Assembly (NCBI GenBank): GCA_021831565.1
Contig: JAKBMM010000018.1
Location: forward strand, 1 to 46,670
Length of the DNA stretch: 46,670 bases
Direction of reading: 5' to 3'
Source of the DNA: Planctomycetota bacterium
GTDB lineage: Bacteria > Planctomycetota > Phycisphaerae > WQYP01
Numbering within the stretch: the first letter of the stretch is position 1; the number at the start of each line of letters is the position of its first letter. A program made the position numbers and the translations under genes. The notes below the pieces were generated by a model, which worked only from the letters and a program-made list of their open reading frames with translations, searched no databases and was not told the origin of the DNA. Positions 1 to 46,670 of this stretch are shown in pieces.

Positions 1-196
1 CCTGCGACATGTTAAAAACCAGATGAAGAGCCAGAATGATTTCAACGGTTCCGAGATTCGGAGCCAGATGCCCGCCGTTGGCGCTCACCGTCGTCACAAT
101 CGTTTCGCGGATTTCCTGCGCCAGGGCGAAGAGTTGTTCCATCGACAGACGCTTAAGATCCGCCGGTGACTCGATTGTCGGAAGAATTTTGATCAT
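1..196 (-). CDS. dxs: 1-deoxy-D-xylulose-5-phosphate synthase, N-terminal part (cut by window edge)
   Basis: The first 65 residues of a protein running off the left edge. The start MIKILPTIESPADLKRLS and the segment VSANGGHLAPNLGTVE match the N-terminus of DXS, where the GGHL.xNLG.VE block is highly conserved. DXS is the thiamine-diphosphate enzyme that condenses pyruvate and glyceraldehyde-3-phosphate in the first step of the MEP isoprenoid pathway. ATG at 196 was chosen because an overlapping ATG at 203 is out of frame. A weak CGGAA ribosome site precedes it. The gene starts 38 bp after the stop of the transglutaminase-like gene, and ispH lies one gene further upstream, so two MEP-pathway genes probably share a transcript. 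Confidence 0.85.
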   Translation of the reverse strand, partial: MIKILPTIESPADLKRLSMEQLFALAQEIRETIVTTVSANGGHLAPNLGTVEIILALHLVFNMSQ

Positions 197-234
197 CGCT
201 CATTTCCGAAAACCTGCTAATGCCTCTGTTAGAA

Positions 235-2574
235 TCATAAGCGAGTCCTTTGGGAAAAAAAAGTCTGTTTTTTTAACCGATTCTCCAGGTCGCTCAGGTT
301 TTGCTTGATTTGCCGCCCCAGACCGGACGATACCTGCTGACTTCCCAGGCGAATCTCGTAAAAAATTCGTACCAGTTCCTCCGCTTCCGGCAGCGGCTCT
401 CCGGTGCGATTGCCGACCTGTTGAACATACTCAAGGGGGGTTTGGTTCGGCTCACGTCTGATGCCGCCATGCTGGAGCACCTGCAGAAGACGGTCAAAAA
501 ACGCCAGATCGCGTGTCAATTGGCGCTGCAGTTTTCGATCCAGGCCGTGGACCACTTGTCCGAGCACGCTTTGGCGTTTCTTTCGCCAGCGCGAACCGAT
601 CCAGAAGGCCGATGCCGCCAGCGCGATAAGCAGACCGATCAGAGCGCTGCGTGCGAGCGGACTTATTTGTCGGCTGCGCCAAAACATCTGGATCACTTCC
701 AGCCAGTGGCGGGCGGCGGCGAGCGTTTTTTTTACATCCTTCTTGGCATCCTCCAACGTCGTATGCAGAACATTGGAGCGCATCGAGGAATTGAACGCGA
801 CGATGCTCTGGAGCCATTGCAGCCGGATCCATTGGAAAAAGCCGGTAATCTCACTGTACCAAGTGAAAGGCGACTCCACGCCGATCAGGGAGGAAATCGG
901 GGACGGATCGAACTGCATCCAGCCGCGTCCGGGTATATAGACCTGCACCCACGCATGGGCGAACTTCTGCCGGATCACATAATAACCCGCGATGGGGTTG
1001 TAATCGCCGCCATGATAGCCGATCACCATGCGCGCCGGTATGCCTGCACTGCGGCAGAACATGATCATGGCGGAGGCGAAATACTCACAATATCCCCCGA
1101 TTTTCTTCTTGTTAAGAAGGAAGTCCTCCGTGGGATCCATCCGCGGATTGACCGGCGTCATGTCAAAGGAATAAGGGTAGTTGGCGCGGAGGTAGTTGCA
1201 GAAGCGCGACGCCAGTTCCAGATCGACTTTTCCCGCGTTGGACGGCGTACGGCGAATCTTTAAGAGCCGTCCGGCAACTTTTTTCGCCAACGCCGCGACA
1301 CGCCGCGGAATCGCGGCCGAAGGTATCCTGCTGAAATTGCCCCCGGGATGGGAATGTCGGTAGCGGAAAGAAACTGGAAATACCCGTGGTTGACGCGGGC
1401 CGATTAACGCGCGATTGTAAACAGCCGCACTTCTTACTTCGTAGTGCAGTGGTTTGCGACGCAGGGGTGGGCACATAAGAGATCCATCATCCCGCCTGAT
1501 GACCTGTTTCAATCCAGCGCACTTGAACCACACCGCGGGCGCAATGGTGAAAAGCGCGCGATTTCGCACGGGATTCAGGAAGCTGTAGTATTGGGTGATG
1601 ACGCTCCGGGGCTGGTACGTGGTGGGACGAGCCAGGGCCGTGGCGTGCTCGTGTTTCTTCAGGTGGAAAGTTTGATCTTGCGATTTCCAGGAGGGGGAAG
1701 AACGCTTCCATTCGTGGGTGATCGGATTGTAGAAATTGAGCGTTTTGCCCATGAAATAGGGCTGATAACCTTCGCTGCCGATATTCTTCCCATTTTTTTC
1801 CAGTCGCACGGTGGCCACAATGGCGTTGCTTTGGCGCAGCCGGCCCACTTGTCCCATCGTTACCCGGCTGGAAAATCCCGTTTCAACCCGTTCGCCGCCG
1901 ATACGCCAATGAGTCAGTATGCCTCCCACGCCCGTTCGGGGAAACAGCACGAACACCATGCAGGCGAAGAAAAATAGAAATCCACCGGTAAGAATGCTTA
2001 GTCTTCGCAGATCACGGGCAATCACCCACTGCTGGCTGGCCAAACCCATCATCCGATCGGCTGCGGCGTGTCGGGCCATCGCCCGCTGCGTTTCGCATTG
2101 CAGGTGAAAAATAAGGCTTACATAAAGTCCCAGGCCAAAGTAGGCCAGCAGAAAGACCGCGAAAATAGGCGATACCGTCAAAATCGCCGCCGCCAGCATC
2201 AGCAGCAGACTTAGAATCAGGATTTGGCCGTAATCGCGGTTGCTTTTCACCTCAAAGAGTTTGCAAAGGATCAGCCCCAGTATGAAATAACCCAGGGCCA
2301 GCAGAAGATTCGGTTGCCTCAGGATAACCAGTTCCCAGAACAGGATCAGCGCCGCCAGCAATACCCCGCAGTTGATGAGCCAGCGCGGTATCGGCGGTCC
2401 CTTGCCCGTCTCGACCAACCACCAGCTCAAGGCCGTCGCCGCGACGGCCAATACCATCAACGAATAGTTTTGGGTTGCGTAGGTGAACCCCACCAGACTT
2501 AGCAGCACCAGCGAGTAGGCCAGATACTTAAAGCGGCGAAGAAAATTCATGAAACGCTCGCGAGCGAACCTCAT
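235..2574 (-). CDS. Transglutaminase-like integral membrane protein (TgpA/DUF3488 type)
   Basis: 779 residues. The N-terminal ~215 residues hold several hydrophobic helices, as in the TgpA_N/DUF3488 region. A periplasmic stretch follows, then a transglutaminase-core domain with the triad visible: Cys496 in GGYCEYFASAM, His540 in FAHAWVQV and Asp556 in WMQFDPSP. A further hydrophobic helix (~660-680) precedes a basic, helical C-terminal tail resembling DUF4129. The family is bacterial and membrane-bound; the physiological substrate is generally unknown. A second ATG at 2550 (MNFLRRFKYLAYS) is also possible, and neither start has a clear ribosome site. The gene sits between ispH and dxs on the same strand; nothing links it functionally to isoprenoids. 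Confidence 0.85.
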   Translation of the reverse strand: MRFARERFMNFLRRFKYLAYSLVLLSLVGFTYATQNYSLMVLAVAATALSWWLVETGKGPPIPRWLINCGVLLAALILFWELVILRQPNLLLALGYFILGLILCKLFEVKSNRDYGQILILSLLLMLAAAILTVSPIFAVFLLAYFGLGLYVSLIFHLQCETQRAMARHAAADRMMGLASQQWVIARDLRRLSILTGGFLFFFACMVFVLFPRTGVGGILTHWRIGGERVETGFSSRVTMGQVGRLRQSNAIVATVRLEKNGKNIGSEGYQPYFMGKTLNFYNPITHEWKRSSPSWKSQDQTFHLKKHEHATALARPTTYQPRSVITQYYSFLNPVRNRALFTIAPAVWFKCAGLKQVIRRDDGSLMCPPLRRKPLHYEVRSAAVYNRALIGPRQPRVFPVSFRYRHSHPGGNFSRIPSAAIPRRVAALAKKVAGRLLKIRRTPSNAGKVDLELASRFCNYLRANYPYSFDMTPVNPRMDPTEDFLLNKKKIGGYCEYFASAMIMFCRSAGIPARMVIGYHGGDYNPIAGYYVIRQKFAHAWVQVYIPGRGWMQFDPSPISSLIGVESPFTWYSEITGFFQWIRLQWLQSIVAFNSSMRSNVLHTTLEDAKKDVKKTLAAARHWLEVIQMFWRSRQISPLARSALIGLLIALAASAFWIGSRWRKKRQSVLGQVVHGLDRKLQRQLTRDLAFFDRLLQVLQHGGIRREPNQTPLEYVQQVGNRTGEPLPEAEELVRIFYEIRLGSQQVSSGLGRQIKQNLSDLENRLKKQTFFSQRTRL

Positions 2575-2650
2575 AACCGGCCGGCGGCCTGTTCCCTCCA
2601 GGCGAAAAAAATATCCCCTCCCTGATGTATCGGCGATATGCGCCCCATCT

Positions 2651-2674
2651 GTTCATACCGCCGGCGGTATGAAC
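2651..2674. repeat. 24-bp perfect palindrome between ispH and the transglutaminase gene
   Basis: The half-site GTTCATACCGCC is followed directly by its exact reverse complement. It starts 22 bp past the ispH stop. No T-run follows on either strand, so it is not a classical intrinsic terminator. It could be an operator for a dimeric regulator, a processing or stabilising hairpin, or a mobile-repeat remnant. Confidence 0.6.
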
Positions 2675-2695
2675 ACCGGCCCGGCCGCCCGGAGA

Positions 2696-3646
2696 TCACG
2701 GGACGGCCATGTGCCGCTCTTCGAGCTTTCGTAACGAAAGCGGCAATTCAAAGTGCATGTCTTCCGGCGTGACATGCCGCAATTCCACGCTTGCCCCGTA
2801 TCGCGATTGGAGCAGATCCACAATTTCCTGCACCAGGTCTTCCGGCGCCGAGGCGCCCGCCGTAATGAGCACATTCTGGGATTGATCGAACCAGCCGTGG
2901 TCAAGGTGCGAAGCATCGTCAACCAGGTGGGCCGGAGTGCCGCGGTTCCGCGCCATTTCCACCAGCCGCTTGGAATTGGAACTGTTCCGGCTGCCCACCA
3001 CAAGCACCAGATCACATTCCCCGGCCAGCTTTTGCACGGCGGTCTGGCGGTTGGTGGTGGCATAGCAAATATCCTCTTTGGGCGGGGCCTGAATGCGGGC
3101 AAATTTTTTCTTCAGCGCGGCGATGATTTTCGCCGCGTCGTCCAGGCTCAGCGTCGTTTGCGTCAGGTAGGCCACGCGATGAGAGTCCGGAATTTCCAGG
3201 CGGTCCACGTCCGCGACGCATTCGACAATCCGAATCGCGTCCGGCGCTTCACCCAACGTGCCAACGACTTCGTCGTGATCGGCGTGGCCGATCAATACAA
3301 TGGTAAACTTCTGCCGGGCGTAACGAATCGCCTCGTTGTGCACCTTGGTTACCAGCGGGCAGGTGGCGTCCACCTGGAGCAGATTTCGCTCGCCGGCCCG
3401 CTGGCGCACTTCCGGCGACACGCCATGGGCGCTGTATACCAAAGTCGCTCCCGGCGGCACTTCATCGACGGAGTTGACAAAAATAACGCCTTGCCGCGTG
3501 AACCGTTCCACCACGTGCCGGTTATGTACGATCTCGTGAAATACGTAAATCGGCGACCCCTTGAGTTGCAGCACGCGTTCGACACATTCAATCGCCATGT
3601 TAACGCCGGCACAAAATCCCCGGGGGTTGGCCAATAAAATTTTCAT
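2696..3646 (-). CDS. ispH: 4-hydroxy-3-methylbut-2-enyl diphosphate reductase
   Basis: 316 residues, full length for IspH. The enzyme uses a [4Fe-4S] cluster to convert HMBPP to IPP and DMAPP in the last step of the MEP pathway. The three cluster cysteines are visible at Cys12 (PRGFCAGV), Cys96 (VDATCPLV) and Cys194 (EDICYATT). The substrate-binding His41, His74, His121 and Glu126 (GHADHDEVVGT) and the SRNSSNS loop near 219-225 are all present. The FKBP gene ends 25 bp upstream, and dxs lies one gene downstream. No missing residues were noticed. Confidence 0.97.
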   Translation of the reverse strand: MKILLANPRGFCAGVNMAIECVERVLQLKGSPIYVFHEIVHNRHVVERFTRQGVIFVNSVDEVPPGATLVYSAHGVSPEVRQRAGERNLLQVDATCPLVTKVHNEAIRYARQKFTIVLIGHADHDEVVGTLGEAPDAIRIVECVADVDRLEIPDSHRVAYLTQTTLSLDDAAKIIAALKKKFARIQAPPKEDICYATTNRQTAVQKLAGECDLVLVVGSRNSSNSKRLVEMARNRGTPAHLVDDASHLDHGWFDQSQNVLITAGASAPEDLVQEIVDLLQSRYGASVELRHVTPEDMHFELPLSLRKLEERHMAVP

Positions 3647-3671
3647 CTTCTATGCTCCGATTTTAACGTTC

Positions 3672-4259
3672 TTATTCACCTCCGGCGGGTCCGGCGGTGT
3701 TGTTGATGATCGCCAGCAGATGAATGCGAAAGATAAGCGTGGCTTTGGGCGGAATGGTCGGGGGAACACCTTGGGCGCCATAGGCCAGTTTCGGGGGAAT
3801 CACAAGTTGCCGTATGCCGCCCACTCGCATCCCGGCGAGTCCCTTGTCCCATCCCGGAATTACCTGGCCTCGATCATAAACAAACATGAACGGTTGGTTG
3901 CCGTGCAGCCGGGTGGCGTCGAATATCTTGCCGTTGGGCAACCAGCCGGTGTAATTGACCACCACCTGCTTCCCCGGCTGCGGTTTGGCGCCGGTCCCGA
4001 TTTTGATGTCCTGAATAATCAAGCCGTCGGCGAGTTTTTTCACGCGAACAAACTTTGTCGCGGGCCGCAATACGGCCGGCCGTGTGGTCGCGGCCTTGCT
4101 CATTGTCCGTGGCGCCGATGTGGGCAAGGACGTTGCCGCAGACGCATTTTGTCGCATCGCCGGCGATGACGGGGAGGGGTGGGGATGATGCCGGCAACCC
4201 GCCGCCAACAATGCCGCAACGCCTAGCCCTAGAAAACCGATCGACAATCGCAGGTTCAT
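3672..4259 (-). CDS. FKBP-type peptidyl-prolyl cis-trans isomerase, predicted lipoprotein
   Basis: About 195 residues. A short basic N-terminus and hydrophobic segment end in a lipobox (LLAAGC), so the protein is probably lipid-anchored on the periplasmic side. A His/Pro/Ser/Thr-rich linker follows, then one FKBP domain from about residue 90 to the end. Family blocks are visible: VVVNYTGWLPNGKIFDAT, GQVIPGWDKGLAGMRVGG and PPKLAYGAQGVP. The family catalyses prolyl isomerisation and helps fold exported proteins. ATG at 4259 is preferred over ATG at 4265 because AAGGA lies 7 nt upstream of it but only 1 nt upstream of the other. The gene lies between the M29 peptidase gene and ispH, closely spaced and on the same strand. 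Confidence 0.92.
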   Translation of the reverse strand: MNLRLSIGFLGLGVAALLAAGCRHHPHPSPSSPAMRQNASAATSLPTSAPRTMSKAATTRPAVLRPATKFVRVKKLADGLIIQDIKIGTGAKPQPGKQVVVNYTGWLPNGKIFDATRLHGNQPFMFVYDRGQVIPGWDKGLAGMRVGGIRQLVIPPKLAYGAQGVPPTIPPKATLIFRIHLLAIINNTAGPAGGE

Positions 4260-4331
4260 TTTCATGTCCTTGTTATATCATACAACTCATCAATCGCCAT
4301 GGCGGAAAAACGCCGTTTTGCCCACGGCCCA

Positions 4332-5468
4332 TTATTCCGGCGCGCCGGGATTCGGCCATTCCGTTTTCACAAACCGGCCCGCTTCCAGAATCGACTTGCC
4401 GTCCACTTCCAGGCGGCAACCGGGCTGACGCAAATCGCAGACCATGTCCCAGTGCAAGCCGCTCTGGTTTTTCCCGCCGGTTTCAGGATACGCCGCGCCC
4501 AGCGCCGCATGACACGTGCCGCCGATCTTTTCGTCGAATAGAGTGTTTTTGGTGTATTGTGTAATGGAAAAATTCGTGCCGATGGCGAATTCGCCCAGCA
4601 CCCGCGCGCCCGCGTCCTGATCCAGCATGGCCAGAAGAAAATCCGCACCCTTGGACGCCCGCGCCTCAACCACTTTGCCCGCCCGGAATGTCAGGGAAAT
4701 ATCATGACATTCACGGCCATGATGTACCGCGGGAAAGCTGTAGCGAATCGTTCCATCGACCGCATCCTCCACCGGACCGGTGAAGACTTCGCCATCGGGA
4801 AAATTTTCGTGGCCGCAGCAATTGATCCATTTTCGCCCCTCTACGCCCAGTCGCAGATCGGTATCCTTGCCGATCACCCGCACCTCGCGGGCCGAATTGA
4901 GAAAATCAACCAACCGTTGTTGCCGCTCGCTGATTCGCTTCCACGCCGCCACGGGATCGGGCAGGTGCAGCAAGCCGGCGTGAAATACGAAATTCTCGTA
5001 TTCGCGCAGCGACATTTCCGCGTCCTGGGCGCTGGCCTGCGTGGGATATTGCGTGCCGACCCATTGCAATTCGCCCTTGGCGGCGCGTTCCAGAAACCGT
5101 TGACTGATCGGCTTGCGGGCCTGGGCCGCCGCCGCCTGCTTCTTCGGATCGACATTCGTCATGCTTTTGGTGTTTTCATCCGCCCAGAGGCCGAAGGATA
5201 CGTCGATTTTTTCGATGATGAACCGGCTCAGCGGCGAAACATAGGCAAGCTGCGCCGGGGACGAAAGCCGAAAAAAAGCCTCTTCCATGGCGTCGGACGA
5301 AATACTCACAAAGGCGTGCGCGCCGGCGGCGATTACCTGCTCATAAATGGCTTCCATCAACGGCAAGCCCACGGCCTCGCCGGATATCCGGCACAATTGG
5401 CCGGATTTCACTCCGGTCGAATAACCCACCAATACCGATGCCAGACGATCCAGTCTTTGATCACGCAT
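4332..5468 (-). CDS. M29-family metallo-aminopeptidase (AmpS/AmpT type)
   Basis: About 378 residues, slightly shorter than typical M29 enzymes (~400-410). M29 peptidases are cytoplasmic dinuclear-metal exo-aminopeptidases. The metal-binding blocks are in family order: a Glu in NFPDGEVFTGP, a Glu in LGEFAIGTN, a His in GGTCHAALG, and a His/Asp pair in SGLHWDMVCDLR near the C-terminus. ATG at 5468 is preferred because AAAGGA lies about 10 nt upstream. An in-frame TTG two codons earlier (5474) would be too close to that ribosome site. The FKBP gene follows at about 70 bp and valS ends 59 bp upstream. Confidence 0.93.
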   Translation of the reverse strand: MRDQRLDRLASVLVGYSTGVKSGQLCRISGEAVGLPLMEAIYEQVIAAGAHAFVSISSDAMEEAFFRLSSPAQLAYVSPLSRFIIEKIDVSFGLWADENTKSMTNVDPKKQAAAAQARKPISQRFLERAAKGELQWVGTQYPTQASAQDAEMSLREYENFVFHAGLLHLPDPVAAWKRISERQQRLVDFLNSAREVRVIGKDTDLRLGVEGRKWINCCGHENFPDGEVFTGPVEDAVDGTIRYSFPAVHHGRECHDISLTFRAGKVVEARASKGADFLLAMLDQDAGARVLGEFAIGTNFSITQYTKNTLFDEKIGGTCHAALGAAYPETGGKNQSGLHWDMVCDLRQPGCRLEVDGKSILEAGRFVKTEWPNPGAPE

Positions 5469-5527
5469 GAGCAAAATATCCTTTAATAAAAGACAATATT
5501 CTATCCTGATGCCTATCCGTATGGACG

Positions 5528-8629
<3,102 letters not shown>

Positions 8630-8683
8630 ATCATTACTCAATATTGGCTTTACGGTCTACTTTCTCCTGCTTACCTGCTGTCT

Positions 8684-10267
8684 CTATTGTCCTCTGGCGG
8701 CAATGGCTTCCTGTTCGTGAATCAGCCGATATTCCACCGCGTCGCACAACGCCCGCCAACTGGCCTCGATGATATTTTCCGACACGCCGATGGTTCCAAA
8801 GAATCCTTCCGGCGAGCGGAACTCAATCACCACTCGCACCTTCGCGGCCGTTTCCGCCGTGGCATTGACCACCCGCACTTTGTAATCGACCAGGTGCAGA
8901 CTGGCAATGCCCGGATAAGCCGGCGCCAGCGCTTGGCGCAACGCCGCATCCAAGGCGTTAATCGGACCGTCGCCTTCCGCGGAGGCGTTGATCTGCCGTC
9001 CTTGAACCAGCAGCGAAAGCGTCGCCTTGGTGCGCACCTGCCCCCGCTCTTGGCGCGATACCGCACAGCGATAATGGTGCAAGTCGAAGAATTTCCGGTA
9101 ACGCCCGATCTGCCGCCGCAAAATCAGTTCAAATGAACCTTCCGCGGCTTCAAACTGATAGCCCTGCGCTTCGAGTTGGCTCACCTGGTCGAGCACCTGC
9201 TTAAGCACAGTGCGGTCTTTTTCAATGTTGAATTTTCTGCCCGCCGTGGCGGCGATATTGGAAACGCCGGAAAGTTCCGAAACCAGGATGCGTCGCGTAT
9301 TGCCGACCGCTTCCGGCGCCACGTGCTCATACGAGCGGGTCGTTTTACTCACCGCATGCACGTGCATACCGCCTTTGTGGGCGAAGGCGCTGGCGCCGAC
9401 GTAAGGCTGGTTGTTAACCAGATTCAGATTCGCCACTTCGTACACATAGCGGGCGGTCTCGGTTAAATGCTCCAGCGAATTCGGGAGCAGGCATTCATAC
9501 CCCAGTTTCAGCCGCAGGTTGGCGATCACAGTGGTGATGTCCACATTGCCGCACCGTTCACCGAAACCGTTGATGGTTCCCTGCACCTGCTCCGCTCCCG
9601 CTTGTACCGCCGCCAGGGCGTTGGCTACCGCCAGACCGCTGTCGTTGTGCGGGTGAATGCCGATGGGCGCCGCCACTTTCCGACGCGCGGCCGCAACCCA
9701 TTGGGCGACTTGCTCCGGCAGCGAGCCGCCGTTGGTATCGCACAGGCATACCAGCACCGCACCGGCCTCGGCCGCCGCCGCGATCGTTTGCAGGCCATAT
9801 TCCGGGTTGGCTTGGACGCCGTCAAAAAAATGCTCGGCGTCGTAAATAACTTTTCGGCCCAGGCGGGTCAGATACGCCACGCTTTGAGCGATCATGTCGA
9901 TATTTTCCTGCAGCGATACGTCCAGCACTTGCGTCGCGTGCAGGTCCCAGGTTTTGCCGACAATGGTTACGTAGGGCGTTTGCGCGTCGCGCAGGGCGTT
10001 CAGACCCACGTCCTGGTCGGGATTGACCCCTTTTCGCCGGGTCATGCCAAATGCGACCAACCGGGCCTGCCGCAGTTGCAGGGAACGGGCTTCCTGGAAA
10101 AACCCCGCGTCCTTGGGATTGGAAAGCGGATAGCCGCCTTCAATGAAATCCACTCCCAATTCATCAAGCTTCTTGCATATCAGCAGTTTGTCCTGGATGG
10201 AAAAGGATATTCCCTCTCCCTGGCTGCCGTCGCGCAGCGTCGTGTCGTATATTTCAACTTTGGACAT
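8684..10267 (-). CDS. cimA: Citramalate synthase
   Basis: 527 residues. The N-terminal HMGL-like barrel shows DTTLRDGSQGEG at residues 8-19, the metal-binding IHPHNDSGLAVANA block, and GFGERCGN. The C-terminal ~150 residues form a LeuA-type allosteric dimer domain. The N-terminal sequence and length fit the CimA branch better than 2-isopropylmalate synthase. CimA condenses pyruvate and acetyl-CoA to citramalate, the threonine-independent route to isoleucine. A GAGG ribosome site precedes ATG by 6 nt. A small hairpin (ATCCGG-TCGTG-CCGGAT on the plus strand, 10281-10297) sits just upstream of that site. Further upstream are an intrinsic terminator and a structured RNA, suggesting transcript-level control. 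It is possibly cotranscribed with valS. Confidence 0.92.
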   Translation of the reverse strand: MSKVEIYDTTLRDGSQGEGISFSIQDKLLICKKLDELGVDFIEGGYPLSNPKDAGFFQEARSLQLRQARLVAFGMTRRKGVNPDQDVGLNALRDAQTPYVTIVGKTWDLHATQVLDVSLQENIDMIAQSVAYLTRLGRKVIYDAEHFFDGVQANPEYGLQTIAAAAEAGAVLVCLCDTNGGSLPEQVAQWVAAARRKVAAPIGIHPHNDSGLAVANALAAVQAGAEQVQGTINGFGERCGNVDITTVIANLRLKLGYECLLPNSLEHLTETARYVYEVANLNLVNNQPYVGASAFAHKGGMHVHAVSKTTRSYEHVAPEAVGNTRRILVSELSGVSNIAATAGRKFNIEKDRTVLKQVLDQVSQLEAQGYQFEAAEGSFELILRRQIGRYRKFFDLHHYRCAVSRQERGQVRTKATLSLLVQGRQINASAEGDGPINALDAALRQALAPAYPGIASLHLVDYKVRVVNATAETAAKVRVVIEFRSPEGFFGTIGVSENIIEASWRALCDAVEYRLIHEQEAIAARGQ

Positions 10268-10332
10268 AAAAACCTCATCTATCCGGTCGTGCCGGATGCC
10301 TTATTCTCAAGGGATTCATGGAATATATCAAT

Positions 10333-10366
10333 AAAAAAGCCCTGCACGCTTCAGGTTTGGCAGGGC
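10333..10366 (-). terminator. Intrinsic terminator upstream of cimA
   Basis: On the minus strand GCCCTGC (10366-10360) and GCAGGGC (10345-10339) form a perfect 7-bp GC-rich stem with a 14-nt loop, followed directly by six T (10338-10333). It lies about 65 nt before the cimA start, so it ends an RNA begun upstream of cimA. It fits an attenuator or the 3' end of an independent small RNA. Confidence 0.85.
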
Positions 10367-10547
10367 GGAAAAAAACGGAAATTCAGGGAGAATTTGAGGC
10401 GCCCTACCGTGCGGCCGGGATCATCCTGCCGCCGCTCGGGGCAATGGCAGCGCGGACAACAACCCGGGCCGCCGGTACTCCGGTCACCCTGGCTGGCAGC
10501 GATTGGGAAGCTGCACGATCTGTCCGCACGAAACACCTCATTCTTCT
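10333..10547 (-). ncRNA. Candidate branched structured RNA (leader/riboswitch or sRNA) upstream of cimA
   Basis: About 215 nt from a predicted start near 10547 to the terminator. By-eye helices: P1 pairs 10544-10533 with 10402-10389 (AGAAT+GAGGTGT against GCGCCTC+ATTCT with a 2-nt bulge). P2 pairs CGTGCGG (10530-10524) with CCGCACG (10414-10408). Inside are three hairpins: GCAGC/GCTGC (10514-10510/10500-10496), CCAGGGT/GCCCGGG with one mismatch capped by a CCGG-AGTA-CCGG stem (10492-10463), and CCGCGCT/AGCGG (10455-10432). GGCAGG (10430-10425) can also pair with CCTGCC in the terminator 5' arm, offering an alternative antiterminator. I do not recognise it as SRP, RNase P, tmRNA, T-box, TPP or cobalamin RNA. 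The function is unknown. Confidence 0.55.
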
Positions 10548-10553
10548 AAAAGC

Positions 10554-10581
10554 ATATTAACAGAAATCGCCGCGGCGTCAA
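10554..10581 (-). promoter_or_regulatory. Sigma-70-like promoter for the cimA leader RNA
   Basis: On the minus strand, -35 TTGACG (10581-10576), a 16-nt spacer and -10 TAATAT (10559-10554). The predicted start near 10547 coincides with the 5' edge of the closing helix of the structured RNA. Confidence 0.55.
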
Positions 10582-10683
10582 ACTGTGTTATCGTGGGGTT
10601 CCCCGCCTAAAATATGTCGGCCCGGTACGGCGGTGAATTCCAAACCGTGGGAGCCGGGGTTTTATTTTTCCTGGAGGCATTCC

Positions 10684-11277
10684 ATGTCCGATGTTCGCAT
10701 TCCCGCGGCGCATATTGATCCGATGTTTCTGGACCGCTGGTCGCCGCGGGCGTTTTCCAGCGAACCGATTTCCGCGGATTTGCTGGATTCGCTTTTCGAG
10801 GCCGCCCGCTGGGCGCCATCCTCTTTCAACGAGCAGCCCTGGCTTTTTGTCTATGCCGCTACCGAAGCGGATGTGCGGCGGCTGCGCCCGTTGCTGGTGG
10901 AAAAAAATCGGCAGTGGGTGGATAAGGCCCCGGTTCTGGCGGTTTTGCTGGCGCGGCGGCACTTCGCCTCCAACGGCAAGCCAAACCGGCATTACGCCTT
11001 TGATGCCGGCGCCGCCTGGCTGTGTCTGGCTCTGCAGGCCCGTAAACTGGGCCTGTTCGCCCATGCCATGGCCGGTTTTGACGAATCACGAACCTATCAA
11101 GCGCTGGGTTTGTCGCGGGATCACTATGAAGCTATGGCCATGATTGCCATTGGTCGTTACGGCGATCTTTCGCGGTTGCCGACGGAGCTTGCCGATCGTG
11201 ATAAACCAAACGGCCGCAAGCCGCCGTGCGAAGTGGCGATTGGTGTTTCCGCTTTGGCCGGCCCCAAAACGGAGTGA
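10684..11277 (+). CDS. Nitroreductase-family flavoprotein
   Basis: 197 residues. The layout is that of compact nitroreductase-fold FMN oxidoreductases: RWSPRAFSSEPIS near the N-terminus, FEAARWAPSSFNEQPWLFVYA, and a C-terminal IAIGRYGD block. The family reduces nitro compounds, quinones or flavins with NAD(P)H in the cytoplasm; the substrate cannot be read from sequence. The ATG at 10684 has an excellent ribosome site (TGGAGG, 6 nt upstream). An in-frame upstream start at 10585 would add about 33 residues lacking family features. It is the first gene of a plus-strand run. A TAAAAT hexamer at 10608-10613 could be its -10 box but lacks a convincing -35. Confidence 0.9.
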   Translation: MSDVRIPAAHIDPMFLDRWSPRAFSSEPISADLLDSLFEAARWAPSSFNEQPWLFVYAATEADVRRLRPLLVEKNRQWVDKAPVLAVLLARRHFASNGKPNRHYAFDAGAAWLCLALQARKLGLFAHAMAGFDESRTYQALGLSRDHYEAMAMIAIGRYGDLSRLPTELADRDKPNGRKPPCEVAIGVSALAGPKTE

Positions 11278-11284
11278 GGAATGT

Positions 11285-11671
11285 ATGGCCGACTGTTCAA
11301 TAGTAGCTGTGGTGACGGATATGATTTTCGCCACTCGTATCAAGGCCGAAGCGCGCGCCCTGGATGTGCCGGTTCGCGTGATTTGCGATAGCCACGCGCT
11401 CGACGAATCTTTGCGAACCACTCCGGTGCGGTTGCTCATTGTGGATTTGAACGCCCAGGGCGTTGACACCCTGGCGGCGATTGCCCGGGCGCGCCGCCAA
11501 GACGTTCCGCCGCGGATCGTCGCCTATCTTTCGCATGTTCAGCGTGCATTGGCCGCACAAGCCGCCGCCGCCGGCGCCGCTGAAGTGTTGCCGCGCTCGC
11601 GTTTCATCGGCGTGCTGCCGGAACTTCTGCATACTTACGGTAAAACGGGTATAGTTTTCAAACAGCATTAA
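11285..11671 (+). CDS. Small receiver-like protein of unknown function
   Basis: 128 residues with an alternating beta/alpha pattern like a CheY receiver: VAVVTDMI at the start, LLIVDLNAQG with Asp54 where the phosphate acceptor would be, IVAYLSH with Ser83 at the Thr/Ser position, and EVLPRSRF with Arg where receivers keep a Lys. The acidic pair after strand 1 is reduced to a single Asp12. It may be a degenerate receiver or an unrelated Rossmann-like fold. No output domain is attached. It starts 7 nt after the nitroreductase stop, with GAGGA just upstream, and is followed by tsaD at 34 bp. Its function is not recognisable. Confidence 0.7.
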   Translation: MADCSIVAVVTDMIFATRIKAEARALDVPVRVICDSHALDESLRTTPVRLLIVDLNAQGVDTLAAIARARRQDVPPRIVAYLSHVQRALAAQAAAAGAAEVLPRSRFIGVLPELLHTYGKTGIVFKQH

Positions 11672-11705
11672 AAAACTCGCTGTTTCCCCACTGGAAGACC
11701 TATTG

Positions 11706-12746
11706 ATGTCCCTGGTGCTTGGCATCGAAACAACCTGCGATGAAACGTCCGCCGCCGTGGTGCGGGATGGCCGTTTCGTTCTCTCCAACGTGGTCTGGTC
11801 GCAGGTGGCTTTGCACGCCCGCTATGGGGGCGTGGTGCCGGAAATAGCCGCCCGCGCCCACATCGAATCGCTCAACCGCATTGTAGACCTGGCGCTTCAA
11901 GAGGCTGCGGTTTCGCCGTGCGATTTAACCGCCGTCGGCGTGGCCAACCGGCCCGGCCTGATCGGCTGCCTTCTGGTGGGGGCCACGGCCGCCAAGGCGT
12001 TTTCTTTCGCCTGGAATCTTCCGCTGATGTGTGTCGATCACGTGCATGCCCACCTTTACAGCGCTTGTTTGTTCGCCGCTGGTTCGTCCTCGCCGTCGCC
12101 TGTGCCTCCTCCCTTACCGGCGATTGGTCTGGTTATTTCCGGCGGACATACCAGCCTGTACCGCATCGCCGGCTTTTGCGACATGCTGCGTCTCGGCGCG
12201 ACCGTGGATGACGCCGTTGGCGAGGCGTTTGATAAAGTGGCGGCGATTCTTCACCTGGGCTATCCCGGTGGTCCGCTGGTGGATCGGCTTGCCCGCCATG
12301 GCAATCCCCGCGCCCTGGAGTTTCCAATCAGCTTGCTCGGTCGCGAATCACTGGATTTTTCGTTCAGCGGGCTTAAGACCGCTGTGCTTTATCATGTCAA
12401 CGGTCCCGGCGGACGCCAACGCGATGTCACCGCGTTAACCCCGTCTGAGCGGGCGGATGTAGCCGCCTCGTTTCAGCACGCTGTGGCGACGGCGCTGGCG
12501 GCAAAACTGCGGCGGGCCTTGGAACGCCATCCGGTCCGTAGCGTGCTAATCGGCGGGGGGGTGGCGGCCAATAGCGAAGTTCGCCGCACCATGGAAACGC
12601 TCGGCGAAGCCCTTGGATTGCCCGTTTTTCTCCCAGCCCCGCCGTTCTGCACCGATAACGCCGCCATGATCGCCGGTCTGGCGGCGGAATGGCTCCGCTT
12701 GGGTTTCAAGAGCGGTTTGGATACCCCCGTCGTGGCGACCATCTAA
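11706..12746 (+). CDS. tsaD: tRNA N6-adenosine threonylcarbamoyltransferase
   Basis: 346 residues. TsaD (Kae1/YgjD) transfers the threonylcarbamoyl group onto A37 of ANN-decoding tRNAs, working with TsaB, TsaE and TsaC. Conserved blocks are all present: GIETTCDETSAAVV at the N-terminus, YGGVVPEIAARAHIE, the metal-binding HVHAH, VISGGHTSLY, GEAFDKVA, GGVAANSEVR, and the C-terminal FCTDNAAMIA. ATG at 11706 is used; an in-frame TTG one codon earlier is less likely. A GGAAG ribosome site lies upstream. The other threonylcarbamoyl genes are not in the window. Confidence 0.97.
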   Translation: MSLVLGIETTCDETSAAVVRDGRFVLSNVVWSQVALHARYGGVVPEIAARAHIESLNRIVDLALQEAAVSPCDLTAVGVANRPGLIGCLLVGATAAKAFSFAWNLPLMCVDHVHAHLYSACLFAAGSSSPSPVPPPLPAIGLVISGGHTSLYRIAGFCDMLRLGATVDDAVGEAFDKVAAILHLGYPGGPLVDRLARHGNPRALEFPISLLGRESLDFSFSGLKTAVLYHVNGPGGRQRDVTALTPSERADVAASFQHAVATALAAKLRRALERHPVRSVLIGGGVAANSEVRRTMETLGEALGLPVFLPAPPFCTDNAAMIAGLAAEWLRLGFKSGLDTPVVATI

Positions 12747-12847
12747 GCGCGCCCGCTCTTTTCTGAAATAAACTTCCGGAAGCCGCCGAACGCCTTTCGC
12801 CGAACGCCCTCTTGCCGACTTGATCCCGCGCCGGTACTCTCACATTC

Positions 12848-13417
12848 ATGCAGTGTGTTCTGGCTGCGGACGATGTACGGCAAATCATCTCTGATCTGGC
12901 GGATCAGATACTTGTCGCTCCCGATATTGCCGCCACAGCGCCCGGTCGGCTGGCCCTGGTCGGCATCCGCCGGCGCGGCGAGGTGCTCGCCCAGCGCGTC
13001 GGGACCATCCTGCGGGAGCGCACCCACACGGACGTGAACGTCGGCGCCATTGACATCACCATGTATCGCGACGATGTCATGGGCGCTCGTCCGATGACCA
13101 TTCCCATGGGCACGCTCATGAATTTTCGTATTGATGACAGGCCGGTTGTGCTTTTCGATGACGTGTTGCACACCGGTCGCAGCGTGCGGGCCGCCCTCGA
13201 TTCTCTGGTCGATTTCGGCCGACCACGTTTTATTCGTCTGGCCGTGTTGATTGACCGCGACGGCCGGGAATATCCCATTCGCGCCGACTTTTTCGGGCGG
13301 CAAATGACCGTCGCGCCGGATTCGCGGATTTGTGTGCATCTGGCTCCGACCGATCCACACGATGCCGTTTACCTTGATCCCCATCCGGATACCGGCCCCC
13401 GGGGAGTGTGCCGATGA
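12848..13417 (+). CDS. pyrR: PyrR-type bifunctional regulator / uracil phosphoribosyltransferase
   Basis: 189 residues. The type I phosphoribosyltransferase fold is shown by the PRPP loop [19 protein letters not shown] and by [17 protein letters not shown] and IDITMYRDD, typical of PyrR. In Gram-positive bacteria PyrR binds pyr mRNA to control attenuation and also converts uracil to UMP. It overlaps pyrB by ATGA, supporting a pyrimidine role. No PyrR-binding anti-antiterminator was recognised in the 100 bp upstream, so RNA-level control here is unproven. The 12747-12847 gap contains a short direct repeat (CGCCGAACGCC) and nothing else clear. Confidence 0.92.
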
Positions 13418-14445
13418 ATGCGCCGGCAAGCGAGCCATTTCTCTGGAAGCGCCCGCATCTGCTGGGGCTGGAGGACCTTTCTTCGGCGGAATTGCTGGCG
13501 ATTCTGGACACCGCGCGGGCTTTGAAGGAGGTGTCCACCCGCAGCATCAAAAAAGTCCCGGCGCTGCGGGGCAAGGTTGTCGTGAATCTGTTCTTTGAAG
13601 ACTCCACCCGCACGCGGACAAGCTTTCGGCTGGCCGCCCAGCGGATGAGCGCCGACGTGATCGACTTTTCCGTTTCCACCAGCAGTGTGAGCAAGGGGGA
13701 AACGCTTTCCGACACCGCCCGCAATCTCGAAGCCATGGGCGTCGACGCCATAGTGATCCGCCATCGCAGCAGCGGCGCGCCCCACGCGCTGGCCCGCATG
13801 GTCCGCTGCAGTGTCATCAACGCCGGCGATGGCAGCCACGAACACCCCACCCAGGGGCTGTTGGACCTGTTCACCATTCGGGAGACATTCGAGCCGCGCG
13901 GCAAAACGTTTTCCGATCTGCATGTGGCGATCGTCGGCGACGTGGCCCATTCGCGCGTCGCCCGCAGCAATCTCTGGGCGCTGGTTCACCTGGGCGCAAA
14001 GGTTACTCTGGTTGGACCGACCACGCTCTGTCCCGATGAGTTCGCCCGGTTCGGCGTCAAGGTGTCGCACTCCCTCGACGACGTGCTGCCCGCGGTGGAC
14101 GTGCTGAATATTCTCCGTGTGCAATTTGAACGCATAGCCTCGGCGGCCTTTCCCAGCATTCGCGAATACAGCCGCTTTTTCGGACTCGATGAATCACGCC
14201 TCCGCCGCTGCCGGCCCACCGTGTTGGTTTTGCATCCCGGCCCGATGAACCGCGGTTTGGAAATCACCACGGCCGTCGCCGACGGTCCCCGCTCGGCCAT
14301 TCTACAGCAGGTCAGCAACGGCCTGGCGGTGCGGATGGCGGTGCTGTATTTGTGCATCGGAGCCGGTAGTTTCAATGCCGCCACGGCCCCTTACCTGGAG
14401 AAACGCCTCTCCTTGAGCGATGATGAAGCGCGCGGCCCACAATAG
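13414..14445 (+). CDS. pyrB: Aspartate carbamoyltransferase catalytic subunit
   Basis: 343 residues. PyrB joins carbamoyl phosphate and aspartate to N-carbamoyl-aspartate, the committed step of pyrimidine synthesis. Family blocks: carbamoyl-phosphate loop [21 protein letters not shown] with the 80s-loop lysine, [25 protein letters not shown] and [14 protein letters not shown]. The ATG at 13414 overlaps the pyrR stop as ATGA, so translation is probably coupled. An in-frame GTG at 13408 is a less likely start. No pyrC or regulatory pyrI gene is seen nearby. Confidence 0.97.
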
Positions 14446-14489
14446 CCGGGCTTCCTGGAAGTGTTCCGCTTGCGATGTAAGGAATCCGC

Positions 14490-16124
14490 ATGACGCGCCG
14501 CTATTTGTATCCCTTCAAAACGCATCGCCTTCCCCACGTGCTTACCGACATCCTGGTGATCGGCGGCGGAGTGGCGGGCCTGCGCGCCGCGATTGCCGCC
14601 GGTGAATCGGCGGACGTTCTGCTTGTATCCAAGCAGCAGTTGTTTGAATCCAATACTTATTACGCCCAGGGCGGCATCGCCACCGTCCTGCGGCCCGACG
14701 ACAGCTTCGAGAGTCACATCGCCGATACTCTCAAGACCGGCTGCGGTTTAAGCGACCCGGTGGCGGTGGAAACTGTTGTCAAGGAAGCCCCGGCCCGCAT
14801 CGAGGAACTGATCCGCTGGGGAGCCAACTTCGATCGCGAAACCAGCGGCCGGCTGGCTTTCGCTCGCGAGGGCGGCCATTCTTTCGCGCGCATCGTCCAC
14901 GCCTTGGGCGATGCGACCGGCCGCGAACTGGCCAACTGCCTCGGCGCCGTGGCCCGAAAATGCGATTCCATCTCCATCCTGGAACATACCTTTATTCTGG
15001 ACTTGCTCACAATTGATGGACGCTGCGTAGGCGCCCTGGGCTGGAACAGCCAGCGCGGCCTGTTCGCGATTTTTGCGCACCAGACTCTGCTGGCCAGCGG
15101 CGGAGCCGGGGCGCTCTATCGTGAAACCACCAACCCACCCATCGCCACCGCCGACGGTCACGCCATGGCCTGGCGAGCCGGCGCGATTCTGCGCGATATG
15201 GAAATGGTCCAGTTCCACCCCACCACCATTTACATCGCCGGCGCCACGCGCTCCCTGATCAGCGAGGCGGTCCGCGGCGAAGGCGCCAAACTCATCAACA
15301 AGACCGGCTATCGCTTTATGCCTGATTACCATCCTCTGGCCGAACTGGCGCCGCGCGATGTTGTTTCGCGCTGCATTCTCGAACAGATGGCCAGGACCGG
15401 CGCCACGCATGTTTTCCTGGACTGTCGGCACATGAGCGAAGAGGCGTTTCAAGCCCGTTTTCCCGGCATTTATGAGGTCTGCCGCAAGTTTGGCATTAAC
15501 CCCGCCCAACAGCCCATTCCCGTGCATCCCAGTGCGCACTACATGGTCGGCGGCGTTCGGTGCGATCTATTCGGCCGAACCTGCCTGGAGAATCTCTATG
15601 CGATCGGAGAAGCTTCCTATACCGGTCTGCACGGCGCCAATCGCCTGGCCAGCAACTCGCTTATTGAGGCGCTGGTGTTCGGCAAACGGGCCGGCGAACA
15701 TGCCGCCGCCGCCCTGGCCGGCCACTCGCTGCCGCCGGCAACGCCGCGCCTGACGATTGACATCCCGCACAGTGATCGAACCGAGCTGGACATGCAGGAC
15801 GTCCTCAGCTCCTTGCGCTCGTTGCTCTGGCGCAATGTGGGCATCGAACGCGTCGGTCCGCGGCTTGCTGAAGCTGTGGAAATCATCGACTTCTGGTCCC
15901 ACTACGTGCTGGACAAGGTCTTTGAGTCGCCCGCCGGCTGGGAGCTGCAAAACATGCTCCAGATCGCCCGGCTCATCACCGCATCCGCCTCCGCCCGCCG
16001 GGAAACGCGCGGCGTGCATTTCCGAACCGATTTTCCCGCTACCGACGACACCAACTGGCGCTGCCACCTCGACTGGTCCGCCGGCGCCGCGCAGCCCGTC
16101 CCATCTCCCGTACCGGCTCAATGA
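14490..16124 (+). CDS. nadB: L-aspartate oxidase
   Basis: 544 residues. The FAD-binding N-terminus DILVIGGGVAGLRAAIAAG is followed by SNTYYAQGGIATVL, GREGGHS-like AREGGHSFARIVHA, FHPTTIY and HPSAHYMVGGVRCDL, all typical of NadB. A C-terminal helical domain follows. NadB oxidises aspartate to iminoaspartate for quinolinate and NAD synthesis. The related SdhA/FrdA is less likely because the covalent-FAD His context is absent and the length matches NadB. AAGGA precedes ATG by 7 nt. It is the last gene of the run and shares aspartate as substrate with PyrB. nadA and nadC are not in the window. Confidence 0.94.
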   Translation: MTRRYLYPFKTHRLPHVLTDILVIGGGVAGLRAAIAAGESADVLLVSKQQLFESNTYYAQGGIATVLRPDDSFESHIADTLKTGCGLSDPVAVETVVKEAPARIEELIRWGANFDRETSGRLAFAREGGHSFARIVHALGDATGRELANCLGAVARKCDSISILEHTFILDLLTIDGRCVGALGWNSQRGLFAIFAHQTLLASGGAGALYRETTNPPIATADGHAMAWRAGAILRDMEMVQFHPTTIYIAGATRSLISEAVRGEGAKLINKTGYRFMPDYHPLAELAPRDVVSRCILEQMARTGATHVFLDCRHMSEEAFQARFPGIYEVCRKFGINPAQQPIPVHPSAHYMVGGVRCDLFGRTCLENLYAIGEASYTGLHGANRLASNSLIEALVFGKRAGEHAAAALAGHSLPPATPRLTIDIPHSDRTELDMQDVLSSLRSLLWRNVGIERVGPRLAEAVEIIDFWSHYVLDKVFESPAGWELQNMLQIARLITASASARRETRGVHFRTDFPATDDTNWRCHLDWSAGAAQPVPSPVPAQ

Positions 16125-16324
16125 AAGCGCCGGCGTGTCGTCCCGTAACCGTTCATGCCCCGGATGTTTTTCGCGTACATCCCGGCGGGCACGGGTTTTC
16201 CCGGTGTGCCGGGACCGCCAAGCACCGCGCCGCCCCAGCCACGCAGCCGCGTGGATCGCAATCCCGCGGCCGTTTTCCGCGCCGCCGTGAACGGTTACGT
16301 CGGCCCGCGTCGTCAATGATAGAG

Positions 16325-16380
16325 GTAGTTGCTCCTCAAGCGCGCAAGAATACTGGTTCAAAGCGGATGATGACGCCGGC
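16325..16380 (-). repeat. 56-bp relic copy of the 3' end of the sigma-linked membrane-protein gene
   Basis: This segment matches 17685-17740 at all but about five positions. Read on the minus strand it encodes NQYSCALEEQL, matching NQYSCVLEEQL at the C-terminus of the membrane protein encoded at 17680-18099. It sits just past the 3' end of the secreted-protein gene. It looks like the remains of a second, deleted copy of the module. The rest of 16125-16390 shows no gene, only a GGCAC/GTGCC hairpin around 16190-16215 without a T-run. Confidence 0.65.
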
Positions 16381-16390
16381 AGTAAACCGA

Positions 16391-17683
16391 TCATTTGAGC
16401 TTAACTGTAAGGGTGCTGGGGTGTTTGTTGTATATGGTGCTCACATTCAGTGCGGATTGGATTACCAGCTTTTTACCGGTCTTCTTCAACATAAACGGGC
16501 CTTTGCCGAAGGGGTCTTTCACCGCATCAAAGGCCTTGCGGCCGCCGCGGAGATAAGCCACCGCGGCCCGGAGCATGGCCGTTTGTGCGATAGCTCGGCA
16601 TTGAACAGCATATCCGCCATTGGTGTTGGATGGCGATGGCAATAGCAGATTCGCAACATCATCGAGGGGGAAGTGGTGGGGGGGCTGCGGTATTTCCTGC
16701 ACATATCCCCCCGTAGCAATTAATTGTTTGGTGAGAGGGGGGTGGAGTGGCTGTAATTTTTTCAGGGCCGAGATGGATTGGGGGTATGGTAATGCCAGGA
16801 TGCGCCGCAAGCGCTTATTATAATGTTCTAATGCGCAAATAGATTTATAAGCCTCTTTTTTCCAATAGACTTTAGATGTGGATTTGGATTTTAATATGGA
16901 TTTGAGAGCCGTCCAAGCCGGATAATATAGTTTACCTGGTCGCAAGAAATAACTAACGCCGACGCTATCCTTGAGGAATTGATACGTCCGGCCGGTGCGG
17001 ATGAGTCGCTTGAGCCAGGCAATCTTGCCTTGGTTCTCAGCGATAATGCCGTAGGAAATCGGCGTAGGTGCGGGGAGACGCGAGAGCGCCGCCGCCAGAT
17101 GATCCAGCGCCGGCGGCGGCAATTGGGTCAGATTATCCGCCAGCATCCAGTTCAGCCTCTCACGAAGGGAATATTCAACCAGGGTTCCAATGATTGTCTT
17201 ATCGCGGCCGATTGCGCGGGCCAGCATGATTCCATCGGTGTAGTCACGGATGGCGCGGTGGAAATGATGCTCGGCGATGGCGATGCGAGCCTCGAGAATG
17301 ACCCAATTCGTCAATTGTGAAGCCTTGGCAAGTTCAGGCAGTAATACAGTCGGGCCATAGCGATCACCGCCAATTCCCCAGCGGCAATTCGCCAGCTCCG
17401 CGGCGCGATGCAGCAATCGCAGGGATGCCTGTGCGGATTGACCCAACTGCCGGATTATTTTATCCATTGGAGTGCCCAGTGGATACGTAGCTAAATACTT
17501 TTTAGGGATATAATTTATGGGGGGCGTTAGCAAAAAAGCCCGGAAGTAAAGCAGGGCGGCATTCGGGCCTGGATTTACCGCCGGCTTCATCTGCACGCAT
17601 GGCGCGGCTGCCATCAGCCGCGGCCCGGCGGTTGCCGCAATGCCTGCGATTAAGAATATCGCAATGAGCATCCATCGTTTCAT
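16391..17683 (-). CDS. Secreted protein of unknown function, third gene of the sigma module
   Basis: 430 residues, not recognised. An N-terminal signal peptide is clear (MKRWMLIAIFLIAGIAATAG, likely cleavage near MAAAP). The rest is mainly helical, with repeated Leu/Ala/Arg-rich segments (LLHRAAELANCRWG, ILEARIAIAEHHFHRAI), suggesting a helical-repeat fold, and a short beta-like tail. No catalytic motif is visible. Its ATG overlaps the stop of the upstream membrane-protein gene (ATGA at 17683-17680), so translation is probably coupled. Being third after an ECF sigma factor and a membrane protein, it may be part of the sensing pathway or its target. GC appears somewhat lower than in nearby housekeeping genes. 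Confidence 0.8.
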   Translation of the reverse strand: MKRWMLIAIFLIAGIAATAGPRLMAAAPCVQMKPAVNPGPNAALLYFRAFLLTPPINYIPKKYLATYPLGTPMDKIIRQLGQSAQASLRLLHRAAELANCRWGIGGDRYGPTVLLPELAKASQLTNWVILEARIAIAEHHFHRAIRDYTDGIMLARAIGRDKTIIGTLVEYSLRERLNWMLADNLTQLPPPALDHLAAALSRLPAPTPISYGIIAENQGKIAWLKRLIRTGRTYQFLKDSVGVSYFLRPGKLYYPAWTALKSILKSKSTSKVYWKKEAYKSICALEHYNKRLRRILALPYPQSISALKKLQPLHPPLTKQLIATGGYVQEIPQPPHHFPLDDVANLLLPSPSNTNGGYAVQCRAIAQTAMLRAAVAYLRGGRKAFDAVKDPFGKGPFMLKKTGKKLVIQSALNVSTIYNKHPSTLTVKLK

Positions 17684-18099
17684 TGTAGTTGCTCCTCAAG
17701 CACGCAAGAATACTGGTTGAAAGCGGATGGCGACACCGGCGCCATGCGGTTGGCGTTTCGGTTGAGCATTTCATCGAATGCCGCCGGCGATTTTTGCCAG
17801 GCGCGCAGGAGCGCCATTTCGCTGCACGGCGGCGGCCAGATCGCTCTTGGCGCCACAATCCTTCGCGCCGCAATTGTCTTATTCGCCGTGTTTGGCGTTG
17901 GCCGTGGATGAATTCTTGCCGGCATCATGACGGCGAGAACGATTAATACGGCCACGCCGGCCGCGGCGGAAATCACCAGCGTGCGAACCATGTTGTCAAA
18001 AGCGATGCGCTGGCCCACGCGCCGGATCAGCCGCGGTGGAGGTCCCGGCAATCCGCACGCCGCGAGCCGCTTCTCCAGGTTGTCAAACGGGTCATTCAT
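17680..18099 (-). CDS. Small single-pass membrane protein, candidate anti-sigma factor
   Basis: 139 residues starting MNDPFDNLEKRLAACGLP. A cytoplasmic segment of about 37 residues is followed by one transmembrane helix (~38-60, LVISAAAGVAVLIVLAVMM). A Pro/Arg-rich periplasmic part follows, ending in FNQYSCVLEEQLQ. This topology and the position straight after an ECF sigma gene fit an anti-sigma factor, but no zinc-binding HxxxCxxC motif is visible, so this is inference from context. The start overlaps the sigma gene by 8 nt and the end overlaps the secreted-protein gene by 4 nt. The C-terminal tail is duplicated as a relic at 16325-16380. Confidence 0.75.
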   Translation of the reverse strand: MNDPFDNLEKRLAACGLPGPPPRLIRRVGQRIAFDNMVRTLVISAAAGVAVLIVLAVMMPARIHPRPTPNTANKTIAARRIVAPRAIWPPPCSEMALLRAWQKSPAAFDEMLNRNANRMAPVSPSAFNQYSCVLEEQLQ

Positions 18100-18583
18100 A
18101 ACGCCAGCTCGGATCAAGTTGACCACGCAATGCGACCAGCGCATAGCGATACCGTGACGCCGCGGTGGCTGCGGGAATGCCGAGCACCGCGCCAATCGCG
18201 GCAAATGTCAATCCGCCCCATATTTTCATCACCAGAACCTCACGTTGTTCCGCGGCCAGCCCGGCGATGGCTTTTTCCATCGCGGTTCGGCAATCCGCAT
18301 CCAGCGTCTGGCTCTCAATCATCACCTCGGGTGTGGACGCCGCCCGTTGGATACGGCCCCGGAGCGCGGCGCGCCGCCGCTGATCCAGCGCGGCGCTCCG
18401 CACCGCCGCGAACAGGTAAGCCGCCGGATCTCGAACTTTCCCGCGGCGGCGCCAATATCGAATAAACGCGTCCTGGACAATATCTTCCGCATCAGCCGGC
18501 GCGCTTCCCCATTGCCGCGCCAAAAGGAGCAGGGCGCCGCCGTACTGGTCCAATACCCCTTTCCATGCGCCACCGGAGACCAT
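18092..18583 (-). CDS. ECF-family RNA polymerase sigma factor
   Basis: 163 residues. Region 2 is shown by DAEDIVQDAFIRYWRR (core binding and -10 recognition) and DPAAYLFAAVRSAALDQRRR. Region 4 is shown by LAAEQREVLVMKIWGGLTFAAIGAVLGIPAATAASRYRYAL, here split by a short gap from region 2 as usual for ECF sigmas. An AAGGAG ribosome site lies 4 nt before ATG. It is the first gene of an overlapping three-gene unit with a membrane protein and a secreted protein, so it probably directs a response to an envelope or extracellular signal. The pepA stop is 59 bp upstream on the same strand. Confidence 0.9.
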   Translation of the reverse strand: MVSGGAWKGVLDQYGGALLLLARQWGSAPADAEDIVQDAFIRYWRRRGKVRDPAAYLFAAVRSAALDQRRRAALRGRIQRAASTPEVMIESQTLDADCRTAMEKAIAGLAAEQREVLVMKIWGGLTFAAIGAVLGIPAATAASRYRYALVALRGQLDPSWRYE

Positions 18584-18642
18584 GCGGCTCCTTCTTCTTC
18601 GCCGTTGGTATTACAGACGCAACCGAATGGGGAATTTATCTA

Positions 18643-20265
18643 TTATTTCGGGAGATTTCCCAGCAGATACTGTATTACCAGCCGCACGCCGAAGCCGTTG
18701 GCGGTATCGGCAATCCAATAACGGTGCTCCTTTTTCGGATGCGCCACGCCCGCGATGTCCACGTGCGCCCAGGCGGTTCCCTTGGGCAGAAATTCCCGCA
18801 AAAACATGCCGCCCTGGATCGGATGCGCTTCCCGCGCGCCGCTGTTTTGAATGTCCGCATGTGGACTTTCCAGCAACTTCTTATAGCGCTCGTGCAAAGG
18901 CAGCCGCCAGAGCCATTCCCCGGTCTGTTGGCCGGCGGCAATCAGGTCTGCGGCGAGTTGATCGTCGTTGCCCATCAGGCCGGCGTATACGCCGCCCAAC
19001 GCCACCACCACGCCGCCGGTGAGCGTGGCCATGTCGATCAGAGCGTCCGGATGGTATTTTTCGCAGGTATAGGCCAGCGCATCCGCCAGAATCAGTCGTC
19101 CTTCCGCATCGGTGTTGCTGATCTCCACCGTCTTACCGTTATACATGCGAACAATATCGCCGGGCCGGTAGGACTCGGCGTCCACCGCGTTTTCCACCAC
19201 GGGAATTACTCCGATCAGGCGGTGGTTCAGTTGCAGGGCCGTTGCCGCCCGCATAATTCCCAATACCGCCGCGCCGCCGCATTTGTCATATTTCATTGCG
19301 CCCATGTCGGCGGCGGGTTTGATGGAAATTCCACCCGTGTCAAAGGTCACGGCTTTGCCGACAACGGCGATGGTTTTTTGCCGGCTGGCGCTCCGGCCGG
19401 TTTTGGGCGGAGCGTATTCCAGGAGAATCAGCGACGGTGGATGCGCGCTGCCGCGTCCGACGGCGCACAGGCCGCCCATGCCCAGCCGCTGGGCGGCCCT
19501 GGCGTCAATCACCGTGATTTTGAGCCCGCATTGCCGGGCCAGATTCCGCGCCAGGTCCACCAGCATGGCGGGCGTGACGACGTTTCCGGGCTGGCAGGCG
19601 ATAAAACGGGCATAGTTTGCGGCTTGGGCGATGGCTGATCGGCGGGAGACCTTTTCCCGCATGGATGGGTCTTCCGCTGGTCCGATCAGGTCGAAGCGTA
19701 TAATTTTCACCGGCTTGGGTTGTGCCGAGGTGGGGCGGTTGTTCCGGTCATCGCCCGGGTTGTTTTCATCAGTCTTGGTCTGGTAATCTTTGAAGGCAAA
19801 ACCGCCGAGAATCGCGCCCTCGGCAAAATCGGCGGCAAAATCAGACCAGTTAAGCTTCGCCAGGCTCCCGGGATGAATCAGCACGCGGGAAAGCTCCAGC
19901 TTGCGGGCGTATTGACACGCCCGTGCGCCGGCCCAGCGCACCACATCGGCATCGAGGGATTCGCATTTTCCCAGACCAACCAGAAAAATCCGGCGAATTT
20001 CATCACCGCTGGCGATGGCGCCGGCCCCCAGGGCGTATGTTTCGCCTTCTTTACCCTTGAAATCTCCCAGGGCGAGGGTGGAATGAATCTGCCGCCGCGG
20101 TTCCGTCGGCACACCGCCGAGATCGATCGCGCTGGCCCTCTGATCGGAAAACAGAGGAATCATGATGGCATCGGCGCGGCCGGTCGCGGCGGGGACAATG
20201 CTCCAGCGGATGGGTGGGTTCTCATGGAAAACAACGGCATCGCCGGATTGCGTTTGCGCAGGCAT
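18643..20265 (-). CDS. pepA: Leucyl aminopeptidase, M17 family
   Basis: 540 residues. The C-terminal catalytic domain contains VGKAVTFDTGGISIKP (metal-binding Asp and substrate-binding Lys), MKYDKCGGAAVLG and NTDAEGRLILADAL, the M17 signature with two metal ligands. The N-terminal ~180 residues form the usual less-conserved domain. The enzyme is a cytoplasmic hexameric di-zinc or manganese exopeptidase. ATG at 20265 is preferred because AAGGA lies 6 nt upstream. A TTG five codons earlier would place that site inside the gene. It is divergent from the aminotransferase gene and is followed by the sigma-factor gene. A short insert rich in Asp/Asn (TDENNPGDDRNNRP) lies near residue 180. Confidence 0.94.
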   Translation of the reverse strand: MPAQTQSGDAVVFHENPPIRWSIVPAATGRADAIMIPLFSDQRASAIDLGGVPTEPRRQIHSTLALGDFKGKEGETYALGAGAIASGDEIRRIFLVGLGKCESLDADVVRWAGARACQYARKLELSRVLIHPGSLAKLNWSDFAADFAEGAILGGFAFKDYQTKTDENNPGDDRNNRPTSAQPKPVKIIRFDLIGPAEDPSMREKVSRRSAIAQAANYARFIACQPGNVVTPAMLVDLARNLARQCGLKITVIDARAAQRLGMGGLCAVGRGSAHPPSLILLEYAPPKTGRSASRQKTIAVVGKAVTFDTGGISIKPAADMGAMKYDKCGGAAVLGIMRAATALQLNHRLIGVIPVVENAVDAESYRPGDIVRMYNGKTVEISNTDAEGRLILADALAYTCEKYHPDALIDMATLTGGVVVALGGVYAGLMGNDDQLAADLIAAGQQTGEWLWRLPLHERYKKLLESPHADIQNSGAREAHPIQGGMFLREFLPKGTAWAHVDIAGVAHPKKEHRYWIADTANGFGVRLVIQYLLGNLPK

Positions 20266-20367
20266 GAAAATTCCTTTCAAAGCGGAGGCGGCAAAATCTT
20301 GGCTTCCGTCATTGTGGCCGCCGCCGTCCGGGAGTCAAGTTAGGGGCCGTCAAGAAATATAGCCGGC

Positions 20368-20395
20368 GAGACGCGCAAGCTCCTGCGGCTATAAT
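20368..20395 (+). promoter_or_regulatory. Candidate promoter for the aminotransferase / RND operon
   Basis: A perfect TATAAT at 20390-20395 has only a weak -35 (GAGACG, 16 nt upstream). It would start transcription near 20402, about 60 nt before the aminotransferase ATG. It lies in the 200-bp divergent space shared with pepA. Confidence 0.4.
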
Positions 20396-20464
20396 GGCGG
20401 ACCGTGTGGCTCCGGACGAAGAAGCCGGGAACGCCGGTTTTGCTGATTTTGGCGGGATTGGTTC

Positions 20465-21850
20465 ATGCAGGACGACTTGATCGGTTCTCTGGAGCGGCAT
20501 CGCTCCACGCAATACGAGCTGCACCGGGAATATATCAATCCGGCTTTCGTCAAAATGCTCAAGGCCATCGGCTTCGACAAAAACTACGTCCGGGGCGAGG
20601 GCTGCTATCTGTGGGATCCACAAGGGAATAAATATCTCGATTTGCTTACCGGATGGGGCGTGTTCATGCTCGGCCGCAACCATCCCGCGATCCGCCGGGC
20701 GCTGCATCAAATGATCGACGCGGGCAGCCCCAACCTGGTTCGCATGGATTGCGGCATTGCGTCCGGTCTGGCCGCCAAGGCTCTGGTCTCGCACATGCCG
20801 GCGGGGCTTTCCCGCGTTTTCTTCACCAACAGCGGAACCGAATCGGTCGAAACCGCCCTGAAATTCGCGCGCTGCGCCACCGGCCGCGAAAAAATTATCT
20901 ACTGCGATCACGCCTTTCACGGCCTGACTACCGGTTCCCTCGCGGTCAACGGCGCCGGCTTTTTCCGCGAACGCTTCGGAGCGCTGTTGCCGGGTACTTG
21001 CGCGATTCCCTTGAACGATCTGCCCTCGTTGGAACAGGCGCTGGCGAAACATGACGCCGCCGCCTTTATCCTCGAACCCGTTCAGGGCAAAACCTGCCAG
21101 GTGGTTCAGGATGGCTACCTGGCCGAAGCGCAGCGGCTTTGCCGCAAGGCCGGCACGCTGTTGATCGTGGATGAAGTGCAGACCGGACTGGGGCGCACCG
21201 GGCGCTGGTTCTGTTTTCAGCACTGGCCCGCGGTGGAACCGGACATTGTCTGCCTCGCCAAGGGCCTTTCCGGTGGGTTCGTCCCGGTTGGCGCCGTGGT
21301 GACGCGGCCAAAAATCATGGACACGGTCTTCGATTCCCTGGAACACTGCGTGGTTCATTCCAATACCTTCGGCCAGAACGACTTGGCCATGGTCGCGGCC
21401 TTGGCGAGCCTCCAGGTCATTGAGCGGGACAAGCTGGTTGAAAATGCCGATCAACTTGGTCAATATGCCATGAGTCGCCTGGCTCATATAGGGAGCAAGT
21501 GTCCGTTTGTGACGGAAGTTCGCGGCAAAGGACTGATGTTCGGCATCGACTTCGCCAGGCCGGCGAATTCCCTCAAGCTGCGTCTGGCCTGGGACGCCCT
21601 GCACAAGCTGAACTTCGGCGTGTTCGGCCAGATGATTGTGGTGCCGCTGTTGAATAAACACCACATTCTCACGCAGGTTGCCGGCTATCATACGGAAGTG
21701 ATCAAATTCCTGCCCCCGCTGATTGCGACCCGGCAGGATATGGACTGGTTTCTCGGTGCCATGGAGGAGGTTCTTGCCGATACGCAACGAGTTCCCGGCG
21801 CCGCCTGGGACACCGTCATGAGCCTGGCGAAAAATGTGGTGCGGGCGTAA
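20465..21850 (+). CDS. Class III PLP-dependent aminotransferase (HpnO-like candidate)
   Basis: 461 residues. Class III features are clear: GEGCYLWDPQGNKYLDLLTG, TNSGTESVETALKFAR, IVDEVQTGLGRTG, and the PLP lysine K266 in CLAKGLSGGF. Related enzymes include acetylornithine and aminohopanoid transaminases; the substrate cannot be fixed from sequence. The N-terminal INPAFVKMLKAIGFDKNYVRGEG and the downstream HpnN-like RND transporter suggest the hopanoid-linked HpnO branch, but no squalene-hopene cyclase is in the window. ATG at 20465 has only a weak ribosome site. The RND gene follows after about 95 bp on the same strand. Confidence 0.85.
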   Translation: MQDDLIGSLERHRSTQYELHREYINPAFVKMLKAIGFDKNYVRGEGCYLWDPQGNKYLDLLTGWGVFMLGRNHPAIRRALHQMIDAGSPNLVRMDCGIASGLAAKALVSHMPAGLSRVFFTNSGTESVETALKFARCATGREKIIYCDHAFHGLTTGSLAVNGAGFFRERFGALLPGTCAIPLNDLPSLEQALAKHDAAAFILEPVQGKTCQVVQDGYLAEAQRLCRKAGTLLIVDEVQTGLGRTGRWFCFQHWPAVEPDIVCLAKGLSGGFVPVGAVVTRPKIMDTVFDSLEHCVVHSNTFGQNDLAMVAALASLQVIERDKLVENADQLGQYAMSRLAHIGSKCPFVTEVRGKGLMFGIDFARPANSLKLRLAWDALHKLNFGVFGQMIVVPLLNKHHILTQVAGYHTEVIKFLPPLIATRQDMDWFLGAMEEVLADTQRVPGAAWDTVMSLAKNVVRA

Positions 21851-21945
21851 GAAACTATCTCAAAAAATAGCGGGAGCCATGATCTCTTGGGAGATGGTTT
21901 CTATGGTTGCAACAGGCGTTCAAGATAGGTGTCCAATCCTGATCC

Positions 21946-24786
21946 ATGAGTCTTCTTCACCGGAAAATTCTTAATCTTGTTCTGCGCCTGATTCGCCATC
22001 CCCGGATCACTTTGATGATCGCGCTGGGCCTGGCGGGTCTTTCGATTCTGCTGGCGAGCCGGTATCTGGTTATTTCCACCAATCAGAACAAACTGTTTTC
22101 TTCGCACGTTCCCTTTTTTCACCGATACCTGACGTTCATTCATGAATTTCCGGAAAATGAGGCGGCCTACGTGGTCCTCCAGGCGCGTCATCCGGCCCAT
22201 CCGCCCGCGGCGCGGCGGTGGATCGACGCCGCGCGCGCGATCACGCGGCGGCTTGCCAAGCTGTCCGCCGCTGTGATCTCGGTCGACTCGCACGTGTCGC
22301 GGCGCGAACTTGGCGATCAAGCGCTGCTTTTCGCATCCTGGAAGCAGGTGCGGCGCGCCGCGGCCTATCAGCAACGTTTCGCGCCGCTGGCGAAAATATG
22401 GGGGACACGGCCGGCTTTGGCCGGCGCCCTCCTGGGCCCAACGCGAATAGAGAGATTTCTCCGTGGCGTAGCGCTGCGAAAACCCGATGCCCCAACCGCC
22501 GCCTTTGTGCGCACCCTCTGCCAAAGCTGGAATGCCGCGATAAGCAGTGAACCGCGCCATTGGTTCATGGGGCGGGAAATCCCGAATTTACATTCTTTGG
22601 CATCCCCCGCCGCTCCCACGCCCGCGTCCCGGGGCTACTATTACTTCACGCCGCGCAATCATCCGCACGATCATTTGTTGCTCATCAAGGTTTATCCCCG
22701 TTTCCACTTCGATTCCCTTGCCGCCGTTTCCGCTCCCCTGGAGAAAATTCGCAAGGTCGTGGCCGCGGCCGCGGCGCCTTTTCATGCACAATTCCGGGTG
22801 GGCTTGACCGGCCGTCCGGTTCTGGCCGCCGATGAGATGCGCATTACCACCCACGACACGGACTGGGCCGAGGCGCTGGCCATGCTCGTCGTTTTGGCCG
22901 GTTTGATTCTGATGCTCCGCTCCGTTCGGCTGGCGCTGGCGGCCGGGCTTACGCTGGCCATCGCCATTGCCTGGACTTTCGGCTACGCCACGTTGGTGGT
23001 GGGGCAACTGAATCTGCTTTCCACCGTGTTCGTGATTGCGCTGATAGGCATCGGCATGGATTATCTGATTCAGATACTGGTTCGCTACCGCCGCGAAGTC
23101 CGGTGCTACGAACGCGACAGCGCGGTATGGGCAAGGGTTTTTCGCTATGTCAGTCCGCCGATTTTAACCGCCTGCGCCGGCGCCGCGGGCGCATTTCTGG
23201 TCGCCCGGTTCACCCATTTTCGGGGCGATGCGGAACTGGGAATCATCGCCGGGGGCGGATTATTGCTTTGTCTGCTTGCCGGCTACACCGTTCTGCCGGC
23301 GCTGCTGGTGAGCTTTCCCCCACGCCTGAAAATGGTCGATGCCGGCCGCCGTTATTCCGACGATCGCCCGCCGCCGCGCGCCGGTTGGCGAAACTTCATT
23401 GGTTTAATAGTATGGATTGGTCTCCTGCTGGCGCTGCTTCCACTGATGCTGCGAATTCGTTTCAATCCAAACTTGCTGGACCTCCAGGCACGCGGATTGC
23501 AATCCGTCAGACTGGTGCGAAAAATACCGACATGGGAAGCGGTGGTTCTTTCCCATTCACCGGCCTATCTGGCATCTATTGAACGCCGGCTGCGTACCGC
23601 AAGTCACGCCAAAGGAAGGCGGGTCTCCCCTCCAACGATGAATCAGGACAAAGGCGGCCTGAAAGGCCGCCCTCCACGGGACGCCTCGCCGATTCGCTCC
23701 GTCCGGAGCCTTCTGAATGCCCAGGCCAAGCAGCGGTTTCTTGCCGACCATGCCGGTTCGCTGGCCCGCGTTCGCTGGCGTTCTCCTGCGCCTGTTACAA
23801 AAAGAGACTTGGCCGGGATTGCCGGGGCGACCGCCGCGCTGGCGCGAATTTTTTCCAAGGTGGAGATCCGTCGCCCCACCGCGCCGAACCAGCCCTTCGC
23901 CTCCGCCGCACGGCAACTCTGGCGTTTCACCGCGATGATCCGCCATGCCGATCCGGTCCAGCGCCAACAGATAGCGTTTCGTTTAACGCTCTGGCAGCGC
24001 CGTTTTATGAAACAGCTTCAAAAAATGGCGCGTATGATGGTTCCACCGCCGCTGAATATCTCACGACTTCCGTCCTCCATCCGCAACCATTTCCTGAGTC
24101 GCAACGGCGTTTACGCGCTTTACATCACGCCGCGTTACAACCTGTGGCGCCAGGCCAATTTAAGGGCGTTTGTGCAATGCCTGGAAGGAACCGGCGCCCG
24201 GCCCGGCCTGGTTCCGGCCGGCGCGGATCTGACCGGCATCGCCGTACAGTTGTATCATTCCACACAGGCAATTCGGTACGCTTTCATCAAGACCACGATC
24301 ATGGCCCTGGTGCTGGTGGTGCTGCTGGTGTTTCTGGACCTGCGGCGTCTCGGTCAGACGCTTTTGACCATCAGTGTGCTCGCCCTGGGGCTGCCCATGC
24401 TTGTCGGCGTGATGGGCCTGTTGCACATGCAATGGAATTTCGCCAACTTTTTCGCCATGCCCATTCTGATCGGCGCCGGGCATGAATACGGTGTGTTCAT
24501 GGTGCACCGCTACCGCGAAGCCCGGCACAATCCGCGCCGCGTATGGCGGTTCTGGGATGTCAGCGAAAGAGCGCTGCTGCTGTGCGCCTTTGTCACGTGC
24601 AGCAGTTTCGGATTTCTTTCCCTGGCGCGCGACCGCGGCATTGCCAGCTTGGGTCTGGTCATGGCCATCGGCATCGGGTGTATTTATCTTTCCGCCGCGT
24701 TTGTGGTTCGTCCGTTGCTCACCTGGCGTCTGGCGCGCAAGGGTGTGTACCGGTATTCCGCTCCGCGGGGCTTGCCGGAAAAGTAA
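21946..24786 (+). CDS. RND/MMPL-family transporter, HpnN-like
   Basis: 946 residues, somewhat long for HpnN-type proteins. The architecture is an N-terminal helix (~20-40), a large periplasmic loop (~45-300), a helix bundle with GIGMDYLIQILVRYRRE near residue 370, a second helix near 485, a second periplasmic loop and a C-terminal bundle with GAGHEYGVFMVHRYREA near 845. These paired motifs are typical of MMPL/RND transporters. HpnN proteins move hopanoids to the outer membrane; here that role is inferred from similarity in layout and the adjacent aminotransferase. Residues ~551-586 (KGRRVSPPT...PIRSVRS) look like an in-frame insertion carrying a DNA hairpin. Confidence 0.85.
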   Translation: MSLLHRKILNLVLRLIRHPRITLMIALGLAGLSILLASRYLVISTNQNKLFSSHVPFFHRYLTFIHEFPENEAAYVVLQARHPAHPPAARRWIDAARAITRRLAKLSAAVISVDSHVSRRELGDQALLFASWKQVRRAAAYQQRFAPLAKIWGTRPALAGALLGPTRIERFLRGVALRKPDAPTAAFVRTLCQSWNAAISSEPRHWFMGREIPNLHSLASPAAPTPASRGYYYFTPRNHPHDHLLLIKVYPRFHFDSLAAVSAPLEKIRKVVAAAAAPFHAQFRVGLTGRPVLAADEMRITTHDTDWAEALAMLVVLAGLILMLRSVRLALAAGLTLAIAIAWTFGYATLVVGQLNLLSTVFVIALIGIGMDYLIQILVRYRREVRCYERDSAVWARVFRYVSPPILTACAGAAGAFLVARFTHFRGDAELGIIAGGGLLLCLLAGYTVLPALLVSFPPRLKMVDAGRRYSDDRPPPRAGWRNFIGLIVWIGLLLALLPLMLRIRFNPNLLDLQARGLQSVRLVRKIPTWEAVVLSHSPAYLASIERRLRTASHAKGRRVSPPTMNQDKGGLKGRPPRDASPIRSVRSLLNAQAKQRFLADHAGSLARVRWRSPAPVTKRDLAGIAGATAALARIFSKVEIRRPTAPNQPFASAARQLWRFTAMIRHADPVQRQQIAFRLTLWQRRFMKQLQKMARMMVPPPLNISRLPSSIRNHFLSRNGVYALYITPRYNLWRQANLRAFVQCLEGTGARPGLVPAGADLTGIAVQLYHSTQAIRYAFIKTTIMALVLVVLLVFLDLRRLGQTLLTISVLALGLPMLVGVMGLLHMQWNFANFFAMPILIGAGHEYGVFMVHRYREARHNPRRVWRFWDVSERALLLCAFVTCSSFGFLSLARDRGIASLGLVMAIGIGCIYLSAAFVVRPLLTWRLARKGVYRYSAPRGLPEK
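23653..23671. repeat. Hairpin repeat inside the RND coding sequence
   Basis: GGCGGCC-TGAAA-GGCCGCC forms a perfect 7-bp stem with a 5-nt loop inside the RND gene. The surrounding ~100 bp encode a low-complexity Gly/Arg/Pro stretch in the second periplasmic loop. This is consistent with an in-frame inserted repeat. Confidence 0.55.
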
Positions 24787-24818
24787 AGTGGACGCGCCGC
24801 CGCAACGTCGTCGGGAGT

Positions 24819-24846
24819 TTGGCGAAAAACGTAAAAAGCTTATATT
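24819..24846 (+). promoter_or_regulatory. Candidate promoter for aspartate kinase
   Basis: -35 TTGGCG (24819-24824), a 16-nt spacer and -10 TATATT (24841-24846). The predicted start is near 24853, 22 nt before the lysC ATG. The 88-bp gap is too short for a lysine riboswitch. Confidence 0.5.
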
Positions 24847-24874
24847 CTACGCTTTGGCCGGGAGCTGATTACGT

Positions 24875-26098
24875 ATGGGTATAGTCGTCCAAAAATTTGG
24901 TGGCACATCCGTCGCCACGTCCCGGAAAATCCACGATGCCGCACGCAAAGTCATCGCCGCCAAGCTTGCCGGTAAACAGGTGGTGGTGGTGGTTTCAGCG
25001 ATGGGGCATGCCACGGACGAATTGATCAACTTGGCGCACGGGGTCTGTCCGAATCCGCCCAAACGCGAGTTGGATCAACTCCTGGCCACCGGCGAGCAGG
25101 TGACCATCGCCCTGATCGCCATGGCTTTGCACGCCCAGGGCCACGAAGCCATCAGTCTTACCGGCGGCCAGATCGGCTTGCTTACCGATAGCGTCCACAA
25201 CAAAGCCCGCATTCGTGAAATTGACAAGCGCCGCATCCAAAAGGAACTGGCCACAGGCCGGATCGTGATCGTTGCCGGTTTCCAGGGGATAACTGAAAAG
25301 GGCGACATCACCACGCTCGGTCGCGGCGGCAGCAATGCCACCCTGGTGGCCCTCGGAGCGGTGCTCCAGGCTGAGGTATGTGAAAATTACACCGATGTGG
25401 ACGGCATATTCACAGCCGATCCCCGCATTGTTTCCGACGCCCGCAAGATCGACCGCATCAGTTATGATGAAATGATGGAACTTTCCAGCGTCGGCGCCGG
25501 CATCCTGCAGACCCGTGCGGTCGAATTCGCCAAGAAATACAATGTCCCCATCCATGTGCGCAACAGCGCCCACGAGAGACCGGGTACCTGGATTGTCGCG
25601 GAGACCCAAGCCATGGAACATATTGTCGTTTCCGGCTGCGCTTTGAAGAAAGATCTCACGCGGGTGACGCTCAAGAACGTCCCCGACCGGCCGGGTATTG
25701 TGGCCCGCATATTTACCGCCGTTGCCGATGAAAAAATAATTGTCGATGACATTATCCAGAATGTCCTGGACGACCGCACCGCCAATATCAGCTTTACCGT
25801 CGAGTACGCAGACGTGTCCGACCTTCAGCCGGTGATCGAGCGGCTTCTGGCCGAGCTGGGCGGCGCGGCCACTTATGAAAAGGATCTGGCCAAGGTATCC
25901 GTGGTGGGGGTGGGTATGAAACAGCAGACCGGTGTCGCCGGCGCCATGTTCCGCGCGCTGGCCGACGAAAAAATAAATATTCAGAACATTTCCACCAGCG
26001 AAATTCGTATTAGTTGCATTGTGGCCCGGAAAGACGCGGAAAAGGCGCTTCGCGCCGTCCATGAAGCGTTTAACCTGGGCAAAAAGTCGCCGGCATGA
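24875..26098 (+). CDS. lysC: Aspartate kinase
   Basis: 407 residues. The kinase domain opens with VVQKFGGTSVAT (KFGGTS, residues 7-12) and contains LLATGEQVT, LGRGGSNATLVALGAVLQAE and YTDVDGIFTADPR. The C-terminal ~150 residues carry two ACT domains (VTLKNVPDRPGIVARIFTAV and VSVVGVGMKQQTGVAGAMF), so feedback inhibition by lysine or threonine is expected. It phosphorylates aspartate, the first step to lysine, threonine and methionine. A GGGAG ribosome site lies about 9 nt upstream. The next gene, a permease, starts only a few dozen bases after the stop but has no clear functional link. Confidence 0.96.
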   Translation: MGIVVQKFGGTSVATSRKIHDAARKVIAAKLAGKQVVVVVSAMGHATDELINLAHGVCPNPPKRELDQLLATGEQVTIALIAMALHAQGHEAISLTGGQIGLLTDSVHNKARIREIDKRRIQKELATGRIVIVAGFQGITEKGDITTLGRGGSNATLVALGAVLQAEVCENYTDVDGIFTADPRIVSDARKIDRISYDEMMELSSVGAGILQTRAVEFAKKYNVPIHVRNSAHERPGTWIVAETQAMEHIVVSGCALKKDLTRVTLKNVPDRPGIVARIFTAVADEKIIVDDIIQNVLDDRTANISFTVEYADVSDLQPVIERLLAELGGAATYEKDLAKVSVVGVGMKQQTGVAGAMFRALADEKINIQNISTSEIRISCIVARKDAEKALRAVHEAFNLGKKSPA

Positions 26099-26126
26099 GT
26101 TGGCGCATGAACTGGGGACCAGCCTG

Positions 26127-27074
26127 GTGACCGCTCTTGATGTCAATACCGCCGCTCGGCGCCTCGTCCCCACCGCTTCGCCCGTTCGCCTGGCTATGCG
26201 CCGCTTCCTGGCTAATCGACCGGCGGTCCTCGGTTTGATCGGTATCTTGATTATCGCCGGGCTTTGTTACACCACCCTTCCCTGGACGCTCACCCGCTAC
26301 AATCGCCAACGCCTTTCCGCGGTTCTCCAGCCGCCCGGCACGCGGCATTGGATGGGTACGGATCGTCTCGGACGCGACCTCTTGGCGCGTTTTCTTCTCG
26401 GCGGCGCCATTTCCCTGACCATCGGTCTGATTTCGGCTGGAATCGCGGTGGGCATCGGCGCGCTCGTGGGCATGATTGCCGGCTACGCCGGCGGGCGAAC
26501 CGATGCGCTGTTGATGCGAATGGTGGACGTACTTTACGGTTTGCCCACCATTTTTCTGGTAATTTTGTTGCGCGTGGCTTTATTGGATCGTCTCACCGCG
26601 GCGATCGGCGCGCTGGGATTCGCCCGGCCCCAAACGGTGGCGGGTTTACTGATCCTGCTGGTGGGTATCGGCTCGGTGAGCTGGCTGACCATGGCGCGGG
26701 TGGTCCGCAGCCAGGTGATGAGTCTGCGCGATCAGCCGTTTGTGGAAGCCGCCCGCGCGTTGGGACTCGGTCCAATGCGAATCATCAGCCGCCACATCAC
26801 ACCCAACCTGATTGGAACCGTGGTCGTATACGCGACTCTGACCGTTCCGGGAGCGATTCTGACCGAATCTTTTTTGAGTTTCCTCGGGCTGGGTGTGCAG
26901 CCGCCCCTGCCTACATGGGGTAATCTCGCCGCCGCTGGAGTACTGGCCATCAATCCCATACACATTCAGTGGTGGCTGATCTTCTGGCCGTGCGCGGGGT
27001 TGACCATCGGTTTGTTGTGCCTGAATTTTGTCGGCGATGGCCTGCGCGATGCGTTGGACCCGCGATCGCGTTAA
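26127..27074 (+). CDS. Oligopeptide ABC transporter permease, DppC/OppC type (copy 1)
   Basis: About 315 residues. The N-terminal helix segment RRFLANRPAVLGLIGILII, then HWMGTDRLGRDLLARFLLG and the cytoplasmic EAA loop EAARALGLGPMRIISRHITPN, are diagnostic of OppC-type permeases. The C-terminus SFLGLGVQPPLPTWGN is also typical. About six membrane segments are present. The start is uncertain: GTG at 26127 is given; TTG at 26100 or an internal ATG before RRFLANR are alternatives. It begins just after lysC and the binding-protein gene follows after 10 bp. A second OppC-type gene lies at 30105, so the set has two C-type permeases and only one B-type. Confidence 0.9.
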   Translation: MTALDVNTAARRLVPTASPVRLAMRRFLANRPAVLGLIGILIIAGLCYTTLPWTLTRYNRQRLSAVLQPPGTRHWMGTDRLGRDLLARFLLGGAISLTIGLISAGIAVGIGALVGMIAGYAGGRTDALLMRMVDVLYGLPTIFLVILLRVALLDRLTAAIGALGFARPQTVAGLLILLVGIGSVSWLTMARVVRSQVMSLRDQPFVEAARALGLGPMRIISRHITPNLIGTVVVYATLTVPGAILTESFLSFLGLGVQPPLPTWGNLAAAGVLAINPIHIQWWLIFWPCAGLTIGLLCLNFVGDGLRDALDPRSR

Positions 27075-27084
27075 AATCCGTTTT

Positions 27085-28956
27085 ATGAACAACCGTTTTA
27101 CCATCAAAGACTTCTTCTTCACCCTTCTGCTGCTGGCGGTGATCAGCGTAGTTGCGCTGGCGATGGGACAGTTCAACTACCAGGGCCGGAAACTTCTGAG
27201 CTTGCAGCGGCAGATCAAGCGGATGAACGAGTTGCAATTGCAGCAGATGCAACTGCTCAACAAGTTCACCACCGGTTTTCGGGCCGTTAAACCAGCGGCG
27301 AATTCGACTTCCGCCGCCTCCGCTACTCAAACATCCGGGGACATCCGCGAAACTCTCCCCGATGGCACGCGTTACGTCTACTATCCTCAGCCGCCGCTAT
27401 CGCCGCACAATCCTTACAGCCGGCCCGGCTACGCCCCCGGCGACTGGTTGGTGCTGAATCTGGGCGCGGAGCCGCGGAAAATTCAACCGTTTGTTCCGCA
27501 GGATGCCGGCGCCATGACGGTGCAGAGTTGGGTGCTTGAATCGCTGCTTATTCGCAATCCGGATACTCTTCAATGGGAACCGTGGCTGGCCCAAAGCTAC
27601 CGGCAGTCAGCCAACGGCCTGACCATCACCTTCAAACTGCGGCGGGGAATCCGCTTCAGCAACGGCGCGCCGATCACGGCGCGGGATGTGGTCTTCAGCT
27701 ACGACACCATCATGAATCCCGGTGTGGATGCCGCGCCGCTGCGAACGTATCTCAATGATGTCAAATCCTGCCGGGCGCTAAATTCCCGCACGGTTCAATT
27801 CATCTTCAAGCGTCCGTATTTCAAGGCGCTGGAGGAAGTCGGCGGCATCCAGATCATTCCGCGGCATGTTTACAAATTTACCAATCCCCGCCGGTTCAAC
27901 GAAGAAGGCGGCAAACTGGTCGGCAGCGGGCCGTATATGCTGGATAGATGGGTGCGCGGGCAGGAAATTGTACTGGTGCGAAACCCCAATTACTGGGGGC
28001 CTCACCCCACCTTTGACCGGATTGTATATCGCTTTATTGCCAATCCCCAGGCCGCCTTGCAATCGTTCCTGGCCGGGCAGATCGACGAAGATGGCCCCCA
28101 GCCTTCCCAGTGGGTCCGCTACACCAAAAAGCCGGGGTTCACGAAAAAATATATCTGCTACAAATTTCTGCTGCCCTCCTCCGGTTATGATTACATCGGC
28201 TGGAATCTCCGCAAGCCGATGTTCAAAGACCGCCGCACCCGCACCGCCCTGACCATGCTCCTGAATCGCAACGCCATAATCAAAACCTTTCTGCACGGCC
28301 TTGCCGTGCAGGTTACCGGGCCGTTTAATCCGCTCTCTCCCCAGAATGATCCGCGTATCAAGCCGATTCCCTACGATCGGGCCAAGGCCCGGGCCTTGCT
28401 CCGGCAAGCCGGCTGGCGGAAAAACGCCCAGGGAGTTCTGGAGCGCAATGGCCGGCCGTTCCAATTCAAGCTCGACCTGCCGGCCAAGAACCAGCTTATC
28501 GAAAACATCGCCTCCTATGCACAGCGGCAGTTTGCCCGGGCCGGCATCCGGATGACCCTGGAGCCTTATGAATTCTCCGTATTGGTGCATCGACTCAACC
28601 AGCGGAAATTTGATGCGGTTTTTCTCGGCTGGACCGGCTCGCTCGAGGGTGATCCCTACCAGATATGGGATTCCAAAAGCATCGCGGACAAGGGCAGCAA
28701 CGCCATTGGATTTGACGATCCGGCGGCCGACCGATTGATCGCCGCCGGCCGCCGCGAATTAAACACCGCCAAACGCATGAAAATATGGCATAAACTTCAG
28801 AAAATTATCTACCGCCAGCAGCCGTATACGTTTTTATTTACGGCTTACACGCTGGACTTCATCAATCACCGGTTCCACAATACCCGGCCTTATAAATTTT
28901 TCGGCGTCAACGAAGGCGACTGGTACGTTCCCCTGGATATGCAGAAATATCATTAA
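27085..28956 (+). CDS. Membrane-anchored extracellular solute-binding protein, family 5
   Basis: 623 residues. An N-terminal transmembrane anchor (~10-28, FFFTLLLLAVISVVALAMG) is followed by a Gln/Leu-rich coiled-coil-like stretch (~32-60) and a linker. From about residue 110 a family 5 binding protein follows (TLQWEPWLAQSYRQSANGLT, FKLRRGIRFSNGAPITARDVVFSYD, GSGPYMLDRW). Family 5 proteins capture peptides, nickel or sugars for Opp/Dpp transporters. Most are lipoproteins or freely secreted; here a helix anchor with a coiled coil replaces a lipobox. ATG at 27085 gives this anchor; the in-frame upstream start lies inside the previous gene. A perfect palindrome follows the stop directly. Confidence 0.9.
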   Translation: MNNRFTIKDFFFTLLLLAVISVVALAMGQFNYQGRKLLSLQRQIKRMNELQLQQMQLLNKFTTGFRAVKPAANSTSAASATQTSGDIRETLPDGTRYVYYPQPPLSPHNPYSRPGYAPGDWLVLNLGAEPRKIQPFVPQDAGAMTVQSWVLESLLIRNPDTLQWEPWLAQSYRQSANGLTITFKLRRGIRFSNGAPITARDVVFSYDTIMNPGVDAAPLRTYLNDVKSCRALNSRTVQFIFKRPYFKALEEVGGIQIIPRHVYKFTNPRRFNEEGGKLVGSGPYMLDRWVRGQEIVLVRNPNYWGPHPTFDRIVYRFIANPQAALQSFLAGQIDEDGPQPSQWVRYTKKPGFTKKYICYKFLLPSSGYDYIGWNLRKPMFKDRRTRTALTMLLNRNAIIKTFLHGLAVQVTGPFNPLSPQNDPRIKPIPYDRAKARALLRQAGWRKNAQGVLERNGRPFQFKLDLPAKNQLIENIASYAQRQFARAGIRMTLEPYEFSVLVHRLNQRKFDAVFLGWTGSLEGDPYQIWDSKSIADKGSNAIGFDDPAADRLIAAGRRELNTAKRMKIWHKLQKIIYRQQPYTFLFTAYTLDFINHRFHNTRPYKFFGVNEGDWYVPLDMQKYH

Positions 28957-28977
28957 GAGCCTATCCGGATAGGCTCT
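28956..28977. repeat. 22-bp perfect palindrome right after the binding-protein stop
   Basis: The half-site AGAGCCTATCC is followed by its exact reverse complement, beginning on the last base of the stop codon. In RNA it forms a strong hairpin. No T-run follows. The position between binding-protein and permease genes resembles the REP hairpins that stabilise malE mRNA. Confidence 0.65.
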
Positions 28978-29101
28978 AAGTCGGACACTGGATGCCGGCG
29001 TTCCGGCGGCTTGGCTGGGTAAAAAAGAGGGTGTGCGAGATGATGGCAACCCCGCCATCGTCTCCCCATGTCCTCTATCGGTCGCGGGAAAGTTTGGCCG
29101 C

Positions 29102-30112
29102 ATGTTCAAATACATCTTACGCCGTCTGCTGCTGATGATTCCCACGCTTCTGGGCATGACTTTTCTTCTTTTTGCCGTGGTGCGCTTTGCCCCGGGGCTG
29201 ACCACCGCCGGCGGACAGTTCGCCGCAGGCGTGATGAAGTCCCGGCAGGCGCAACGGCGGCAGGAGCAATTCATCGCCCGGCGCCTGCACCTGGTTGGTA
29301 AGAACGGTCGGCCCATTGCGCTGCCGATGCAGTATCTATTGTGGCTTCGCAGTACATGCGAAGGGCATTTCGGCACTTCGCTGGAGTACAACGAGCCGGT
29401 GCTCAAACTCATCGCCCAGCGGTTGCCGGTGACGCTTACTTACAACCTTATTTCCCTGCTGCTTGTGTATATCATCGCCATACCCGGCGGCATGTTGGCC
29501 GCGGTCAAACGCGGCGGCTGGTTTGACCGCGGGTTCGGAATATTCACGCTGGCTCTGTATTCGCTGCCGGTCATCCTGGTCGGCTCCCTGCTGCTGGGAT
29601 TTCTGGCCAATCCCCAATACCTCAAATGGTTCCCCTCCGCCGGCCTGCACGCCACCAATACGCAAAACATGACCTACTTTCAGTATCTGGGCGATTATCT
29701 TTATCACATTACCTTACCGGTGGCCTGCCTTACCTACGGCGGTTTTGCTTACCTGGTCAAGCAGGTTCGTGGTTCCATGCTGGAAAATATGCGGCAGGAT
29801 TTTGTCCGCACCGCCCGGGCCAAAGGACTTAAAGATTCGACTGTGCTGATCCGGCACGTTTTCCGCAACAGCCTGCTGCCGTTGATCACCATTTCCGCCG
29901 GCATTCTCCCGGGCCTGCTGGGGGGATCGGTCGTCGTCGAGCAGATTTTTTCAATCAAGGGGATGGGGGCGCTGGCTTATTCGGCCACCTATTCCCGCGA
30001 CCTTCCGGTTATTCAGACCATCGCCCTGATTGGCGGCGTGATTACCCTGCTCTCGTATTTGATTACCGATTTATGTTACACCATTGCCGATCCGCGGGTG
30101 TCCTATGACTAG
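29102..30112 (+). CDS. Oligopeptide ABC transporter permease, DppB/OppB type
   Basis: 336 residues. The N-terminus MFKYILRRLLLMIPTLLGMT and a first periplasmic domain of ~100 residues are characteristic of DppB. The cytoplasmic loop TARAKGLKDSTVLIRHVFRN is the EAA-type motif contacting the ATPase. LPLITISAGILPGLLGGSVVVEQIFSIKGMG is the family C-terminal block. ATG at 29102 was chosen because the protein family begins there; the upstream in-frame ATG at 29033 adds residues without family features. The first loop carries an insert around SRQAQRRQEQFIARRLHL. The next permease gene overlaps its end by 8 nt. Confidence 0.92.
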   Translation: MFKYILRRLLLMIPTLLGMTFLLFAVVRFAPGLTTAGGQFAAGVMKSRQAQRRQEQFIARRLHLVGKNGRPIALPMQYLLWLRSTCEGHFGTSLEYNEPVLKLIAQRLPVTLTYNLISLLLVYIIAIPGGMLAAVKRGGWFDRGFGIFTLALYSLPVILVGSLLLGFLANPQYLKWFPSAGLHATNTQNMTYFQYLGDYLYHITLPVACLTYGGFAYLVKQVRGSMLENMRQDFVRTARAKGLKDSTVLIRHVFRNSLLPLITISAGILPGLLGGSVVVEQIFSIKGMGALAYSATYSRDLPVIQTIALIGGVITLLSYLITDLCYTIADPRVSYD

Positions 30113-31355
30113 GCCGCAAAACGTATCCGACCTTGCCGTCCCGGATCGACTTGTCGGTCCGGCACGTTCCTGGTGGCAAATTGTCATGGGCCGGGTTCTT
30201 ACGCCCCTGCTGGTACGGTTCGCCGCCGTTTATATTCTGCTGGTGGCGCTCACGGCGGTGTTCGTGCCGTTTCTGGCCAACAGTCACCCCTATACCATCG
30301 TCATACTTGCTCATAACGGCCGGCCCGCCGAGCGCGAATTTCCCCTCTTTCGCACCCTTACGCGACTTGATCTGATCCTGCTGGCCGTGTTCGCCGCCGC
30401 GTTCATTTACGGTATGGTTCATTGGCGGACGCGCCGATGGTGCGACTTGCCGCGCCGCCGCCGCGTGCGGTGGCGCTGGCTGGGCTTGTTGGCGGCGCTG
30501 GCCGTCATCGCCTCGATTCTTATCGCCATCTTCCGGCACAATGTGCTCGATGTGCGCAACTACCGGCGGATGGTCCGCCAGGGACGGGCCGCAGACGCCA
30601 TCTTCGCTCCCATCCGTTGGGGCTACGCCGGCATGGAGCCGCTGCGCAAAAATCTCATCAACCAGCGGCCTTCGCGCGCGCACTGGCTGGGAACCGACGG
30701 CGACGGCCGCGATGTGCTTTCCCGTTTGCTCTGGTCCTCTCGCATCGCCATGGGCGTCGGGTTTGTCAGTCAATTGATTGCGTTGTCGATCGGTCTGCTG
30801 TTCGGTTCGCTCACGGGTTATTTTTCCGGCATCGTGGACTTGCTGTCCATGCGCTTCGTCGAAATTGTCGAATCGATCCCCACGTTTTTTCTGATCCTCA
30901 CCTTTGTGGCCATTTATGGCCGCGACATTTTTATGATTATGGTGATCATCGGCATCACGGGCTGGACGGGTTATGCCCGTTTTATCCGCGCCGAATTTCT
31001 GCGCATCCGCCGGCTTGATTACGTCGCCGCGGCCCACGCCGCCGGCCTGCCGCTTTGGCGCGTCCTCTTCCGCCACATGCTGCCCAATGGGCTTACGCCC
31101 GTGCTGGTTTCGGCGAGTTTCGGTTTTGCTGGGGCGGTTACCATTGAAGCCACTTTGAGCTTCCTGGGCGTCGGCGTTCCGCCACCGACACCCTCCTGGG
31201 GCAATATGCTCAATGCCGCCGGTAATCCGACCACGGTGTTTCGCTGGTGGCAGGCGCTGCCGCCGGGCTTGCTCCTGTTTATCACGGTGCTGGCGTTTAA
31301 TATCATCGGCGAATCGCTGCGCGACGCGCTGGATCCCAAACTTGCCGTCGACTAG
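30105..31355 (+). CDS. Oligopeptide ABC transporter permease, DppC/OppC type (copy 2)
   Basis: 416 residues, longer than most OppC proteins. Two hydrophobic segments in the N-terminal ~160 residues are separated by a basic stretch (WRTRRWCDLPRRRRVRWRW). The permease core follows: HWLGTDGDGRDVLSRLLW, the EAA-like AAAHAAGLPLWRVLFRHMLPN, and SFLGVGVPPPTPSWGN. Its ATG overlaps the DppB stop by 8 nt. The extra N-terminal region resembles the extended C-type permeases of YejE-like systems, but I cannot confirm that. No ATPase gene follows; the next DNA is a truncated mobile element 11 bp after the stop. Confidence 0.9.
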   Translation: MTRPQNVSDLAVPDRLVGPARSWWQIVMGRVLTPLLVRFAAVYILLVALTAVFVPFLANSHPYTIVILAHNGRPAEREFPLFRTLTRLDLILLAVFAAAFIYGMVHWRTRRWCDLPRRRRVRWRWLGLLAALAVIASILIAIFRHNVLDVRNYRRMVRQGRAADAIFAPIRWGYAGMEPLRKNLINQRPSRAHWLGTDGDGRDVLSRLLWSSRIAMGVGFVSQLIALSIGLLFGSLTGYFSGIVDLLSMRFVEIVESIPTFFLILTFVAIYGRDIFMIMVIIGITGWTGYARFIRAEFLRIRRLDYVAAAHAAGLPLWRVLFRHMLPNGLTPVLVSASFGFAGAVTIEATLSFLGVGVPPPTPSWGNMLNAAGNPTTVFRWWQALPPGLLLFITVLAFNIIGESLRDALDPKLAVD

Positions 31356-31366
31356 GACACAAAAAG

Positions 31367-31533
31367 GGAGGACTACCTTGCGTTCACCAACCTTGCTGGT
31401 GGCGGCCCAAGAGCGTGCCGCGGTGGAGGTATTTGCATTTTGCCTGATGCCCAACCATTGGCATTTGCTGCTTCGTCCCCAGGGGGGATGGGACTTGGCG
31501 GCATGATGGAAAAGGTGGATGTCACCTTTTGCG
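31367..31533 (+). mobile_element. Truncated copy (A) of the hairpin-ended RAYT-fragment element
   Basis: The right ~165 bp of the element seen complete at 34866-35187. It begins at the GGAGGACTACC position of the RAYT fragment and encodes, in one frame, LLVAAQERAAVEVFAFCLM and PNHWHLLLRPQ with the HUH motif HWH. It ends with the right terminal repeat (AAAGGTGGATGTCACCTTTT, 31511-31530). The left half and left terminal repeat are missing. It starts 11 bp after the permease stop. Confidence 0.8.
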
Positions 31534-31885
31534 TGTTGAGGTATATAAGGAACTTAATCACTGGCCGGTTTTGCCCCGCCCCTCCCTGGCCGGTTTTCAC
31601 CTGCCCGCTGACAGCAATGTGCGGCTTGATGTGGCGCGGGTAGTGATGGCCGCCCGTATCGCGGAACGCAGGGCACTTTTTTTTCAGGAGTATAATCGAG
31701 TAAATGGTGGTCATAAGAAAATCGTAACCGCTCACGGGCTAAAAGTGAGCAAAAAAAGGGAATTTTGCATGATAATGTCAAAAACGGTCCACAATCAAAA
31801 TGGCCTTGCGGGCGATGGAACCCCTCGATCAATTTTCCAAAGAAAAGCACTATTTCCACCCCGTGGACGGTTGCGGAGATTCCTT
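31534..31885. other. Unassigned sequence upstream of the GH99-like gene
   Basis: About 350 bp with an open frame continuous with the downstream gene, encoding among others HWPVLPRPSLAGFHLPADS and IAERRALFFQEYN. The composition is mixed, with AT-rich patches near 31700-31790. A near-direct repeat of TGGCCGGTTTT occurs at about 31561 and 31608. I recognise no protein family. It may be leftover DNA from element insertion or an old gene end. A promoter for the GH99-like gene must lie here, but none is convincing. Confidence 0.35.
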
Positions 31886-33007
31886 ATGCAGTATTCACTG
31901 CGCGATTTTACCTTGGGATGGACGCTTTTCCTGGGCCTGGTGGCCGGTTCCATAAACGCAGACGCACATCCCCGACCGGCTGTCATAGTAGGCGCGTACT
32001 ATTTTGACGGCTGGAACCACCAAACGGCTTATTATCACCTCACGAAGCTGCTGACAACCCGCTTTGCCTACCGCAAGCCTATATGGGGTTGGTACGACAA
32101 CACGGAAGCGATCATGCGCGAGCAAATTAACCTCTGCGCCGATCATGATATCGCCTTTTGGGCGTTCGATTGGTACTACAAGACCGTCGCCAACAATAAC
32201 GCTCTGCATCTGTATCTAAAGGCCTCCAACCACAACCGCTTGAAGTTCTGCCTGAATATATGCAGCTCTATTACCCCCACGGAATGGAAAAACTGCTCGC
32301 GCCGGTTACTGGTTTATTTTAAGCAGCCGACTTACCTGCGGCAGCATGGGCAACCGCTGCTGATTGTTTATGATCCTGGGAGGTTGCTCCGCAGCTTCGG
32401 CGGCGTTGCGGCCATGCGTAGCGCATTCGGGCGATTACAGGCTAAAGCCGAAAAGGCGGGCATTCATGGCATTCAAATCGCCGCCTGCACCGGGCCTGGG
32501 CACCTGAATAGATTTGTCAGAGCGGGTTACACCCTCCTGACAAGCTACAACTATCGTCCCACGTTCAATGTGCTTCACAGCAAACCCGAACCCTATTCGG
32601 CTCTGATGGCCTACAGCCGAAAGATTTTTGACAAGTTCGTCGGGGCTCCGCTGCCGTACATTCCGGTAATTACCACCGGTTGGGACTGGCGGCCATGGAA
32701 TCTCCACCACCGGCCTTCAACCTGGTTTATCCGCACGCCCCGCGATGTGGAGCGGTTCGTGCGGATGGGCGTTAGGTGGATTTATCACTATTACTACAAC
32801 AAGGGGCCGGCCCGGCATCTGCTCCTGCTTTACGCCTGGAATGAAAACGGCGAGGGTGGTTGGCTGACACCGACCGCAATAAGGGGGGACGCCTACCTTG
32901 ACGCCGTGCAGCGGGCGGTAGCCGCACCGCCCAATGAAGCTGTAGGCGGATCGCCTGCCTACTATGGCAGGGCCGGTGCCCGGCCGCCCGCAAAGTCCGC
33001 GAACTGA
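31886..33007 (+). CDS. Secreted GH99/WbsX-like glycoside hydrolase family protein
   Basis: 373 residues. A signal peptide is present (MQYSLRDFTLGWTLFLGLVA, cleavage near ADA-HP). The mature part begins VIVGAYYFDGWN and continues with WGWYDNTEAIMREQINLCAD, IAFWAFDWYYK, LKFCLNIC and the near-terminal LLLLYAWNENGEGGW, matching the glycosyltransferase WbsX / GH99-like barrel proteins. Known GH99 members cleave alpha-mannosides, but this wider family has few tested functions. ATG at 31886 has GGAG 9 nt upstream. The open frame continues upstream to 31529, but those residues precede the signal peptide and are rejected. Truncated element A lies upstream and element B follows. Confidence 0.8.
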   Translation: MQYSLRDFTLGWTLFLGLVAGSINADAHPRPAVIVGAYYFDGWNHQTAYYHLTKLLTTRFAYRKPIWGWYDNTEAIMREQINLCADHDIAFWAFDWYYKTVANNNALHLYLKASNHNRLKFCLNICSSITPTEWKNCSRRLLVYFKQPTYLRQHGQPLLIVYDPGRLLRSFGGVAAMRSAFGRLQAKAEKAGIHGIQIAACTGPGHLNRFVRAGYTLLTSYNYRPTFNVLHSKPEPYSALMAYSRKIFDKFVGAPLPYIPVITTGWDWRPWNLHHRPSTWFIRTPRDVERFVRMGVRWIYHYYYNKGPARHLLLLYAWNENGEGGWLTPTAIRGDAYLDAVQRAVAAPPNEAVGGSPAYYGRAGARPPAKSAN

Positions 33008-33044
33008 CGTGGAAAAGGGTACTCAATCGCGACGTTTTGCGCGC

Positions 33045-33380
33045 ACACGAAAAGGTGACATCCAACACGAAAAGGTGACATCCACCTTTATTGACATTTG
33101 GCGAGGCTGGAAATAGGCTGTTGGCCTATGCCGAGAACCGCACGGGCCGCTTTGGGCGGCGTGATGTATCATCTGCTCAACCGCGGGAATGGGCTCAGGC
33201 GCGTTTTCCGCAAGCCGGAGGACTACCTGGTGTTCACCAACCTTGCTGGTGGCGGCCCAAGAGCGTGCCGCGGTGGAGGTATTTGCATTTTGCCTGATGC
33301 CCAACCATTGGCATTTGCTGCTTCGTCCCCAGGGGGATGGGGACTTGGCGGCATGATGGAAAAGGTCACTTTTTCGCGTC
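33045..33380 (+). mobile_element. Copy B of the hairpin-ended RAYT-fragment element
   Basis: 336 bp. The left terminal repeat CGAAAAGGTGACATCCACCT starts at 33068 and is preceded by a perfect tandem duplication of 20 bp (33045-33064 and 33065-33084). A RAYT-like fragment follows. The right terminal repeat (about 33359-33380) has lost six bases (GGATGT) relative to copies A and C. Each terminal repeat can fold on itself (AAAGGTG-ACATC-CACCTTT). It lies between the GH99-like gene and the first beta-helix gene. Confidence 0.85.
33128..33356 (+). pseudogene. REP-associated tyrosine transposase (Y1/HUH) fragment, frameshifted, copy B
   Basis: It starts MPRTARAALGGVMYHLLNRG and NGLRRVFRKPEDYLVFTN, the standard N-terminus of RAYT/IS200-like Y1 transposases. 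A one-base frameshift near 33240 then moves the family sequence into the next frame (LLVAAQERAAVEVFAFCLM, PNHWHLLLRPQ). It stops after about 75 codons in all, before the helix that would carry the catalytic tyrosine. The HUH histidines remain. It is non-functional as written. The same frameshift is in copy C. Confidence 0.75.
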
Positions 33381-33398
33381 ACCGCCTCGGCGACCGGG

Positions 33399-33418
33399 TA
33401 AATTTTATTTGGAGAACG
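33399..33418 (+). promoter_or_regulatory. Conserved leader with ribosome site, upstream of the beta-helix gene
   Basis: TAAATTTTATTTGGAGAACG lies directly upstream of the ATG at 33423 and is repeated with one change at 37177-37196 before the paralogous truncated gene. It contains the GGAG ribosome site and an AT-rich block that may hold a -10 element. Confidence 0.5.
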
Positions 33419-33422
33419 CTGT

Positions 33423-34853
33423 ATGTCGGAAGAGAACCGGAATCCCAACAAACAGACAATTTCGCCTGAGTCTACTCATCCCGGCGCGCCGGGACGAATT
33501 TTTGATCGGCGGCATTTTCTGGGCGGTGCGGCGTTGGCGGGCTTGGCTGCGGCGACCGCCGGTGGCACTGGCCTCGCAAGGGCGACCGAACCCAATGCGT
33601 TGGAACATGGCCCTTCAACGGAACACAACTTGGATAACGCCCTGAGTGTGCGTTCATTCGGTGCCCGCGGCGATGGCAAGACCGATGATACCGCCGCAAT
33701 TCAAAAAGCGTTGGATACCGCCGGGCGGCAGCGTGGCAACTTGGTGCTACTGCCGCGCGGTGATTATCTGGTGCGGGGATATTTGCATGTGCCGAAGGAT
33801 GTTACACTGCAAGGCGTGTTTCGTGCTCCCCACTCGCGGGTGTGGAAATACCCGTCGGTGGGTTCGCAAATTTGGGGTAGTTGTCTGTTGGCGATGGGCG
33901 GAAAGGGGAAGCCCGACGGGACGCCGCTGATTTCGTTGGATGAAAATGGCACACTTTATGGTCTGACCATTTTCTATCCGGAGCAGACCTGTCCCGATCC
34001 GCCTGTGGAATACCCATGGACCGTACGCCAACTTCAGACCGGTGCGGCGATCGTGAATGTGCTGCTCCAGAATCCATGGCAGGGGGTGGATTTCGGCACG
34101 GTCACAGGCGGGCGGCACTATATCCGCGGCCTGTACGGCCAGCCGCTTAAAACGGGGTTGTTCATCTCTCGTTGTTATGACGTCGGCCGCGTGGAGGATG
34201 TGCATTTCTGGCCGTTTTGGAAAAACGATCAGGACACCATGGCGTTTACCTCCAGGGAAGCCACGGCATTCCTCATTTCACGTACCGATTGGCAGTATAT
34301 GTTTAACTGCTTTGCGATCTGTCATAAAATCGGCTATCACTTTGTGCATACGCCAAGCGGCGATCCCAATGTGGTGCTTACACAGTGTGGTTCGGATGAA
34401 GGGGCACCGGGTACAACATCAACTTCCGTGCGCGTGGATGGCTGCCAGTCGTGGGCGGGAATTTCCTTCTTAAATGGCCAGTTTGGTGGGACGGTTCAAG
34501 TGGGAAACACAAACGAAGGCCCAGTGAAGTTTACGAGTTGCGGCTTCTGGGGTAATGACCTTGATTCCGTCGCCGTGCTGGCGGGTTCCGGTCTGACCAC
34601 CTTCATTGGCTGTCATTTTGCCTCATGGGCGCAGCGGAATAAGAAGGCACCGGCCATCGCGCTACGCCGCGGCAGGCTGACGGTTGACGGATGTGAATTT
34701 CAGAAGAGTAGGCGGCATATCGCGCTAAACCATATCGCGCTGGACAAAGGTGCATCTGCCGCAGTGATCATGGGGAACCATTTTCACGGCCCGGCCCGCA
34801 TCAGTAACCAGATCGGCAGCCGGGCGTCGATCGCCACAAACGCCACCAATTAA
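33423..34853 (+). CDS. Tat-exported pectate-lyase-3-like beta-helix protein
   Basis: 476 residues. The N-terminus carries a twin-arginine signal (FDRRHFLGGAALAGLAAATA). The mature part starts VRSFGARGDGKTDDTAAIQKAL, the signature of the Pectate_lyase_3 / GH55-like right-handed beta-helix superfamily, followed by LLPRGDYLVRGYLHVPKDVT. Family members are lyases, hydrolases or non-catalytic polysaccharide binders; catalytic residues cannot be assigned here. The ribosome site GGAG is in a leader shared with the paralogue at 37202. Elements B and C flank the gene. It likely acts on a polysaccharide outside the cytoplasm. Confidence 0.85.
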   Translation: MSEENRNPNKQTISPESTHPGAPGRIFDRRHFLGGAALAGLAAATAGGTGLARATEPNALEHGPSTEHNLDNALSVRSFGARGDGKTDDTAAIQKALDTAGRQRGNLVLLPRGDYLVRGYLHVPKDVTLQGVFRAPHSRVWKYPSVGSQIWGSCLLAMGGKGKPDGTPLISLDENGTLYGLTIFYPEQTCPDPPVEYPWTVRQLQTGAAIVNVLLQNPWQGVDFGTVTGGRHYIRGLYGQPLKTGLFISRCYDVGRVEDVHFWPFWKNDQDTMAFTSREATAFLISRTDWQYMFNCFAICHKIGYHFVHTPSGDPNVVLTQCGSDEGAPGTTSTSVRVDGCQSWAGISFLNGQFGGTVQVGNTNEGPVKFTSCGFWGNDLDSVAVLAGSGLTTFIGCHFASWAQRNKKAPAIALRRGRLTVDGCEFQKSRRHIALNHIALDKGASAAVIMGNHFHGPARISNQIGSRASIATNATN

Positions 34854-34865
34854 ATTTTATAGAAC

Positions 34866-35187
34866 ACACGAAAAGGTGACATCCACCTTTATTGACATTA
34901 GGCGAGGCTGGAAATAGGTTATTGGCTTATGCCGAGAACCGCACGGGCCGCTTTGGGCGGCGCGGTGTATCATGTGCTCAACCGCGGGAATGGGCTCAGA
35001 CGCGTTTTTCGCAAGGCAGGGGACTACCTGGCGTTCACCAACCTTGCTGGTGGCGGCCCAAGAGCGTGCCGCGGTGGAGGTATTTGCATTTTGCCTGATG
35101 CCCAACCATTGGCATTTGCTGCTTCGTCCCCAGGGGGATGGGGACGAAGCAGCATGATGGAAAAGGTGGATGTCACCTTTTCGCGTC
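34866..35187 (+). mobile_element. Copy C, most complete copy of the hairpin-ended RAYT-fragment element
   Basis: About 320 bp. The left terminal repeat begins CGAAAAGGTGACATCCACCT at 34869, and its exact inverse of 22 bp is at 35162-35183. Inside is the broken RAYT fragment (34929-35157). Over the shared length it is nearly identical to copy B. No clear target-site duplication is visible. A prepilin-like gene remnant starts at its right edge. Confidence 0.88.
34929..35157 (+). pseudogene. REP-associated tyrosine transposase (Y1/HUH) fragment, frameshifted, copy C
   Basis: It starts MPRTARAALGGAVYHVLNRG and carries the same single-base frameshift after DYLAFTN as copy B. The second frame keeps PNHWHLLLRPQ and stops at the same TGA. 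The catalytic tyrosine region is absent. Shared lesions show the copies derive from an already broken parent. Confidence 0.75.
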
Positions 35188-35189
35188 CC

Positions 35190-35550
35190 CAAGGATGCCG
35201 CCGCCGAGAGGCACCATGAATTTTGAAACCATGGGGCCTTTGGTTTACGTCAACCCCGACCCGGGCCACGAGCCGGTACTGAATCCTCAATCCAGCCCGG
35301 GGTCGATTCTGGTAACGGATAACGCCTTATTTCGAGACATCAGCGGTACAACCGGTTTCACGGGCATCTTTGGCCCGTCGTTTGCCCCCACCAGTGCCGG
35401 TTCTGTAGATTCCAACCAGTGGATGGTTCCATGGGCAACTTCTTGCCCGCCGGTGAGCATGAAATGTACAATGACGGTTCCGTACGGTGGGTGCCGATAT
35501 CCAAAATAAAGGTGCGCTGTGGCGAGTTCAACATGTTTTTCGGCTGGTAA
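35190..35550 (+). pseudogene. 3' remnant of a prepilin-like (H-x-DG tail) protein gene
   Basis: One frame reads VYVNPDPGHEPVLNPQSSPG and SILVTDNALFRDI. After a frameshift near 35420 the next frame reads NFLPAGEHEMYNDGSVRWVP and ends FNMFFGW-stop at 35550. The HEMYNDGSVRWV tail resembles the H-X9-DG C-terminus of planctomycete prepilin-like proteins. The N-terminal methylation signal is missing; the fragment begins right after element C. It is probably an old gene truncated at the element edge and since frameshifted. The protein family call is moderate. Confidence 0.5.
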
Positions 35551-35648
35551 GGATACGGGATTGAAGCCGGTGGTTTATCTTGGGGGCGGAAGCGGGATAA
35601 GGTGTTCTTAGTGTTTGGCTTTTTTTGGCAATGAGAAAAAGGAAATTG

Positions 35649-37079
35649 ATGATGTCCAAATTTACCAATTTAGTATCGTTGGTAGTGATTGTAACATGCC
35701 TCCTCGTCGGTGCCAATTCCAGGAAAGTTGAAGCAGTCCCCGTTCACTTCTTTCGCGTGGCAAAAGTCCATGGCATCTGGTGGGTGATCAATCCGCAGGG
35801 GAAACGGATGCTGGTCAAGGGTGTCGAAGGAGTGCGTATATTGCCGCACATCGAAAGGCTGGAAGGGGTTTATGGTAAAGAGATGATTCCAACGTCACTG
35901 CTCATGCCGTGGCAGGGCTTCCACCGGTGCCGGCCGACATCCCTGTTATCACTGGTCATTCAGGCCCAGCGTTTGCTGTCTTGGAGGTTTAACAATGTCG
36001 GTCCGTTCTCGGACCCGCAGTGCGCCGGTGTTAAGTTTCATGGTCGGCAGTTATCGTTATCGGTGGTCTTGAATATCGGCGGTGATTACGCCGGGTCGCG
36101 GAACGAATCGTTCCCGGATGTGTTTAATCCAAACTTCGCGGTTTTCGCCGACAAGTTGTGCCAGAGGCGTTGTACGCCTTGGAAAAATGATCCGAACTTG
36201 CTCGGCTGGTTCAGCGATAATGAGTTGGCTTGGGGGCCGGGTTGGGCTGGTTCACTAACGCCGGACGGTCCGTTGTGGGCTTATCTAAACTTTCCGCCGG
36301 AGTCGTTCGGTCGTCAAGCCGCAGTGACGTTTCTAAGGAAATGCTACGGAAAAATCAGCGCTCTCGATCAGAAGTGGCATGCGAAATACAAATCGTGGCG
36401 AGCACTGGCCTTAGTGCCACACGTACCGGAACTTTTCACTTGGAGTCAGATGCAAACGGGGGCTGGAGCCCAATACTATAAGTATGATCGCATGTTCAAT
36501 GGTATGGTGGCGCGCCGCTATAGTCGCGTATGCCGCGATGCCATCAAAGCGGCGGATCCGAACCATCTGTATTTGGGGCAGAAGTTTCCGGGCTGGCCAG
36601 GGACTTTGGTGGTGGCGGCGGATGCGAAATATACCGATGTGATTTCGGTGGATCTTTATGCGACTGATCCAACACCTCTGCTGAAGAAGTTTGCCGCATT
36701 CGGCAAGCCGATCATCATTGCGGAGTTCTCCTTCCGGGCCAAAGACAGCGGCCTGCCGAACACCATAGGTGCCGGCCCGCTGGTTAATACGCAGACCCAG
36801 CGCGCGGCGGACGCCGTCCAGTATTTGCGCTATGCCTTGGCGGTGCCGCAGGTCATTGGCTACGTTTGGTGGGGATACATTGATGAGCCGCAGTGGGGGC
36901 GCTGGCCGACGCCGCTTTATACGAACGGTGAAAATTCCAACTATGGCTTGATTCGGCGAAATGGCACGGTCTACAAGCGCATGACACGGGCCTTCACAAA
37001 ATTCAATGCCGAAGCGGTCAGCATCCACGCGCACACTTCCGTAAAAGATATTGGCGTTCACCCAGGGGATAGGCAGTAA
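35649..37079 (+). CDS. Secreted agarase / GH42-like glycoside hydrolase
   Basis: 476 residues. The signal peptide is MMSKFTNLVSLVVIVTCLLV with cleavage near VEA. The barrel shows GWFSDNELAWG (Asn-Glu, likely acid/base) and PIIIAEFSFRA (likely nucleophile Glu), with IGYVWWGYIDEPQWG near the C-terminus. This arrangement fits clan GH-A enzymes such as beta-agarases or beta-galactosidases; the exact family is uncertain. AAAGGA lies upstream of ATG 35649; the alternative starts at 35625 or 35631 have no ribosome site. The region is visibly more AT-rich than the housekeeping genes, suggesting a different origin. It sits between a prepilin remnant and a truncated beta-helix gene. Confidence 0.78.
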   Translation: MMSKFTNLVSLVVIVTCLLVGANSRKVEAVPVHFFRVAKVHGIWWVINPQGKRMLVKGVEGVRILPHIERLEGVYGKEMIPTSLLMPWQGFHRCRPTSLLSLVIQAQRLLSWRFNNVGPFSDPQCAGVKFHGRQLSLSVVLNIGGDYAGSRNESFPDVFNPNFAVFADKLCQRRCTPWKNDPNLLGWFSDNELAWGPGWAGSLTPDGPLWAYLNFPPESFGRQAAVTFLRKCYGKISALDQKWHAKYKSWRALALVPHVPELFTWSQMQTGAGAQYYKYDRMFNGMVARRYSRVCRDAIKAADPNHLYLGQKFPGWPGTLVVAADAKYTDVISVDLYATDPTPLLKKFAAFGKPIIIAEFSFRAKDSGLPNTIGAGPLVNTQTQRAADAVQYLRYALAVPQVIGYVWWGYIDEPQWGRWPTPLYTNGENSNYGLIRRNGTVYKRMTRAFTKFNAEAVSIHAHTSVKDIGVHPGDRQ

Positions 37080-37159
37080 AAAAAGGCCGGGAAAATATCC
37101 CCCCGAAGATAATCTTGGCAACGTTGGCGTTTTGTCGGTAATACATGGACTCGGAAGTT

Positions 37160-37173
37160 CCGATAGCTATCGG
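37160..37173. promoter_or_regulatory. 14-bp palindrome upstream of the truncated beta-helix gene
   Basis: CCGATAGCTATCGG is a perfect palindrome 3 bp before the conserved leader (37177-37196). It could be an operator for a dimeric regulator or a dispersed short repeat. It is not present before the paralogue at 33423. Confidence 0.4.
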
Positions 37174-37176
37174 GAT

Positions 37177-37196
37177 TAAATTTTATATGGAGAACG
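37177..37196 (+). promoter_or_regulatory. Conserved leader with ribosome site, second copy
   Basis: TAAATTTTATATGGAGAACG differs at one position from 33399-33418. It contains the GGAG ribosome site for the ATG at 37202. The shared leader shows the two beta-helix genes were duplicated together with their 5' regions. Confidence 0.5.
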
Positions 37197-37201
37197 ATAT
37201 A

Positions 37202-37747
37202 ATGGCAGAAGAGATTCAGAACCGCAACGGGCTTGCAAGTTCGCTGGAGTTGCCCCGCCCAAATGCCGAGCGGAACCTTTTTGATCGGCGGCGTTTTCTC
37301 GGTGGAGCAGCGCTGGCGGGGTTGACGGCTCCGATCATGGGCGGTGTCGGCGTTGCCACGGGAGCGTTGCCGAGGGGGGACCCGAAAAGTGACGCGGCCG
37401 ATGAAACGGTTGTTAACGTCCGCGATTTCGGTGCGCGCGGCGATGGTCGCAAGGATAATACCTCCGCATTTCAGAAGGCGCTTGATCATGTTCATTCGCG
37501 GGGCGGCGGCATCGTGGCCGTTCCCACGGGCCGCTACCTTTTCAAGGGCCATCTCGTGGTGCCCGGTCAAACTACGCTCCAAGGCGTGTTCCGCGCGCCA
37601 CCGGCATTTTGCACCGATAAGGGTACGGTTCTCCTGCCCACCGAAGGCCGAGGCAAACCCGGCGGCAAGCCCTTCCTGACCAGCAGCGGCAGTAACATCA
37701 CCATTCGTGGCCTGGGAATTTATTATCCCGCCAACGAAAAGAGGTGA
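37202..37747 (+). pseudogene. Truncated Tat-signal pectate-lyase-3-like gene
   Basis: 181 residues that parallel the first third of the protein at 33423: a twin-arginine signal (FDRRRFLGGAALAGLTAP), VRDFGARGDGRKDNTSAFQKAL and VPTGRYLFKGHLVVPGQTT. The frame then enters a solo copy of the element end and stops within it (NEKR-stop). About 295 residues present in the paralogue are missing. The remaining part lacks most of the beta-helix, so it is probably non-functional. Confidence 0.8.
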
Positions 37748-37765
37748 CATCCACCTTTTCGCGTC
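37735..37765. repeat. Solo hairpin end of the mobile element (copy D)
   Basis: A 31-bp sequence beginning CGAAAAGAGGTGACATCC and ending CACCTTTTCGCGTC combines the centre of a left end with the outer flank of a right end. It forms a hairpin and supplies the stop codon of the truncated beta-helix gene. Confidence 0.75.
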
Positions 37766-38033
37766 TGGTGAAAACAATTCCATCGGCTCCGCCGATGAGT
37801 CCCCGCACGCCGGGGCGGTATCTGCGGACGAAGCCTCGTCATGTCGCCGGTGTTTCGTCTTGAACATCGCCTGTGTAGCGGTAATATAGATCGCATGTAT
37901 TTTCAGGATGCGTCAACGAAAGGCACGGCGATTTTTCTTTGAAAGCGCTCTCCTGACAAGCATTGTTACACGCCGTCAATCAGGGGGGGAGCGTTGCCGT
38001 TGTTGACCCTTCACGCGGTTTTCTAATCAGGAG
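37766..38033. promoter_or_regulatory. Region upstream of the GH3 gene with a LacI-type operator candidate
   Basis: No gene is seen. It holds two hairpins (CATCGGC-TCC-GCCGATG and CCCCG-CACGC-CGGGG, about 37780-37817). TGAAAGCGCTCTCC at 37940-37953 resembles the TGAAAGCGCTTTCA operators bound by LacI-family sugar regulators. A TTGACC at about 38002 could be a -35 but is very close to the start. Confidence 0.4.
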
Positions 38034-38039
38034 ATGACG

Positions 38040-40730
38040 ATGGCCGGCGAGCTTCACAACCCCGAACTTTCCTTAAGCCGGCGCGATTTTCTTTCGGCGA
38101 CCGCAGCGGCCGCCGCGGTCCTGGCCTTGGCCGGCTGCCAGACGGGTCCAACCGAACCATCTTCATCGCCCCGGAATTCCGGTGGGCGTTCCATTGGAAT
38201 CTCGCCGCAAGCGTTTGAACGCGCCAGGGCGCGGGCCGAGGCTCTCGTCGCCCAAATGACGCTTGCGGAAAAGATCAGCCAAACAGGCATGGCCGCCCCC
38301 GCTATCCAGCGCATCGGCCTGCCGGCTTACAACTATTATTCCGGTGAAGCGATGCACGGCCTGGTTCGCAATGGGCCGGTTACCTCCTTTCCGCTGCCCC
38401 TGGCACTGGCGGCGACATGGAATCCGGACCTGATTCATCGGATCTACACCGCCGTATCCGACGAGGCCCGGGCGTATAACAAAAAATACGCCATCGGCCT
38501 TTCTTACTATTCTCCGTGCGTGCTCAATATGGACAGCGACCCACGCTCGGGCCGCTGTGAAGAAGGGCTGGGCGAAGATCCATATCTGGTTTCCACCATC
38601 GCGGCGGCCATGGTCAGGGGTATGCAGGGAGAGAATCCCAATTACCTCAAGACCACGGCTTGCGCCAAATATTTCATCTGCAACAACACGGGCGACGATC
38701 GTACGCCGGTTTCCACAGCGGTCGATCCGCGAAGTTTCTGGGAATATTACACCCGGCCCTTCCGCGCCTGCGTTATCCATGGCGATGTGTTTACCGTTAT
38801 GAGCGCCTCCAGCGCACTCAACGGCGCGCCATGTTGTGCGGACCGCTTTTTGCTGACTGATCTTCTCCGCCGCCGCTGGGGATTCCGCGGCTATGTTACG
38901 TCCGGCTGCGACGCGATTGCCCAGATGGTTGTGGAGCGCCATGCCGTTCCAACGCTCCATCAGGCGGCGGCCCTGGCCATGCAGGCGGGGTGCGATCTCA
39001 ACTGCGGCGATACGTATCCGCAACATCTGGCCAAAGCCGTGGATTTGGAACTGGTCAGCCAAGCCGACATCTCCCGCGCGGTAACCCGGCTGCTAACCGT
39101 CCGGTTCCTTCTCGGCGAGTTTGAACCTCCGGAACAGGTTCCCTACAACTCGATTTCTATTGACGTGGTCGATTCGCCGGCCCATCGGGCCTTGGCGGTG
39201 GAAGCGGCGCGGCAGAGCCTGGTTTTGCTCAAGAATGAAAACAATTTTCTACCGCTGAATAAATCCGCGCTCAAAAAAGTTGCGGTCATCGGGCCGCTGG
39301 CCGATCAATGCCGCCTGGGTGTTTACAGCGGCGCTCCGTTTGTTCACATTTCTCCACTGGCGGGGATCGCGGCCGCTTTGGGTGTGCAGATTGATCATTC
39401 TGAAATATCGGCGGGCGATTTTGTCTGTACCGGCGGAGCGGGGCGGCCTCTTCATACCGAGCCATCCGGCGAAGGAAATGTCGACATCGGCTCGATTGTC
39501 AACGGCGACTGGCTGGAATTCAAACCGATGGATTTCACCGGTAAAAATGAAATTGTCATTCGCGTCGCCTCGAACACCCAGGGCGGCGTAATCGAGGTCC
39601 ACCTCGACAGCCTCAACGGCCCTTTGGCCGCCACCCTGCAAGTTCCATCGACCGGTGGCTGGCAGAACTGGACCAATCTCGCCGCTCCGTTGTACTCTTT
39701 GACCGGCCGGCACAAGGTATTTTTCAAATTCAGCGGGAGCAACCATCTATTCAACATTGAACAATTCCGGCTCAATCCGCCATCTCCGCAACCGCCCCCG
39801 CGACCGGGCAGGCCCGAACTTGTCTTTGAGCCAGGTTGCGGAATTCGCGAGCCTAAAAGAGAGGAGATGTTCCGGAAAGCGCTGGATGCCGCCCGAGGCG
39901 CGGATGCCGTAATCATGGTCTGCGGTATCGACCAATTGACCGGTGGCGAGGGTCTTGATCGAAAGTCGCTCGGGCTTGGCGGCGCGCAACCCGAACTGAT
40001 CCGGGCCGTTTACCAGGTCAACCCCAAAGTCGTGCTGGTGCTTTCCACCAATAACTCGCTGGCGGTCAACTGGGAGCAGGAACATCTGCCGGCCATCCTG
40101 GCCGCCGTATTCGCCGGCCAGGCGCAGGGAACGGCTATCGCCGCGGCGCTTTTCGGCGATTGTAACCCCGGCGGCAAGCTGCCCTGTACCTGGTATAAAT
40201 CCGCGGATCAGCTTGGGCCGTTCCACAACTACAACATCTTCCAGGACCGAACCTACATGTACCTGAAGGAAAAGCCCCTGTACCCGTTTGGTTATGGCTT
40301 GAGCTATACCACCTTCCAATTTGGCAATCTGAAGATTTCTTCGCCGACGCTCGGCCCGGGTGAAACGCTCAGCGTATCCGCCACGATCACCAATACCGGC
40401 CGCCGCGCCGGCGCCGAGGTGCTCCAGCTTTATATCACGCCGCCGCCGTCCGGAATCCAGAGGCCCAGCCGGCAGCTTGTGGGGTTCCGCCGCGTGGAAC
40501 TGCAACCCGCCCAGAGCAAGACCATTACGTTCCGTCTGCCTTACCACGAACAGGCTTTCTGGTACTGGCATGAAGAACAGCGCCGATTTGTGCTGGAACC
40601 GGGAACCGCCAAATTGCTCATCGGCAATTCATCGGCGGATATTCACCTTGTCGGAGAAGTGGAACTTTGCCAGGCGGGGTGGGCGGGCAAGCGCAACCCA
40701 GTTGCGGTGGAATCAGGTATGGCGGGATGA
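38040..40730 (+). CDS. GH3-family lipoprotein with inserted CBM6-like domain and altered active site
   Basis: 896 residues. A Tat-lipoprotein signal is present (SRRDFLSATAAAAAVLALAGC). An N-terminal GH3 barrel (~55-340), a second GH3 domain with a CBM6-like insert (~455-583, GSIVNGDWLEFKPMDFTGKN) and a C-terminal fibronectin-III-like domain follow. GH3 enzymes are retaining beta-glucosidases or xylosidases. Counted from 38034, the usual S-D nucleophile motif reads TSGCDAI with Gly291 in place of Asp, and the KH motif reads KY (Tyr213). Glu639 in GGEGLDR is kept. ATG 38040 has AGGAG 6 nt upstream; ATG at 38034 abuts it. It converges on the dehydrogenase operon. Confidence 0.9.
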   Translation: MAGELHNPELSLSRRDFLSATAAAAAVLALAGCQTGPTEPSSSPRNSGGRSIGISPQAFERARARAEALVAQMTLAEKISQTGMAAPAIQRIGLPAYNYYSGEAMHGLVRNGPVTSFPLPLALAATWNPDLIHRIYTAVSDEARAYNKKYAIGLSYYSPCVLNMDSDPRSGRCEEGLGEDPYLVSTIAAAMVRGMQGENPNYLKTTACAKYFICNNTGDDRTPVSTAVDPRSFWEYYTRPFRACVIHGDVFTVMSASSALNGAPCCADRFLLTDLLRRRWGFRGYVTSGCDAIAQMVVERHAVPTLHQAAALAMQAGCDLNCGDTYPQHLAKAVDLELVSQADISRAVTRLLTVRFLLGEFEPPEQVPYNSISIDVVDSPAHRALAVEAARQSLVLLKNENNFLPLNKSALKKVAVIGPLADQCRLGVYSGAPFVHISPLAGIAAALGVQIDHSEISAGDFVCTGGAGRPLHTEPSGEGNVDIGSIVNGDWLEFKPMDFTGKNEIVIRVASNTQGGVIEVHLDSLNGPLAATLQVPSTGGWQNWTNLAAPLYSLTGRHKVFFKFSGSNHLFNIEQFRLNPPSPQPPPRPGRPELVFEPGCGIREPKREEMFRKALDAARGADAVIMVCGIDQLTGGEGLDRKSLGLGGAQPELIRAVYQVNPKVVLVLSTNNSLAVNWEQEHLPAILAAVFAGQAQGTAIAAALFGDCNPGGKLPCTWYKSADQLGPFHNYNIFQDRTYMYLKEKPLYPFGYGLSYTTFQFGNLKISSPTLGPGETLSVSATITNTGRRAGAEVLQLYITPPPSGIQRPSRQLVGFRRVELQPAQSKTITFRLPYHEQAFWYWHEEQRRFVLEPGTAKLLIGNSSADIHLVGEVELCQAGWAGKRNPVAVESGMAG

Positions 40731-40751
40731 AAAAACGCCCACGGCCATTAT

Positions 40752-40802
40752 CCCGCGATTTCTTCCCCCTCGCGCGGGCCGCTACTTGTGAGCGGTAGCG
40801 GC
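40752..40802. terminator. Two hairpins between convergent GH3 and dehydrogenase genes
   Basis: CCCGCG (40752-40757) can pair with CGCGGG (40773-40778). GCCGCTAC (40778-40785) pairs perfectly with GTAGCGGC (40795-40802) around a 9-nt loop. No T-run follows, so this may be a Rho-type or bidirectional end signal. Confidence 0.4.
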
Positions 40803-40811
40803 GCATCCGCT

Positions 40812-41861
40812 TCATGCCTGCGGGTGCAGCACCACTTTCATGCCGGTGCGACCCTCCGCGGTGGCGAAAGCCTCGTGAATCTTGTTCAGTGGAAAGTGAT
40901 GGGTAATCAGCGGCTTGCCGCGCACCAAGCCTTGTTCCAGAAGACGCACGGCCATTTCATGGTGGCGGGGCACGCAGCCGTGCGAACCGGTGACGAAACA
41001 TTCCTTGTAGTGAATCGTGTTGGAAAGAATGTTCAGAGGCGGAGCATTTTTCGGCAGACCGCCGAACAGGTTGACGTAACCGCGGTGCGCGACCATCTCA
41101 ATGGCCTGCCGATGCGTTTCGACCGAGCCGGCCGCGGTTATCACAACATCGGGCCCTTCTCCTCCGGTTAGTTCCCGGCAGCGTGCAACCACGTCTTGTT
41201 CTTCCGAGGCGATGTAGGCGTCGGCCTGATATTCTCTGGCGATTTCCAGGCGCAGCCGGCTGCGCTGAATGCCTATGACCATGGTTGCTCCCATCCGTCG
41301 CGCCAGGTCGATCATCATGCATCCGATGGGTCCCAGACCGATGATCGCCACGCTCTTGCCCAATGACAGATGGGCCAGTTCCAGACCGTTGATGGCGCAA
41401 GCCAGGGGTTCAGCCAAAGCGGCCTCTTCAAAACTCAGCGTATTGGAAAACTTCGTGACCGGCCCTTCCTCCAGCAGCAGCCTGGTTAATTTCATGTATT
41501 GGGCGAACGAACCTGGAATCTGGTAGCCCACCGCATAATTGATCGCGCAATTGTTGCCCAGACCGTTGCGACACCAGTGGCACTGGCCGCAGGGAACGTC
41601 CGCACCGACCGCCACGCGATCGCCTTCCTTGACGCGCCGAACATTTTTTCCCGCCTGAACCACCACGCCCGCGGTTTCATGGCCGATGATCGCCGGTGGG
41701 ACTACCCGCGGGTTGCCGTGATGCAGGATACGGATGTCCGAGCCGCAGATGCAGACGGCTTCCACACGCAGCAGGGCCGAATCGTCATCCATTTGAGGCA
41801 GGGGAACCTCCTGGACGACCAAAGAATCAAGCGCTTCGAGAACGGCGGCTTGCATCATCAT
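40812..41861 (-). CDS. Zinc-dependent medium-chain alcohol/polyol dehydrogenase (1)
   Basis: 349 residues. The catalytic zinc site is shown by CICGSD and GHETAGVV, and the structural zinc by the four cysteines of CGQCHWCRNGLGNNC. The Rossmann fold has AIIGLGPIGCMMIDLARRMGA. It fits sorbitol/threonine dehydrogenase-type MDR enzymes, which oxidise polyols or sugar hydroxyls with NAD(P); the substrate is unknown. ATG at 41861 has GGAG 8 nt upstream. An in-frame TTG at 41879 overlaps the previous stop. It is the last gene of a three-gene operon with a GatD-like dehydrogenase and an epimerase fusion. Confidence 0.9.
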   Translation of the reverse strand: MMMQAAVLEALDSLVVQEVPLPQMDDDSALLRVEAVCICGSDIRILHHGNPRVVPPAIIGHETAGVVVQAGKNVRRVKEGDRVAVGADVPCGQCHWCRNGLGNNCAINYAVGYQIPGSFAQYMKLTRLLLEEGPVTKFSNTLSFEEAALAEPLACAINGLELAHLSLGKSVAIIGLGPIGCMMIDLARRMGATMVIGIQRSRLRLEIAREYQADAYIASEEQDVVARCRELTGGEGPDVVITAAGSVETHRQAIEMVAHRGYVNLFGGLPKNAPPLNILSNTIHYKECFVTGSHGCVPRHHEMAVRLLEQGLVRGKPLITHHFPLNKIHEAFATAEGRTGMKVVLHPQA

Positions 41862-41875
41862 ACATCGTGCTCCGA

Positions 41876-42952
41876 TCAAGGTTGGATGAGAACTTTGGTA
41901 TGGAATTCAAGATTGTCCCGCATCATCCGCAGAGCCGCCGGAGCTTGCTCCAGCGGGACGCGGTGTGTGATAAGCGCTCGGAGATTGATTCGTCCGTCCG
42001 CCATGGCGGCCAGGGTGGCGTGCCAATCGTCGCTGTTCCCCGCGATGCTGTATTCGGAATTCCAAACGCCCGCCAGAGTTACCTCGCGTCGCAGCAACTG
42101 CGACCAGAGTGTCGCTGGAAGATGCAGATCGCCCGCGGGATTGCCCAGCAAAACGACGCACCCGTTGCGCCGGACCGACGCCATCGCCTGTAGAAGAGCC
42201 GCGGGCGAGCCGGCCGCGTCCACGGCGACATCCACACCCGCGCCGGCGGTTAAGGAGGCGATGCTTGGGGCGGAATCTTCCCGGCGGATTGGATAAGCAT
42301 GAACAAAACCCATTTGCCGGGCCAGCGCCAGTTTCTGTTCCACCAGGTCGAACAGAATGATCGGCGCTGCACCCATGATGCGAGCCCACTGCGCCACCAT
42401 CAGGCCGATGGAACCGGCGCCGTAGATCGCCACCGATCGGCCCACCAGGTTCCGCCCCGCTTGTTTGAGTGCATGGAGGGCGACGGCGGCGGGTTCGATC
42501 ATCGCGGCTTCCTCCAGGCTTACTTCCGCCGGTACGCGCAGCAGATTATGGATCGGAACCGCGACGTACTGGGCAAAACCGCCGTCGCGACGCGACCCGA
42601 AATAGTCGTAGTTGGCGCACTGTACGTAGCGTCCTTGTTCACACGCTGCGCATTTCCCGCACCAGAGCAGGGGAAATACCGCAACGCGATCTCCCGCCGC
42701 GAATTCCTTCACGTCCGGCGCCGTCTTTTCGATTATGCCGGCGAATTCATGGCCGCAGATCGTTGGAAAACGGTACGTACCCTTGCGGAACACGCGGGGA
42801 ATGTCCGAGCCGCATACCCCGCAAAATTTTATGTGGAGCAGCGCCTGGCCGGGCGCCACGGCGGGCCGTGGGACACGCGTGTGGCGTATGTCGCCTACGC
42901 CGTAGAGAACCAGCGCGTTCATCATTTCGACTGGCGCCGCGACTTGGTTCAT
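41876..42952 (-). CDS. Zinc-dependent polyol dehydrogenase, galactitol-1-phosphate 5-dehydrogenase-like (2)
   Basis: 358 residues. Catalytic zinc motifs CGVCGSDIPRVF and CGHEFAG, the structural zinc cluster CGKCAACEQGRYVQC, and the nucleotide site AIYGAGSIGLMVAQWARIMGA are present. The GSDIPRVF and FPTICGHEFAG spelling is like galactitol-1-phosphate 5-dehydrogenase (GatD) and related enzymes, which oxidise hexitol phosphates to ketose phosphates. That substrate remains inference. Its ATG overlaps the stop of the upstream fusion gene by 4 nt (ATGA), and it runs directly into the next dehydrogenase, so the three genes are probably one transcript. Confidence 0.9.
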   Translation of the reverse strand: MNQVAAPVEMMNALVLYGVGDIRHTRVPRPAVAPGQALLHIKFCGVCGSDIPRVFRKGTYRFPTICGHEFAGIIEKTAPDVKEFAAGDRVAVFPLLWCGKCAACEQGRYVQCANYDYFGSRRDGGFAQYVAVPIHNLLRVPAEVSLEEAAMIEPAAVALHALKQAGRNLVGRSVAIYGAGSIGLMVAQWARIMGAAPIILFDLVEQKLALARQMGFVHAYPIRREDSAPSIASLTAGAGVDVAVDAAGSPAALLQAMASVRRNGCVVLLGNPAGDLHLPATLWSQLLRREVTLAGVWNSEYSIAGNSDDWHATLAAMADGRINLRALITHRVPLEQAPAALRMMRDNLEFHTKVLIQP

Positions 42953-44643
42953 AGCGATGCCTCCCGCGCCGGGCGTCGCGCCAGTCCCACGGCCGCCGCG
43001 GCGCGTACTTTCCGCGCATTTTCCTGAAGCGTTCCGGCGCGATGGAACAGGCTGCTGGTGCCGGTGACGAGAATATCGGCGCCCGCCGCTACCATGGCGG
43101 GAATGTTTTCAAAGCTGACATTGCCATCCACCGCAATGGGAATGTCCCGGCGGCGCACTTGCAGCAGGCGGCGGCAATCCGCGATCTTGCCTGGCGCGCC
43201 GCGGCATAACTTCTGGCCGGCGAAGCCCGGGTTCACGGTCATAAGCAATACAAAATCAATGTTCGCCAGCGCGTAATCCAGCGCGGCTAACGATGTCGCC
43301 GGGTTCAGAGCCACCCCCGCCTGGATGCCGGCGGATTGAATGAGGTTGAGCGTCCGATCCAGATGGGTAACGGCTTCCACATGTACGCAGATCCGCTGGA
43401 CGCCGATCCGCGCCAATTCCTGGATAAACCAGTCGCTGTTTTCCACCATCAGGTGCACGTCAAACGGCAGCGAAGTCCGCGCCCGAAGTTGCGCGAGCAA
43501 TTCCAGACCCAACGGCATATTCGGGACGAAGTGCGCATCCATCAGATCAAAGTGCAACAGATCCGCCCCTGCGGCTTCGAGGCGACGGACATCATCCGCA
43601 ATCAGGCACATATCCGCACACATGATCGAGGGGGCAAGCAGGATTTTTTCTTCGGTGGCGCAGGCCTCTTCTCGTGGGAGAGGCGGCTCGGCCGGCGGCG
43701 CGGCGCCCGATCCAGGCGGAGTCTGGAAAACTTCTTTTAAGTAACGCAACGATTCGCGCAGCATCTCTTCCAGGGCGGGATCGGAGTAATCGCGCCCCAG
43801 TTTGGGACCGCCGATCTCCAGGTACCCAATCAGGTTGGATACGGGCAGTTGCCGGGCGCGCGCCAGCAGAAGATCGCGGATCGGTTCAATGTGAATGATC
43901 CCTTTGGCGAGCTCCGGCGGCGAAAACCCGAACGTGGCCTGATACATCGGATCGGTGTTTTTCAGGTGCAACTCGCGGATATGAGGCAAAGAGGCCTCCA
44001 GCAGAGTCCGGTGGTCCTGGCGGATTTGACTCCGCGCATCCACGTAGCCGTGAGCGATATCGACACAGTACCCTACGTCGGCCGTGGTCTGGGGATGCGC
44101 CCGATGATGAGCGCGAAGTTCCCCGGCCATGGACTGTATCTCTTCCGGCAGCGTCGGAGGCTCCGCCAGGCAGGACATGGGTTCGATGGTCAGCCAGCCC
44201 ACGCCGTGCTCCTTTGCCATTCGCATCAGGTCCTTCATGTGATGGAGGTAGGTCAAAATACCCCGGCCTTTGATGCCTATGCGGTCCCGCGGTACGGCGC
44301 CGGGATTGGATCCCACCGCCTGGGCGCCCAACAAACCGGCGATGGCGATCAATCGTTCGTAATTTCGGCGGGCCGTCTCCACCCACCCCGGCCCGTCGTC
44401 ACGGAAAAAACCACCCAGCTCGCGATGCGCGGTAAAAACGCTTGATAAGCTTAGCCCCTGGTCTTCCGCCCGCCGGCGGAGGTCATGGAACCAGGCGTCG
44501 GGCAACTGGTATATCTCAAAAAATGTACCGATCTGAACGTGCTTGACGCCTTCCTGCGCCAGCAGGCGGAAAAGCCAGTCATACGAGTAGCGATACTCGA
44601 CGGGGTCCGTCTTCAGACCGATCTCCAACTGCAAAGGATACAT
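42949..44643 (-). CDS. Fusion: sugar isomerase/epimerase barrel + ribulose-phosphate-3-epimerase-like barrel
   Basis: 564 residues in two enzymes. Residues 1-305 form an AP-endonuclease-2/xylose-isomerase-like barrel with metal ligands in family order: Glu154 (TIEPMS), Asp195 (CVDIAHG), His226 (ELHLKN) and Glu276 (YLEIGG). A Pro/Ala linker (~308-330) follows. Residues 335-545 are Rpe/AlsE-like: LLAPSIMCAD, His364 and Asp366 in HFDLMDAHFVPN, His397 in DVHLMV, NPGFAGQK and Asp506 in AVDGNVSFENIP. Rpe-type enzymes invert C3 of ketose phosphates. Two epimerase-like active sites in one chain, next to two polyol dehydrogenases, suggest a catabolic route. The specific substrate is unknown. It is first in the operon. 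Confidence 0.9.
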   Translation of the reverse strand: MYPLQLEIGLKTDPVEYRYSYDWLFRLLAQEGVKHVQIGTFFEIYQLPDAWFHDLRRRAEDQGLSLSSVFTAHRELGGFFRDDGPGWVETARRNYERLIAIAGLLGAQAVGSNPGAVPRDRIGIKGRGILTYLHHMKDLMRMAKEHGVGWLTIEPMSCLAEPPTLPEEIQSMAGELRAHHRAHPQTTADVGYCVDIAHGYVDARSQIRQDHRTLLEASLPHIRELHLKNTDPMYQATFGFSPPELAKGIIHIEPIRDLLLARARQLPVSNLIGYLEIGGPKLGRDYSDPALEEMLRESLRYLKEVFQTPPGSGAAPPAEPPLPREEACATEEKILLAPSIMCADMCLIADDVRRLEAAGADLLHFDLMDAHFVPNMPLGLELLAQLRARTSLPFDVHLMVENSDWFIQELARIGVQRICVHVEAVTHLDRTLNLIQSAGIQAGVALNPATSLAALDYALANIDFVLLMTVNPGFAGQKLCRGAPGKIADCRRLLQVRRRDIPIAVDGNVSFENIPAMVAAGADILVTGTSSLFHRAGTLQENARKVRAAAAVGLARRPAREASL

Positions 44644-44687
44644 CGTTATTTCCGTAGGAAAGAAAACATCAAAATCGATCCGCGTCG

Positions 44688-44716
44688 CTTATAGGGCATG
44701 GATTGGTTTATTTCAA
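44688..44716 (-). promoter_or_regulatory. Sigma-70-like promoter of the epimerase/dehydrogenase operon
   Basis: On the minus strand, -35 TTGAAA (44716-44711), a 17-nt spacer and -10 TATAAG (44693-44688), each matching consensus at 5 of 6. The predicted start is near 44681, giving a leader of about 38 nt with a GGAA ribosome site. Confidence 0.6.
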
Positions 44717-44945
44717 GAAGTTGTGCACGCGATGGTTTTTGTGATACAGTCTGTCCACATGGCCTTGCCTCCTTGCAAAGTCGAAAAGTTATACCAATAC
44801 CTTGATTTTACAGGGTGCCAGGCCTGTGCGCAAAACATGCTGACAAAAAACTGGTGAAATATCCGACTTAGCCCCGCGGATCGGCAGGCATGACTTGGTT
44901 TTCCGCATGGCGCTTTTTTTATAAGGATTTAAGAAAGGAGCTACG
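44717..44945. other. Intergenic region upstream of pgi
   Basis: About 230 bp without a gene. It holds the 5' region of pgi, including a seven-T run followed by ATAAGG (about 44916-44928) and the strong AAAGGAG ribosome site. A clear -35/-10 pair for pgi was not found, and no riboswitch motif was recognised. Confidence 0.4.
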
Positions 44946-46547
44946 ATGACGAATATGGAACTATGGGATCGTTACAAGAAGTACCTGTGCGAATGCCCGA
45001 AAATCGGTCTTACCCTGGATATCAGCCGGATGAATTTTCCCGATGGATTTTTCGAGCAAATGATGCTCGCCATGCGCGAGGCCCTTGGCGCCATGGAAGA
45101 ACTCGAAGCGGGTGCGATCGCCAATCCCGACGAAAACCGCATGGTGGGACATTACTGGTTGCGAAATTCCTCCAAGGCCCCCCGTCCCGACATCGAACGC
45201 GATATTTCTCAAACGCTCGCACAAATCAAGAGTTTCGCCAAGGACGTTCGGCGCGGCGGCGTGCGCGCGGCCAACGGAAAAAAATTCACCGATCTGCTGA
45301 GTATTGGAATCGGCGGTTCGGCGCTGGGGCCGCAATTCCTCTGTGATGCTCTGGGAACCGAGCGGGATCGCCTCCGCATCCATTTTTTTGACAATACCGA
45401 TCCCGATGGAATGGACCGTATCTTGGCCGCCATCGGAAAAAATCTCGCTCGCACGCTTACCCTGGTCATCAGCAAATCCGGTGGAACCAAAGAGGCCCGC
45501 AACGGCATGCTGGTCGCCCAGGCGGCCTACCGCGCCGCCGGTCTGGATTTCGCACGCCAGGCGGTGGCCGTAACGGGCCTGGACAGTGAACTGGATCGCA
45601 CCGCGCAAAGCGAGGGCTGGCTCAAACGCTTTGCCATGTGGGATTGGGTCGGGGGACGACAAAGTATCTTTTCCGCCGTCGGCTTGCTCCCCGCCGCCAT
45701 ACTGGGCGTAAATATTGACGCACTCCTCAAGGGGGCCCGCGATACCGACGCCGTCACCCACCGCCCCGATGTCCGCAAGAACCCGGCCGCGCTGCTGGCT
45801 CTTATGTGGTATCACGCCGGCGGCGGTCACGGCAAAAAAGACATGGTCGTGCTGCCTTACAAGGATCGTCTGGGTTTGCTGGGGAAATATCTTCAGCAAC
45901 TGGTTATGGAGTCGCTGGGAAAGGAAAAGGACCGTGCCGGAAATTTGGTGCACCAGGGAATCGCCGTCTACGGAAATAAAGGCTCCACCGACCAGCACAC
46001 CTACGTGCAGCAGCTCCGGGAAGGCGTAAATAACTTTTTCGTAACGTTCATCGAAGTGCTCCAGGATTCGGCCATGGCCAAAGAATCTTCGCCATCGTCC
46101 CTCCTGGAAGTGGATCCGGGTGTGACCTGCGGCGATTATTTAAACGGTTTTTTCCAGGGAACCCGCAGGGCGCTGTACGAAAACGGCCGCGAAAGCATGA
46201 CTCTCACCGTCGAAACGATCTCGCCCCGCACCATCGGCGCGCTGATCGCTCTTTTCGAACGCGCGGTGGGCCTGTATGCTCAGATGGTCAACCTCAACGC
46301 CTATCATCAACCGGGCGTCGAGGCGGGCAAGAAAGCCGCCGGCGATGTCATCGCCCTGCAAGCGAAGGTTCGGGCCTACCTGAAATCCGGCGGCTCCGGC
46401 ACGGCCGAGCGGATTGCCGCCGCTCTTGGCGCGGAGCAAGAGGTGGAAACCGTGCTGCACCTTCTGCGCCACCTGGCGGCGAATCCGGACCGCGGCGTCA
46501 AAGCCGATCCGGCGGAAACTCTGGTGGATACCGTTTTCCATGGTTAA
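44946..46547 (+). CDS. pgi: Glucose-6-phosphate isomerase
   Basis: 533 residues. Sugar-phosphate-binding SIS blocks are clear: [29 protein letters not shown], and the catalytic-glutamate region [34 protein letters not shown] matches the substrate and active-site histidine segment. The enzyme interconverts glucose-6-phosphate and fructose-6-phosphate in glycolysis and gluconeogenesis. AAAGGAG precedes ATG by about 6 nt. It diverges from the sugar operon, and its product would receive fructose-phosphate or glucose from that region. Confidence 0.96.
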
Positions 46548-46570
46548 GGCTGCGTTAATAAATAAAGGTA

Positions 46571-46670
46571 TCAACTTGGCCGTGTCGATTGAGGCCGAAT
46601 CGTGTAGTTCCAGTCGCCATGAAACCTACCGCGTTCCAAATTCACTCGCTTCATTTCTTCGTCCGTCACC
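46571..46670 (-). CDS. ISAzo13-type transposase, C-terminal end (cut by window edge)
   Basis: The last 32 codons read VTDEEMKRVNLERGRFHGDW followed by NYTIRPQSTRPS and a stop. The FHGDWNYTI tail and VTDEEM lead-in match the C-terminus of ISAzo13-family transposases, common in planctomycetes. The rest lies beyond the window. The IS end should fall in the 23 bp between this stop and the pgi stop, so the insertion is directly downstream of pgi. Confidence 0.65.
   Translation of the reverse strand, partial: VTDEEMKRVNLERGRFHGDWNYTIRPQSTRPS

Follow-up and report, generated by a model that had tools for sequence, protein, structure and literature searches.

A candidate leader-peptide attenuator with a helix at its start codon upstream of cimA and valS in Planctomycetota

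What is the leader of roughly 220 nt that lies between the promoter and the end of the terminator before cimA in a Planctomycetota bacterium? The window, by which we mean the whole 46,670-nucleotide stretch of DNA that was analysed, carries on its minus strand a citramalate synthase gene, cimA (8684..10267; TIGR00977, 663.9 bits, cut-off 450), and the next gene after it is valS, encoding valine--tRNA ligase (5528..8641, minus strand; NF004349, 1016.7 bits, cut-off 704), as is the case in most genomes of the family. The product of cimA is the entry to the citramalate route towards isoleucine. No model for ilvA, encoding threonine deaminase, scored over its cut-off in this genome, and cimA is therefore probably its source of 2-oxobutyrate. 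A first-pass annotation had described the intervening sequence as a branched RNA with a bulged closing helix, acting either as a riboswitch-like attenuator for isoleucine-pathway supply or as an independent small RNA. The promoter proposed there (minus strand, 10581-10554) was confirmed, with the -35 element TTGACG at 10581-10576, a spacer of 16 nt and the -10 element TAATAT at 10559-10554. So was the terminator, GCCCTGC...GCAGGGC followed by T6 (10366-10333, minus strand), 65 nt before cimA. Two promoter-like sites were seen in the region against 0.4 expected, and similar promoters, read by eye, precede the homologous leaders. The leader fold (-91 kcal/mol) was more stable than that of shuffled sequence (-80.3 kcal/mol, z -2.5). 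At the gathering score no Rfam family matched the window, riboswitches, the T-box leader and 6S included, in agreement with the annotation's view that the element fits no known RNA family; the housekeeping-RNA match named as grounds for dismissing it was likewise not found at this score. None of the Rfam models was matched by 20 related cimA loci, and the matches of the window obtained with lax thresholds were mostly look-alikes of terminators.

The annotation had mentioned neither the valS gene after cimA nor a Shine-Dalgarno sequence and an open reading frame (ORF) that span most of the supposed branched RNA. GAGGTG (10534..10539, minus strand) is invariant in 15 aligned family leaders and stands at Shine-Dalgarno distance from the GTG of a 41-codon leader ORF ending in TAG (10404..10529, minus strand), with the predicted product MRTDRAASQSLPARVTGVPAARVVVRAAIAPSGGRMIPAAR. 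The frame is conserved, together with an in-frame Ile codon, ATT (10443..10445, minus strand), which is invariant and is the putative stall codon; translation places three Val codons, GTT GTT GTC, on its 5' side (10455..10463, minus strand). The distance from GTG to ATT differs among the family genera (84, 90, 84, 93, 84, 78 and 75 nt), and in every case it is divisible by three, in frame and free of stop codons, the leader stop following 0-12 codons 3' of ATT. Two further genera, reached with covariance model R1, obeyed the same in-frame rule. The pattern shared within the family upstream of cimA is GAGGTG(T)NNN-GTGCGGACAGAT ... CTGTCCGCGCTGNNATT; the stretches between the conserved blocks are free to differ in sequence and, by multiples of 3 nt, in length, and the centre of the peptide is not conserved among homologous leaders. 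Taking into account that the length changes preserve the frame and that the Ile codon is invariant, the element evolves like a translated leader and not like a free RNA fold. From sequence comparison, the leader of the window is very probably translated.

The distribution of the element was then compared with that of cimA. A DNA search of 61 relatives gave matches in 16 genomes, mostly at one conserved leader block, and the family matches at this block, where read out, lay upstream of cimA; matches at a ribosomal-protein locus (L014) and at L017 were judged to be due to chance. With the covariance model, a homologous leader was detected in 20 of the 28 family genomes, in one copy each and only before cimA, and one match (G023, E 0.023) was rejected as it lay inside a coding gene. 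No copy was found outside the family in 397 genomes of the class and 392 of the phylum under strict filters that may have lost weak matches. The leader is absent in five genomes of genus g2 (L028, L029, L032-L034), which has lost it. In this genus, an rlmN-like coding sequence, recognized by eye, ends shortly upstream of cimA, and a TTGATA-17-CACAAT-like promoter is present. These data bear on the second proposal of the annotation. An independent small RNA, or a small-protein gene, might merely adjoin cimA, with cimA using its own promoter at 10331-10303; the element does possess a promoter and a terminator of its own, a promoter-like sequence follows between terminator and cimA, and genus g3 displays a conserved TATAATG stretch in this interval. 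However, every copy seen in the family lay upstream of cimA, with never more than one in a genome, the peptide centre is not conserved, and the codons of related leaders correspond to the amino acids that the genes behind them make or charge. We thus regard an independent RNA or gene as very unlikely.

We then asked which part of the RNA structure is shared. The ORF opens with ten bases, start codon included (GTGCGGACAG, 10520..10529, minus strand), that pair with ten bases 5' of the Ile codon (TTGTCCGCGC, 10450..10459, minus strand, ending 4 nt before it). This helix, P1, was recovered unaided by RNAalifold and is the only helix common to the family leaders. Of the covariation that the annotation had called for in homologous upstream regions, P1 supplied the one instance. 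In G006 (L021) its arms have become GCAGAGACAT and ATGTCTCTGC, with pairing retained by compensatory changes, while the encoded peptide has shifted from MRTD/VRA to MQRH/CLCA. The equivalent segments of families f9, f10 and f11 differ in sequence and yet pair alike. On average, cognate arms paired at -17.0 kcal/mol, against -11.1 kcal/mol when arms were exchanged among families and -8.6 kcal/mol when they were shuffled. A search with the exact P1 pattern found only 5 of the 28 genomes, the pattern being too strict. In genera g4 and g7, P1 is one or two pairs shorter and yet the codons are kept, and we therefore consider that both RNA and peptide/codon constraints may act on this region. The bulged closing helix of the annotation (10539-10524 with 10414-10396, minus strand) was real only in part of the family. 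Its 3' arm (10396..10414, minus strand) lies around and just after the leader stop, and the helix can mask the Shine-Dalgarno sequence and the start codon. Duplex energies were -25.6 kcal/mol in the window, -20.8 kcal/mol in its genus mate and -24.2 kcal/mol in genus g9, against about -15 to -17 kcal/mol for shuffled sequences. The helix was clear in g1 and g9 only, and values in most other genera were not above those of shuffles; as a core fold it was rejected as lineage-specific.

The compensatory changes in P1, the strong conservation of the blocks adjoining it, and the existence of a terminator with an alternative pairing are also what one could find in a ligand-binding riboswitch, in which the RNA would bind Ile, Val, 2-oxobutyrate or another metabolite and control the terminator without translation. 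Against this reading, it is the Shine-Dalgarno sequence that makes up the conserved block on the 5' side of P1, and P1 itself begins at the start codon. P1 alone is shared, and the interior, free to vary in length and sequence, does so in 3-nt steps that keep the reading frame. Related leaders are simple Ile-run ORFs, and the element stands only before cimA, one per genome. The term riboswitch-like, if meant in the sense of ligand binding, does not agree with a frame-conserved ORF that has an invariant Ile codon and Ile-run ORFs as relatives, and we consider this reading extremely improbable.

If the leader is translated, the position of the ribosome should decide which RNA segments can pair. 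Four segments are relevant (all minus strand). Segment A (GCTGCC, 10446..10451) lies directly 5' of ATT, where a ribosome halted on the Ile codon would cover it. Segment B (GGCGGCAGG, 10425..10433) spans 12-20 nt downstream from the first base of ATT and can pair either with A, as an anti-antiterminator, or with segment C (GCCCTGCC, 10359..10366), as an antiterminator. C contains CCTGCC and forms the 5' arm of the terminator, and segment D (GCAGGGC and T6, 10333..10345) provides its 3' arm and U tract. The pairing of GGCAGG (10430-10425) with CCTGCC, which the annotation had put forward as a state exclusive of the terminator, was supported by stall modelling and by spacer shuffles. Ribosomes were modelled at the conserved Ile codon (or at the Ile cluster where RA-x-I is absent) and at the stop codon. 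The terminator 5' arm was paired upstream with a mean of 0.86 for a ribosome at Ile and 0.34 for one at the stop, and the expected direction was clear in 37 of the 38 modelled leaders. In the window, modelling gave an antiterminator pairing of 1.00 (Ile) vs 0.19 (stop) and a terminator probability of 0.01 with the ribosome at Ile and 0.99 at the stop, contrasts that are partly built in, as the stop-codon mask hides more RNA. Spacer shuffling was the fairer control: it lowered the antiterminator to 0.58 and raised the terminator to 0.87, and in the window the terminator reached 0.88 with a shuffled spacer vs 0.01 observed. By modelling, antiterminator and terminator are thus mutually exclusive and depend on ribosome position.

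What might hold the ribosome at this site? RA-x-I is retained in most leaders of families f1, f9, f10 and f11, and the Ile/Val runs of f1 leaders are reduced. Both features would suit nascent-chain arrest, in which the conserved peptide end (V)RA-x-I, which we take to resemble RAG/RAP-type arrest motifs, stalls the ribosome via the exit tunnel, the attenuator reading this stall and not codon starvation. In G006, however, the motif is CLCAAI and the helix has been kept through compensation, and therefore pairing accounts for part of the RA conservation. Plain Ile runs in cimA-only leaders also argue against arrest by the peptide, which we consider very unlikely.

Codon starvation agrees better with a wider comparison. 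Many other Phycisphaerae carry a short ORF before cimA and then a terminator, mostly within 20-50 nt (22-55 nt from stop to terminator across leaders); predicted peptides include MNIQNIIISIIINIGGD, MNSRIASIIIISNHTKR, MTASSAIIRIDIIIPHRRR and MPMRTDIISPIIITPGNCG, each ending at a stop codon. In 15 cimA-only leaders, 24.5% of residues were Ile, vs 1-2% in the other two frames, and 1.1% were Val; in 12 leaders followed by cimA and then valS, Val accounted for 13.8% and Ile for 8%, the peptides outside f1 having been chosen by eye. To correct for this choice, ORF selection was repeated on shuffled DNA. At loci without valS the mean maximal Ile count near the terminator was 3.74 vs 0.36 in shuffled DNA, and at loci with valS the Ile+Val count was 5.17 vs 0.78. 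For the leader of the window alone, Ile enrichment was marginal (p 0.03) and Ile+Val enrichment not significant (p 0.19). The wider comparison, with its Ile-run ORFs and terminators before cimA, settles the kind of element, and such leaders very probably stand before cimA widely in Planctomycetota. Outside the class, Ile-run leader ORFs were noticed before some cimA genes (L142, L149, L159 and L162; for example MTNTLIIIGRIII and MPVSNIVCVSSIIIICEITGSL). At several loci of the class, including family f5 and the deepest branches, no such leader was found. In f5 (L103, L106, L112) cimA and valS are paired, and neither a leader ORF nor a strong terminator was found; the regulation of cimA must differ in this family.

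The number of Val codons per leader was 2-6 at the 12 cimA-valS loci vs 0-2 at the 15 cimA-only loci, and Val-bearing leader ends at the former include VRAGIIAIVIVPCVP and ARAGIVVVVVAAGGPRG, both running to the stop codon. When Val codons and valS were placed on a CimA tree, about five supported independent contrasts were obtained and a sign test was not significant. In G009 and G021, valS is not adjacent to cimA, yet the leaders still bear Val. That the Val codons follow linkage of valS to cimA is thus suggestive only. In genus g9 (L020, L138; G009), an rpoN-like gene, recognized by eye, follows cimA in place of valS.

Taken together, a leader ORF with a translation start (Shine-Dalgarno sequence, GTG, conserved frame) precedes cimA on the same strand, and its regulatory codons are the invariant in-frame Ile codon and, in relatives, an Ile/Val enrichment that is weak in the window alone. 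We consider it highly likely that cimA-valS is controlled by ribosome-mediated transcription attenuation responding to the charging of Ile- and Val-tRNA, and the earlier suggestion of an attenuator for isoleucine-pathway supply thus gains support from stall modelling and the spacer-shuffle control. Comparison and computation established the promoter, the frame of the ORF, the invariance of the Ile codon, the covariation in P1, the alternative pairings and the gene context. That the leader is transcribed and translated, that ribosomes stall on it, which amino acids it senses and what P1 does are inferred. RNA polymerase would start from the promoter at 10581-10554 and a ribosome would initiate at GTG 10529. 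With Ile-tRNA scarce, and probably Val-tRNA too, the ribosome would stall at ATT (10445-10443) or at the preceding three Val codons and cover segment A, leaving B free to pair with C; no terminator would form, and cimA and valS would be transcribed. With charged tRNA plentiful, the ribosome would reach the stop codon, A:B would re-form behind it and C:D would end transcription. P1 may re-form after passage of the ribosome and hide the start codon, limiting repeated initiation. A bolder version, which we put forward with considerable doubt, is a 'one-shot' attenuator: P1 would hide the start after the first ribosome, a single RNA polymerase-coupled ribosome would decide, and the leader would join isoleucine supply (cimA) to valine charging (valS), gaining Val codons wherever valS has become linked.

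The ilvGMEDA, ilvBN and leu leaders of enterobacteria are ribosome-mediated attenuators of branched-chain operons. The cimA leader resembles them in that its ORF contains cognate codons, antiterminator and terminator exclude one another, and a biosynthetic gene lies downstream. Unlike them, it precedes cimA and valS, occurs in Planctomycetota, has few regulatory codons in the window, and contains a helix that closes most of the ORF and engages the start codon. P1, predicted to pair the start-codon region, is an unusual addition to a leader-peptide attenuator, and the proposed system would extend an established mechanism to a new context (cimA, Planctomycetota), with a variant architecture. The nearest precedent is the ilvB-II motif of Corynebacterium, first a structured-RNA candidate and later an attenuator with an upstream ORF (uORF) (PMC10272879). 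Its uORF has a start in frame with a stop, lengths divisible by three and branched-chain amino acid (BCAA) codons, and a single copy precedes a BCAA gene in each genome (PMC10272879). The cimA leader is alike in all of these respects, and differs in gene, sequence and phylum; no valS association is reported for ilvB-II in the sections consulted. The ilvB-OMG and ilvB (Leptospira) RNA motifs, structured-RNA candidates too, are re-read in the same paper as uORF attenuators, their conservation fitting a BCAA-codon-rich uORF as here (PMC10272879). Those motifs lie before ilvB and not cimA, and the window and the 20 related loci match no Rfam model. In the open-access literature on cimA/valS leader peptides, attenuation in Planctomycetes and riboswitches in Phycisphaerae, no report of the element was found; the comparative attenuation survey of Lopatovskaya et al. 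(2010, cited in PMC4833913) may mention it. If our reading is right, classical leader-peptide attenuation would operate before cimA across Planctomycetota, bacteria with an unusual cell plan, and transcription-translation coupling would be predicted in them. Leader codons that track the gene content downstream (Ile before cimA, both Ile and Val before cimA-valS) would constitute a natural experiment. As in the case of ilvB-II (PMC10272879), what is taken for a 'structured RNA' of no known family may, upstream of amino-acid genes, turn out to be a translated leader.

Genera g5, g6 and g9 retain the ORF and P1, and a clear U-run terminator was not found in them. Considering these genera together with the absence of the leader in g2 and the promoter-like sites, some lineages may attenuate only in part or have replaced attenuation. 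A promoter-like TTGATA-17-GAGAAT (10331-10303, minus strand) stands between the terminator and cimA, also in G001, and as a second promoter it could possibly bypass the attenuator. In the corresponding interval of genus g3, a conserved TAAATCC(T/A)TATAATG is found inside a hairpin, directly before the cimA Shine-Dalgarno sequence. In the window, a small hairpin, CATCCGGCACGACCGGATA (10280-10298, minus strand), occupies the position directly before the Shine-Dalgarno sequence of cimA, and hairpins at the matching position are also present in G001 and genus g3.
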